Below are positions 1-64,000 of a stretch of 64,000 bases of DNA, one piece after another. Position 1 is the stretch's first letter. The number at the start of each line of letters is the position of its first letter. The translations under genes were made by a program, and so were the position numbers. Source of the stretch: Artocarpus heterophyllus (taxonomy: Eukaryota; Streptophyta; Magnoliopsida; Rosales; Moraceae); the NCBI GenBank assembly GCA_025403435.1, contig CM046347.1, forward strand, positions 21,082,028 through 21,146,027, read 5' to 3'. The notes beneath the pieces were generated by a model that worked only from the letters and a program-made list of their open reading frames with translations, did no database searches and was not told where the DNA came from.

Positions 1-171
1 GTACTTAATGCTTATCTAGATGAACTCAATGGTTGATTCAGTGTTTTATTGTGTTTTTATGCTTAATTTATGTGTACATATGTTTGCACATCATTTTGAA
101 ATAAGTTTGTGTTTTTAAATTGGACATAACAGTCTTTTTCTGCACTTTCTGGCAATTGCTCGACTGCAGCA

Positions 172-253
172 ATCGGCCTGCCGACCATTCAGAATCGGCC
201 TGCCGATTTTGCTGAGTTCGGCCTGCCGAACTATAAGTTCGGCTTGCCGATTT
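172..253. repeat. Cluster of four TCGGC-CT-GCCGA palindromic motifs
   Basis: Four copies of a 12-base near-palindrome (TCGGC, 2-base spacer, GCCGA; one copy has TT as spacer) lie within about 80 bases. They sit directly upstream of a TATA box and of the ORF at 537. The same motif fills the 3' LTR of the element at 2496-2836. Confidence 0.85.
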
Positions 254-259
254 GTCGGG

Positions 260-268
260 GTATATAAA
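260..268 (+). promoter_or_regulatory. TATA box of the transposon ORF
   Basis: GTATATAAA is followed by about 270 bases of CT-rich leader and then the ATG at 537. The palindrome cluster lies just upstream, so the ORF probably has its own promoter. Confidence 0.5.
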
Positions 269-536
269 CCCCGAACTTGAGCATGCCCTCATTCATCTTC
301 ATTTTCTTGCTTTCCTCGGCCGCCTCTTTCCAATCTCAAGTGCGAAAATCATCACCCACTCCACCGTTCATCGATTTTCTTGCATTTTTCATCAATTTTG
401 TGGACTTTCATCGTTCTCCCTCATTTTTTTCTTGAATTTCCCGTGTGTTCTTACACTTTTCTTTCAAGATTCTCCACTTTCCCTCAAAACCCGTTGTTCC
501 CTGCTTGTATTTGAGCTCTACCTCCGGCATTTCCAA

Positions 537-1619
537 ATGGCTTCAGGTTCTCGTCCTTTCAAGCGCACCAAATCTGTCGCTCACAAGGAAACCCACAAAG
601 AGGTAACCTTAGCGGAATTTTCAAACGAAAATTATGTTAAATTTTTCTCCTCTAGGAAAATTATTGATGGCAAGTATGTTTGTTTTGAGGATTTTGCTAG
701 CTTTGGTATAGAACCTTTGTTAGATAGACTAGGATGGAAGAACATTATGCTTTTGAAGGAAAATATATATCCTAGGCTTGTTAAAGGGTTTTATGCCAAT
801 CTTAGAGCATCATATGATCCCCTTGAAATTGAGGTGACTTTGAAACAGAGACACATAGAGTTGAACCCAACTGTAATAGGGGAAATCCTTGATATGCCAC
901 TAGAAGGTGTAGATATTTATGGAGTCAAGACTTGGATATTTGATAAAGAACCTATGGCTAAGGTTATTTTCGAAAATGATGATGGTAGCCTACCTAGGAA
1001 AATCAATGCAGCATCTTTACCTCCTAGGAGTCGAATTCTTCATAGGCTTATTACTACCAACATCTTACCTAGAGCTGGCCATAAGGACGAAGTCCAATTT
1101 ATTGACCTCCACCTTATTTATTGTATTCTTAGTGGTACCAAAATAAATTTACCCCTCTTGTTGGTGCGACGGATGATTGATGTCGCTGAAGGAAAGAAAA
1201 GTGCCGGACTGCCATATGGAATGCTTCTTTCTAAAATTTTTTATTCATTTAATGTCCAAACTGCTGATGAGAAGGACGTGGCTCTGTATAAACCCCATAA
1301 TGCTTTTGGTGTCCTAACCATTTGCAAAATGGGATTTGAGGAAGTTCACGGGCAATGGATGCCAGCTGGTGGGCGAGCCGTTCCTCCAGGTGCTCAAGTA
1401 GAAGAAGAAGAAGAGATAGCCAACATTGAAGCTCAAGGTGGCCAAGATGACGACGAAGAGCCTATCACTCTTCAAAGGCTTTACTCGCATCAACAGCTCC
1501 TTTTTGAGCAGCAGCAAAAGATGGGGGCCGACATTGCAAATCTGCAAGCCGGTCAACAAGAGATTCTCAATCTTCTTCGTCAAATGCACTTTGGTGGAGG
1601 ATCATCAAGCCAACCATAA
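537..1619 (+). CDS. Retrotransposon 3' ORF, 'putative plant transposon protein' domain
   Basis: This is an intact intronless ORF of 360 codons. An in-frame upstream ATG at 252 exists, but the TATA box and pyrimidine-rich leader favour the ATG at 537 (MASGSRPFKRTK). The N-terminus is basic and nuclear-signal-like. The middle, roughly residues 45-270, resembles the 'putative plant transposon protein' family often found in plant repeats: it has a YPRLVKGFYANL-like stretch, then PPRSRILHRLITTNILPR, then the conserved block around IDLHLIYCILSG. An acidic stretch (EEEEE, then DDDEE) follows, then a Gln-rich, probably coiled-coil tail ending GGGSSSQP. The molecular function is unknown. Its place between the polymerase genes and the 3' LTR matches the extra ORF of Sireviruses. 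It is intact although the surroundings are decayed, so the insertion may be fairly recent. Confidence 0.7.
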   Translation: MASGSRPFKRTKSVAHKETHKEVTLAEFSNENYVKFFSSRKIIDGKYVCFEDFASFGIEPLLDRLGWKNIMLLKENIYPRLVKGFYANLRASYDPLEIEVTLKQRHIELNPTVIGEILDMPLEGVDIYGVKTWIFDKEPMAKVIFENDDGSLPRKINAASLPPRSRILHRLITTNILPRAGHKDEVQFIDLHLIYCILSGTKINLPLLLVRRMIDVAEGKKSAGLPYGMLLSKIFYSFNVQTADEKDVALYKPHNAFGVLTICKMGFEEVHGQWMPAGGRAVPPGAQVEEEEEIANIEAQGGQDDDEEPITLQRLYSHQQLLFEQQQKMGADIANLQAGQQEILNLLRQMHFGGGSSSQP

Positions 1620-1741
1620 AATCCCTCATCATGCTTGATCATTCTTTTGACTTTGAAAATTTTATGAACTATACTTGTAAATTGATTTTTTTTCTTTTAT
1701 ATCAATTGCCTATATTTTGTTTTCTTCGTTTTGTTGATGAC

Positions 1742-2079
1742 AAAAAGGGGGAGAATATGCATATTTTTGATTGTGGAGCGATAAGGATGGTGGTTCTTCA
1801 TTATGTCTAATGATTATGATGATTATGCTATATTTCATTTGGAGATTGTTTGATGATTGTGGAGATATAAGGTTGGTGGTACTTGTGATATATTTTCTTT
1901 AATCCTTTATTGGTTTCTTGACATTTGTAATGAAATTTGATGTAAAGGAAAAGCATATTTTTCAGGGGGAGCACTTTCAAATTTTTACATGTTGTATCCC
2001 TGCACATATTAAGGGGGAGCTATTGCAATTTTTCAAAATCAATCAAAAATTGTTTTGTCATCATCAAAAAGGGGGAGAT
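1742..2079 (+). other. Multiplied polypurine tracts
   Basis: Four purine runs with the core GGGGGAG lie near 1742-1756, 1963, 2011 and 2066-2079. The last one abuts the LTR start TGTTGG and should be the functional plus-strand primer. The extra copies are typical of Sireviruses. Confidence 0.75.
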
Positions 2080-3589
2080 TGTTGGCTCCAAGGTTTCACA
2101 AAGCTATTTTGATGATAACAAATACAATTTTATGTGCAAAATATTCTTTTAAATAAATAATTATCTTGAGTGTCTCTAAGCTTACTTTTCAAGATATCAA
2201 GTGAAGACAGTTCAAGAAAGCTTGTGGAAAAAGTCTTTTGAAAAGGAACTCACAAGGACTTGAAGATTACAAGTTTTATTCTATAGTCTAGAATTGTAAG
2301 TGAGTAATTCTCAAATTGAATGATCAAAAGAAAGCTCAAGAACACACACTCACATTGCATACTTGCATTTAATGTTATTTTTGAATTCATATTGCATGTG
2401 AAAATCATGATTTAAACTATTTTAGAAGTGCTTAAATATGTTAATATAAAACAGGTTTCAAAATCAGGTCATAAAGGCTTTTTGGCCTCAGGCAGATCGG
2501 CCTGCCGACCAAATTTGGTCGGCCTGCCGACCAAATTTGGTCGGCCTGTCGAAAATCCTGCTTCGGCCTGCCGATCTGGGGATTTTTTTTTACCCCTCGC
2601 TGCAAAGGCTCTGCCGGCCTGCCGAAGGCATCTTCGGCCTGTCGAAGTTATGGAGATCGGCCTGCCGAACTCCCTGCTTCGGCCTGCCGATCTGGGGATT
2701 TTTTAGCCCCTCGCTGCAAAGGCTCTGTCGGCCTGCCGAACTCATATTTCGGCCTGCCGATCTGGTGACCGTTGAGAAATTGATTTTTAGCGCCTCATTC
2801 TTCGGCCTGCCGATGTTTATTTCTGGCCTGCCGAACTATCTGTAACGGCTAGTTTTCTGACCGTTGGAGATCCATTTGTAACGGCTAGTTTGACTCAAAA
2901 TTGATTCATTCAGATGTTTCTAAGCACTAGGAGGCTATATATACCTATCCATTCAATGTGCAATGGTTGTTGAAGGAATTGAAGTGAAATTTGACATTAT
3001 TCTACATTGTTCTTCTCAAGCATTCATTACACACATTTTCTCTTGAGCCAAAATTGTTTCATACTCTAATTGAGAATTACTCACACCTCCAAACACACAC
3101 CATATTTGTATTTTCATCTCTTTCTGTTTTGGAGTGTATATCTTGTGAGTGTACCAAAATTACAACTACATTATTTTCATTGTTGGTTTCCAAAGCCTTG
3201 TAAATTTGGGGAATTCTTGGTTAGACAATCTCCGGGAAAATTGTCACTTTGTAAGAAGGTGTGGTGAGCCTCGGGTTGAGCAAGTCACCGGTTGTATAAA
3301 GGAGTGATCGTGCCGAAAAGACGGTCTATTAGTGTAAGAGGTCAAGCAAAGGAGTTTAGCTTGGCGACAGTGGACGTAGGCATATTGGCCGAACCACTAT
3401 AAATAGCGTTTGCATTTCTTCTCCTTACCCTTCACTTTATTGCTGCTTAATTGTTGCTTGGTTGTGCTCTTATTATCTCATTCTCATTTTTACTTCTTAA
3501 GCATTTTACTTTAGAATATTTTCAATAATTGTAAAAGTTTCGAAAACCCAATTCACCCCCCCTCTTGGGTAGTTATTCTTGGGATAACA
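2080..3589 (+). repeat. 3' LTR of the Sirevirus-like element (1510 bp)
   Basis: The LTR begins TGTTGGCTCC directly after a polypurine tract and ends GGGATAACA. The first third is AT-rich. Then come about twelve TCGGCCTGCCGA palindromes (2496-2836), a TATA-like TATATATACC near 2936, and a C-rich end (CACCCCCCCTCTTGGG) typical of plant Copia LTRs. Confidence 0.8.
2496..2836. repeat. Array of about twelve TCGGCCTGCCGA palindromes in the LTR
   Basis: Near-palindromic 12-mers recur every 15-50 bases, with variants such as CTGTCGA. They are embedded in two larger direct repeats containing CCCCTCGCTGCAAAGGCTCTG (shared apart from small differences; first at about 2595, second at about 2707). The unit is a hairpin in RNA and a CpG-rich site in DNA, just upstream of the presumed promoter. 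Confidence 0.85.
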
Positions 3590-3811
3590 ACCTTAAGAAT
3601 CGTGTCTTTTGTATAATCTGTTCATCATATGCCCAATTCTTAAAGGTTTAGATCGACAGTCTCAGACTTTTATTTGCTTAACATACATTCAACAAATATG
3701 AACGTAAAGAGGACAAGATTTGGTATATAAACAATAAATAAATTCTTTATTGATAAAAATATCTCCAAAAACTTATTACATTTTTACTCCTTAGGGCATA
3801 TATGTCTAACA
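3590..3811 (-). repeat. Copia LTR fragment, copy 1
   Basis: Reading on the minus strand from 3811, the LTR starts TGTTAGACATATATGCCC and runs to 3590, where the Sirevirus-like element interrupts it. It matches 4370-4597 and 16030-16264 closely (shared core TTTATTGATAAAAATATCTC on the + strand). Confidence 0.75.
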
Positions 3812-4597
3812 ATAGGATTATCCATAATCGGCTTAACGATAAATCTATCTTACCTTTCCAATTTTTTTTTCTTACATTCCACTATCTCACAATCGAAAAA
3901 CTTACCATCCAAAAATAGGATACCATTCGGTTACACCTATGTATCTAAATGGTTGAGCGCTCTGATTTTTTAATTACAGGATAATGCATATAAGATGATA
4001 TCAACGACTCCTAAAGAGGAGCATAACAATATGTGTACCAACATAAATTGTGGTTGTCACCTTTTGGTACATTAAAAGACATAAGTCAAGACAACGGGCA
4101 TACTATTCATCTCAAGATTAAGATTCAACACATATGATTGTCTAAAGTGAATTGATTTACCAAGACAGAATTATTAATCCAAACCATTACACTTTTATCC
4201 CGATCCAATGCATCGTCACCTATGACAATACACCAATGTTTCTATTCTTAGAGTGAACCTCCGATAGCTAAAATAAATCATCTCCCGTTAGGGATATAGA
4301 CAACATAACAATATTTGCATGAATAAAGTGCCAAACTTTATTCTCTCGATTGCGGATCTTATGATTTAGACTGTCACCTTTAAAATCATGTCTTCCGCAT
4401 AATCCATCCATCACATGCCTGATTCTAAAGGTTTAGATCAATAAACTCAGAGTTTTGTTTGCTTATCATACATTCAACCAATATGAACGTAAAGAGGACA
4501 ACAATTTGATAGATGAATAATAAATAAATTCTTTATTGATAAAAATATCTCTAAAAACATATTACATTTTTACTCCTTAAGGCATACATGTCTAACA
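3812..4597 (-). repeat. Copia LTR fragment, copy 2, abutting copy 1
   Basis: On the minus strand it starts TGTTAGACATGTATGCC at 4597 and is similar throughout to 15417-16264. It stops exactly where copy 1 begins, so a related element appears to have inserted into this LTR, or the interior between two LTRs was lost. Confidence 0.7.
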
Positions 4598-5935
4598 CCT
4601 AGTGTACATGTAGTCTAAAAAGCGTGTCGAGTCAAATGAGCCTAATTATGTGGATGATCATCAAGAGCTCAAGGTGTTCACTCTAGCCAATTGTAGCATG
4701 GTCGACCGAGGAAATTCGTTCATCTTAACGATTATTACGCGCTAACTTTGTGGTCGTTATGTTTGAAGGGCTTGACTCGTTTAGGAGACCAATCATCCGA
4801 AGCTAATAACCACTAAGAGGAAGTTGCAATCCATGAATTAAGCAGTTACCTGAGCTACGGAAGACTAAAACGTGGAGCCAGTGATCACACAACATGTTCC
4901 CTACCAAAGGCCACTACCTTTTGTGCTGGAGAACACATGTGCATAGGCTAGCCTTTTTAAATAGGCCTAGGGACCCCATTTGAAGGGATTGGGCATTTTC
5001 CATTCACACACACAAACACTCTTGTATTTTCTTTCCAAACTTCCTAAATTCGTTATATTTTGTACCAGATTTCATATACGTAGTGAAAAACTCCTCAATA
5101 GTGGACTTAGCTAAAGATTCAGTTAACTCCTACAAATTTTGATGTGGTGTTTTGTTTAGCATTTCCATTTTCCTTGCTTTATGCTTCATAATTATTGTTA
5201 TGACTTTCAACTAAACTTTACTTGGTTGTTTTTTAGTTTTGAAGCCTATCAGGACCCAATAACAGTGATCAATGGTCCAATTTATTTTGATCAATTTGTT
5301 AATTAAATGCTAACATGATATGTTTTAAGTGTAGATTCACATGTATAAAATTATAATCTATAAATTTAATCCTCATATATATTAATAAATATATTAAATT
5401 TATAGTCACATTAATAATCATAGGATTTTGTTAATGTTTATTAAGAAATCCATAATATATACAAAGAACCAAAAATAAACAAATGTTGTTCTTTTTAAGT
5501 AATCAGCAAAATATACAATGTTTATGCATGTAGTGCACCGTTTCCAATATAGAGCTTAACGATGACAATGACATTCAAATCCAAAAAGATGTGGGTTTTC
5601 ATTAATCTCTCGATATGCATAAGAATGTCAAACTAATTTTTAAGGAATATTTAAATGATTGATTGCAAGCATTGAGTGTTAATGATTTCTCCTCCACTGT
5701 AAGGAACCACAAACCAAAACCAACTCTTCCTTGCCTAGTTTTTAACCCAAAAAAAAAAAATCTTCCTTGCGTAGAAGTTGAAGAGGTCTAGTTGGTGCCT
5801 ATCACAATGTCATCGTCAAGGAGACAACAAAGACATTTTTCTATGAAATAACAACCTATCCGAATTTTAAAAATAAAAGTAGTTGCAAGTAAATGATTTT
5901 CGTGCTTAAAGTGCTTGGTTAAAGATCTCTCACTA
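4598..5935. other. No gene; LTR-like fragment, then AT-rich DNA
   Basis: 4598-5200 has a promoter-like stretch (TTTTTAAATAGGCCTAGGGACC near 4947) followed by a CA-rich leader, as in a Gypsy LTR, but no partner copy was found here. 5200-5935 is AT-rich with no open frame of interest. Confidence 0.4.
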
Positions 5936-6188
5936 AAATAATTTAAAACACGCAAAACACATTAAAGGTACATATTTATGAGTTTTTGTTGAATTGACTC
6001 AAAATAGTTATTTAACACACAAATGCTTTAATTAAAGGATCTGATGGCAGATAAAAGTGCAAAGTAACATCATTTTACACTTTTATTTGCCATTAGATCC
6101 TTTAATTAAAGCACTTGTGTGTTAATTTTGATTCGATTCGACAAAAGTTGTGTAAATTTGATGTTTTGTGTTTTTTAAATTATTTTAT
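5936..6188. mobile_element. Fold-back (MITE-like) element
   Basis: The two halves are inverted copies of each other. The inner arms (6012-6064 and 6073-6125) are almost perfect, starting TTAACACACAAATGCTTTAA and ending in its complement GTGTGTTAA, around a loop of about 8 bases. The outer arms to 5936 and 6188 are more diverged. One arm resembles 35747-35810 at a retroelement LTR boundary. No clear target duplication was found. Confidence 0.75.
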
Positions 6189-6359
6189 TTTTTAAAAATA
6201 TTTGTTTAAATTTTTAAATATTTTATGTGTAAAATAATTATTTTGTCTAATTATTTATCTATAAATTTGAAATCTAAAGAAAAAAAAGGAGCAAAATGAA
6301 ATGCAAAATGCAAAATGCCAAATTACTATTTTCTCTCTTTCCTTGTCAACTGTAATCAA

Positions 6360-6530
6360 AGCCGCTACGTGTCCGCACCAGATTCGGTTCGCTTTGCCAG
6401 CATTAACGGTCAGATCAGTCGGACCCACTAGTCAAAAGCTTCAAATCTGCGCTCGAGGTGTGCGGTCAACACACTGTCCAGTCTCGTGCTTGCGTTTCCT
6501 CCACTCGTCTCGTCGGACTCGTTAAGCACT
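6360..6530 (+). promoter_or_regulatory. GC-richer upstream region of NAA40 with an ACGTGTC site
   Basis: This GC-rich island in AT-rich DNA lies about 570-740 bases before the NAA40 ATG. It contains TACGTGTC (6366-6373), a bZIP/ABRE-like core. It could be promoter or an upstream non-coding exon. Confidence 0.3.
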
Positions 6531-7098
6531 CATTCATCACCAAGTACCTACCATTAATGTTAGACGATTCTTTCAATCTTGTGTGTGCAACCCAATTGGT
6601 AGTATAGAAAAGACATGGCACTCTCAACCAATTGATTTTAATCTAATGGTTAATACAAGAATTCTCATTTGGTGGCTGAAAAGTGGTGTTCCCACAAAAG
6701 ATTTTTTTATTTTTTTTATTTTTTACGAAAAAGTAAAAACATTTACCCATGTCGGGTAATTGTAGACACGAAAAATTTTTGCCCACTTCATTTTTCCCAA
6801 AGCGATTATCATGCGGGATTGAAAGCTTTGTTCGTTTTGGATATGTATGTAGGCTTGCACACGCATACATATTCGCCGCTCTATGTTTGAAAAAAAAAAA
6901 AAAAGAGAAGAGGAAAGTGCCAATTTGATGCAAGTACCGGCTTATTGCTGTCGGAGTTAAACTGGACTTTCGACTTTTCGTTTTCTAATTTCCAGGCCAA
7001 AGAGGAAAACGAACAGATCAGGTAATTATTTTGAGTACGCCCATTCAAGCACAAACTACTCCTTTTCTGTTGTATTTGAGTGGATCTTCTCAGCATTG

Positions 7099-10002
7099 AT
7101 GGAGCTTAAGAGGCTTTCAAACACCATTTATGACGACATCAACAGTACCACTAACAAAAGAAGAAGGGCTAGCCGCAAAGAGGTACTAAGACACAATTTA
7201 TTTATTTTTTAATATTATTTGAAGGAATAAACTTTGTTTGGAAAATTATCGGAGTCAATGATTAATGTGGATATGCCCTGGGCAGATTCTTGAGAAGAAG
7301 AAGGCCATTGATGAAGTGATTAAGGCCGCCGTAGCAGAGAAGGACCCTCTTGCTTCTTTCCCCGCCTTTAGCCATTACCGCGAGGATGGTCAGCTTCTTA
7401 ACTCTTTTTTTTTTTTTTTTCATGTCTCATGTTTGTTATGGAATTTCATCTACGAGTTCTTCTTCTGTTTAAGGGTTCATTTGGTCATTGGCTTCAGAAC
7501 GGTGAGGTTTAAAATTTCATGGTTTGAAACGTGGGTTTTAAATTTTATGGTTTGAATCATGGGTTTGAACTGTGGCTTTAAAACTTTATGATTTGTGGTT
7601 TAAATGGTGGTTTTAAACTAGTATTTAGAATATAAAAGTTTAAAACGAAAATTAAACATTACATTAAGCTTAAAATGAGAATTAGCATTTGAAAAAATAT
7701 GGTTTATGAAAGAAAAATAAGAATGAAAATGGTTTAGACCGTAGCAAATTGTTCAAACTATGTGAACTTTAGGAGGATAAAGTTTAGATTTTGATGGTTT
7801 TAGTTGGTTTAAAACTATCTCATTGGATTAAACTGGCCTTTATTATTATTCGATCAAACGTCGGTTTAAACCGCCTCTGTGGTTTTAATCACTATAAACC
7901 CATGCATCAAACACTATGTAAAAGTTTGGAGGCGAAATTCCTTTTCAGGTTTTGATGGATAGACCAAACTCTTTGATTTTTTTTTTAATGGATTGAAGTT
8001 CCACAATAGTTAATTATTTTTGCATAGTATTCTTTTTTTTCTCTTTATTTATTTATTTAATTTTTTATTTGAGGGAACTCTTTATTACTTTGTTACTATG
8101 TCTTTTATAGTCATGTGTTATCTAGTCTTTTTAACATTACACTTATAAGCTGATTCTTGTGAATTAATCCGATTGCTAGACCTCTCTGTATATTTGGAAG
8201 CTGGACGTGGTGATGAGCTCTCCCATTATCTTAAAAAATATATCCAAAACCTCCTTAAGGTGTTGTAATATAATGTCATTCATTTTGCCATCTTACCTTA
8301 ATGCACTGTTCTTTGCTTTATTCCAAATCGATACAGTTGGCTGAATTCTTGGGAAGTCTACAGGTGAATATGGAAGGAGCGTACGGGTCTGAGTGGGCAG
8401 CGGAAGAGAAGATAAAGCGTCGGGAAATGGTTGCGTACGAAGCACGTTATATATTTGTGTATGAGGCTTTGACAGCAAATTCTTGCGCATCATCAACAAC
8501 CTCGGAAGTGAAAAGCAGTTTCTCTAATTGTCAGCCAGATAGGGGCCCCTTGGTCGGGTTTGTACATTATCGATTTACCATAGAGGAAGAGTTACCAGTT
8601 CTTTATGTTTACGAATTGCAACTAGAGTCTCGTGTACGAGGGAAGGGATTGGGCAAGTTTCTAATGCAACTAATCGAGCTTATTGCTCAAAAGGTGCTCT
8701 CATTCTTCCATTTTATGTTTTTATTTACTTGAAATTGGATGTTTAAGTAGAAGGTTAACCTTTAGGAGCTTGATAGGAATACGATCCAGATAGAATATCC
8801 CAAAGCTTTTGAGTTTTTAGTGCACATTGGTTTTGTATGTGACCGATATAGTCTGTCTTTTCCTCCCAAATATTACTCTCTAAATATTTCCCACTACCAA
8901 CTCGTGAGGATTGTATGCATATTCGTCATTCTGGCATCTAGGCATTAATCGAGAACTTCCACCGTCTGTAGAGCTGCATGGGTGCTGTGCTTTTGACGGT
9001 TCAGAAAGCAAACTTGGGTGCTATGAATTTCTACATGAGTAAGCTGAGGTAAAGCTTTTGTTTGAATGTAAGATATTGGCAATATATTAGTTTTTGTAGA
9101 AGTTCAAACTAATTGACGTTATAAAGCATATCGTCGCATATTGTGTCGATGTTTTAGTTTTAGAAGCCATTTTCCCATATCCTCCCCTTTTTGTCACTAA
9201 ATCCTTTTAGTATAAGTAACCTATGTGTCCCAGCCTTAGAAAAAGAAGAGAAAGAAAAACTCGTGGCCTGCGCTAAATTACATGCTTTTGCATTTGGTAT
9301 GCTTTGGTGCCTTACTGAACCCTTTTGTCCTTATAACATATTGTTACTTTGGCACTTGGCAGTTTTTAGTTTTCATTCAAATTTCTTTATCTCAACTTGG
9401 TGTCATTCTTCTCCCAAGAGGCTGAATATATTTGTTGTGTCTGCAGATATCTTGTATCAACAATATCACCATCAAGAGTTGATCCTTTGGTAAGGGATCA
9501 TTGACAATTTGACAGACTACATTTCCATGCGATGAATGAGATTTTTTGTTTTGTGTGAATTTCAAATTTGGCCCCCGAAGAATAGGATGGTCTCACTTTA
9601 CCCCTTACAACTCAAAATGGCACAAAATTGCCCCCGAGGTTATCGAAACTCATTTTTTAATGGGTTTAATCATATGTGGGTCACATGTCTAGTTGATGCT
9701 TCAGTAACGTGCGTACCAAAGTTACGACATATTATAAGCTCATGTGGGAGATTTGTGCCATTTTGAGTTGTAGAGGGAATAGTAATATAACTGCTATTCT
9801 TCCGGGGGGGGGGGTGCGGGGCTAAACTTTAAAGGAAACCCTTTTATTTTTGAAATGATTTTTGTGATCTTTTGAGACGGTTTAATTAATTGTGCAGATA
9901 GGAAATCAGAAAAGCTATGAAATTCTTTGCAAAACATTTGATTGCGAGGCTAATGCTATCTTCGCCGAAGAAAATGTGGGATCGAAATTCTCAAACCTGT
10001 AA
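7099..10002 (+). CDS. NAA40: N-alpha-acetyltransferase 40 (NatD), 7 exons
   Basis: NatD acetylates the N-terminal Ser of histones H4 and H2A. The exons, read from GT-AG sites and continuous frame, are 7099-7182, 7286-7388, 8180-8259, 8364-8693, 8972-9048, 9447-9489 and 9898-10002. They total 822 bp and encode 273 aa. The N-terminus is basic (KRRRASRK, likely nuclear), followed by the family's helical region (EKKKAIDEVIKAA) and DPLASFPAF. The catalytic GNAT part shows YVYELQLESRVRGKGLGKFL, with the acetyl-CoA loop R181-G-K-G184-L-G186, then LLTVQKANLGAMNFYMSKL and SYEILCKTF. The length is slightly above the usual 230-250 aa because of a Ser-rich insert (SCASSTTSEVKSS) before the core. Intron 2 contains a possible MITE. 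I am sure of the family; exon edges are by eye. Confidence 0.9.
7473..7914. mobile_element. Possible MITE in NAA40 intron 2
   Basis: It starts GGGTTCATTTGGTCATTGG and ends near ATGCATCAAACACTA, imperfect inverted ends of hAT-MITE style. Between them are many AGGTTTAAA/TTTAAACC-like repeats. No clear target duplication was seen. Confidence 0.35.
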
Positions 10003-10637
10003 TTTGTTTGACTATTGGATCTATCCTTATCCTGACTGTGAGGTACATGCATTTGCTATGTGTTGTTCTAGTCCTTCTGTGATGTGGTATTGGCATGGTT
10101 GCATTTTACAGTGAAATTTTTTTGGACATCGTAAATCCAAACCCTTACCCTTATTTTATGGAAGAGGAACAAAAAAAACTTTAGATCTCAAAAGGTTGGC
10201 ATTCTTAAGCCCTATATACATGCAGATATGGTGGCTTAGAAATATGCTAGAATGTTGATTGATAAAATCTTGTAACTCGTGTATGCAAAGCAACAAAAGG
10301 CCAAGAACTGAAGCTCACATAGACAGGGATACCGGGCCGGCAGATAAGTTGAATAGAAGGGAGACAGAGAGGTTGAAGGAGAGAGGTGGCTGCAGAGAGA
10401 ATGTGTCGCAGCAGATTAAGAGAATGAGAGATTTTGTTTTGTGAGGCGAAAAGTGGGTAAAATTGATATAACGTACTATTTTTTTTTTCTTAAATCTTAA
10501 AAAGACATGCACATAGAAAATATTCTTAAAAAAAAAAAACCTTCAGTGCACATACAATCATTTGCTGAGTTACAGTATGGGGACAGAAAACTTAAAAACT
10601 ATAAACCGACTCGACCATATTGTGTATGACTTTTTAG
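10003..10637 (+). other. NAA40 3' region with a short hydrophilic open frame
   Basis: An open frame at 10259-10444 encodes a very basic, polar 61-aa peptide (NKRPRTEAHIDRDTG). It resembles coding sequence in composition but matches nothing I recognise. It may be 3' UTR or a leftover exon. Confidence 0.2.
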
Positions 10638-10745
10638 GCAAAAAGAAACCGAATTCATATCAGACCTGCCATTTCTGGGGATATTAATGGCATCTTGGCC
10701 ATGTTATTTGAGGACGTTGGGGCATATGATTACAGTAGCTTTTAG
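10638..10745 (+). other. Exon-like open segment after a splice acceptor
   Basis: After a pyrimidine-rich acceptor (GACTTTTTAG) there are 35 open codons ending in TAG. The peptide (AKRNRIHIRPAISGDINGIL at its start, then AMLFEDVGAYDYSSF) has ordinary protein composition. I cannot join it in frame to NAA40 exon 7, which stops at 10000-10002. It could be a terminal exon of an alternative transcript or a gene relic. Confidence 0.25.
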
Positions 10746-13321
10746 AACCAAAGGTTGGTTAGGGACAGTTTTGAAACCTTCTGGCATGTTAAGACGATTG
10801 TTGAGCGACATTACTCATTTCTTTTTCAGAATGATAAGATGATAAGATAAGAGACGTAGCAGCAAGAATAACTAGCACGTTCCAGACATACTAATCTGAA
10901 TCGGGATAGACCAGGATAAAGATTTGTCAGTGTGGACTAAGCATCTTGGGATGTTTTACAGAAGCAAAAAGTGGCGTAACATTTCAGACAATGAATAAAA
11001 CATGGAAAGAAATTAGTCTATCCTGCCATAACGATGGATTATTAGAGGGAGACTCTGAGAGTGATGTTTATAATAGGTTGTGATGGGAAAGGTGTAGATC
11101 CATCTAGTCATTCATGAAGATAATTAGAGGATGTAATTGTAAGATGTAACTGATCTGCTGTATAAATGGATGGGATTTAGGAGGCTAGGATTCTTGGGTG
11201 GCTTTTAATTGTTCTGATTTTGCGCGGTTTTTAAAATTTTCTAATGCCATGGCCAAGGAATCAGCAGATGAAGGATGAAATTGCTGGTTTGAGCTTTCGG
11301 ACTCTGATAAGCCATGGAAAACTGGCAGGAAAACCAATTCCCGGTTTATTTTTAACACACAGTCACACAACAATTTTTGCATAGGAAAAGGTACCAATAG
11401 AATGTTGAATACAATGGAGAAATATACGACCAGATTTTGCAGAGAGATAATACGCTCAATTACAATGATATTCGGAAGATTTATCTGTGGGGTCCCAATT
11501 GAGCCTTAGTTTCTTGATACCAACTCATATTACAGTGTTAATTTTTTATTGGTAAATATAATCTTTTTATATTAATTTATGTGATAATTTTTAAACACGT
11601 ATTGATGAAAGAATAACAACTCACATGCCATCCAGGTTGGTATTGAAACGTTGTGGATTAGGGTACTTGGAGTCCTAGCCTTGCTCTGTTTCAAAGTTGA
11701 TTGTGGACATTCATTTTGAATTGGGCATATGATAGGTTATGGAAGTCTGGCTAAGATTTATGCAGCCTTAGGCTACTAAAAATCCTTATGGCAAGGTAGA
11801 TTTGAACTTCATGCTCGGTAATATTCCCTTAACATGCACTTATATTTTTCTCATGTAGGTAAAAATAGCAGAGACAGGTTTACAATCAGACAAACACAAC
11901 TCGTGTCTACCATAATCGTTTTGCGCCTTTTCCCGAACCATATTATTCGATCACAGCTGCAAAACCATCCATTGATAAGTTCCTCGACTAGAAATCTTTT
12001 GAAGAATTTTGCTTACCATGCTCAAGCATGCGTCCTTGCGCTCTTTTGTCCATTCCGATAGCAGCCAAAATAAACAAGTATGGTGATTCGAATTTTCTTT
12101 GGTCTGCTCTAAAAAGCTTATTGTGCGATATAATTATAATTATGAGAATCTTTTTGGGGTCTGTAGTAACAGCGGAGGGATCAAGCTGATAAGCCCGATC
12201 CTGTAGCCCTCCCGTTATATTAGGCTTACGTTACTATATATATGTACAATTATGTCTTCTTCTTTTGTACCAATCTTTTAATATAGTGGATTTATTTTTT
12301 CTTTATCTGTAGTTTTTCTCTTATAGGATTTCTACGTAAATCTGTGTTCTTGTTCTTCTATTTCTTATTACCTATTTTCGCTATTTTCTAACACTTCTTC
12401 TTCTTATTACCTATTTTTGCTATTTTTGCTATTTTCGCTGCTATGTAATGTGGACGGTAGCTAAGTATGAGCAAACTGCAAAGTATTTCTTCTTCATTCC
12501 AACCATGGAATACTTGTCCCTCCTTGAGCTCCCCTTTTAGTAAAACTAATGGGAAATTAACTGAAATAAGTTAGCAGTATAACGGAGATATATCCTTTGT
12601 GAGTGGATTTATTTTCACACATGGAAAATTTCCATAGTAGGTCAATGACGTTAAATGTACCTCATCATTTTCCAGCAAATGTTCTGCCTTTTTTTTTTTC
12701 CTTTTCTTTTACGCAAGGAAACACGTCAACCCATGGGCAACTGGATTCTGTAGTTCATAATAATCTTCAAGCCATAGTTTTAAAGTATATAAGGTCTCTT
12801 TATCGAAACATTAAGAGGCACATGATGGTGTTAAATTACACATGTATTGATTTTCCAGTATAGGCTAAAATGATAATTTGATTCATTATATAGCTTATGT
12901 TTGGAGAATTAGTTAGAACATACGTTTTAAGTTTAAAAATCATAACATATGAGAGTCTTACATTATAGTAACTTTTTGCTTTTTATTATATTGCTGAGAG
13001 CTTTACACTATTTATGGTTGTAATTGATAGGTTGAAATTGATATTTGAAGCACCTTAGTAGACAATATCTGAAACACGCACATCAACAGAACTACCTGTC
13101 TTGAGTGAATTTTAAACTTTTTCTTCTTTAAGGGAAAATGAATGAATTTTAATTTAAGTACCCCTGAAAATGCTTTTTTTTTTTTTAGTTGTAGTAGAAA
13201 TTTGAATTAAACCTATCAACTTGCTAGGTACTCTCTGAATTTTGGTTTACGAGTGCATTCAAGTCGGACGAATATAAAGACCCTTCCTAATACATTGAAC
13301 AACAGGGGGAAAAAAGATTAA
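10746..13321. other. No gene recognised
   Basis: This is intergenic, with short chance frames only. A GC-richer hairpin-like stretch lies near 12171-12225 (GGAGGGATC paired with GATCC and CCTCCC). Pyrimidine-rich TTCTTCTT stretches lie at 12250-12450. Confidence 0.4.
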
Positions 13322-13480
13322 GGCCCCGTTTGTTTTTGTTTTTAGAATTTTTGAAAATATTTTCGCATGCTTTTTAAAGTAAAAATTTTAAAAATACTCT
13401 CAACACAATTCCTCAAAAAATACTTATTTTTCAAAATAAAAATATTTTCACCTATTTTGAAAACAATACCAAACGGCTCC
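13322..13480. mobile_element. Tourist-like (PIF/Harbinger) MITE, 159 bp
   Basis: The inverted ends GGCCCCGTTTG and CAAACGGCTCC are flanked by the 3-bp duplication TAA (13319-13321 and 13481-13483). The AT-rich interior and the TAA target match Tourist elements. Confidence 0.8.
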
Positions 13481-14319
13481 TAAGATTCTAGGAGCTACTT
13501 TAATATGATCTTAAGGAGCTTATAGCTAGATGTCATTTGTTATATGCATGCCTCTCTTTCACTCTATACGTGTGTGTATAATCGTGTTTTGAGGAGCTAT
13601 TAGTACTCTTTTTCTCACTCTCTTTTACACCCTCTGTATTTAATGTGTGATGTATGAAATCTATATCTTATTTTTTGTTTAAATAATTATTGAAGGTGTT
13701 TTGGTTTACATAATTGTTTATTTTGATTAACTAAATTGATGAGTAACATTTACTACAATTTTAAATTATACTTGATATTTGCTACAAATAATTTTAAACA
13801 ATCTAACATTTCTTACAATCTCCTTTTAATTTCTTTGTGAGTCTCTAATTATGAAAAGAGTAGTTGGTATAGTTTCTCCTCCAATGCTTAACTAAGTACT
13901 TGACAACTTAATCCTCGTTCTTTACTTTTGACAAATAAGTCCCCGAATTTTTATAACATTTATAATATAAGATTTTTTGATAGAACGAGGAAATATCATA
14001 TTTTTAAAACTTTTTAAAGTAGTATTAGATTGTGAAAATTTATTACTCACTATGTAATAAGAAATATTTACATTGTAAATAAGGGATAAATTCATTATTT
14101 CTACCATAAATCTATTTATTGTGAATAAAAATTATTTAGATGGTGAACAAAGAAGTAAATAATTATACACCATAAATGTGACATTTAGTAGAAATATTTT
14201 CAAAATCTAATATTTGCTACAATTAGTTTTGAAAAAGTGACATTTTACACAATTTTTGGAAACTTTTTTAAATCAATTTCTGTTTACTTCCAGACGATTT
14301 TATGAACATAAATCCCACA

Positions 14320-16264
14320 TGTTGAAAAATAGTACGCAGTAGAATTTTTAATAAATTTAAAATCAGAGTATTTTGCAAATCACAAGTTTGATATGCTAAA
14401 TACATAAATTAATGATATCTTACTAACTTCATTTTTGAACTGAAATGCAGCAAGAATCCATATAGAGAAGAACGTTCTAGAAGAGCTTCAACCAACTGAT
14501 CTTCTTTCCTATTCTCTATCCACGATCAGAGTGTGGATGATCACATGTCGTACAGCTTTTTCTTCGGTGACTTTCCTTCCAACCACTTGAGAAAATGTAG
14601 AGCTAAGGTTCTTAATGTTGAACAAAAGCTCTTAAGGAGTTTCAGAGTTTTTCTTGCTAGAGTACTCACTCTATGCTTCTCAAATATTTGAATAATAAAG
14701 AAAACTCACTCTCTATTTATAATAGTCAAATTTGGGGTTAAACCTTCTCATATTAGGCCTTAAAATTTGAGTCTGGAGAAACTTTTAATGAAAAACGTGT
14801 CAAAAATATGTACAGTGATTATTGCATGTTCGGCAAGCCGATTTGGGAGATCGGCTTGCCGAACTTACTCCATCAGCCTGCCCCCACCGGCTTACCGATC
14901 ATACGATAATCTAGAATCCTCATAATATTTTATTTTCACCTGTGAATCTTAGATAGAGCCTCAATTTTAATTCAAATAACCTAACAGAGAAGTTATCTTA
15001 TTAAAATAATCATATACAGATAATCCTATAGCAAATAAAATATTATCCAAATAATTCAATATGTTTATCTTGAATTAATTCATAAAATTAATTCAACTGG
15101 TAAACTAACATGAATTATTAAATTCAGTATTATCGAATTTTAGCCAATCTAATAATTTAACATAAGTCACCAATATGTAAAAAAAACACGCTGTATTGTT
15201 ACATGATTTATTATGAGCAAGCAAAGAGGACCCGATGGACATATGTAGATCAATCTCGTATAATTATAAAATACAATATCTCAGATACATTGTTTATAAT
15301 TATCAACTCTAATTCTACTCCACCAAAAGCTTAGAGTTGCATTATCAAACTATATAAAATTACAAAGCTGTAAAAAGCTAATCGTCTATGACATATCATA
15401 ATGTGTCATATTCTAATAGGGTATTCATAATTGGCTTAAGGATGAATTCCATTTTACCTTCCTGGTTATTTTTATCTTATGTTTCATTATCTCACCATTG
15501 GAATACTTACTATCCATAGATAGTATACTATTCAGTTATACCTATGTATCCAAATGGTTGAGCGCTCTGGTCTTCTAATTACAGAATAATGCATATAAGA
15601 GAATATCATTAACTCTACAAAAAGAGCTAAGGATTCCATATCTATGAATAATGAGTCTACGTGAATTAAGAGTCATGCCTTCAATATACTGGTATTCGTA
15701 CCATCATTAAATTAGGATGTTATTCTTTGGTACATCAAAAGACATAATTCAAGAATATGGGCCCATTAGTCATTTTAGGATTAAAACACAACACATATGT
15801 TTGTCTAAAGTGAATTGATTTGAACAAACAAAATTATTAACCAAATCAATTCAACTTTTTGTCCTGATTTAATACATCATCGCCTATGACAACGTGCTAA
15901 TGTTTTTACTCATGGAGTCTGACTCCGATGACCAAGACAAGCCATCTCCCGTTAGGGATGCAGACAACATAACAATCTTAGCATAAATAAAGTGCCCAAC
16001 TTTTTTTCCTTAATTGCGAATCTTATAATTTAGACTATCACCTTTAAGATTCATATCTTCCGTATAATCTATCCATACATATACACGATTCTTAAAAATT
16101 TAGACCGATAATTTCATACTTTTGTTTGCTTGTCATACATTCAATGGACATGAATATAAAGAAGACAACATTTTGGTATATGAATAATAAATAAACTCTT
16201 TATTGATAAAATGTCTCAAAAAACTTATTGCAATAATTTACTCCTTAGGGCACTATGTCTAATA
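14320..16264 (-). repeat. 3' LTR of the minus-strand Copia element (about 1.95 kb)
   Basis: On the minus strand the LTR starts TATTAGACATAG (TGTTAGACATAG mutated), just after the purine tract GCAAGTGAGAGG, and ends CTATTTTTCAACA at 14320. Related partial copies are at 3590-4597, 17389-17576, about 28430-29485 and 40180-40690. It contains the inverted repeat at 14828-14864. Confidence 0.7.
14828..14864. repeat. Perfect inverted repeat, 15-bp arms
   Basis: GTTCGGCAAGCCGAT and its exact complement ATCGGCTTGCCGAAC flank a 7-base loop. The arms contain the same TCGGC..GCCGA motif as the Sirevirus-like LTR, and a third degenerate copy follows (CACCGGCTTACCGATC). Confidence 0.95.
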
Positions 16265-17198
16265 ACCTCTCACTTGCATTAAGTGAGTAAATATGACATA
16301 TCTCGTATCCCCATAGCCTCTATATGCTTCTTGAAAACTCTCATAGTTAGTGTCTTTGTGAAATGATCAGCTAAATTGTTCTCAGACGCGATTTTGCATA
16401 CTGCAACATGCCTAGCCCCAACGAAATCCTTTATTACATGATACTTCTGATGAATATGCTTACTCTTCTTGTGAAATCTTAGTTTCTTAGCATTAGTTAT
16501 CGTTGCAGTGTTATCACAATACAGCAACACTGCCTTATCCATATTAGGAACTATTTCAAGATCCTCAAAGAACTTGCGGAGTTACACTGCTTCTTTCGAA
16601 GCATCATTAGCTACCACATACTCAGTCTCCATCATTGAATCCAAAGTGCAATCTTGCTTGATACTTTTCCAAATAATGACACCTCAACCCAGAGTAAACA
16701 CAGAACCAGAAGTCGATTTTCTCGAATCCAGACATGATTGAAAATCCAAATCAGTGTATCCTAGAGATGTAAGATCCTCACCCGAATACACTAGCATATA
16801 ACCTCTAGTCCTTCTCAGGTACTTGAAAATATGCTTAGCCGCAACCCAATGGTTTAGTCTTGGATCTGACTGAAATCGACTTACTATCCCAACTGCACAA
16901 CAAAAGTCTGGTCGTGTGCAAAGCATCACATACATGAGACTACCTACTGCCGAAACATAAGGCACATTCTTCATGTATTCTCTTTCTTCATCAGACTTTA
17001 GAGAGTCTTTCCTAAAAAGAGTAATTCCAGACATAGATGCTCGCCTACCTTTCTTAGAATTCTGCATTGCATACTTCTCGAAAATTTTATCTATGTATGC
17101 CGCTTGGGATAAGCTATCAGTTTATTTTTCCTATCCCGAAAGATTTGAATACCCAGAACATAATTAGCTTCACCCAAGTCTTTCATGTCAAACTGTTT
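16265..17198 (-). pseudogene. Copia reverse transcriptase (C-terminal part) and RNase H, decayed
   Basis: On the minus strand, frames at 17198-17070 and 17067-16684 encode the end of a Copia reverse transcriptase: the FDMKDLGEANYVLGIQIFRD block, then YVSAVGSLMYVMLCTRPDF and GYTDLDFQSCLDSRKSTSG. The frame at 16542-16279 encodes the RNase H end (LLYCDNTATITNAK, FHKKSKHIHQKYH, NLADHFTKTLTMRVF). Stops and frame changes separate them. Gag, protease, integrase and the YVDD part are missing, so the element is internally deleted and inactive. Confidence 0.85.
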
Positions 17199-17388
17199 AT
17201 CATATGCACAGTTCTTAAAGGTTTAGACTGACAATCTTAGACTTTTGTTTTTCCTATCCCGAAAGATTTGGATAACCAGAACAAAATGATAGCTTGGGAT
17301 AAGCTATCATTTTGTTTTTCCTTATCCCATAAGATTTGGATACCCAGAACATAATTAGCTTCACCCAAGTCTTTCATATCAAACTGTC
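17104..17388 (-). repeat. Partial duplication of the reverse transcriptase region with a fold-back
   Basis: About 95 bases of reverse transcriptase coding sequence (17104-17198) recur at 17294-17388. A short LTR fragment (17199-17248) and a part-copy lie between them. The perfect inverted repeat ACAAAATGATAGCTT / AAGCTATCATTTTGT (17281-17295, 17301-17315) sits at the join. Such a mosaic is expected from template switching during reverse transcription or from later rearrangement. Confidence 0.8.
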
Positions 17389-17576
17389 CATCATATGCAC
17401 AATTCTTAAAAGTTTAGACCAACAGTCTTAGACTTTTGTTTGCTTATTATACATTCAACAGAAATGAATATAAAGAGGACAATATTTGATATATAAATAA
17501 TAAATAAATTTTTATTGATTAAATGTCTCCAAAAACTAATTTCAACATCTTACTCCTGAGGACACTATATCTAACA
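17389..17576 (-). repeat. 5' LTR remnant of the minus-strand Copia element
   Basis: On the minus strand it starts TGTTAGATATAGTGTCC at 17576 and runs about 190 bases with clear similarity to 16070-16264. It is then replaced by the rearranged interior. Confidence 0.7.
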
Positions 17577-17989
17577 TCATATATTATCATTTTTCATTGA
17601 AAAGACTAAAATGCGCTCATTCTTCGTGCAAGGAAAAAAAAAAAAGAACGCACAATCCCAAATCAAAAAGCTGAGAGCTGAAACTTTTTGTTTATTAATT
17701 TATTGTTTCATCCTTTTTTTTTTTAAATCATTGAAAGCGATAAATGCATTACAGCCCTTTGTATAACCACCTGCTCTACCCACAATAGACAGTCGTACTC
17801 CAGATAATGCGTTTCTTTCAGTTAAAAGTCCACATTTCGTTATATTCTCAATTTTAAATGTTGATTTCATCCTCCATACTTTTCTGTGTACCAACATAAC
17901 ATGCGTAGCGTCGAGCCAAAAACGTTTGTTTCCGTCGTCATTGCAAAGCGCTCCCCTAACGCTTTTTCCAATTTTATTGCATGCACTGC
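17577..17989. other. 3' flank of the hydrolase gene
   Basis: No gene is visible. It lies directly downstream of the hydrolase stop and probably holds its 3' UTR and poly(A) site. Confidence 0.4.
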
Positions 17990-20900
17990 CTAACTCAAGA
18001 GTCTATTATTGAGCCATTCAATTATATCCTGCATGATACTTTCTCGTTCTGGTTCAAAAAGCAGATCATGTAATAACCCGTCAAACAACTTGATTGTTTT
18101 GTCAGTTGACGAAGCCTCTTCGTGCAGTTTTTGAGAAGCTTCAGGGTCTGTCACAGTATCATCACTACCATGGAGAACCAGAAATGGGACTCTCAGTTTT
18201 CTCTGATTCTTCTGCAAATAAGAAGCAATTCTGAGAATCTCATAACCGGTCCTTGCTCTGATGGATCCTGTGTACACTAGAGGATCAGAGTACTTGTTGA
18301 GTAAAGCCTCCGGGTCCCGAGAAACTGGCATGCCCTTTTTGTTTGCTCCACTAACTTGATATCTTGGTAGCAAAAATGACACAATTGGAGCAAGAACCTA
18401 GCATGATTAAAAATATAAGCTCATTCAGTTTTTATTCTCTCTTTCATGTGCTAATTTGATATTCAAGAAGGACGGAAGATTTCTTTATTTACAATTTTGG
18501 ATGAAGATGTCGGAATTTGAAGCGATTTGAGATGTGGGATAAAATGGTATTCTTACCACAAAAATTGGATGGGATGGCTGTACTCCGACTGCTGGGGATG
18601 TCAGCACGACACCAGCTACGCAGGCTTCAACTTTTGGGTCAAGCATGGCCTAGAATCGTTCATGCAAAAGAGGGTGTTACTACTTGGATTGAATTCTAAT
18701 AAGTGATTGCTAATAGGGTGTTTGAGAAGTATGGTTAGAATCAATTTTGATTAGAAACACTATAGCATATGAGTTTCATTGAGAGCTTTAATTATTTATT
18801 GGTTCTAACTAAGAGTCAAAAGCTTCATAAGTAAAAGGTACTGCTAATGCTTTTCGCTGCATGGCTATAATTCTTACCTTAAGGACTATGGCTCCACCAG
18901 TGGAGTGTCCAAAGCAGAAACAAGGAAGTCCGGGATTGTCAGCTAATACTTTCTCAAGAAATAATTTCTGCATAAAACAAATCAACAGTAATGAACACAG
19001 AACAAAATTGTAAAACAATATGATTCTTATGTTTTTGTTTTTGTTTTTGTTTTTTTGTTTTTGTTTTTTTTTTTGTTTTCTTTAAATCTGGTTACTGATG
19101 CTCGAGTACATACCAAATCTGTAACAGCATAATCTAAAGAATGAACATATGCATGAAGACCATCGCTCGCGCCATGACCTAAATGACAGTAACAAAAAAG
19201 GGCAGATGAGAACTAATACGTGATTAGCAATCAAATCAATAATGGTGTGGCAATGAAGGTTGAAACTTTGAAGGAAAACTCATCAAAGTCTAAAAGTCAG
19301 AGTTCTATATGGCTCCACTGCAATCTCTGCACGACAATGGCCCTTTCTAAAGAGGAAAATAACGACTTCCTATACTACAAAGAATCCAAACGATCAGATG
19401 ATGTGACAGAAGTACAGTTGTTAATGATCATATTTATGATCCCTTCTTTACATCAAACATTAAGGCTATGTTTAGTAGACTGTATCAATAATACCATATT
19501 GTATAATAATACACTAATATTATATTTAGTATGATCATTGTATTGTATAAGTTAATACAGATGATAAATCAATACGATCTATGTCATATTATAAAATACA
19601 GCCCATTTTTGATATATTGTATTATATTATTTAATATTTGATCTATTATTTTTGTCAGAGTTGGATTCAAGTTTGGCCAAAATTGGGCAGCAACCTATAA
19701 TTTTTTTAAAAAAATTTGAGCATAAATTTATATTTTATAAAATTACATTTTAGCCTCTCATTTTTTAAAAAATAATATTTTGACTCTCATATTTCTTAAA
19801 AATCATATTTTGACCCTATATTTGCTTAAAATTTATACAAAATGTTATACACTAAATACTATATTATATTATGATAACACAACACAATAAAATATAATCC
19901 AATACACCTTGTACAATACAATACAATATTGTCTACTAAAATAGCCCAAAGGCGCGTTGATCAAACTGCAAAGGAATGTAATGGAAAAGGTGATGGAATT
20001 GGAAAGCAAAGTAAAGTAATAAAAATGAAAATCATTCATTCCCTTCTTGTCTTATTTATTTGATTGTGCAATGAGAAACAATCTTATTCCCTTTCTAGTG
20101 TTTTCTTACTTAAAAATGAGGATCTCACTTAGTGTAATTACTAAAATATATTTTTCACATAATTAAATAACCATTAAATAATATCATGTGAATTTAGACA
20201 TCTACAAAAATTTAACATTCATTCCCTTTGATAAAGATTCAATACTAAAGTTAACATTCGTTCCCTTTCCCCATTTCTTATATTGTATGAGCCCACAAAA
20301 CTCTTATTAAAAAAAGAAATTACTTTCCCTCTCCCTTTGATAGAAAGTAAACATGCCCTAAATGTAGTAACAGGACTCATGATGACTAATTGTTTTGTGT
20401 GTCCCTGTATCATCTTCAAGGAAGAATATAAATTTTGGCTTACTCATAAATTAAACTCATGGTAAGTATATAAAATTGATTCCCAACTCGCTATGGGAGT
20501 TGAAATGGGAATATATCTGGCATTATGATCAGCAAGTTTTCTAGAACTCTCTTCGTAGAATCCTCAATCAGGCAAATGGATATGAGGTTGGCTAATTGAA
20601 AAGGTTCAACTCGCTTTAAAATTTTCAAAATAGCTTTTAGACATACCAATCCAATCAATTCCATAAACCTTGTAACCGTTGGCATTCAGCCGCTTTGCAA
20701 AATCACCGTATCTACCACTGCAAGGAATATAGAAACGCTCAAACAACTATCATGGCACAAAATCAACTGGGAACATACTTCCAAGCAGAGGATTCTAACA
20801 ACCAACAAACCTGTGCTCGTTCAGGCCATGCAAAAGAACAACAAGGCCCCTGCAAAAGCCGAGAAAATTTATTTAATATTTTAGTATAAGAAAGTTGAGA

Positions 20901-23900
20901 ATTAATGAAAGTGTGCATATTTATTAACAGGACAGAAGTCCAAAAAACTCAGAAGAGAGAAATTGCATGCGCTCAATATGCACATTAGATGCTGCATTGC
21001 AATCTAATAGCACGAAAAGCTTCATTACTTGGTACTCGAGATTATAGGAGCAGAACCTTTGGTTTGTTTGGTCAATAGTCATCATAGAAATTCAATGAGA
21101 ACACCGAGCTCCTAGTCCTAGACCTCCTAAAATTTTGAAAAATGCTTTTTATCTCTGTGGGGTTATAGCCGCGCTACTCACAAAACTATAGTCCTAGCTA
21201 GTATATAGTATACTTTTTAGACTAGATCTCACTATTTTGTTAGTAACAAAGTTATAATCCTATATTGTTGAATAGAATAATTCTAAAATTTTGCGTACTT
21301 ATAATTCTCAAACTTCTTTTAGCTTATAATGTGAAGATCAAAGGACAAAGGCAGAAAGGAACTGAAGTTTAAGATTTATAGGGTCGTACAAAGCTGGACT
21401 CAGTGTAACACTCGAGCATTTTTATTATGTTAAAAATGTAATAATTTAAGGATTATATAAGAAAAAAATACAGTTTAAGGAGAAAAATATTGTATAATAA
21501 TATAGAAAATTATACAGTATTAGAATAATACAATGTAAGAAAGTACATTGATAAAGTTATGCAGTATAAAAATTACACTACAAAAGAAACGTAGTGTAGG
21601 AATTAGACTATTTAAGGTCATACAGTACAAAAATTGGACTGTTTAAGTTAATGCAGTATAAGAATAATACTGTTTGAAGAATATGGATGAATAGGGAATG
21701 CTGTAGTAGTATGGAGAACATACCAGCAGTATAAAAAAATACTGTCAGTATAAATTTGGATAGTACAAGTGAGATAATATTGGAATTACATTATGTGATG
21801 GATGTGGATAAGTATTGGAGGTTATAGGACCTCATGAATTGTATGAAAAAGAATACCGACAGTATAGAAAAAATACTTTTAGTATAAACTTATACTGCAT
21901 AAAAAGTTAGTGGGACACTTTGAAAGTTTTGATTGGGCCACCACATCCACTAATGTGGCCCAATCACATTTGGCCGCCCAAAGTAACCTAATTGATTACG
22001 AAGGTGATGACTCATCACCTTTTTATTTAAAAAAGAAAAAGAAAAAGAAAAAGAAAAAAAAGGTCAATTTACTTCTTATATAAGAAGACCAATTGGTCTT
22101 CATGGTGGATGAGAAAAACGTGAAAAGAAGGAAAGAAGGAAAGAAAGAAAGGAAAAGAAAGAAAGAAAGGAAGAAAGAAAGGAAGAAGAAGAAGAAGGAA
22201 AAAAAGGGTCTCAATTTCTTCCTCTTAAAAACCTCCAACCCAAAGCAATTCTTCTCAAAAATTTTGATGATTTCCAAGCCTCCAAATCAAGCTTAAGGCA
22301 AGCCCTAATAATTTGGTGCAAAGTTTTACAATTTTGGAGGTAAATTTTTAAACTTTTTCTAAGGGTTTTAGTGATTTCTATTCAAAGTTATGGATAGGTT
22401 TTTGAGGGAGTTTTGCTATGATTATGTTAAGAAATTTAAGCCAAGAACAAGCACCAAAGAGGACGTGTAAAAGCTTAGAGGAATTCTTGGTAAGAATTCT
22501 AAAATCTTAATCTTTGAATTAAGCTAAAGATTATGTTTTAGCATTACAAGTGTTTGATGAAATGATTTTGGTTTATGGCATGTAAATGGACATTATGGCA
22601 TAGTTATTTTATGTTATATGTTGATGGTGATGATGTTGGAAAGAAGAAAGTAGATGAAATTTCAAAAGGGACCAAATTGCAAAGAAAAATCAATTCTCGG
22701 CAGATTTAAAAATCAGCCAAAAAATCCCTCTAAACATTGGAATTTCAAAAATGTTACAACACAAAAGTTGTAGAACTCATTGAAACTGTGAGGATAGTGT
22801 AGACAGTTTTTCAAAATTCTGCACGGTTGATAAGTTATGAATTTTACAAAATTTTGGGTACAAAATTTTAAGAAATGAAAACGTTATGAAAAGTTTAGAA
22901 TTCAACCATGGTGCTTTTGTAATTTTTATTCCTTGCGAGAAACTGAGCATTATGGTATAAAGTGGTCATTTTTGGTTCCGGGGGCAAAAATGTAAATATT
23001 TTTGTATTTCGAGCCAAAATCGTAAATTGTGTGAAAACTAAGTTTTCACTGGGGAACGTTGGTTTCCTACACTACTATAGGCAGTAAGTATCATAGATGC
23101 TAAGTTTTAAAGAAATTAAAGTTTAGTCAAGGAAATAATGGAAGAAAAAGAGTTAAGGGCAAAATGGTCATTTTATGAAAAAGGCTAAAATAAACCCAAA
23201 CCGTCGATGTTGGAAAATGCTCATTCATAGGAAGTTTCTCGTAACATGTAAGAAAGGAACAGTAAAGTTAAGCAATAAGTTTTATAAGGGTACGAAGTTG
23301 ACGAAAAACCCGATCAGGGTAAAAATGTCATTTTCCACAAAACCAACCAAAGCAGAGTCGAATACTTCAAATTAGCATAACGTCCTTAGATGAAAAATGT
23401 TTCGTAATATGTTAAGTAATGAAACCATCACATGAGATGAAAAATTTAATAAGGAATGAATGTTTAATATTTACGTTTTATTATCAATCGAGTGGATTGA
23501 TAAAAAGAAAGTTAATTAATGAGTCGGTTGTCGTATGATCAGGACACAAAAGCCGACTAATGGAAGGAAAAGGAACGAGATAGGAATGGAAAAGAAAGCG
23601 TTAGAGTTGAGTACAGGTAAGTTTCAAATCTCACCTACAGCATGAAGTAAATGATTTTTAAATGCTTATTTATATGTTTGCAATTGTTATGTAAGTTGTT
23701 TTTAAAGTATGTTTGCATTTTTATATGCAAAAGATTTTAAAGATTCAGAGTAAGATTTGCAATGAATTTGCAACTGTTATGTTTAAAGTCTATTTATATA
23801 TTAATATGCATAATGTTTTTAAAAGTTCAAGTTATGATTTTTAATGTATTTGAAGTATGGTTGCATCACAATGTTTAAAAGAGTACAAGTTATGATTTGT

Positions 23901-26900
23901 AAAATGTGTTTGCGCTATATGATGCATTTGTTATGCAATAAGTTGCATTTGTTATGCAATAAGTGTTAGAGTACAAGTTATGATTTGCAAAATGTGTTTG
24001 CGTTTTATGTTGCATTTGTTATGCTATAAGTTGCATTTGTTATACAATAGGCTTTACAGTACAAGCTATGAATTGTAATTGTGTTTGCATATGATATAAT
24101 TGCATTTGAAATGCTTAGTAAAGTTAATAAGAAGGTAATGTAAAGATAAAAAGAAAGTATCGTAGCAGCCTTTTTGTTGTAAGGTAATGAAAGTAAAGTT
24201 AAAGTTTGACCTCCTAAATATGAGGTACATGAGCTCGATGTTCAATGGTCTCAAGTCTTCTACAAAGGAAGCATTATGTTTATGATCTCATGATTAAAGA
24301 TTTTGGTACGAACACTAAAGGTTATAAGATAAAGAAAGTTAAGTAACAAAAGATGAAAAGTTAAAGTAAAATACGGAAGATAAGGTACAAGGATAGAAAG
24401 TTAAAATAAGATAAAGAAAGTTAAAGAACAAAGATAGAGAGTTAAAGTAAGAAAAAAATGTTCATAAAATGCTCAAAAATGAAAGTTCATAATTAAGCAT
24501 AAATGGAATCATGCATTCTGATTTTGCTTGAATTCCTTTTATGAAATAATTATATGTTATGTTATGAAAGACATTTTGAGAAATGTTTTACCTTAAATGT
24601 TTATGAAAAACATTTTCATGTTTTCAAGAAAAGGTTTATGAATGACGTTTTAAGAAAAACGTTCAAAAAATGTTTTACTAAAAACGTTTATGAAAAATAT
24701 TTTCAGAAATGTTTATGGAAAACGTTTTTGAAAAATGTTTTAAGAGAAAGGTTTTTGTGAGAAAACTTTTTAAAGCATGTTTTAAATTATTTGTGAGCTT
24801 ATGTTTGAACTTACTGAGCGAAAGCTCATAAAAAGTTTCTTCATGCTATAGGTAGTTTTATGGGCAACCAGTAGGACCCGTTAGAAGAGCTGGGTGCTGC
24901 AGAAGACAGATGCAAAGATTTAGGTATGGATACCACCACAGTTCGCTTTCGCTACACAAAGAAAAGGTTCTTCACTATTTAATATATTGTTTTCAAAGTT
25001 TTAAGAAAGTCAAAGTTTTAAGAAAATCAGAGTTCTAAGAAATGTTTTTTTAAGTTTTACGATATATTTATGAAATGTTTTCTTTTCTTATAAAGTTAAG
25101 TTTTGATCAATGATTCAGTAAATGTTTTTTAATAAGTTTTAAGAAGCGATTTGAAATGGTTTTAAAGGCAAGCGTTGAGCAGTGACTCAACTTAAGCTGC
25201 GACAGAAGTCGCATCAGTTCTAAAGAAAGTTTTAAAGAATGTTTAAAGAAAAAAAAATTATTTCAGTATTTTTCTTACTAAGTAAGTAAGATTACTGTTT
25301 AAGAATAATGTTTAAGAAAGTAAAAAGACTGTCCGAAAAGACGGGTCGTCACACTCAGGAACCAAAGAAATTAATTGTGAAAATAAAGATTAATGAGACC
25401 TATGGCTTAATTATAATTGTAATATGACTATAACTTCTCAATATTTTATATATGGCTTAAAACGATATCATTAAAATAATTACTATGTAATTATATAGTA
25501 AAAAAATGACATCATTATTACAATTAATATTTAATTATAGTTATTTTTAAAAGATTTTGAACATTGTGTTAAATTTTTCACACAATAATTATTTAACCAT
25601 CTTGTTTGATTTTTTATAGAATCCAGATCTGTTGTCTTATTTTTCTATCACTTTGACTATTCTCTTACTATTTATTTGATACAACATCATTTAGACTAAT
25701 CATTAAGCATATAAATAGGACCTAAAATATGAAAAGTAATTAAGCAATATACTTAGATATCAAAAATTGATTGAAAGGACAGCCAAAGAGATAGAAAATT
25801 GAGACAACAAATCTTAATTTTTCTTTATGAAAATAATGTACCTGATGAAGTGGAACTGACTTTTAGCAAGACAAAAAAGAAGTTAAAAACTTGGGACCGC
25901 ACTTAAAAGAAAACAAAAAAAAAAAAGAAGAAAGAAAACAAACTTTGTCGGCAAAAATAAAAACAGGGAAACATAAAAAACGATAGATAACTTGCTTTAC
26001 TCGGGTAGTGTAATTCTTGGGGCACGGTCCTGCAACTGGGAAATCACAGTGAGGGACCTGCATAGCACTCTCCGTATTATTCCTTTCGGATATTGACATG
26101 CAATGATTTTGCAAAAGGACACAGGAATGTGAATATAGGAATATGTCCTTTATGCAAACAATATGATGCCAATGTAAAACAGTTCAATTTTAAATGCAAA
26201 CTCAACATCATCGGTACAAAAAAGAAGCATATATGCCAATGTGATAACAGAACTGACAGGCTCCCAACACTAAGATTTTCATCGAAATAAAATATTTAAT
26301 CGAAATTACGATAACAATATGAAACATCTTTTTTAATCTCCTAAGGTTGTTACAATCATACTACTTACAAAGCTGTAAATTTGAGTCTTATATGTGGCGT
26401 ATTTTTTAAATTAAGTTTTACTATTTTGTTAACAGAAGATTATAACTCATGGATTATATAAGATTAATTTAACTATATTTTAATCGAATATTGGAGATAC
26501 TAAAACATTGCTTAGTGCTGGAGAATGGAGATTATACGTATGACGAATGTGCAGATTTTATCATATGAAATCAGAATTCAACTATGAGAACGATTTTAAA
26601 ACAAAACACAGAGAAATCGAAATAGGAAAACAATATCAATGGTAAAAGATCTTATAGATATGACATGATCTCTTAAGAAATTCAAAATTTTTTCAATGAA
26701 AATTAAATTGAGATTAATGACAATTTACCTGATCTTAACGGAAGGAGTCGTCCAGGACTGCGTGAAAATGTTATCACCTCTGGGGGTAACAAAAACCTCG
26801 AAATCCCTAACCGAACTCTCATCCTTATCCTGAAGAATACGCCTTATCCCCATGGCTCTCCTCGCGGCCACCTCCTGATCCTCCGCCACTGCCGCCCTCC

Positions 26901-27159
26901 TCGAAGGCACGATCGCCGCCGGCACGCGCACCACGGCCCCCTTCCTCACCTCCTGCTTCTCGTCCTTTGGAACCTTCTCACCCGACGGCGACGACGATGA
27001 GGACGACGTCGTTCGCCTTCCGCCGCGGAACGGCAGAAGAAATAACAAAACGACGGCGTTTATCAGCCTCATTAGGCTCCGCAACGCTTGCAACGAGAAG
27101 ATCGCCCTAATGCGTCCGCTCGCTCCCGATGTCAGAATTAGCGTCTCCTCCGCCGCCAT
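17990..27159 (-). CDS. Monoacylglycerol lipase-type alpha/beta hydrolase, 7 exons
   Basis: The exons on the minus strand are 27159-26729, 20849-20811, 20717-20647, 19178-19114, 18967-18878, 18649-18557 and 18397-17990. They total 1197 bp and encode 398 aa, with GT-AG sites and frame agreeing throughout. Residues about 27-45 (LRSLMRLINAVVLLFLLPF) form one hydrophobic, probably membrane-anchoring, segment. The fold then shows the oxyanion HG (LLHGLNEHSGRY, H151-G152), the nucleophile elbow GHSTG with S224, D343 in HGSDDTVTDP and H373 in GLLHDLLFEP: a complete catalytic triad. The family (Hydrolase_4) cleaves monoacylglycerols or lysophospholipids; a relative is caffeoylshikimate esterase. The N-terminal membrane segment points to the MAGL2/MAGL4 subgroup of Arabidopsis (from memory). 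Intron 1 is 5.9 kb, most of it a solo LTR. Confidence 0.92.
19464..19946. mobile_element. MITE in a hydrolase intron, about 480 bp
   Basis: The inverted ends GGCTATGTTTAGTAGACTGTAT and its near-complement ATTGTCTACTAAAATAGCC bound an AT-rich interior full of ATACAATA-type repeats. The target duplication is unclear. It lies in the intron between exons 3 and 4 of the hydrolase. Confidence 0.6.
19949..20361. mobile_element. Possible second MITE next to the first
   Basis: It begins AAAGGCGCGTTGATCAAACT and ends AGAAAGTAAACATGCCCTA, typical imperfect MITE ends. The interior repeats TTCATTCCCTT / AACATTCGTTCCCTTT. No target duplication is confirmed. Confidence 0.4.
21404..25353 (+). mobile_element. 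Solo LTR, 3.95 kb, in hydrolase intron 1 (copy C1)
   Basis: It starts TGTAACACTCGAGC, ends GACGGGTCGTCACA, and is flanked by the perfect 5-bp duplication CTCAG (21399-21403, 25354-25358). There is no coding capacity and no primer site or polypurine tract inside, so this is a single LTR left by recombination. LTR length and the CTGAGCGAAAGCTCA motif near 24814 suggest a Gypsy chromovirus (Tekay-like), which is inference. A second copy in reverse orientation is at 41532-53756. Interior repeats include CAGTATAA..TTATACTG units (21510-21900), GAAA-rich tracts (22030-22200), GCATTTGTTATGCAATAAG units (23920-24060) and AAAACGTTTATGAAAAAT units (24590-24760). Confidence 0.85.
25863..26114 (-). other. 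Short open frame in hydrolase intron 1
   Basis: The minus-strand frame encodes an initial stretch (SISERNNTESAMQVPHCDFP) that looks protein-like and ends in low-complexity Phe/Ser. It is not needed for the hydrolase frame and has no recognised family. It could be a skipped or alternative exon, but chance is equally likely. Confidence 0.15.
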
Positions 27160-27558
27160 TGTTAGGTTGTTTCCTCGAGCGTAATATTAACCAAAATGGA
27201 GTTCAGTGATTCCGAGAAGTTGTTTTTGTTCAGCCTCTTGAGGTTTAAGAGAAAAACGAGGGAAAAAAAAAGAGTATCTCGCTGGAAAAAAATGGTCTCC
27301 TTCGCTAAATTTAGTTGCTTCTTCGTTGTCAAATATAGAGAAGCTAGTTGTTCAAAAAAAGAAACATAGAGAAGCTGGAAATGAATAAGTAAGATGATAT
27401 AGAAAAAACGAGCAAAAAAGAACTGAAACTTGGTTCCAAGACTCTTAATTTTTCTTCTTCTTTTTTTCAGTCAGCACCTTTCGCTTTCGCTCACTTTCTA
27501 GGTTCTGGTATGCAATTTGGAAAATAGGACTTCATTTTTAAGCTGATAACGTTTTGTT

Positions 27559-27626
27559 TCGTGTGTGTGTGTATACATATATATATATATATATATTTTG
27601 TTATTATTATTATTATTATTATTATT
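27559..27626. repeat. Compound microsatellite (GT)n-(AT)n-(ATT)n
   Basis: GTGTGTGTGTGTG is followed by repeated AT and then repeated ATT. It lies about 400-470 bases upstream of the hydrolase ATG, in the presumed promoter or 5' UTR intron. Confidence 0.95.
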
Positions 27627-27715
27627 GGAAGAAACAAACAGAGAAACGGATCTTAGAAAGCTCAGGCTCGAGGCTCGCGAAAGTTCGGTATATTGATAAC
27701 TGGAAGAATGCCCTT

Positions 27716-27860
27716 GACACGTGTACAATTTGAAATTACAGAAAATCTATATAATTTTTGAAAATATGCATATTGCGACACGTGTCGTTTGGATATTGCC
27801 GCATTACCGTATGCGGCGACATAACCCAGAATGTCTAAAAAAGCCGTACCATCACGTGAC
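27716..27860 (-). promoter_or_regulatory. Cluster of three G-box/ABRE-like sites upstream of the hydrolase gene
   Basis: ACACGTGT occurs at 27717-27724, the 12-bp palindrome CGACACGTGTCG at 27776-27787, and TCACGTGA at 27852-27859. All contain the ACGTG core bound by plant bZIP and bHLH factors. They lie 560-700 bases upstream of the ATG at 27159, so abscisic acid, light or stress control is plausible but inferred. Confidence 0.5.
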
Positions 27861-28429
27861 GCGTCGTTTCTAGGTTTCAATTCTGTGCCATGTGTTTTCT
27901 TTTTGGCTCGAAAATTGTGTGGCGTGTTAGATTGTACAGCTGAGCGTTTGGCGAAGAAAAATTCTTTTTATATTTATGCGGTTATAATTTTACCATTCAT
28001 AAGACTAAAGACTTTTAAACTAATATGACTCACAATTTTATAAATAACAAGATTATTAAGATTAAACAAAATTGCTCTTTCATGAAAGACAAGGTTTATT
28101 TGTTTACACGCGTGCAGTGTGTGCATGTTTGTTCCTATCACCTAGGATTGTTAGGCCTGTAAAACGTGGCACTATCAAAGCTTGGGCCTAGTGAGCTTTT
28201 AGAAATTCTTATGGTGGATAATAAAATTTTGCTCAGTCGATAAAATATTTGTGTCTTAACTGTTATATTAACCTTTTAATGATATGATATGTAATTGGAA
28301 ACTGTTTTGTATTGCATCGTAACTTTTTAACGTGAATAAATATAAATCAAACCATTAAAATCTTAATATTGCAGATAAAACACTATGCATCGTAAATTTT
28401 TACCTTTTGATTATTTCATTTCAAAGTTC

Positions 28430-29485
28430 CATTAATTTCATTCCCTTGGAAAACTGTGTTCATAACAAATATAAATAGAAAACCATCCGGTTATAAACAG
28501 AAAACCATCCGGTTATAAACGGAAAACCATCCGGTTATCATATATATCCATATGATTAAGACCCTGTGCTTTTTACAATTTCCTAGTAATGCTTTTATAA
28601 GGGTAACATTGATTTTTTGTTAAGAGCTATGGATTCCATATATGTAAATTATTCTTTCATTGAATATAGGTTGCATCTCTAATATACTGATAATAGAGCA
28701 TTTGTTTATCGAATCTTTAGCCTTTGACATATCAAAAGATATAAACTAACTACAAACATAAAGTCATGAATACATTTCATGATTAAAACTATACATAGAT
28801 GATAGTCAAAGGGAATTGATTTAAGTGAAACAAAAGCCTTATTAAATCAATTGTACTTTAGGTTCAGTCTAGTGTGTGACTACCATTATGTCTACAATAC
28901 CAACATATCTACTATGGAGTCAATTCACTGTAATGGCCTAGAAAACTATTTTCCTAATTGAATGTAGATCCCTATACAACCTTATCATATATGAAGTGCC
29001 TAACTATAAACATAAACAACAGAATATATAATTTAGACTATTAACTTGACATTGTATCTACTCATGTATAAACCCCCATATATGCTCGAAGCCAAGTTTT
29101 AGTTGTAATAGTCACATTTCACATATTTGCTTAAGTGCTCAATCATTAAAATGAAAGTAACAAGATGACTATTGTGAATACAAGAAATATTCACATTATT
29201 ATTTATTTATTCATTTAACCTAAAAAATATTTTAATTACAAGTAAAATATTTGCTCCTTAAAAAACCTATTATAACAATAAAAACCTCATATATGCACAA
29301 TTCTTATATTTGGTTTTAATAGTCATGGATCATATGCTTGTTCAATATACAATTCTTCATATAAATGTAACATCAATATCATTATTAGTACATGAAATAT
29401 TCACATTAGTATTCCTTTAACCAAAAATGCTGTAAATACAATTAAAGTACCTATTTCCTAGGGCATTGATCCTTATAATGTCTAT
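28430..29485 (-). repeat. Diverged Copia LTR fragment
   Basis: The order of recognisable blocks (GAGCTATGGATTCCATAT, GACATATCAAAAGATATAAA, GTCAAAGGGAATTGATTTAA, CCTAGGGCATTGATCC) matches 15560-16264. The minus-strand start would be near 29484, which is exactly where element A begins. A 22-bp unit containing AACCATCCGGTT is repeated three times at 28477-28538. Confidence 0.6.
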
Positions 29486-30550
29486 TGATGACACGTAAAA
29501 ATACATGTTTTATAATGTTCAAAATAATTTATTTAGCATTTTATTTATTATTAAATCCTCTATTTAAGCATTTTTGCATGTCCATAGTATTTTTGTTTGC
29601 TTTTTCTATAAAATATATTTAATTATAAATTTTTATTGTGTTTTTACGTTTAATCTTATTCTTGATAATTTTAAGACTTATTTTCTTAAGTAAAATAATT
29701 AATTTTTAGAAAATAGAATTAAAATAGTAAGTTTATTTAAGTTTTAGTTTTGGTTTTTATTTTGATTTTTTAGTTTTTATTTTATTTTAAAGTTTGTTTT
29801 TTATTTTTAACTTATTTTGTGTTAGTTAAGTATGTAACAATATTTAATTATTTTCGTAATTTTATTTTAAATAATTAATATTTTAGGGCTAAAATGCAAG
29901 AAATCTTGATTCAGGGGTGAAAATAGGAAGGTAAATGCAAGAAAACTTCAAAACCTAGTCAAAAACATAATTTTTAAAAGATTTCAGCCTTTGCACGTCA
30001 GGGCCCCCCCTCCCCTGGCCCCGGGAGTTAGCAAGTTAACACCACGTTTTGGGATTTCATTCGCCAATCAAAATCCAATCATTGCTCAGTCAGCAGCTGT
30101 GAGTGTACGCGCTAACACGTGTTTTCTTCCATTGGTGCATGCATCCCCCAGCTTGTCTCGGTGGCTGACACATGGGGCCTACCCAGGTGGGCGTCTCAAA
30201 ACTAGTTCCTGCAATGTGTAGCCATGTACACATGATCCTTCAATCCGTGCTGTCCATTGAGCTTACGGAAGACCAGATCAATGGCTAGAATAACTCCTCA
30301 GCTAGCCCGCCTTCTCTTCTCATATTACAGTCGTTGGATATCTCATTTAATGGTCCAAATTAGTTCATTCCTTGTACGGTCTTGAGCCACGAAGCACCTA
30401 ATTTGAAAAAAGAAAATTTCACAAGCAACATTTAGAATAGATAGAGAAAAAGAGAAAAAAAAATGTTAACTGCTTTTTTAACTTATTTTTATTCAATTCT
30501 CTATAAATTGAGGCACTTAGCCTCATTTGTGCAACAAGAAAAGAACTCTA
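29486..30550 (+). repeat. 5' LTR of Gypsy element A, first part
   Basis: It starts TGATGACACGTAAAAATACA. 29500-30545 aligns by eye with 53757-54710, the 3' LTR of the same element (shared AATAATTTATTTAGC, GGAAGACCAGATCAATGG-like and GAGGCACTTAGCCTC-like blocks). It contains the unoccupied form of the TTATA site that the solo LTR hit in the 3' LTR. The remainder is displaced by element B. Confidence 0.75.
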
Positions 30551-33060
30551 TTTTTCGTTTCATGATCAAATTCTTTATTTTCAATAGTTTCATTTTCAAC
30601 AATTACTGCCTTTCCTTAATCAACTTTTTCAATGTTGCTTTTTGTAACAATAGAATTCTAAACTTTATAAGTTTCATCAATGAAAGCAGAAATGGTTTTG
30701 ATGGATCATTTGATTTAAATAAATTGACCAAACCTGTTAAGGATTAGATAGTTTAGTAGAGGTACTTCCTTCAACAAAGTTGACTTCACACTATTTAGCA
30801 ACAGCTTGTGACATATTGAATACATTGAACTCTAAAGTCATGTTTTCAAAAGATAATTTCAGGATATTATTTCTGCAATTAATCAAGGCATTTGAAGTTG
30901 CAAACAATGGACAACCTAAAATAATAGACTTGAACATTTGAAGTGGAAATAGGTTGTGTATCCAAGACAATAAAGTCTACTGGAAAATAAAGGTTATCAA
31001 TTTGAACTAACACATCCTTAGCTATGCCTCTTGGAATTTTTACAGAATAATCAACTAACTGAAATGTGATAGATGTTGGCTTAAGTTCACCCAAACCTAA
31101 TTGTTGATAAAGAAAATAAGGTAAAAGTTAATACTAGCACAAAGATCTAATGCATGGTCAATTTGTGTGTTTTCTATGATACATGAAATTATAGGACAGC
31201 CTGGATCTTTGCACTTCAATGGTGAATCATGTTGAATTATGAAATTAACATTCTCAGTTAAAAACATAGTTTTAGTCACATTATGATTTCTTTTTATTGT
31301 ACACAAATCTTTCAAAAATTTGGCATAGGATACGACTTGTTTGATTGCATCTAAAAGTGGAATGTTGATCTTGACTTGTTTAAAAAAATCATTTTTATCA
31401 AACTTGTCTTTTGAAAGCAAAGCTTGTGGAAAAGGAACTTTTGGAACAAATTTCTCTTTTAAAGCAATATTTTCTTTTTCAGAACTTCCCTCATTATTGA
31501 CTTTATCATCACTTTTCAAAGTTGAATTAATCAATAGTTTTACCACTTCGAAGAGTTGAAATAAAATTAATAGTTTTTTGTTATGTTGAAGAACTTGAAA
31601 AGGCAACTTCATTAGCAGAAGGATAATATACCGGTTGAGCAGAGAATTTGCCTTTTTCTTTGATGCTATGTAAAAAATTGACTTTAGAAATGGATTCTTT
31701 AATCTCATAAATGTCTTATGAAGTGTGAATATTAATGACTTCCTATTTTAGAATGAATTTTGCAAAACATCCTCAAGAATTTTAACTTGTGAATTAAAAC
31801 TTTTAGGAGGTGGAAAATTTTGTGGAGGCTTTTGAAATTGTGGATTTGGTGGATATTGTGAATTTTGAGGTTGTTGTAGAAATGGTAGACAATTTTGAAA
31901 ATTTTGAGGTGGCTGTGGTAGTTGTTATTTATTATTCCTATAACTAAAATTGGGATAATTCTCTATTATGAATTATATGTGTCAAAATGTGGAGATGAAA
32001 AAGTATTCCTAAGTTGATCTATTTGGTTTGTGTAATTCGTCTGTTCATGAGACTCTTCCTTAAAACTAGAAATTCATAAGTTAAATGACCTAGAGTCTAG
32101 CAAATACTACATAAAGATTCAATATGTGGTTTTTGAATATTTTTACGTTTCATAGCTTTAATCTTTCTTGAAAAACTAGCAATCTTAGCATTTAGATCAT
32201 TCTCTTGACTAAGTTTATAAATACCTCTTTGAGCATTAGCAAGATTAAACCTAATTGAGCCTTTATAATTAATATATTGGCAATATTGAAAGTTTTCAAC
32301 TAAGTTAGAAAATCTAACGCTTCATCATGTTCTTTATCAAAAGAATTCTCCATTACACATTGTTTCAATGAATTGAATTGGCAGGTTTTAGGCATTAAAC
32401 CTTCATTAAAAAAATAATATGACACCATTTTTCAAAACCATGGTGTGAGAAAAACTTTAACAAATCCTTAAAACATTCCCAATGTTGAAAATAGACTTTC
32501 TTTGCATTTTGGGAAAAATTTTGAATTTGTATCTTTAAAGAATTGGTTTTATGAGATAGAAAGAATTTCTTCAAAAATTTAGTTTGCATTTCTTGTCATA
32601 TTCCAATTGACCAAGGTTTAAAAAAGTAAGGCAAGTTTTAACCTTGTCTTTCAAATAAAAAGGAAAAAGCTTAAGTCTAACAATTTTATTTGAAACATCT
32701 TGGTTAGTAAAGGTAGCAGAAACATCTTCAAATTCTCTAAGGTGCAAATAAGGATTTTCAGATCCTAAACCATAAAAATTTGGAAGCAAGTTAATCATTC
32801 TTGGTTTAAACCTAAAGTTATGAGCATTGAGAGAAAAAAACTAGACATGATAGAGTAGATCCTCGAAATGGTTGCAAATAATCACGCATTGAACGACCAA
32901 GATGGGTGATTTGTTGGTTAACAATGTTTTCATTATGAAAACTTTCATCATCTGCCATTTTATGTGAATGTGAAGATACAACAAAGACTAAAGATGATTC
33001 TAAGCTATTCTTAATTAATCTACAAGTTTTAGACACATGAAAGGAAACATGCATACAAAT
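30550..33060 (-). pseudogene. Gypsy gag-protease remnant of element B
   Basis: On the minus strand, frames at 32798-32571 and 32589-32395 encode a Gypsy gag core: FYGLGSENPYLHLREFEDV, then VRLKLFPFYLKDK, then an HWECFKDLLKFFSHHGFEKW block. 31094-30879 encodes the aspartic-protease C-terminal region (LKPTSITFQLVDYSVKIPRG, then LVQIDNLYFPVDFIVLD). 31708-31097 covers the linker between them. Frames are broken by stops and shifts, and nothing of the reverse transcriptase remains. The element points opposite to element A and sits in A's 5' LTR. Confidence 0.85.
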
Positions 33061-33200
33061 TATTGATATTATTTACAAAATTTTTGAGACGAGATGCTAA
33101 GATTTTCTTTATTTGGGGTGAATAAAGTAGTGAGTGAAAAGCATCTGTCTTATGTATTTTGTAGATTTTACAAATTATATGCTTTAAGAATGTCCTAGGA

Positions 33201-33238
33201 AAGATTGGTGGGTCGAAGACCCCTTAAAAACCAATCTT
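33201..33238. repeat. Hairpin in the element B leader
   Basis: The arms AAGATTGGT and ACCAATCTT enclose a second small stem GGGTC/GACCC. It lies between the gag start and the primer site, where retroelement RNA packaging structures usually lie. Confidence 0.6.
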
Positions 33239-33695
33239 CTAGTCAAAATAGCATTCTTAAAATGACTGATGTTGAAAAAATCTCCAAAAGTAACTGGTTA
33301 TGGGGAAAAGTTTCAAACCAATACTCGTCCCCAAATAGAATGTCCTCAAAATATACTTTGCCACAAAACCACAATTTATTTATTAAGTATTATGAAAATC
33401 CTAAATTTAAATCCTAAAACTAACAAAATAACTATATTACAAATAAGAGGAAAGAAATAATTTTTGTGAATTTTTTTATATTTTTTATGAATAGAAAAGT
33501 GAATAATACCTAGCATGAATAGTAACTTACAAAAACACATGCAAAATTCTTATGTGAAGAGTACTTAACTCTTGCAAATAACAAATATTTTAAAAAAATA
33601 AATAAAACAAAAAACAAGTTTGAAAAATAGAAAATAAAAGGAAAAGGAATATAATATGCAAAATATACTACACTTAAAATAATTTTTATTTCTTT

Positions 33696-33715
33696 CCGGG
33701 CAACGATGTCAAAAA
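33696..33715 (-). other. Degenerate tRNA primer-binding site of element B
   Basis: The minus strand reads TTTTTGACATCGTTGCCCGG, a worn version of the tRNA-Asp-type primer site common in Athila-like Gypsy elements. The LTR ends immediately next to it. Confidence 0.6.
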
Positions 33716-35756
33716 CTTGTTTAGGCTTTAAAGTTGCAATCCGAAATGACCTAAAGTATAAGTTGTCAAAAAGTAATAAAAATCGATGAATTTGAAATCG
33801 AACCCATAGGGAAACCTATTGCTAGGGTCTAGTATATTTGTTATATTAATTATTTTATAATTTTTAAGCTGAAAAATATGAGGATTAAATTTAATTATTT
33901 ACAAAACATTTACAATATTTGCACATTTTTATAACATTTTTTATTTTTAGAATTTTGTGATTTTGGAATCTTAATAACAAGAAATACAACTAATTTAAAA
34001 ATAGGACTTTAACAGTAAGTGCAATTAATTCAGAATAACTTTAATTAAAACAACAACACTGATAACAACTAATTTAAAGAGATACAATTGTAACTATAAC
34101 AATGCTAATGTTCAAATGTTCTGTTCTAATAATTAATTTAAACATATTTTAGTTTTTTTAATAATTTATTAATTGATTTAGAATACATTATGTCATCTTA
34201 TATCGACAATAAATCAAGCATTACCAAGCATTTATTGTGTCATTTCATGTCTATAATGTAGTAAAAACTCAACTTAATAAACAAGCATAATTTCAATAAT
34301 TCTTAACTAAAATAACAAATAAAATAATAAGTTAAGCATTTACTAAGCCATTCTCTATCTATGGCTAATCAAGGTCCTCATAAGCATTATTCATACAAGT
34401 CTATATCTTCAGAAAATTAAAACTAGAATCTTACCAGAGTTCTAGCTAAAAAAATACCAAAATTCTAAGTTTTCTAAGAAAATAATTTTGCATTACAACT
34501 ACGTAAAAAACTAAGAAAAACTAAAAATATTTAGAGTAGTTTTGCTAGAACTTCCCCCCTCTCTCTTCAGCTAAAAAGAAAAATTAAAAATATATATTTA
34601 AAATAAAAACACTCGAAGTATTATTGAGCATAATGATTACAACATAAACTGGGAATTATTTTACAAAATAGAAACTAACAACTAAATATTAAAAAATGAA
34701 ACTAAAAACTAAACTATTTAGGAAATAGAATTTTTTACTTAAGGGGGTGGAGAAAATGAGGCAAAAGCCTTGGGTATTTATAGGCATAAAATATAAACTA
34801 TTGTATACAAGTTGCAAATTTTTCAATAATTTTTTATTAATTTTTGTTTTCGTTTTAAAATTTGTTTCTTGATAATTTTTATATTTTTTCTTTTCTCCAC
34901 GTGGGTGTGTTGATTTTCGCCCACAATCTGGTGTGATGGACAAAACTAGGCCGTAAACTATGCTGATTGGACTAAATATAGCAGCTCAAATTAAGTCAAA
35001 ATGGGTCAACGACTACCGCTACATGAGAGTAATTACGGATGGTTGGATCAATACGGGAACAGTCATAATCGCAAGCTCACTAATTAAAACTGAGTATGTA
35101 GACATGGGAACCAAAGAATCTCTACAAGTGGTAGGGCCCATGTTGACATGCGCCTGACATGCACAATGACATCAAAACATGTGTCCCCAAACAGACAGCC
35201 AGGATTGCTTCTAGAATTGATCCGACAGTCTTGAGTTTACAAATTTGAATTTTTAAATTGTTTCTTAGGCATTTGTCATCCAATTTTGCCTGTTATGGTG
35301 CTGTTTTGCTCCGTTTTTATTCTAGATTTCAAATCTAAAGATAAAAAATCAAAACAAAATTAGTTGTTTTACAAATATAATATTTACAATATTTTTTAAA
35401 AATATTTATTTTATATTAAAACACATAAAATTCACTAAAAATAATTATAAACTTCTACAAATAATTCAGTTTAACACAAATATAATTTTTAAGACTCAAA
35501 AATATTTTTAGAAAGTACTAAAAATATTATAAAATATATTTACAAACTTAAAACACAATATAAAATACATTAAGACTCAAAATAAAATTACCATGCATTA
35601 TTTTTACGGTTTTAATTAATTTCAAACTAAATAAATATTTTACATACGAAAACGATCCTAAAAATTACCTAAATTATTATTAAACATAAAAATATATTAA
35701 AAATCATAATTAAACATATGTTTACACAGAAACACTAAAATACTACTTAACACACA
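33716..35756 (-). repeat. 5' LTR of element B
   Basis: On the minus strand it ends AAAGCCTAAACAAG next to the primer site and probably starts TGTGTTAAGTAG at 35756. The interior is very AT-rich with a GC-richer promoter-like zone at 34890-35230. No second LTR survives, so the outer limit is uncertain. Confidence 0.5.
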
Positions 35757-35811
35757 ATTGCTTTAATAAAGGGATTTCTTGAGAAATATGAGTGCAAAAT
35801 AAATTATTTTA

Positions 35812-35962
35812 GCTTTAAGAAATATGTATTTTCTAATTCTTATCAATTCCTCATGGGATTGACATCTATACTTCGATACACTATATTTAATTTGATAACG
35901 ACCATGTCCAATTGTGCATAGCATGGGAAATCGCATCAAATTTTGGCATTGTGGTTGGGAAA
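35812..35962 (+). repeat. End of the element A 5' LTR and its primer site
   Basis: CCTCATGGGATTGACATC and the following bases resemble the conserved 3' end of Athila-type LTRs. TTTTGGCATTGTGGTTGGG at 35941-35959 is a degenerate tRNA-Asp-type primer site. Confidence 0.5.
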
Positions 35963-36039
35963 TGTATGTTAATTTTTATTAATATCGATAAAAACTAGCT
36001 CGAGGATTAATTTAACTTTTTTTCTTTTATTTTTTTCCA

Positions 36040-37030
36040 TTAAATCATGTTGAGGAATTTAAAAAAGTGAATCATTATCAGATCCTTATACATTATGCCC
36101 AACAATTTTTAGAACCATTCTATCTTACTTGGAAAAGATACATGGATTTGTTCATACGGTCCCCATATCACAATTTCTCCAACGAGTGTCAAATTCAAAT
36201 CTTCCTCAATTGGCTTATCTACCACATCAAGTCATTGGGTGGAAAACTATAATGGTACTATAACTTTCTACCAACAATCTGTGGATGAAGCTTTCAATAT
36301 GTTGAAAGATATGGCTGAATGCGATCGATGGAAATGTAATTATTCATAGGTCAATCAAGGATAGAAAGACCATTATATCAATTGGGAGCCATGGTTTGAC
36401 ACTTAACCTTAAGATGCGGGGGTATCCCAAGTGTTGATCTATTTAATGATCGAGACAGGAAAACCCTTATACGATCAAATACCTACAAAAGAATCTCTAG
36501 AAGGCATAGTTAATGTTTTTGTTGCTAATAGTGCATAATTTCATCAAGATGCAAAAGTAAGTCTTTAGAATCTAGAATAACAAGTGGTCCATTTGGCCAA
36601 TGTAGTGAGCAGGTTTTAGGCACAAGGAATGGAGATTATCAGTGATAAACAAATGGAGGAAAATAAGGTTTACAAGATTCGTTAGAGGATGAAAAAGCAC
36701 ACAAAACCATTGATTTGCACTCATTGATCGTTTCAGCATTTATACCACCTTCAGATCCTTTCTTTCCATTGACACCACCTTCACCATATTACACCCTCTA
36801 TGAGCATGAATTGAAATTGAATATCCCTTTCCAAGATGATAATTTCAAAGAGAGTGTCATTGGTGCAACGAGCTTAGTCATTCTAAATCGTGCCAAACTT
36901 GAGGGGATTTACAATAAAGAACCATACGAGATGCCTTTTGACACGTACTATGGATGAAGGCTGCTCTTTAATGGGGATTTTTCTCCTAATGTCCAACTAA
37001 AGACTTTAAAACAAGCACTTTTTGAGAGGC
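36040..37030 (+). pseudogene. Gypsy gag remnant and end of the coding region of element A
   Basis: 36067-36340 encodes an Athila-like gag segment (HNFSNECQIQIFLNWL, then VDEAFNMLKDMAECDRWK) with stops. The next 350 bases keep more gag in broken frames (FHQDAKVSL..NLE..LANVVSR). 36715-36957 is an 80-codon Pro-rich open frame (PPSDPFFPLTPPSPYYTLYE) of unclear origin. 36990-37030 (LKTLKQALFERQPKNF) matches the conserved sequence after pol in such elements. Protease, reverse transcriptase and integrase have been deleted. Confidence 0.65.
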
Positions 37031-38282
37031 AGCCCAAAAATTTTTAATGTAATTTAGTGTTTATTTATTTTTAATAATTTTATTTAGAATTTTATTTTAT
37101 TTTATTTTATTTTGTAAATTAGTTATGAATAATTTATTTTTAATTTTAATTTGTTATGGTATTTCTTAAATTAAATAATAATAATAAAATTAATTGTTAA
37201 ACGAAAGTCTAGAGAGTGTAAAAATTTTATTTTTCCCGACACTCAAACCTTCGACCTTAGGGAGATATAGAGTGTGTTTTACCAATGTGTTTGAGGCTAT
37301 CTTTTGTCATTTTTTTTTTTTTTACATATATTACATTTAAACTATTCGGATGGATTCAAATTAGGCCAAAAGTGAATATAGGCCACCATTTTGGGCCTAA
37401 ACTAAACTTGGGCCAAGATCGACATTGGACTTCTTTTCCTGTCTAAATGCAAAATTTGCTCATGATTTCGAAAGCTCATCAAGCCTAAAAAATAGTTGGG
37501 CCCATTCCATGTCAAACAGACTTAGCCCACTTAAACTTTTGAGCCCAAACCAATTTGAGAGCCAACACAAATCTTGTACGGCTAGCCAAATTAACCCAAT
37601 CCCCATGACACCAGTTCAAAATTCAAGTTTGGGGGTATGGCTCAACATGTATCCAGTTCAATCAAATTTGTAAATAAAAATATTTTTAATTTTATTTTAT
37701 TTTCATATTTATTTTAATTCAAAATAAAAATGGGCTAAATTTGAATTTGGGCTTCCATTTTGGGTCTAAGCCTAGGCCCAATCAAGTCCGGTCCAAAAAA
37801 AATAAAAAATAAAGGAGCCTCAACACATGTCCTTCATATGTGTCCTGCACAGTTGCCAATCTATGTCTATAGATCCCATTAGTATACGTCGAGAATTAGT
37901 TCTTCAGATCCAATCTCTCTCTAAACTTCTCCTACTCTTTCTAGAAATCTAAAATCCTCTCCCTTATCTCCAGAATTCTCACTTTCTCTCTCATGTTCTT
38001 TCTCAATTTTTTAGGATTTTTTTCTAGATCCCTCATAGATTCATCTTAATTCCCACCCAAAATCCTCTATCCATCTTCAGAACCTAGTAATCCACCTTTA
38101 GATTTCCCACCTTCTTCTTTTTTTGTTTGTTTCTATTCTTTGTTTCTTTTTGTTCTTCTTTCTTTCTTTCCCCATTTTTCTTTTTCCATGCATCTAAAAT
38201 ACCACCATTTGAAAAAAAAAAAAAAAAAAAACTTCCCATTTATTTCTCAAAAGACTCTTAGAAAAAATACAAGTCTAGGGTA
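37031..38282. other. Non-coding 3' region of element A
   Basis: AT-rich DNA is followed by a stretch repeating GGGCC(T/C)AA-like words (37370-37800) and a TC-rich leader-like segment (37905-38200). The TC-rich segment is followed by the decayed NABP-like gene, so it may be that gene's old promoter and leader. Confidence 0.4.
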
Positions 38283-38713
38283 ACCAAACTTTAGGTTCTC
38301 ATGCGATTTAGCATTCCTAATGATGTCAGGATACTAGTCGAGAGTAAAATGTGTCCGAGTGACTTTGAGCACCTTCTATAAATGGGTAAGAGTCATAGTG
38401 CTATGAGAAAAAGAGCTCTTTCCATTGAATCGAGATGCAACAAGTGTGCTCGATAGACCTATGAAGATGAGTGTCCCCCTCCTAGATTTGTGTCAACCAA
38501 CATAGAGGACAAGATCCACTTCTACAAGGAAGGACTTTCAAAAAAAAAAATGTGGATGACCTCGAAGCTTCCCTAAAAAACCATCCTAGTGTATATGTCC
38601 ATGTTGCAATTGTTAAAATGTGGCCCAAATTCCATGCAAAGAGACAATGCCTTGGGAATCTAGCAAATAAAGACCTTGTTTGCTAGTTTATAAGAAAACT
38701 TGATAGGAAGTAA
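38283..38713 (+). pseudogene. Decayed NABP-like gene in element A
   Basis: In broken frames this matches the intact protein at 47394-46873 from the N-terminal MRFSIPNDVRIL block, through SAMRKRALS, CNKC and TNIEDKIHFYKEGLSKK, to the C-terminal VC.FIRKLD. In-frame stops, a shift near the A-run at 38539 and the loss of parts of the Cys array make it inactive. The N-terminal 30 codons are missing or unrecognisable. It is followed 870 bases later, on the same strand, by a LOG-like pseudogene, the same order as in element D. Homology is seen directly; the virus-like origin is inferred. Confidence 0.8.
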
Positions 38714-39587
38714 ATCCTCGATCCATAGATGTCAGTAACAATAGTTGCAATTTTTTTTTATTTTTGATGTGATTGTTTTTAATTAAAAAGAAAAACATTG
38801 AAAATTTACTCAAGAATTGATTCGGGGTTTTGAATGAAAATATCATCAAAATGGCTCCTTTATAGAGATTCTTTATAAATACATTTTGATGAACATAAGC
38901 TTTCAAATGCAGATATGTTCATTCTTGAATAAATTTTCAGCACAAAAAAAATGTTTTTTTTAGATTATTATAGTAGCTATTAAATATCTGTTTTTGTTTT
39001 TGTTTTATTATTTAAAAAATATTTTCTGGTCAAATGTGTCACGTGTTTGTCCTGTAGGTAGTTTGAAAATTTTCAAATCTTGTCTGATTTTTTTAGATTT
39101 GTGTTATGTTTTTCTAAAGGTCTGTAGAGTATACAAGCAGTCTTTTGTCTTTTGTAGGTTTTTCTAGATTTGGTTTATTTTATCAAAAAGTCTATAGCGT
39201 AGTTTGTTAGTTTTTGTCTTTTTGTTCTTAATTTGTCAAAAGTTGTAGAGTTATGGTTTCATTTTTCAAAAATCTGATTGCGTGTCTACTTTTAAAAATT
39301 TGCTCAGATCTTATCCGACTTTGTCTAATCTATCCATATCTAATCTTCTAACTTTGTATCTATACAATATCTTATCTTCTTTTGTTTTTTTTACTTGTAT
39401 ATATTTTGTTTAAATTTTTAGATAACCTACAATCACCTACCCTGCCATAACTTCTTGGTCATTGTGCATGTTCATCTTCCTTAAGATCTCATTCAAGACT
39501 TAGAGTTCATAGAGCAGATAGAATAAAAACCCAAAACCAAAAAAATCAAATAGTTAAAAAAAGAGTCAACCAGTCATAGTACTAATT

Positions 39588-40170
39588 ATGTCTTCCTCTT
39601 ATTCATTTAGGAGAATCAAAATTGTCTATGCCTTTTGTGGTTACAATTCTGGTAAAGATAGACTATACTTAGAAATCATAGAAAACTTAGGAAAAGTGTT
39701 AGCATGTACAAAGATGAACCTAGTGTTTGGAGGAGGTAGCTTAGGGTTAATGGGTAGAGTAGCTATAGCAGCTTAATCTGGTAGTGTACAAGTCCTAGGG
39801 ATTATCCCTAATGTTCTAGCTGAGGGAAATTATTGTGGAAAGACCATAGGTGAAGAAAAAAGAGTTACACGCATCTGTAAGCATATAAAAGCCGCGGTAA
39901 CTATAGTTGATGCATTCATAGCTCTTCCTAGTATTATAGGCACCTTTGAGGCAATGTTTATAGTTGCTAGTAGAAACTTGTTGAGACTTCATTTCAAACC
40001 TTTAGAACTTTTAAACGTTAACAGTTATTTCTGACAGTTTCTTAAAAATTTTTAGATTACACTATTGATTAAAACTTCATTGTACAATATAGAAGATAGA
40101 TCTTTCTCATCGCTCCAATTGCTAAGGAATTATTGGACAAGACACATATTGTTCTCCTAGAGTCCAATAC
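39588..40170 (+). pseudogene. Decayed LOG-like phosphoribohydrolase gene in element A
   Basis: An open N-terminal part (62 codons) has the LOG start IKIVYAFCGYNSGKD and the canonical nucleotide-binding run FGGGSLGLMG. A stop follows, then the matching frame continues through VQVLGIIPNVLAEGNYCGKT, VDAFIALPS..GTFE (worn PGGxGTxxE motif), PLELLNVN, and a stop-rich tail to about 40170. It is intronless, unlike host LOG genes. It keeps GLMG after GGGS, which the intact copy at 46269-45580 has lost, so neither copy is simply derived from the other. Confidence 0.85.
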
Positions 40171-40179
40171 TGTAACTTC

Positions 40180-40690
40180 GAGGTAAGACTAGGACAAAAG
40201 TGCTGGAAAACAAATACATAGTGGATTTTAAAAAGTTTTTAATCAAAATATTTTTCCAAATAACAAGTTAAATATGCTATGTATATAAATTAGTAAAAGA
40301 TATTTCGTACCTCTTCAGTAAACTAGGAAATTGTAAGAACTTTAACTAGAGAAATCTACTAGAAGAGCCTCGATCAACTAGTCTTCCTTGCTATTCTCTT
40401 TCCATAATCAGAATACGGGTGGTCGCAAGTCGTTCAGTTTTTCCTTAGGTGACCTCTCCTTTCAACCATAAGAGAAAACTAAGAGCTAAAGTTCAAGATA
40501 TTGAACACTGGCCCTATGGGAGTTTTAAAGTTTCTTTCTCTAGGATACTCTCTCTTAATTTTTCAAGTGACCTCAGAAACAAAAAAAAAAATAATTCCCT
40601 TTATATAATGGTTGGATTGGGGCTAGTTCTTATTAAATTTGACCTCAAAATTCGAATTAGACTTAAAATCCATGCTGAAAACACATGAAA
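40180..40690 (-). repeat. Copia LTR end fragment
   Basis: It matches 14330-14800 (shared blocks near GATATGCTA..TACATAAATTA, CTAGAAGAGC, CTTTCCAACCA-like and CTCTTAATTTTTCAAG-like words). It lies directly after the LOG pseudogene inside element A. Confidence 0.6.
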
Positions 40691-41502
40691 CACATTTTGC
40701 TTAAAAACCAAGCTTGTTGTTGATTATGAATTTGTAATTTATTTTGAAGTTTATTTATATAAGGGAGGAAGAGTGATGTTGTGAGTAAGTTTATATCGTA
40801 ATTTAATGTTATTAATATTGTTTATTTTTTTTGTGTTATTCGTATTTTCATTGTAAGTTGTAATATTAGTAAAAAAAATGATTAAAAAAATAAGAAAAGT
40901 ATAAAAAATTTAAAAAAAAAGCAAAAAGCAAAAACAACAACAAAATAAAATTGGATGACATTTAAAGCAAAATTTAAGTTTGGGGGATTGTTATGTAATT
41001 TGAGATTTGATTTTATACTTTTAAAGGTCTATGATTAAATATATGTTATATGGTTGATTTGAACCACACTTGTATCCAAACATTCTATCTATTACCTATG
41101 CCATACTTTACAAGCTTAGTAAAGTCTTAATGATTCTAAGTGTTATTTCAGTTCACAATATTGTAGATATGAGATGAAAGACAAGCTTATGGAGTCCAAA
41201 ATTTTGTGCTTAAATCTGTTTTAAATTACTTTTTATATAAACTAACCCGAGTAATTTCAACTAAATGTAAATGCTTATTCATACACACACTCAAAGGATC
41301 TCAGTAAGATAGGATTAAAATTTGAATTAAAATTGTACATATTCATAATGTTTTGAATTTTTCTTGAATTATATAATCTGCAAAATCTTTGAGGCCTGCT
41401 TTCAACACATCACCTTAAAACTCATGTGTTTTTATTTGTTTTTAGTCTTAGTTTTTCTTTCTTTTGCTTGAAGACAAGCAAAATGCTAAGTTTGTGGGGA
41501 TT
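40691..41502 (+). other. Element A 3' non-coding region and polypurine tract
   Basis: No gene is present. GAAGACAAGCAAAATGCTAA followed by the purine-rich AAGTTTGTGGGGAT (41489-41502) is the usual end of Athila-type interiors, and the LTR starts TGATAGCACA next to it. Confidence 0.6.
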
Positions 41503-42640
41503 TGATAGCACACAATAATGCATGTTTTATATGTAACAACCTGTCTTTTGGGCTTTCACTTAACTTTCTTAAACGTTATTATCTTAACATAATTCTTGCT
41601 TACTACTAAGATTTTAATTACATACTTTAACATACACTACAAACTATTGCAGTTGCAACGCAAATTGAAATATAAGTATAAAACTTGATATCTTATAAAA
41701 TACTTTATGTATAAACATTTACTCTTTAAAAACTCTTTAAAACATATTTCCACAATATTTCATAAAATATTTCTTTTAAAATGTTTTTTTCATAAAACAT
41801 TTCTTATAAAACATTTCCTAAGATATTGACTTTCTTAAAACTTTTAAAACACTATTTTAAATAGTGGAAAATTTTTTCTTTAAGTAGTGGAAACAAACTA
41901 TAGTGGCATCCATACCTAAACATCGCATTTATCTCTCCGCAACACCGAGCTCTTTAACCAGTCATACTGGTATTCTATAGAACCATTTACAGCATAAAAG
42001 AACTTGTAATGAGTTTATGCTTAGTAAGTTCAAACACAACCTCACAAAATATTAAAAATATTCATCATAAAATATTGCCTTTAAACTTTTCTTATAAAAC
42101 TTTCTTCGTTAAACATTTCTTGCAAACAGTTTTCATAAATTGTTTTGATAAACATTTCTCATAAACATTTCTTAAAGTGTCTTTCATAAACATCTCTCAC
42201 TAACATATCTAAAAAGGAATACAAGCAAGGTCATTATGCATTATTCCATTTATGCTTAGTTATGAACATTCAATAATGAACTTCTTATTATCATTCATAA
42301 CTTACTTAAACTTCTTGTCATCGTTATTATCTTACTTGAACATATGAGCTTAAGTGTTCATGCGAACATTATCAATTATAAAATTATGACTTTAATTCAA
42401 TATAATGCTTTCCTTGTAGAAGATTTAGGACCATCGAGCAACGAGGTCATAACTTTAGTATAACTTGTATACTTTCCATCCAGGAGGCTGGCACATCATT
42501 GATTTACTTTCTTGTGAACTTTAGTGAGCATATACAATGCTAAAAATACACTATGCTATAACTTAGCATTGAAACCTTAAACATAGCAAATGCGATACAT
42601 TGCAAATTATAACTTGAACATTTCAAAAATTGTGCATAAT

Positions 42641-44619
42641 TGTAACGCCCCTATATGGGGGTTAACAGTTTTTAATGAGATAAAATAAAAATAAATAATA
42701 AAAGTAAAACCTTAAAGATTAAAATTTGCCCGGGACTTAAATGAAAACTCTCAACTCAAAAATAAAAATATAAACGACAAATAAACCACAGTTTTAATGT
42801 AGCACCTTAAATTTAATAATATAAACTGTTGTCATCATCATTTTAACCCTCAACACATTGTAATACAGTCACAGAAAGTAACAATTGATGCTTACATTAT
42901 CATGAAGAACATTCTCAACAATTGAAGCAGTCCCAATGTAATATAGCTACATCACTTCCTCAACTATATTTCTCGTAGCCACCTCACACTTAGTGAGTCC
43001 TGAAAAGATAAAAATATAAGGGTATGAGCAACACTATGCTCAGTAGAGAAAGCCATTACTCACCTTTAGGTTTTTATCATTACCACATTAAAACCTGCAT
43101 GGTTAATAAGTTACATCATATTCCAGATTATGAGGTTTATTATGATCACATCTTATGGATACCGTAGTTAATCATTACCAAGTGTCATAATTACACATTT
43201 ATACAAATATTACCAATCATCATTGTTCCTAGGTATCCATGTTAAATTGAGTATCACTCAACTCATCGAAACCCAAATGGGCGCATTTGATCACCCTATA
43301 AACATTCCAAGGGTGTTCCGATGAGGGGACATCAAGCCCCGAGTCCTCACCAAATCGATTCCTGTACAGTGTGTTCTGGGACTTTCAACCCAAGGAAGCG
43401 TCATCGCCTTCCCCCTATTTTACCTTTTAGGGTATTCATGCCCAAGGACGTAACCGTCGCCCTCTTCATGTCTCACAATTTCTCTATATTGAATCATTAT
43501 TAATAGAGTTAGTTTTCCTAACCATGCTTCTCAATTTATAACATGTGTCAATTCATTATGTTCCTCGCCGTACAATACAAGACGAGTCCATGTCATAGTT
43601 TCATATGTGATAATCATATAATATCAGTTCAACATAGATATATATATATATATTGCGGCAAAACAATCAATTTTAATTCTATAAAAACCTCACAAAAGAT
43701 GAGTAATAGAATCCCTACCTTTTAAGCTTATCAACAGTCTCTTAATCCTGGAATCAATTAACGTTAGCTCCATACTCCCTTGATCCTAAGGCGTGCATAA
43801 GGACAATTAAAACTAAAGCACAACATACAACTACATTCATAAAATTTATTTTAATTTAATCTTAGAATTTCAAGAAATAACCACTGCCCATAGAGGTATT
43901 ACAAAGTTTAACAATATAAATTTTCTGTCTAGGGCATATACACTTAGACTTCATACATATGCTCCAAAATAGCAACAAACATATACTTAGGTTTAAGAAC
44001 GTAAATTTGAATAATCCTTTAGTATAAAAGAAAATTTATAAATGAAAGACTAAATTTGTTCATAAGATTCTAACCTCGGATTATGGTTAGTTGGAAGCTT
44101 GAAATGGCTTCAAAACAGGTTCCTTTACTTCGGTATGACTGAAATTCTTGCTCAAATGGAGGTGATGGTGGCTGATTTTTATGGCTGCCTTGAAGAAGTT
44201 CTCTAAGTATTTTGCTTCAGCAAAGAAATGAGAAGAAGAGTGTGGGAACCGTGGAAGAGAAAGGAAGAAAAGATGAAGTCTTTGAAGAGAAGTGATGGAA
44301 ACAATTATAGAGGAGACATGTTGAAGCATGTCACGGAGGAAATAAAGAAAATGAGGGTCAAGAGTAGTTGGAAAAGATATCCTTATGTCTCATCTAAAGA
44401 CTTTAACACACATAATGCCAATATGACATTTTTGAGATTTATTAGAAGTTCTAAGGCTTTTTAGTAATCATACTAAATAAATATAGGAGAATTTTAGAAA
44501 ACTTAAAAATAGATAAAAATAAATATTATAAAATAAATTTAAATGAAGCAATTTTTTTTTATACATTAAAAATTAATTTAATTACCTCAATACCCGTTAG
44601 GAGAATAACGGGTGTCACA
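42641..44619 (-). repeat. 3' LTR of element D (1979 bp)
   Basis: On the minus strand it starts TGTGACACCCGTTATTCTCC and ends GGGGCGTTACA. A short terminal hairpin (CCCGTTA / TAACGGG) lies at its start. It differs from the 5' LTR by seven transitions. The small ORFs inside it also occur in the other LTR and are probably chance. Confidence 0.95.
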
Positions 44620-44635
44620 GCTCTACCCCCCTTAA
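44620..44635 (-). other. Polypurine tract of element D
   Basis: The minus strand reads TTAAGGGGGGTAGAGC directly before the 3' LTR start TGTGACACC, the expected primer for plus-strand synthesis. Confidence 0.85.
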
Positions 44636-45579
44636 AGAATTTCGTCCTCGAAATTTCAATTCTAGCAATACTAGTAAAAATTTTGATTCCATTATGATTC
44701 CAATTCCGAGTCTAAACCGTTAATGTTGTTTGTCCTCCAAATTTAAGTCATCGTATTTCCACTTATTTACTTGCATAATAAATCTTACTCTAATTTCTAA
44801 ATCCCTCAATGAGAGTATTTCTGACAAGTTTCAACTTGTAACACCGTATAATAGTCTAAGAATCTGATCAGGCATACATATTTACCATACCATGATTCCA
44901 GTCCTTCATTGTCCATGGACTGTGATTTACAATCACATTTAAGGAGATTGCCAGAGAAATTTTATATACTTCATCTTTAGGTTCCTTTTCCTTTTTGAGT
45001 AAGGAAAAGTCAAATATATTTGATTTCATACCTCAACTAATAAACTAAAACATAATCATAAAACATATATCACAAACACTTATATTCAAAACCATACATT
45101 AAACTTATTCATAGAGATATTAAACGGAATCTCAGAGTTGCAAACATACCCGGCATATTTTTCATTAAACAGCTATCCTCATGACACAAACATTCAATCC
45201 AAATAATATACTCATATTTCATATGGAATATCCCCATAACTGACTCTGGTACTTCCACATAATATTAACAGAATATTACACATTACAAACATAATACGGA
45301 TACGTTTCGAGAGTACAAGGCACTCCGTATACCAGCTATCCATATCATGCATGCTTAGAGGATACAAAAACATCGATAAACAAAAGATCGGACCTTAAGA
45401 AGAATGCGTTTCGAGAGCATCAAGTACTCCGTATCCAGCCATCCCGGCATTAGGCTCAATGAATCTAAAAGATTTAACAACGACGTACCACAAAAAACAC
45501 AGAATACAAGGCAAACGGTTATTCGTAACACACGAAATACGGACACACATGCCTACATGCCAAAGATAAAACAAAAAGA

Positions 45580-46269
45580 TTACAGATGGAGATTCAAATC
45601 AATTGGCCGCTCCCGGCTTTCCCTTTCCCATTCAAGCTTGGATGTTGCAGTGTCGGATTCTGGATGTATGATTTGCATTTTATCTATCAATTCCTCAGCT
45701 GTTGAAGCAGTAAAAAAGATTTGTCTCTCCGATTCTGTAGTGATGTTTTCTTCCACAGCGTAATCTAGAAATTTCAAAAGACCGTCATAAAAACCCTTTA
45801 CGTTCAGCAGACCCAAAGGTTTGGAATAAAAGCCCAACAATTGCCCACAAGCAACTATAAATATTTCCTCAAGAGTACCTAGACCACCAGGTAATGCTAT
45901 AAAAGCATCAGAATTATAGATTATGTCTTTAAAATTTTTAGGGATACTCCTGACTCCTTCTCCCTTACCTATGGCTTCCTTACAAAGGTTTCCTTCAACT
46001 GGAATATGAGGCCAAATTTTTACATCAGTAACGTCGCTAGACCTAGCTGCTAGTGCCATATTTACCATCATTTTTATACTACCACCCCCATATATTATGT
46101 TAATCTTTTTGCGTGCTAGGACTTGCCCTAAGTGATTTGCAGCTTCTAAATAAGCTTTATCTTTTCCAAAGCTGGAACCACAAAAGACACAGACATTCTT
46201 TATTTTCTTCGTGGACTGGGAGGTAGACATATTTGGTTTATAGAAGTGGTTGCTTAATGTCTGCTCCAC
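45580..46269 (-). CDS. LOG-like cytokinin riboside 5'-monophosphate phosphoribohydrolase in element D
   Basis: This is an intact intronless ORF of 229 aa. LOG enzymes release active cytokinin base from its nucleotide in the cytosol. Visible landmarks are VCVFCGSSFGKDKAY (residues 26-40), YGGGS (60-64), SDAFIALPGGLGTLEE with the family motif PGGxGTxxE at 127-135, and KPLGLLNVKGFYDGLLKFLD (150-169). Length fits the family (about 210-230 aa). Two deviations matter. The Arg-Lys of the usual MHERKAEM segment aligns with Asn112-Phe113, and GLMG after GGGS is KMMV. So catalysis may be lost or changed. Host LOG genes have several introns, so the intronless form suggests capture as mRNA. It lies 603 bases after the NABP-like ORF, in the element's sense orientation. 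Confidence 0.85.
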   Translation of the reverse strand: MEQTLSNHFYKPNMSTSQSTKKIKNVCVFCGSSFGKDKAYLEAANHLGQVLARKKINIIYGGGSIKMMVNMALAARSSDVTDVKIWPHIPVEGNLCKEAIGKGEGVRSIPKNFKDIIYNSDAFIALPGGLGTLEEIFIVACGQLLGFYSKPLGLLNVKGFYDGLLKFLDYAVEENITTESERQIFFTASTAEELIDKMQIIHPESDTATSKLEWERESRERPIDLNLHL

Positions 46270-46872
46270 TTAGACTTCGGGTTCTACATGAGATTTTAAA
46301 GATGAGAAATATACAAAAAGGGCTAAAGAGATAGACGAGTAGGTAATGAAAAGGTAATCCAAAGATTTAAACAAAATCTTGTGCGGATAAGAAAGTAAGA
46401 TAAGGTGATTAATAGTTTACAGAAAATCTGATTCACTTTTTGAAAAAGATTAGACTCTAATTGTATAACTTTTGACAATTGAGAACAATTCGACAAAAGA
46501 CCCTCATGACACAACTGTAGACTTTTTGACAAATATACACCAAGTCTAGAAATTTAATATAAACGACAAATACTGTAGAACTTTTGAAATTTGAGACACA
46601 ATCTTGAAATATCTGGATAAGCTTTTCAAAATTCAAACATATTACTGTATCGTATGTGACGTGTCTGATAAGATAATATATTTTATTATATATATATTTA
46701 AGAAAATCATAAATTAAATAAGATATTAACACTTACTGTATCAATCTAATAATCACAATTATTTCAAACACAAAAGCAAATATTCTGAGTAAAAGAAAAA
46801 CACAAACTGTTGAACATCAGCTAAAACTGCTTCAAATAAGTAAAGACTAAATAACCTTTATAGAGCGATGAC
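46270..46872 (-). other. Spacer between the two cargo ORFs of element D
   Basis: This is an AT-rich, non-coding 603-bp spacer. The decayed cassette in element A has a comparable spacer (about 870 bp). It may hold a promoter for the LOG ORF, but I see no convincing TATA context. Confidence 0.4.
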
Positions 46873-47394
46873 TTATTCCCCATCCAGTTTTCTTATGGCT
46901 TGACAAACAGGATCTAGAAATACCATATTCCTGAGGCGTTGTCTTTCTGTATAAAATTTAGGCCAGAGTTTAAAAATAGCTCCTTGAACATATCCACTAG
47001 GGTGACCGTGGAGAGGAGGATGGATGCTATCCAAGTTCTCCTTTGAAAGTCCATCCCTACAAAACCTTATTTTATCCTCTCTATTCGTAGACATATAACC
47101 AGGTGAAGTACATTTACCGTTACAATTTTGTCTTCCACATTTGTTACAAGTGACCATGATGGCACGAGCTCTTCTTTTCATTGCACTACGACTGGTACCC
47201 GTTCCTGGTAAACCGACATCTTGACTAAAGTCACTCGGACGGATTTTCCCCTCTATCAACATTCTCACATCACAAGGGATACCAAAACGCATAAGAATCC
47301 ACAACCGAGTAATTCTAGCCTTGTATTTCTTTCTGAGAATCTTTTGGGAGAGTGATGGGAAATACTTTCTCATGTGTTGGTACTTTGGGTCCAT
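46873..47394 (-). CDS. NABP-like basic Cys-rich protein in element D
   Basis: This is an intact ORF of 173 aa. The N-terminal third is basic (KKYKARITR) and followed by a hydrophobic LWILMRFGIPCDVRMLIEGK segment. The core has the arginine-rich KRRARA (73-78) then C83-x2-C86-x4-C91-x3-C95, followed by NREDKIRFCRDGL (104-115). This order, basic patch, compact Cys cluster, then an 'I/L-RF-x-x-x-G' block, resembles the nucleic-acid-binding/silencing-suppressor proteins of carla- and vitiviruses (Viral_NABP family). The C-terminal extension of about 55 residues ending VCQAIRKLDGE is unlike what I know of that family, but it is conserved in the pseudogene at 38283-38713. Role in the element unknown; nucleic-acid binding is likely. 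Virus origin is an inference. Confidence 0.65.
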   Translation of the reverse strand: MDPKYQHMRKYFPSLSQKILRKKYKARITRLWILMRFGIPCDVRMLIEGKIRPSDFSQDVGLPGTGTSRSAMKRRARAIMVTCNKCGRQNCNGKCTSPGYMSTNREDKIRFCRDGLSKENLDSIHPPLHGHPSGYVQGAIFKLWPKFYTERQRLRNMVFLDPVCQAIRKLDGE

Positions 47395-48864
47395 GATGAG
47401 ATGAAAGAAGAGTAAATAGAAAGGAAAAATTAAGATAGTAAATTGCAGAATCCTAGAATTCCTTCTTCTTTTTGAGGAAAAGAAGAATTTTTAATGAAAA
47501 AGAAGAGGATTTGCGATTTAGAGAGAAAATAACAAATTAAGAGAGAAAAAGTGAACTCGGAGAAATAAGCTCTTATGCACAGTAAACGTATATGTAAACA
47601 ATGATTAAACCACTGTATATGACACGTATAGAGACCACGTGGGAGAGACAGTGTGCATCAAACTGATTTAAGATTTGAACTAGGCCCAAATGTTCTTAGT
47701 TGAAAATGGTCAGGTTGTTTCGGGCCTTAACACATTTAGAACAAGTTAAATAACAAACATAAAATTGAAAACCAATTCGTATGAATCTTAAACCCAATTC
47801 AAAGCCCACTATAGATAAAGTTAATTATGAACAACAAATCTAATTTAACGACAACAAGGATCTTCCTGAATGATATTTAAAATCATTTCATAACAACACA
47901 ATCTTCCAGCAACTCAAATGATTTTGTTTTAATCAAAACCTTATTGAACAATGCATACACCCATATGTTATTCATAATACTTAACATCTATCAATGGATT
48001 CATCATCATTACTACCAAGGGTTTAGAATGTGACTAACCTTGAAATCAATACGATTTACGTCTTTCAACGTAGACCATATCAACGAACAAAGACACTAGA
48101 TGTTACTACTTAGGAACATCTACAATCTCCACAATTCTACTTATACAATATATAATTTCCTCATATAACAAAACCTTAGGTAACCAAAAGATTCACTGAT
48201 ACACTTAAATACAATGTACGTAACGAAATATTCCAATTTTGAGATTCATGCATTCTAGACTTTACACAGTCTCAACAGACCAAAAGTCTAACATTTATCT
48301 CTCTCAAGATTCAATACCATGATTCCCAACTTATATCATATTCCTCAAATATATAGAACTTTTAAGAAAAGATATTGACACTTATGTGCTCCATCGAATC
48401 CACACATAATCATTACTTAGGTTTGAATCAATTACGAAAAATTTGGCATATCTATGTCAAACTTTAAAATCAATAAATCAAGCCTTATATTTCTTATTGT
48501 TTTTCACGAGACAAAAGGCTCTTAAATCCTCGTATCTATACGAATTTCTCATCGTTTATACGAATTAGATATGCTTATAGATCCAAATATTATACGAATC
48601 TCTCATAAGCAATCTACTTATAAACTCATTCCATATAATTATCATTCCCTCATAACTATTAATACTTTCCTTCTATATAATTATTGTACTCATATAACTA
48701 TTAATATTTTCATTCTATGGCATTTCCATGTTACATCCTTCTAGACTGTATAAATCAATGTGAAGGTTCATTTTGATGATGACAATGAAAATTCAGCTTC
48801 AAAACCATCTCAAAAATATTTTTTTTTAAAGTGGTGCTACACTCCCTAGGTTAACCGAACCTAG
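47395..48864 (-). other. Element D leader, 1.47 kb, non-coding
   Basis: It lies between primer site and first ORF where gag would start. No gag-like frame or stop-riddled gag remnant is visible. This is the likely RNA packaging region. Confidence 0.5.
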
Positions 48865-48876
48865 GCTCTGATACCA
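48865..48876 (-). other. Primer-binding site of element D (initiator-Met tRNA type)
   Basis: The minus strand reads TGGTATCAGAGC, complementary to the 3' end of plant initiator tRNA-Met, seven bases after the 5' LTR. Confidence 0.9.
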
Positions 48877-48883
48877 AAAATTC

Positions 48884-50862
48884 TGTAACGCCCCTATATG
48901 GGGGTTAACAGTTTTTAATGAGATAAAATAAAAATAAATAATAAAAGTAAAACCTTAAAGATTAAAATTTGCCCGGGACTTAAATGAAAACTCTCAACTC
49001 AAAAATAAAAATATAAACGACAAATAAACCACAGTTTTAATGTAGCACCTTAAATTTAATAATATAAACTGTTGTCATCATCATTTTAACCCTCAACACA
49101 TTGTAATACAGTCACAGAAAGTAACAATTGATGCTTACATTATCATGAAGAACATTCTCAACAATTGAAGCAGTCCCAATGTAATATAGCTACATCACTT
49201 CCTCAACTATATTTCTCGTAGCCACCTCACACTTAGTGAGTCCTGAAAAGATAAAAATATAAGGGTATGAGCAACACTATGCTCAGTAGAGAAAGCCATT
49301 ACTCACCTTTAGGTTTTTATCATTACCACATTAAAACCTGCATGGTTAATAAGTTACATCATATTCCAGATTATGAGGTTTATTATGATCACATCTTATG
49401 GATACCGTAGTTAATCATTACCAAGTGTCATAATTACACATTTATACAAATATTACCAATCATCATTGTTCCTAGGTATCCATGTTAAATTGAGTATCAC
49501 TCAACTCATCGAAACCCAAATGGGCGCACTTGATCACCCTATAAACATTCCAAGGGTGTTCCGGTGAGGGGACATCAAGCCCCGAGTTCTCACCAAATCG
49601 ATTCCTGTACAGTGTGTTCTGGGACTTTCAACCCAAGGAAGCGTCATCGCCTTCCCCCTATTTTACCTTTTAGGGTATTCATGCCCAAGGACGTAACCGT
49701 CGCCCTCTTCATGTCTCACAATTTCTCTATATTGAATCATTATTAATAGAGTTAGTTTTCCTAACCATGCTTCTCAATTTATAACATGTGTCAATTCATT
49801 ATGTTCCTCGCCGTACAATACAAGACGAGTCCATGTCATAGTTTCATATGTGATAATCATATAATATCAGTTCAACATAGATATATATATATATATTGCG
49901 GCAAAACAATCAATTTTAATTCTATAAAAACCTCACAAAAGATGAGTAATAGAATCCCTACCTTTTAAGCTTATCAACAGTCTCTTAATCCTGGAATCAA
50001 TTAACGTTAGCTCCATACTCCCTTGATCCTAAGGCGTGCATAAGGACAATTAAAACTAAAGCACAACATACAACTACATTCATAAAATTTATTTTAATTT
50101 AATCTTAGAATTTCAAGAAATAACCACTGCCCATAGAGGTATTACAAAGTTTAATAATATAAATTTTCTATCTAGGGCATATACACTTAGACTTCATACA
50201 TATGCTCCAAAATAGCAACAAACATATACTTAGGTTTAAGAACGTAAATTTGAATAATCCTTTAGTATAAAAGAAAATTTATAAATGAAAGACTAAATTT
50301 GTTCATAAGATTCTAACCTCGGATTATGGTTAGTTGGAAGCTTGAAATGGCTTCAAAACAGGTTCCTTTACTTCGGTATGACTGAAATTCTTGCTCAAAT
50401 GGAGGTGATGGTGGCTGATTTTTATGGCTGCCTTGAAGAAGTTCTCTAAGTATTTTGCTTCAGCAAAGAAATGAGAAGAAGAGTGTGGGAACCGTGGAAG
50501 AGAAAGGAAGAAAAGATGAAGTCTTTGAAGAGAAGTGATGGAAACAATTATAGAGGAGACATGTTGAAGCATGTCACGGAGGAAATAAAGAAAATGAGGG
50601 CCAAGAGTAGTTGGAAAAGATATCCTTATGTCTCATCTAAAGACTTTAACACACATAATGCCAATATGACATTTTTGAGATTTATTAGAAGTTCTAAGGC
50701 TTTTTAGTAATCATACTAAATAAATATAGGAGAATTTTAGAAAACTTAAAAATAGATAAAAATAAATATTATAAGATAAATTTAAATGAAGCAATTTTTT
50801 TTTATACATTAAAAATTAATTTAATTACCTCAATACCCGTTAGGAGAATAACGGGTGTCACA
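48884..50862 (-). repeat. 5' LTR of element D (1979 bp)
   Basis: It has the same length and ends as 42641-44619. As the upstream LTR on the minus strand, it must hold the promoter that would drive the NABP-LOG transcript. Confidence 0.95.
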
Positions 50863-52786
50863 ATAATATATGCAAATATCTTCAAACGTATAAAAGCATT
50901 TGAAAAATAAGGCATTTTAAAACATTTTTCTTCATGCTATAGGTGAGGTTTAAACTTACCTAGACTTAGCTCTACCGTTCTCATTTAATTCCTTTTTCCT
51001 TTTATTAGTTGACTTTTATGTCTTATTTCGAATATCACGTGACTATTAGCTAACCTTTTTTATTATCAATCTTTTCGATTGATAATATAACTTAAATATT
51101 AAACGTCCATTCTTTTTTACTTAGCCTCATTCTTATTGGTTTATTTCTTCATTACTTAACTTGAATATTCTCTAGTCAAACTTCTTGTCTTGCTTAACGA
51201 TTTCATTATTTAACGTAATATGGAATATTTTCCATCTAATAGCGTCTTGTTAATTCGAAGTGTTCGGATTTGTTTTAGCAATTTTCTTAAAAATGATGAT
51301 TTTATCCTTAACGGGTTTTTCGCGAGTCACTTAGCTTATTAAACTTTTCATTTTACTTTACCATTCCATCGTTTAAGAGGTACAGAAAAATTCACCTAAT
51401 TCGGTCATTTCAGGTCTATTTTGGTCTTTTTATACAAAATGACCGTTTTGCCCTTGATGTTTTTCTCTTTCTTTCTTAATAAACACTTTAAATTCTTTCA
51501 AACTTGGAATTCGTGGTTACTCATTGCCTATAGTAGTGTAGAAAACTAACATTTCATAGTGAAAATTCTATTTCTCTCGTTTTATGGTTTTGACCTAAAA
51601 TACAAAAATCTTGACATTTTTGCCCTAGGACCAAAAATAATTGTTTTATACTAGAAAGTATAGTTTTTAATAGGAACTAAAACTAATAAAAGCTTCTTGT
51701 TTAATTCAAATAATTCTAAAAAGTTTTCCTTATTTCAAAATTATGTGATTAAAATCTCATAAAATTCATATCTTAAAATTGGTATAGAATTTTCGTGAGC
51801 CGTCAGCATTTCCTAACCATTTCGATATGATCTACAACTTTCATGTTTTAACTTTTCTCAAAATTGTTCATCTTCATATACTTTTCGGATGGGTAGTACC
51901 AAAATCCTTATATTATAGCTTGATCCGTTTGGAATTCAAGCAGAATTTCTTCACAAAAGTTGTCTGACTCAATGTTTCCAATAAATTTTATGTTGAACTC
52001 AGAAAATAATTCAACTTCTAAGGGCCTCAAGCATTTGATTCTTTCAAAAATACCTTAAACATACTTTTTTGTATCTTAACTTATCTCAACTTGATTTCTA
52101 AGGTTTAATCTCATTTAAACCTTTCTAATCATTTAATCAAGAACTTATTACATAATAAAACATACCATAACATTTTCGTTTCATGCCATGACTCAAAATC
52201 ATTTTGTCAAACACTTAGTTTGCTTAAACTTAGTGTTTATGACAAAGTTTGTAACACTTTGTCTTTTAAACCTTAAACTATAGTTTTATATCTTTTTATC
52301 ATCATTATCATCCTCTTAACGTAGCATTTAATCATAACACAAAGTCCCATATATATGCCATAATCTAAAAAGATTACAAACCATAATCTTAATTCATGAA
52401 AACAAAATATTTTTCAAGACTAGGGTTTAAGAATTTCCCAAAGATTTCTTCAAGCTGTTGATCCTCCTTTGAATGCTTAAACCTTGATATTTCTTCTTGA
52501 TATAAATCATAGCAAAGCCTCTATCAAAACCTATCCATAAACTCAAAACCACTAAAACCCATAGGAAAAAGTTAGGATTTTAACCTTCAAGAGTGACCAT
52601 TCTTGAACTAGAGCACTTGAACTTGATTTTAAACTTGATTAGAGGTTGAATTTTTTGAAAAATACAGAGGGGACATAGGGGCTTATGGCCAGTTTCTTGG
52701 GAGTTAAATGGGTGTGTTTTTTCATGTTGTGTATGAAAATGATGGCGACAATTTTTTGATCTTGTCACTTAAACTAATCACACACC

Positions 52787-52826
52787 CCCCCCCCCCCCCC
52801 CCCCCTTTTTTTTTTTTTTTTTTTTG
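52787..52826. repeat. Poly(C)-poly(T) tract within C2
   Basis: A run of more than 20 C is followed directly by a run of more than 20 T. Such tracts slip in replication and are error-prone in sequencing, so its length is unreliable. Confidence 0.9.
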
Positions 52827-55283
52827 AAATTTTAGCTTAATTTTGGGCTTATTTGCAATTAGAAGTTTTGTCTCCACCACCTGTAGAAAACGAAGCCTAT
52901 GTCATAGATGGGATGGGAGTTTTCCCATCTTCCAAGTGTTACTTGGTGAGTCCTACATCAACTTTTTTTTTTTCAAAAATACCTTTAGGTATTTTACAAA
53001 AACAAACTGGGGACCTAAATGCAAAGAAACTTTGTTCCCTCTCCATTTACCACAACCGGTTCTTTAAGGGGAGATTTGAAATTACTCCACCATTTGGGTG
53101 TCTCCAAATTGCCCCACATTATCCTTTTAATAGTCTAAATTTATATTGACAATATTTTTTTTGTACTATCGATGACTTCCCAAACTACCAGTATTCTTCT
53201 CCATATAGTATATGAGGTGTCTTAACCTTCCATACCAATCCAAATTCTGTAAATGGTGTAATAATTCTTATACTGCTTACTTTATACAGTTCAATTTCTA
53301 TACTTGCTTAACTTTATGCAGTATAGCTTTTATATTGTTTAACTCTATCACTATAATCCTTATACTGTATTTTTCTCATATCACATGATTTTATACTGCT
53401 TAATTTATATGCTGTATAATTTTTTCATATTTCTATACAGTATTTTCCTTAAACTGTATTTCTGTATTAAAATTTGTTGCAACTCATTCTAGAATAATTA
53501 AGCTTTGTAGCTTGTTTTTTCTTGCTTAACGTAGGACTTATGGTGTGACTTTTAATCTTAAAAATCCTATTTTCATTTTTATGAAATTTTTCATAAAAAT
53601 TGGATTAAAACATTAATCCTTATTACTCTTTATGCTCTTAAAATATCTAACAAATTTTCAAGTATAAAATTTAACTCACAAAATTTGATCATAATTTACT
53701 AAACATAATCTTTAATTATTGTATATTTAATACATTAGAAATTCTTGGGTGTCACATTATAAGGTTCAAAACAATTTATTTAGCGTTTTATTTGTTATTA
53801 AACCCTCTATTTAAGCATTTTTACGCGTCTTTTGTAGTTTTTTTTTTGTAAAATATGTTTAATTATCAATTTTTATGGTCTTTCTATGTTTAATTTTATT
53901 TTGGTAATTTTTAGAATTATTTTCTTAAGTTAAATAATTAATTTTTGTAAAATAGAATTAAAATAGTAAGTTTATTTAAGTTTTTTTTATTTTTTTATTT
54001 TATTTTAAAGTTTGATTTTAATTTTTAACTTAGTTGTGTGTTAATTAAGTATGTTAATAATATTTACTTATTTTTAGCAAATTTTTTTTTAAATAATTAA
54101 TTTTTCAAGGCTAAAATGAAAAGAAATCTTGATTTCAGCGGCAGAAATGAGAATAAAAATGCAAGAAAACTTCAAAACTGAGGTCAAAAATAGAATTCTC
54201 AAAAGATTTTAGCCTTCACCATGTCAGCCACCTCGAGTCAGCAGGCTATCGCCCTTATCGAGATTTCATTCACCAGTCAAGATTGAGTCATCGATCAGTC
54301 ATCAGTCAGGGGTTTACGCGCTAAAATGTGTCTGGCTTCCATTGGTCCCTGCATCCCAAGTTCGTGTCGTTGTGGCCGACACGTGGGCATCTCAAAACTG
54401 GTTCTTGCAAAGTGTAGTGGTGTACATGTGATCCTTTCATTTGCGCTAACCAAAGACCAGGTCAACAGTTGAAATAACTCCTTAGCTAGCCGGCCTTTTC
54501 TCCTTGTATTGCAGCCTTTGGATATCTTATTTAATGGTACAGATTAGCCCTTTTGTGGTAATGCCCTAAGCTGCAAAGCACCTAATTTCAAACGGAAATT
54601 TGCATTAGCAGCAGTTGGAATCCACATAGAAAAGGAGGAAAAAAATTTAACTACTTTTTTCATTTGAGGAACTCAGCCTCACTTGTGAAGCAAGAAAAAA
54701 AGTGGCTGAGCCCCCATTTCTAAATTTTTATTTTCTCATTTTTTTAGTTTATAAAAAATATTATATATTAATATTTTGTAAAATATTTGAAATATTTTAG
54801 AGGGTAAGAGAGCAATTTGGGGAGTGGTGAACTCGCCGGTTCAGTCCAAAAATACCAGGCTATTTTTAAACTCTTTTTTGTAATATTTTTATTTGTTTAA
54901 TGCTAATATTTGCGATGTTTATTTTTATTATATTCTTATTTAATTTTTTGTAGGGATTATGGTGCAACTTAGAATTCATGAATATTTTATTTAGTAAAAT
55001 TTTATTTTTGTGATTCTTAAATTATGTTTATTTACGCTAGACTTATTGTTTCTAATTAACTAACCATGCGTTATATAATAAAATAAATCATAATGAGATT
55101 AAAAGGAGATTTGAGATTTAGGAATTTGTGTATGATATTATAAATTGCATATAAGTTAGGAATAATCTTGCATGATTTGTTTGGTTGCTAAGCAAAAATC
55201 CCAAGCTCATAATGAATTCTTGATGGTCGTAATTCACGTAGGAATATGATGAATTAGCAAATAGAGGATATTTCTAGCGTAAC

Positions 55284-55720
55284 TTGAAAGAGAGCATTAG
55301 GATATTCCCTAAATCGACTACTCGTTCCTCCTTCTTTTCTCTTCCACTCTCCGATTTGCACGACCAGATCTTGACCTCGAACATCGACAAACTCCATCGA
55401 CCAGATCATGAGCTACGCGATATCATCGCCTTTATCTTCTTTAGCATGGGGAACAACGATGACAGGCGACGAATCTCGTCCTTGAAAATCATTGCCTCAT
55501 GTTTGTGCTTCAAGAAAAATCGTGATTGGGTTCTTCGATCAGACTTTGGGTGGCGATTAGCGACGTTCTTTTCGGTGTGCAAGTTTCGGGTCTGATAAGA
55601 CCATTGGTTTTGAGCATGATGGGGTGATGGTGTCAGAGGACAAGCGGCAGTGCATAAGGGGTGGCATTGGCTGGCAGCGACCACAAGAAGAGGGGGAGTT
55701 TAAAACAGAAAATCTTAAAT
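55284..55720 (+). other. GC-richer segment with an open frame, origin unknown
   Basis: A 103-codon + strand frame (MKESIRIFPKSTTRSSFFSL at its start) and an antisense frame overlap here. The CT-rich start and hydrophilic content look like a gene 5' end or a non-LTR element leader. No family is recognised. Confidence 0.25.
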
Positions 55721-55758
55721 GAAGGGCAAAATAAGAAAACAGAAATTTTGAAATATAA

Positions 55759-56030
55759 AAATGACCTATTAATTACTATAGTTTAGTAGATGGGTTTTTA
55801 CTTCAACAAGTTTTAAAAATGACCTATTAATAACTATAGTTTAGTAGATTGGTTATTTACTTCCAACAAATATTTAATTCCAACAAATTTTAAAAATGAC
55901 CTATTAATTACTATAGTTTAGTAGATGGGCTATTTACTTCCAGCAAATATTTACTTCCAACAAATTTTAAAAATGACCTATTAATTACTATAGTTTAGCA
56001 GATGGGCTATTTACTTCCAGCAAATTTTAG
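55759..56030. repeat. Tandem repeat, four units of about 60-90 bp
   Basis: The unit begins AAAATGACCTATTAATTACT and contains ATAGTTTAGTAGATGGGCTA and TTACTTCCAACAAAT. Copies start near 55759, 55814, 55894 and 55968. Units 2 and 3 carry an extra ATTTACTTCCAACAAAT block. Confidence 0.9.
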
Positions 56031-56908
56031 TGTTGGTCTATTTGATGTAATTTCTCATAGGTATATGAGCCTAGATGTCCTCCACCACCCCAACCTTAGG
56101 CTTGGCAAACATCTACATTTTGAATTTGGCATTGAAGTTTTTTAGTATAAATTTTTTAGCAATGTAATTTAAAATTTTACAATGAAAAAATTGTGTGTTT
56201 TCTAATAAATAATTTCTATGAAAAAAGATGTATTTATTTACTAAATAATTATTTTATAATTTATTTTAAAGATAAAGGGTATGTTGATCAAATCAAACAA
56301 ATTACTTTTCTAATGTATCAACCAAATAACATAATTATTCTTTCTATCAATTCTTTTTTTTTTTAGCATCTATCAATATTTATTGCCATTATCTTTCCAT
56401 CAGCATTGTAGGGTCTATTTGGTAAATAGATTCAAATTAGTGATTTGATTTGTGTTAGTATAATTTGAATTAAGATTTGAGTTAGTAATTTGAATTGTTA
56501 TCCTAATTGACATTTGGATGCGCATTTAAATTTTAATCTTAGTATATAATAAAATTAGATTTTGTGTTTGAAAAAGTAGTGAAAATTGTTTTTGTTTTAT
56601 TAACAAATTTAATAAAATCTTAATGTTAATGATCCTAAAAAATATGCAATATGGATCTTAATATATTCCTCTATTCATTAAGAACACAATAAAAAAGAAT
56701 CATCTCAATTGGATATCAAACGCAGAAGTTATGATTTTTTTTTCTTAAATATAAGAGAGATAATTTCAGTTTTTACTATAGCAAAAATATCATAGTATCA
56801 AAAGTTTAGGGGGGAAATTCTTGATACTCAAAAGATTCAGATTTTAGGGAAAAGAAACACATGTCCAGAGGATTCTTGATACTTGAATCTAAATTTAAGT
56901 CCATTGAG
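56031..56908. other. No gene recognised
   Basis: AT-rich intergenic DNA. A MITE-like stretch (GGGTCTATTTGGTAAATAG near 56410, with many TTTGAATTA/TAATTTGAAT words to about 56530) may be present, but no second end was found. Confidence 0.35.
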
Positions 56909-57373
56909 TGTTGGAAATTAATTTTTCATGTGGGCCTACATATGTATTTAAATGTGTTGTTTAATGCTATCTTAAGGTAAAGCCTAAATTAAAGTGATAT
57001 AATTAAGATAAAGTTGAAAGGCTTTTGGGTATTAATATAAAGTATGGGTCATTATTATTAATAATATATGTGTAGATACCAATTTGTAATTTTCAGATTT
57101 TATGATGGGCAAAATTGAAAATACATTAAAAAAACTAAAGTTATTTATTCTGGTTATGGTCCCCAATCCAGATGTACGTTTATTTTTTCCTGTTTTCTCT
57201 GAAATCCTATCTTCAAGAAAACTTCAAGGAGTACGTATTGGATTGGAAGACAGTAACCCACAACAATCCAAAATCATGAATCTAGGTATGCTTCCGCAAT
57301 TTGGAATTATTTCTCTCAATGATTTAACATGAACGATCTTGGTAGTATTCTGGTTTGATTTTGGTTTCTAACA
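56909..57373 (+). repeat. 5' LTR of the Copia element
   Basis: It starts TGTTGGAAATTAATTT and ends GGTTTCTAACA. It has about 14 extra bases near 56993 (AAAGTGATATAATT) compared with the 3' LTR and several substitutions. Confidence 0.95.
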
Positions 57374-57375
57374 AG

Positions 57376-57387
57376 TGGCATCAGAGC
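57376..57387 (+). other. Primer-binding site, one mismatch to initiator-Met tRNA
   Basis: TGGCATCAGAGC follows the LTR after two bases; the usual sequence has T where this has C at the fourth base. Confidence 0.85.
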
Positions 57388-57699
57388 AATTTCATGTTGA
57401 ATTATTGAGAAATTTTTTCTCAAAAGTTTTGGTTGAAAAAGGTTCGGTTGAATAAGGTTCATTCTGTACGTACGTTTGTGGATTCATTAATAAGGTTCGG
57501 TTTGTTTAATATGGATTCGTTAATATGGATACTGTACGTACGTTTGTGGAATTAAATATGGTTGTTGTGCGAAATTGTTGACTTTGCCTTTTGTTTCTTT
57601 TGTGAATCAAGGCTGCATTCATTTAACAAAAAAAAAAATTAATGAATCAAGTATTGCATCGATTTTTTGATTTCTTTGAAATCGTCATGCATATGAGTG

Positions 57700-58250
57700 A
57701 AGTAACCCGTGGGATTACCGGCGGCAATCTCACTGCCGCCGGGAAGGAAAACGAGCCGCGACCCTCAGGCGGCACCGGAATGGAAGAGGCATGGTCTCTG
57801 GCCTCGGCGAAGGAGTGAAAACAGCCGCCAAAAGTGGCTGCTCAGCCGGCCCTGCTGAGTTTCGCCTAAGGGAGAGAGGCGACTGTTTTTGGGTTTCACC
57901 GGCGGCTTGTTGTTCCGCCGCTGGCGTCGGTGCCCTCTGAGTGCAGCCATGACGTCCCACCAGCGACCCCTGGCATCGTTACCCAGGGGTCGCGACCCCT
58001 GGGGGTGAGAAAGGTTCTGGGCTTCAGCCCAGAGCTTCAACTGGTTGCACGGGCCGAAGAGGCCCGTGACCAGTTGGACACCAAGGGCCTCAACCCTTGG
58101 GTGACCCCAGTTTTTTTTTTTTTAAAAGGAGAGAACCGAAGGGGTGGGGGCTGAATGTGGACTTGGGTTGGGTTAACCTGACCCGGTCCATAACCCAACC
58201 CGATCCCTTTGACCTGCACAGTCAACGGTCAATGTTGACTTTGACTATTG
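57700..58250 (+). other. GC-rich leader block with a cluster of hairpins and palindromes
   Basis: It lies between primer site and gag. The stems are CCGGCGGCA/TGCCGCCGG (57718-57742), a perfect 22-bp palindrome centred on TCGCGA (57982-58003), TCTGGGCT/AGCCCAGA (58016-58033), a stem of about 16 bp with a 2-base bulge around GAAGA (58038-58076), and CCAAGGG/CCCTTGG (58081-58100). Open frames on both strands here are a by-product of high GC. The position fits an RNA dimerisation/packaging signal, but capture of foreign DNA is also possible. Confidence 0.8.
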
Positions 58251-58814
58251 ACATGATCCAGTTGACTTTTTTTAAAAAAAAATTTTGGGGTCAATTTTAG
58301 ATGCAACTTTAAAAATTCAAATTGTGTTTTTAGATGATTAATATTATCAAATTAATTAATTGAACCAATAAGCTATCAAAGTAGCCTTTTTTGTGGATGT
58401 TGATTAATTTGTGATATTAAGATAGTTGTATGAATTTAATTCATGCGAATATTAATCGGCCCAAAGGAAGCTTAATATTTGGCCGAATTAAATTCATACC
58501 TGTAGTGATAAATATGTAACAATTATATGGTTATTTTTTGCATATAAATAATAAATACATCCAAAGATTAGCTTATTATTTGATATGATTTATTGTTAAT
58601 ATTTGATCACTACACCAAGAATACCACTTACAAGTTAATATTTCTGTCCAAAGACTAAATGTTAATGTTGTTACAGGTTTCTTGTGATGGGATTAATCAT
58701 TGTTTGAATTTTATTGGTTGTTTTATGTGAACTCTTATGTGAATATGTGATTTTGTTCTTTGTTCAGTTGTACCATCATCTTCCTCGATATCTGCAAATG
58801 TTAATTCAATTCCT

Positions 58815-59600
58815 ATGCTAAATGGGACTAACTTCAAGGACTGGAAAGAGAATGTGTTAATCGTTCACGATTGCCTTGATCTGGACTTAGCCATAAGGGT
58901 TGAAAGCCCCACTATTACAGATTCTAGTTCCGCTGAGGATAAAAAGGAACTTGAAAGATGGGATCGTTCTAACAGAATGAGTCTGATGATCATTAAGAGA
59001 GGCATTCCAGAAGTCTTCAGGGGCACTGTAATTGATGAGGTCACTACTGCCAAGGGTTTCCTTGAGGCCATAGAAAAATGCTTTGCAAAGAATGATAAGG
59101 CTGAAACAAGCACGCTTTTGGCGAGCCTGATTTTAATGAGGTACAAAGCTAAGGGAAACACAAGGGAGTACATTATGTAAATGTCTCATCTGGCTTCAAG
59201 ATTAAAGACACTAGATCTGGAAATTTCTGAGGATCTTCTAATGCATCTTGTCTTGATTTCTCTTCCTACACAATTCAGCCAATTCAAGATCAGTTAAAAC
59301 TGCCAGAAAGAGAAATGGACTCGTAACGAGTTAATTTCTTATTGTGTGCAAGAGGAAGAAAGACTGAAGCAAGAGAAGACTGAAATGCTCACTTGGCTAG
59401 CACCTCTAAGGACAAAAAGAAGAAAAGAAAGAAAAGCAATGAAGCTGCTAAAGGTCCAGCACAAAAGAAACAAGATAAGGATAAAAATGATGGAAATGTT
59501 GCTTGTTTCTTTTGTGGTAAACCTGGACACATGAAGAAGGTCTGCACCAAGTATCATGCTTGGCGTGCAAAGAAAGATATGCTTATCAATTTGGTTTGTT
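58815..59600 (+). pseudogene. Copia gag, broken
   Basis: The frame starts with the Copia gag signature (MLNGTNFKDWKENV), and the coding context extends upstream to about 58760. It runs to a TAA at 59178, resumes in frame, meets a second TAA near 59295, and shifts frame near 59390. It then shows a Lys-rich linker and the zinc knuckle CFFCGKPGHMKKVC (C-x2-C-x4-H-x4-C). With two stops and a shift, no full capsid protein can be made. Confidence 0.9.
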
Positions 59601-62600
59601 CTGAGATTAATTTAACTTTAGTGCCAAGACACACTTGGTGGATTGATTCAGGTGCCACTACTCATATAAGTGTGTCTATGCAAGGGTGCCTGAGCTACCG
59701 AAAGCCAATTGATGCTGAAAGATTCATCTATGTGGGAGATGGCAAATCGGCAGAAGTTGAAGCAATAGGGCATTTTAGGTTATTGTTAAGTTCTGGTTAT
59801 TATTTGGATTTAAAAGACACTTTTGTTGTACCGTTGTTTGGCGAAATTTAATTTCTATTTCTGCTTTGGACAAATCTGGATACTGTTGTTCATTTAGAAA
59901 TAGTCATTTAGTCTTTCTTTAAATTCAAATGTTGTTGGTACCGGTTCTTTATCATTTCAAGATAACCTATATTTGCTTGATACAGTTGCTTCTTATAATG
60001 AAACCTTGCATGTTAGTTCTCGTGGCATAAAATGTAAATTAACCAATGAGAATTCCGCTGTATTATGGCATAAGCGATTAGGACATATTTCAAGAAAAAG
60101 AATGGAAAGACTTGTGTCAGATGGAATTCTTACTTCCCTTGATTTTACAAATTTTGAAACCTGTGTTAATTGTATTAAAATGAAACAGACAAACAAAAGG
60201 GGATTGGGTGCCAATAGAGCTATGGATGTCTTAGAATTGATACATACGAATATTTGTGGACCATTTCCTGTGGCTTCATGGAATGATCAACAATATTTTG
60301 TATCGTTCATAGATGATTACTCCTGGTATGGCTACCTATATCTCATACATGAGAAGTCACAAATTTTGGACGTGTTCAAGTCATATAAGGCTGAAGTTGA
60401 GCTTCAACTCAGTAAAAGAATTAAGGGCGTCAGATCTGACTGTGGTGGTGAATACTATGGCAGATATGACGGATCAGGTGAACAACGTCTAGGACCTTTT
60501 GCTAAATTCCTAGAGGAATGCGGGATAGTCCCTCAATATACCATGCTAGGTTCACCTAGCATGAATGGTGTAGCTGAGAGATAAAACCGGACACTTAAGG
60601 ACATGGTGAGGAGTATGATTTGTCATTCCACCTTACCTGAATCCCTCTGGGGTGTAGCACTCAAGACTGCAGCTTACATTCTTAACAGAGTACCAACAAA
60701 AGCAGCAGCTAAAACACCTTATGAGCTTTGGACTAGCTAAAGGCCTAGTCCAAAGCATTTACATACTTGGGGTTGTCCAGCAGAAGCAAGGCCTTATAGG
60801 CCCAATGAAAAGAAATTGGACTCCAAGATAGTGAGCTGCTATTTCATTGGATACTCTGAACGGTCAAGAGGTTACAAATTTTATGATCCCACTACTAAGG
60901 CTATTTTTGAGACGGGAATTGCAACATTCTTTGAGGATGTTGAGTTTGGGGGGAGAAATAAGGTTAGAGACTTTATCTTTGAGGATGAATTTGATCTTGT
61001 TCCTTTTGTACAAGAGGGATTGGTTCCTATTCCTACAATTGCTTTTGATAATGTTCAGGCTTCTATTCTTGACGTTGATCAAATTGCATATCAAGAACAA
61101 CCAGACATAGTCATTCAACCCCTTCAGGTACAAACTCAACAACCTCAAGAACCAGAACCTAAGAACTTATGCCATTAAGGAGATCCATTAGAGATAAGAG
61201 AAGTGCTATTTCGGATAATTACATAGTATTTCTCCAAGAACATGAGGAAAGTGTTGGATTGATGGATGATGATCCGATCAATGTCCGTCAAGCCATGCAT
61301 AGTTTAAACTCTCAAAAGTGGATGGATGCCATGAAGGATGAGATAAAGTCTATGAAGGACAATGACGTTTGGGATCTCGTTCCATTGCCTGAAGGTGCGA
61401 AGCCCATTGGTTGTAAATGGATATTTAAAACCAAGAGGGATTCGAAGGGTGATGTAGAGCGATATAAGGCTCGTCTTGTTGCTAAGGGCTTTACTCAAAA
61501 GGAAGGCATTGATTATAAAGAGACTTTCTCTCCGGTTTCATTGAAAGACTCTTTTAGGACAATTATGGCACTTGTAGCGCATTTTGATCTTGAGCTACAT
61601 CAGATGGATGTTAAGACGACGTTTCTAAATGGTGACATTGATGAAATGATCTATATGGTGTAGCCAGAAAACTTTGAGTCGGGAGACCCAAAGAAGATGG
61701 TTTGTAAATTAAAGAAATCCATCTATGGGCTTAAGCAAGCTTCTCGTCAATGGTATTACAAATTTCATCAAGTGATAGTCTCATTCGGTTTCGAGATGAA
61801 CACTGTAGATGACTGTATATACCATAAGTTTAGTGGGAGTAAGTGTATTCACCTGGTATTGTATGTTGACGATATACTGCTTGCCACCAATGATATAGGC
61901 TTATTGCACGAAACCAAGAGATTTCTATCAAAAAATTTTGAAATGAAAGATCTTGGTGACGCCTCTTTTGTGTTAGGAATTAAAATACATCGAGATCGTT
62001 CTCGGGGTATACTTGGGTTATCACAAAAGAGCTATATCGAAAAGGTGCTTAAAAGATTTGGCATGCAGGATTGTAAACCAGGAGATACCCCTGTGGCTAA
62101 AGGAGATAAATTCAGTTTAAGTCAGTGTCCTAAGAACGACCTTGAGGTTAAGGAAATGGAAAAGATCTCATATGCATCAGCTGTTGGGAGTCTAATGTAC
62201 GCTCAAGTTTGTACTCGTCCAGATATAGCATACATTGTTGGATTATTGGGCAGATATTTGAGTAACTCTGGAATGGATCATTGGAAAGCAGCCAAACGGG
62301 TTATGCGATATTTACAAAGAACAAAAGATCACATGCTTACATATAGAAGGTTAGACCAACTCGAGATCATTGGTTATTCGGATTCAGATTTTGCTGGATG
62401 TCAAGATAGTCGTCGATCCACTTCGGGCTATATTTTTTTTTGCTTGCTGGAGGAGCTATTTCTTGGAGGAGTGCTAAGTAGTCACTCATAGCTTCTTCCA
62501 CTATTGAGGCAGAATTTATAGCATGTTATGAGGCATCCAATCATGGAATATGGCTGCGAAACTTTGTCACTGGGCTGCGGATTGTGAAAAGTATAGAAAG

Positions 62601-62854
62601 ACCACTTAAGTTGTTTTGTGACAATAAATCTGCAGTCTTATATTCCAACAACAATAGGAGCTCTTCAACGTCAAAGCATATAGAGATTAAGTTTCTTGTT
62701 GTTAAAGAAAGAGTTCAGAGTGGTCAAGTGTCTATAGAGCATATTGGTACAAACTCCATGATAGTGGATCCGCTTACAAAAGAGCTTCCACCCAAGGTCT
62801 TTCATGAGCACACTGCTCACATGGGTGTTCAGTTATTTGATGATATGCAGTTTT
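59601..62854 (+). pseudogene. Copia pol (protease, integrase, reverse transcriptase, RNase H), broken
   Basis: The protease active site is in WWIDSGATTHIS (about 59637). A frame break near 59845 precedes the integrase: LWHKRLGHISRKRM with its HHCC zinc site, then SFIDDYSWYGYLYL, and the GVAER block ending in a stop at 60582. Another stop follows at 60738 (after YELWTS). The reverse transcriptase begins WMDAMKDEIKSM, has a stop at 61661 (after EMIYMV), and carries the catalytic YVDD at about 61864. RNase H shows DSDFAGCQDSRRSTSGY, then a shift in a T-run at 62432 and a stop in RSAK..SLIASSTIEAEF, and ends at 62854. Most stops look like C-to-T changes at Gln codons. Confidence 0.93.
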
Positions 62855-63259
62855 AGTAGGAGTTTGCATTTGAATGCTAATTTTCTTTATATATAGACAT
62901 TGTGTGTTTGTATATGTTTTCTGCAGAAATAAAGAATATAGTTTATTTATACTCTGATTTTGGTACGGTTTTGATCTCATTAAGGTATAAGGTAGGACCA
63001 GTTGAAAATAGACATGTTTAGATCACTTTGCATGTAATTTTCATGCTACACATCCATACTTGATCTATGTCATTTGGTTATATCGATATGTGTGATCATA
63101 GATGGGTCTAGTCACGTTATATTTGTGACAAAGACCGCTTTGGTCCTATGTTGGTATGATCAATGGACGAGATTGTTCAGGAATACCCTTATTTGTGATA
63201 GCAAAAGTTGAGCTCACTAAGGTAAACACATTTTTTGCAAAGAAACATATGTGGCCCAA

Positions 63260-63270
63260 GTGGGAGATTG
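63260..63270 (+). other. Polypurine tract of the Copia element
   Basis: AAGTGGGAGAT sits directly before the 3' LTR start TGTTGGAAAT. Confidence 0.85.
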
Positions 63271-63719
63271 TTGGAAATTAATTTTTCATGTGGGCCTACA
63301 TATGTATTTAAATGTGTTGTTTAATGCTATCTTAAGGTAAAGCCTAAATTAAGATAAAGTTCAAAGGCTTTTGGGTATTAATATAAAGTATGGGTCATTA
63401 TTATTAATAATATATGTGTAGATACTAATTTGTAATTTTTAGATTTCATAATGGGCAAAACTGGAAATACATTAAAATAACTAAAGTTATTTATTCTGGT
63501 TATGGTCCCCAATCCAGATGTACGTTTATTTTTTCCTGTTTTCTCTGAAATCCTATCTTCAAGAAAACTTCAAGGAGTACGTATTGGATTGGAAGACAGT
63601 AACCCATAACAATCCAAAATCATGAATCTAGGTATGCTTATGCAATTTGAAATTATTTCTCTCAATGATTTAACATGAACGATCTTGGTAGTATTCTGGT
63701 TTGATTTTGGTTTCCAACA
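63271..63719 (+). repeat. 3' LTR of the Copia element (449 bp)
   Basis: It starts TGTTGGAAATTAATTT and ends GGTTTCCAACA; nearly identical to 56909-57373 except for one indel and scattered substitutions. Confidence 0.95.
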
Positions 63720-63724
63720 TTGAG

Positions 63725-64000
63725 TCTAAAGAATACATAAAACAAACATACCCGTAGAAAAACAACCAATTCTTCCAATGGAACTCTAAAGCTTTGGAGT
63801 TCGTATAAAAAATATATTTAAACTTAATGTTAAAACTTAAATTTTATAAATTTATTATTTCTCCGAAGTATTCCTTAAACGAAATCAAAAGTTGAGGGCT
63901 TTCTTTAAACAAAAATTAAAAAAAGAAGAAGAAATAGGGAAAAGTAGGGAAGGAAATTGAGCAAAACAAATCCACATGACATGTGGGGGGCTTCCTACTC
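63725..64000. other. Right flank, nothing recognised
   Basis: AT-rich DNA with a purine-rich AAAAAGAAGAAGAA stretch. It continues the sequence interrupted by the Copia element. Confidence 0.4.

Follow-up and report, generated by a model that had tools for sequence, protein, structure and literature searches.

A high-copy LTR element of Artocarpus heterophyllus that lacks gag-pol and carries an NABP-like and a LOG-family open reading frame

How does an LTR element without genes for its own mobility come to carry two intact genes of other kinds, and what might these contribute to its spread? The question is raised by an 8.2-kb element in a 64,000-nucleotide stretch of the Artocarpus heterophyllus genome (the window; all positions count from its first letter). 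The initial annotation described it as a recently moved element that had acquired a virus-like NABP gene and a gene for a LOG cytokinin enzyme. Here, we examined the structure of the element, its copies and relatives in the genome, and the two open reading frames (ORFs).

RESULTS

Structure and copy number of the element

The sense strand of the element (42641..50862) is the minus strand and, therefore, the LTR at 48884-50862 is its 5' LTR. The two LTRs (42641-44619 and 48884-50862) share 1,972 of 1,979 positions (99.65%), and all seven mismatches are transitions. Together with the LTR pair, a target-site duplication, a primer-binding site (TGGTATCAGAGC; taken by us, from its motif, to be of the tRNA-Met type) and a polypurine tract identify an LTR retrotransposon (Table 1), and each of these initially annotated features was found again. 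Neither a gag nor a pol ORF is present in the 4,264-nt interior, where the NABP-like and LOG ORFs, both intact, are the sole long sense ORFs. An Rfam scan of positions 42000 to 51500 gave no matches. The LTR identity and the lack of gag-pol support a recent insertion of a non-autonomous element. Non-autonomous elements of the LARD and TR-GAG types likewise have LTRs, a primer site and a polypurine tract and no complete gag-pol; the present element differs by adding two conserved non-gag ORFs.

Table 1. Features of the element and of an older relic in the window
Feature	Position	Strand	Basis or detail
Target-site duplication ATAAT, left	42636..42640	.	Read from sequence
3' LTR, 1979 bp	42641..44619	-	99.65% identity with partner LTR
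Polypurine tract AAGGGGGGTAGAGC	44620..44633	-	ATTTCGAGGACGAAATT just before, in sense direction
LOG-family ORF	45580..46230	-	216 aa from ATG; Pfam, PDB 2a33, residues
C-terminal IDLNLHL tail (LxLxL, EAR-type)	45583..45603	-	Sequence
Non-coding block between both ORFs	46437..46552	-	DNA similarity to older loci
NABP-family zinc-finger ORF, 173 aa	46873..47394	-	Basic patch, then C-X2-C-X4-C-X3-C
Primer-binding site TGGTATCAGAGC	48865..48876	-	Read from sequence
5' LTR, 1979 bp	48884..50862	-	LTR alignment
Target-site duplication ATAAT, right	50863..50867	.	Read from sequence
Decayed copy of older two-gene family	38233..40201	+	NABP remnant 38277-38704, LOG remnant 39588-40183

A genome-wide search revealed thousands of further copies. 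ORF markers of 36 nt, allowing up to 3 mismatches, gave 3,082 matches for NABP and 3,094 for the LOG tail in the 985-Mb genome. Since the reversed controls gave none in either case, these matches are not due to chance, and the copy counts rule out a lone chimera. On contig C1, 52 of 57 exact NABP markers are accompanied by the LOG marker 1,347 to 1,359 nt downstream. Six further copies were fetched. Five possess an unbroken interior of 4.1 to 4.3 kb holding both ORFs, which speaks against an interior that normally contains gag-pol; the sixth is split by the insertion of a gag-pol-bearing relative.

A gag-pol-bearing relative

In the relative nested inside this copy, the gag part and pol are open, and its own two LTRs are 99.9% identical to each other. 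Its marker matched 787 times in the genome (reversed control, 0), and by marker counts the element outnumbers it approximately 4:1. The relative's LTR is 95% identical to that of the element over nt 778-1599 (822 nt), the primer-site regions are 84% identical over 110 nt, and the polypurine motif TTTCGAGGACGAAATT is common to both. We consider this relative to be the likely helper type on the basis of the shared LTR and primer-site sequence. An autonomous partner with a partly shared LTR was thus recovered, although not the exact helper, because the relative's LTR fails to match nt 1-777 of the element LTR. Judging from its motifs, the relative presumably belongs to the Tekay lineage; its integrase gave no Chromo domain match in a Pfam scan at 0.001. 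The tRNA-Met primer site, combined with LTR and primer-site sequence shared with a Ty3/gypsy relative, points to the chromovirus type. Among the Ty3/gypsy lineages surveyed in PMC6317226, tRNA-Met primers are described for most chromoviruses and for no non-chromoviruses; they are described there for Ty1/copia lineages as well.

The NABP-like ORF

Judged by sequence, the 173-aa ORF is a member of a large plant protein family, and it is at the level of this family that the annotated resemblance to viral NABPs holds. Viral_NABP (PF05515) is matched at an E value of 0.001 or less by 97 of the 126 members scanned, as is Carla_C4 (PF01623), and the best viral-family match among them has an E value of 1.1e-8. 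The element's own copy remains below the Pfam cut-offs, both for Viral_NABP (E 0.0079; 16.6 bits, cut-off 23 bits) and for Carla_C4 (E 0.091; 13.2 bits, cut-off 20.9 bits). Precomputed PF01623 annotation is found on the 120 listed of 856 matches. Similarly to the CRP/NABP proteins of carlaviruses and flexiviruses (PF05515, PF01623), a basic patch lies directly before a C4 zinc cluster. The zinc spacing is shorter in the plant family: C-X2-C-X4-C-X3-C occurs in 104 of 126 members, whereas the carlavirus-type finger, C-X2-C-X12-C-X4-C (PMC8839810), does not fit the family. A C-terminal region of approximately 75 residues (NREDKI, HPSG, DPVCQ) is conserved and is the family's own.

Alternatively, the ORF might encode a zinc-finger protein of the host or a nucleocapsid-like protein, with convergence on a basic patch and a Cys cluster explaining its similarity to viral NABPs. 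The score of the element's own copy would agree with this, as would the compact finger, which is close to zinc-knuckle spacing. In addition, when three homologues were reversed as a control, two still matched an unrelated family rich in Cys (E 2e-4 to 3e-4), and the background level is, therefore, fairly close. However, convergence has to account for matches to two viral families down to the best E value given above, which run collinear with Viral_NABP for approximately 85 residues and also cover the region that precedes the finger, and for the fact that seven of eight hand-picked family proteins exceed the Viral_NABP cut-off. No gag family was matched in Pfam, which also leads us to reject a gag origin of the ORF. 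We consider convergence unlikely.

Comparison with solved structures yielded nothing meaningful (best E value, 0.029). Scanning with the NABP alignment gave 54 pattern matches and no relative in viral contigs, and 117 pattern matches and one relative, on the plant-like contig L067, in genome contigs. PF01623 as a genome-wide probe found one place only and is, therefore, too insensitive for the NABP lineage here.

Age of the two-gene cassette

The element was initially proposed to have picked up both genes. It does carry both, but a capture of its own is not needed, given that an older family has the pair and that NABP also occurs with Athila-type pol. In this older family, which is diverged and resides in the host genome as well, both genes are present at approximately 65 to 76% DNA identity. 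The block between the ORFs is approximately 68 to 75% identical in the window relic and in five of six older loci tried; it was not matched in L062 or L067. Neither of two pols tried was found near the older copies (up to 1.5 kb away).

On contig L067, NABP follows, at a distance of approximately 200 nt, an Athila-type open frame that bears an integrase and is 24% identical to the pol of the gag-pol-bearing relative. LOG beside an Athila-type pol was not seen here because L067 has no LOG match. Two Athila-type pols were read in the host genome, and an NABP remnant lies behind one of them (47 nt at 87%, E 8e-11). At the protein level, the L069 remnant scores 29.6 bits, a modest signal given that the highest of 200 shuffles reached 26.6 bits. 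No NABP was present in the flank of L070, the intact Athila-type family. Since NABP is found behind Athila-type pol elsewhere, the cassette of NABP and LOG looks older than the element itself.

Both ORFs could also be hitchhiking gene fragments that arose by template switching and have no role in spread. Gene capture by LTR elements is already known (PMC3726574), the catalytic Arg of LOG is lost, and distinct LOG variants within the family (40 nonsynonymous and 22 synonymous, expected ratio 2.65; L022, L025 and L034 left out) are near the neutral expectation (p 0.10). On the other hand, hitchhiking fits poorly with the joint presence of both genes in the older family, with a dN/dS of approximately 0.21 between the NABP of the element and that of the older copy L062, with a LOG frame that is open in 30 of 36 copies picked via NABP, with a ratio of 6 nonsynonymous to 7 synonymous among LOG variants common to at least three copies, and with retention of the LOG tail in relic L064. 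Compared with the L067 NABP, pN is 0.35 and pS is 0.76, the latter being saturated. Within the family, selection on LOG is weak. We regard mere hitchhiking of the cassette as improbable.

The LOG-family ORF

The LOG ORF was listed from a GTG (45580-46269, 229 aa), whereas homologues start at the ATG at 46230 (216 aa). Homology to LOG was confirmed by matches to Pfam Lysine_decarbox (2e-21) and PDB 2a33 (2.4e-42); the annotated production of active cytokinin did not hold up equally well. Asn112 occupies the position of the catalytic Arg (R99 of CgLOG), the equivalents of K100 and W129 are F and G, and GGGSxGLMG reads GGGSIKMMV. CgLOG Arg99 is described as one of two proposed catalytic residues, and alanine replacement at CgLOG residues including Arg99 nearly abolished activity (PMC4979012). 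Across 117 of 120 LOG matches (P0127-P0129, with internal duplications, were removed), the adenine-site K is retained in 8. Cytokinin production is doubtful because the catalytic Arg is replaced and other site residues are changed, and the protein of the element has probably lost its enzymatic function. That it still releases active cytokinin, causing division and favouring transposition in dividing tissue, is very unlikely in view of these substitutions, even though PGGxGTxxE and both Glu residues are present, the catalytic Arg is retained in 106 of the 117 matches and upregulation of a cell-proliferation-linked factor has been reported for a carlavirus CRP (PMC8839810).

The protein shares its sequence family and PGGxGTxxE with the LONELY GUY cytokinin riboside phosphoribohydrolases and differs from them, apart from the degenerate active site of the window copy, in its phylogenetic position and its tail. 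In a tree of the window copy and 45 hand-chosen sequences from the 120 listed LOG matches, it falls in a clade separate from seven canonical LOGs. The C terminus reads LNLHL, an LxLxL motif of the EAR type. Such a motif occurs in the last 30 residues of 93 of the 120 best LOG matches, compared with 6.4% of shuffled tails. PADLOC gave no matches for two LOG proteins.

DISCUSSION

The explanation that we find probable is a non-autonomous, high-copy element that combines cis signals of the chromovirus type (LTR, tRNA-Met-type primer site and polypurine tract) with an old NABP/LOG cassette and uses gag-pol from relatives. Based on the shared LTR and primer-site sequence, gag-pol would most likely be supplied by related autonomous Ty3/gypsy elements. 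In this view, the two ORFs would form an accessory cassette that plant LTR elements have long carried and that the present element may have inherited or gained through recombination. One product would be a zinc-finger protein akin to flexivirus NABP/CRP proteins, whose gene elsewhere stands behind Athila-type pol; the other would derive from LOG and end in an EAR-type tail. The NABP protein would bind nucleic acid and could either aid the element against host silencing or regulate host genes; silencing suppression is a function that we infer. For the LOG-derived protein, an action on TOPLESS-type corepressors through the tail would be more likely than cytokinin production. A wider version is more speculative and, taken as a whole, rather doubtful: an old cassette of NABP and LOG pseudoenzyme might move between Athila- and chromovirus-type lineages, with an anti-silencing NABP, a TOPLESS-recruiting tail and an exchange of NABP between flexiviruses and retrotransposons in either direction.

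Extra ORFs in plant LTR elements, one of them LOG-related, have been described. A LOG/YgdH domain is reported as an additional ORF in LTR consensus elements of Citrus and Populus trichocarpa (PMC9289625, citing Steinbauerova 2011), and the account given there of these elements names neither NABP nor an NABP and LOG pair. In contrast, the present element is devoid of gag-pol, reaches approximately 3,000 copies and pairs LOG with an NABP-type gene. Orchid Ty3/gypsy elements also carry an accessory RNA-related gene, but these are 25-kb elements and the gene is an AlkB RNA demethylase rather than NABP (PMC9289625). In the literature searched, we found no NABP, NABP and LOG pair or EAR-type tail in LTR elements; LOG alone is already in print. 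AlkB domains occur in flexiviruses, too.

If the proposed explanation is true, plant retrotransposons carry a counter-defence protein type of plant RNA viruses, and an NABP gene and a hormone-enzyme relative would constitute a mobile cassette that passes between retroelement lineages. An element that has this cassette and no gag-pol could then outnumber its gag-pol-bearing relative to the extent indicated by the marker counts. The suppression of transposon silencing by virus-type proteins would become a testable question.

Structure and abundance of the element

The initial annotation had described the element as an LTR retrotransposon with two sense ORFs, and its account of the LTRs, target site duplication, primer site, polypurine tract and ORFs was borne out. 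The LTRs differ at 7 of 1,979 positions, every one a transition, and the target site duplication is ATAAT. A primer site of tRNA-Met type is present, as is a polypurine tract, and the 4,264-nt interior holds no gag or pol ORF.

Coordinates of the element, its ORFs and other features of the window
Feature	Position	Strand	Description
Element	42641-50862	minus (sense)	non-autonomous LTR retrotransposon
NABP ORF	46873-47394	minus	173 aa, long sense ORF
LOG ORF	45580-46230	minus	216 aa, counted from the ATG used as start by homologues
Block between NABP and LOG ORFs	46437-46552		non-coding; 68-75% across families, about as conserved as the ORFs; possible splice site or internal promoter site for LOG
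Decayed older-family copy	38233-40201	plus	both genes
Transposase_32 ORF	252-1619	plus	455 aa; putative plant transposon protein, 2.4e-25
Row of ORFs	58815-62491	plus	presumably Ty1/copia-like gag-pol in broken pieces

The genome-wide search for further copies that had been suggested (985 Mb, 334 contigs) returned at least 150 scored copies for each protein, 98 to 100% identical, from 5,818 (NABP) and 6,165 (LOG) first-look candidates. With up to three mismatches, 36-nt markers matched 3,082 times for NABP and 3,094 times for the LOG tail, and reversed controls gave 0 in both cases. On contig C1, an exact LOG-tail marker lay 1,347 to 1,359 nt downstream on the same strand for 52 of the 57 exact NABP markers and was absent at that spacing for the other 5. 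Five of six further copies fetched had an uninterrupted interior of 4.1 to 4.3 kb with both ORFs. If all copies were full length, the element would occupy about 25 Mb, or 2.6% of the genome. At L056 (C3:8925000-8934900) it forms a tandem, LTR-interior-LTR-interior, and a similar tandem occurs at L057/L058.

The NABP protein family

Both ORFs could be assigned to protein families. A single-sequence search with NABP gave 15 matches at E ≤ 1 and a profile search 856, the best 120 of which all carried a precomputed PF01623; named sources among the matches listed include Hibiscus, Xanthoceras, Populus, Acer, Rhamnella and Orobanche. The proposed kinship with Viral_NABP held for the family but not for the window copy, which scores under the Viral_NABP and Carla_C4 cut-offs. 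When the window protein and 125 matches were scanned singly, 97 of 126 matched Viral_NABP at E ≤ 0.001 (best 1.1e-8) and 97 matched Carla_C4 (best 3.7e-8). Seven of eight hand-chosen proteins exceeded the Viral_NABP cut-off, with alignments of about 85 residues that take in the region before the finger. Three reversed homologues had no NABP match; their values against an unrelated Cys-rich family (1.9e-4, 2.7e-4 and 1.9e-3) mark the noise level.

The four finger cysteines are kept in 115, 123, 124 and 122 of the 126 members, respectively, and the spacing C-X2-C-X4-C-X3-C in 104. This spacing is unlike the C-X2-C-X12-C-X4-C given for the carlavirus CRP in passages of PMC8839810, whereas a basic patch directly ahead of the finger is common to both. 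In excerpts of PMC8839810 and PMC12172455, carlavirus CRPs are reported to suppress silencing, and one CRP from a mandarivirus to block it when the inducer is single-stranded, not double-stranded, GFP RNA. The NABP may likewise act against silencing.

The LOG protein

The LOG protein matched solved LOG structures (2a33, 2.4e-42). Of 8,000 candidates scored, at least 5,640 proteins matched it at E ≤ 1e-20, and the analysis used the best 120. For CgLOG, the part of PMC4979012 available proposes Arg99 and Glu122 as catalytic residues and describes active-site alanine substitutions, S19A excepted, as nearly abolishing activity. In the window LOG the catalytic residue is changed: Asn stands at the Arg position (Arg in 106 of 117 matches) and Gly at the Trp position (Trp in 111 of 117). 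The adenine-site Lys is retained in 8 of 117.

LxLxL occurs inside the last 30 residues, mostly at the very end, in 93 of the best 120 matches, compared with 6.4% of shuffled tails; these matches are kin, so the 93 are not independent, and some of the remaining 27 look cut short. The window LOG carries this tail, and relic L064 retains it as PLNLSLYL. A 46-row tree placed the window LOG, on a long branch, among 39 rows (36 tailed), with 7 canonical LOGs separated from these at a support of 100. LxLxL is an EAR consensus in the excerpted text of PMC6283911 and PMC9956375, and source excerpts also mention TOPLESS-binding effectors in pathogens. The LOG could act through TOPLESS. In P0095, an NABP homologue of 210 aa, the frame also continues into a tail; this ends NLSLSL, with an LxLxL like that of the LOG tails.

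Selection on the two ORFs

Between the window NABP and that of contig L067, pN was 0.35 and pS 0.76 (saturated); against locus L062, itself decayed, dN was 0.30 and dS 1.43. LOG was open in 30 of 36 copies picked by NABP, with 1 more partial, and its pooled pN/pS there was 0.36, a value that is not independent because changes are shared between copies. Over 42 loci, distinct LOG variants comprised 40 nonsynonymous and 22 synonymous changes (expected ratio, 2.65; P = 0.10), and those present in at least three copies 6 and 7. Distinct NABP variants numbered 38 and 26 (expected, 2.97; P = 0.005), a count biased because 34 of the 42 loci were picked by NABP similarity; the other 8, including the window's own copy, were picked by LOG.

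A gag-pol-bearing relative

The sixth fetched copy (L052/L053, contig C15) is broken by an antisense insertion carrying gag-pol. Its gag part is open, its pol frame of 1,178 aa has protease, RT, RNase H and integrase parts, and its two LTRs (about 1,974 bp) share 99.9% identity. The autonomous partner sharing LTRs that had been sought was found only in part: the element's LTR matches this LTR at 95% over nt 778 to 1599 and at 71% over the final 180 nt, and its nt 1 to 777 have no match in it. The primer-site region is 84% identical over 110 nt. From the partial LTR match and the primer-site match, the insertion is kin to the element and probably a type of helper, rather than a proven partner, and the element may be mobilized in trans. 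A 36-nt marker at its pol end had 787 genome matches (reversed control, 0), a count that misses more diverged copies. Its motifs suggest that its lineage is Tekay. No Chromo domain was matched in Pfam at 0.001. According to the text available of PMC6317226, tRNA-Met primers occur in Ty1/copia lineages with complete tRNA primers and in most chromoviruses, not in non-chromoviruses.

Origin of the cassette

The same genome contains an older family with the same NABP-to-LOG order; of 2,325 candidates, 40 were scored and gave 65 matches, at 68 to 93% DNA identity (query aside). At 8 loci read, the two pols tried were both absent within 1.5 kb of its copies. Two of its relatives, L060 (C26:10288519) and L061 (C26:7070803), are 99.8% identical over 5.27 kb and are probably a recent duplication.

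L067 is a 3,330-bp plant-like retroelement contig filed under a Candidatus Nomurabacteria MAG, probably as contamination. It contains an open frame of 496 aa that has the integrase domains rve and H2C2 and is, by its motifs, presumably of Athila type; an intact NABP ORF lies about 200 nt behind this frame, and no LOG match was found within the contig. Aligned over 469 columns, the frame and the relative's pol share 24% identity, and in the window's genome the frame had 86 scored matches out of 19,548 candidates. Of two 3' flanks read behind such frames, L069 has a remnant of NABP, matching at 87% over 47 nt (E = 8e-11), which at protein level scores 29.6 bits where the highest of 200 shuffles scores 26.6; in L070 no NABP was found, and this flank has non-coding sequence in common with L067.

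The abstract of Steinbauerova 2011 reportedly places LOGL4 in two Athila-like elements. Part of PMC9289625, citing Steinbauerova 2011, notes that LTR consensus sequences from Populus trichocarpa and from two species of Citrus include a LOG/YgdH domain; in a review of additional ORFs (PMC7264820), a term search of the available text found neither LOG nor YgdH nor cytokinin. Among the papers listed from the open-licence literature, there was no report of an NABP gene, an NABP/LOG pair or an EAR-tailed LOG in LTR elements.

Since the cassette occurs in the older family and NABP lies behind an integrase frame elsewhere, the cassette appears to be older than the element, and it may have passed between retroelement lineages.
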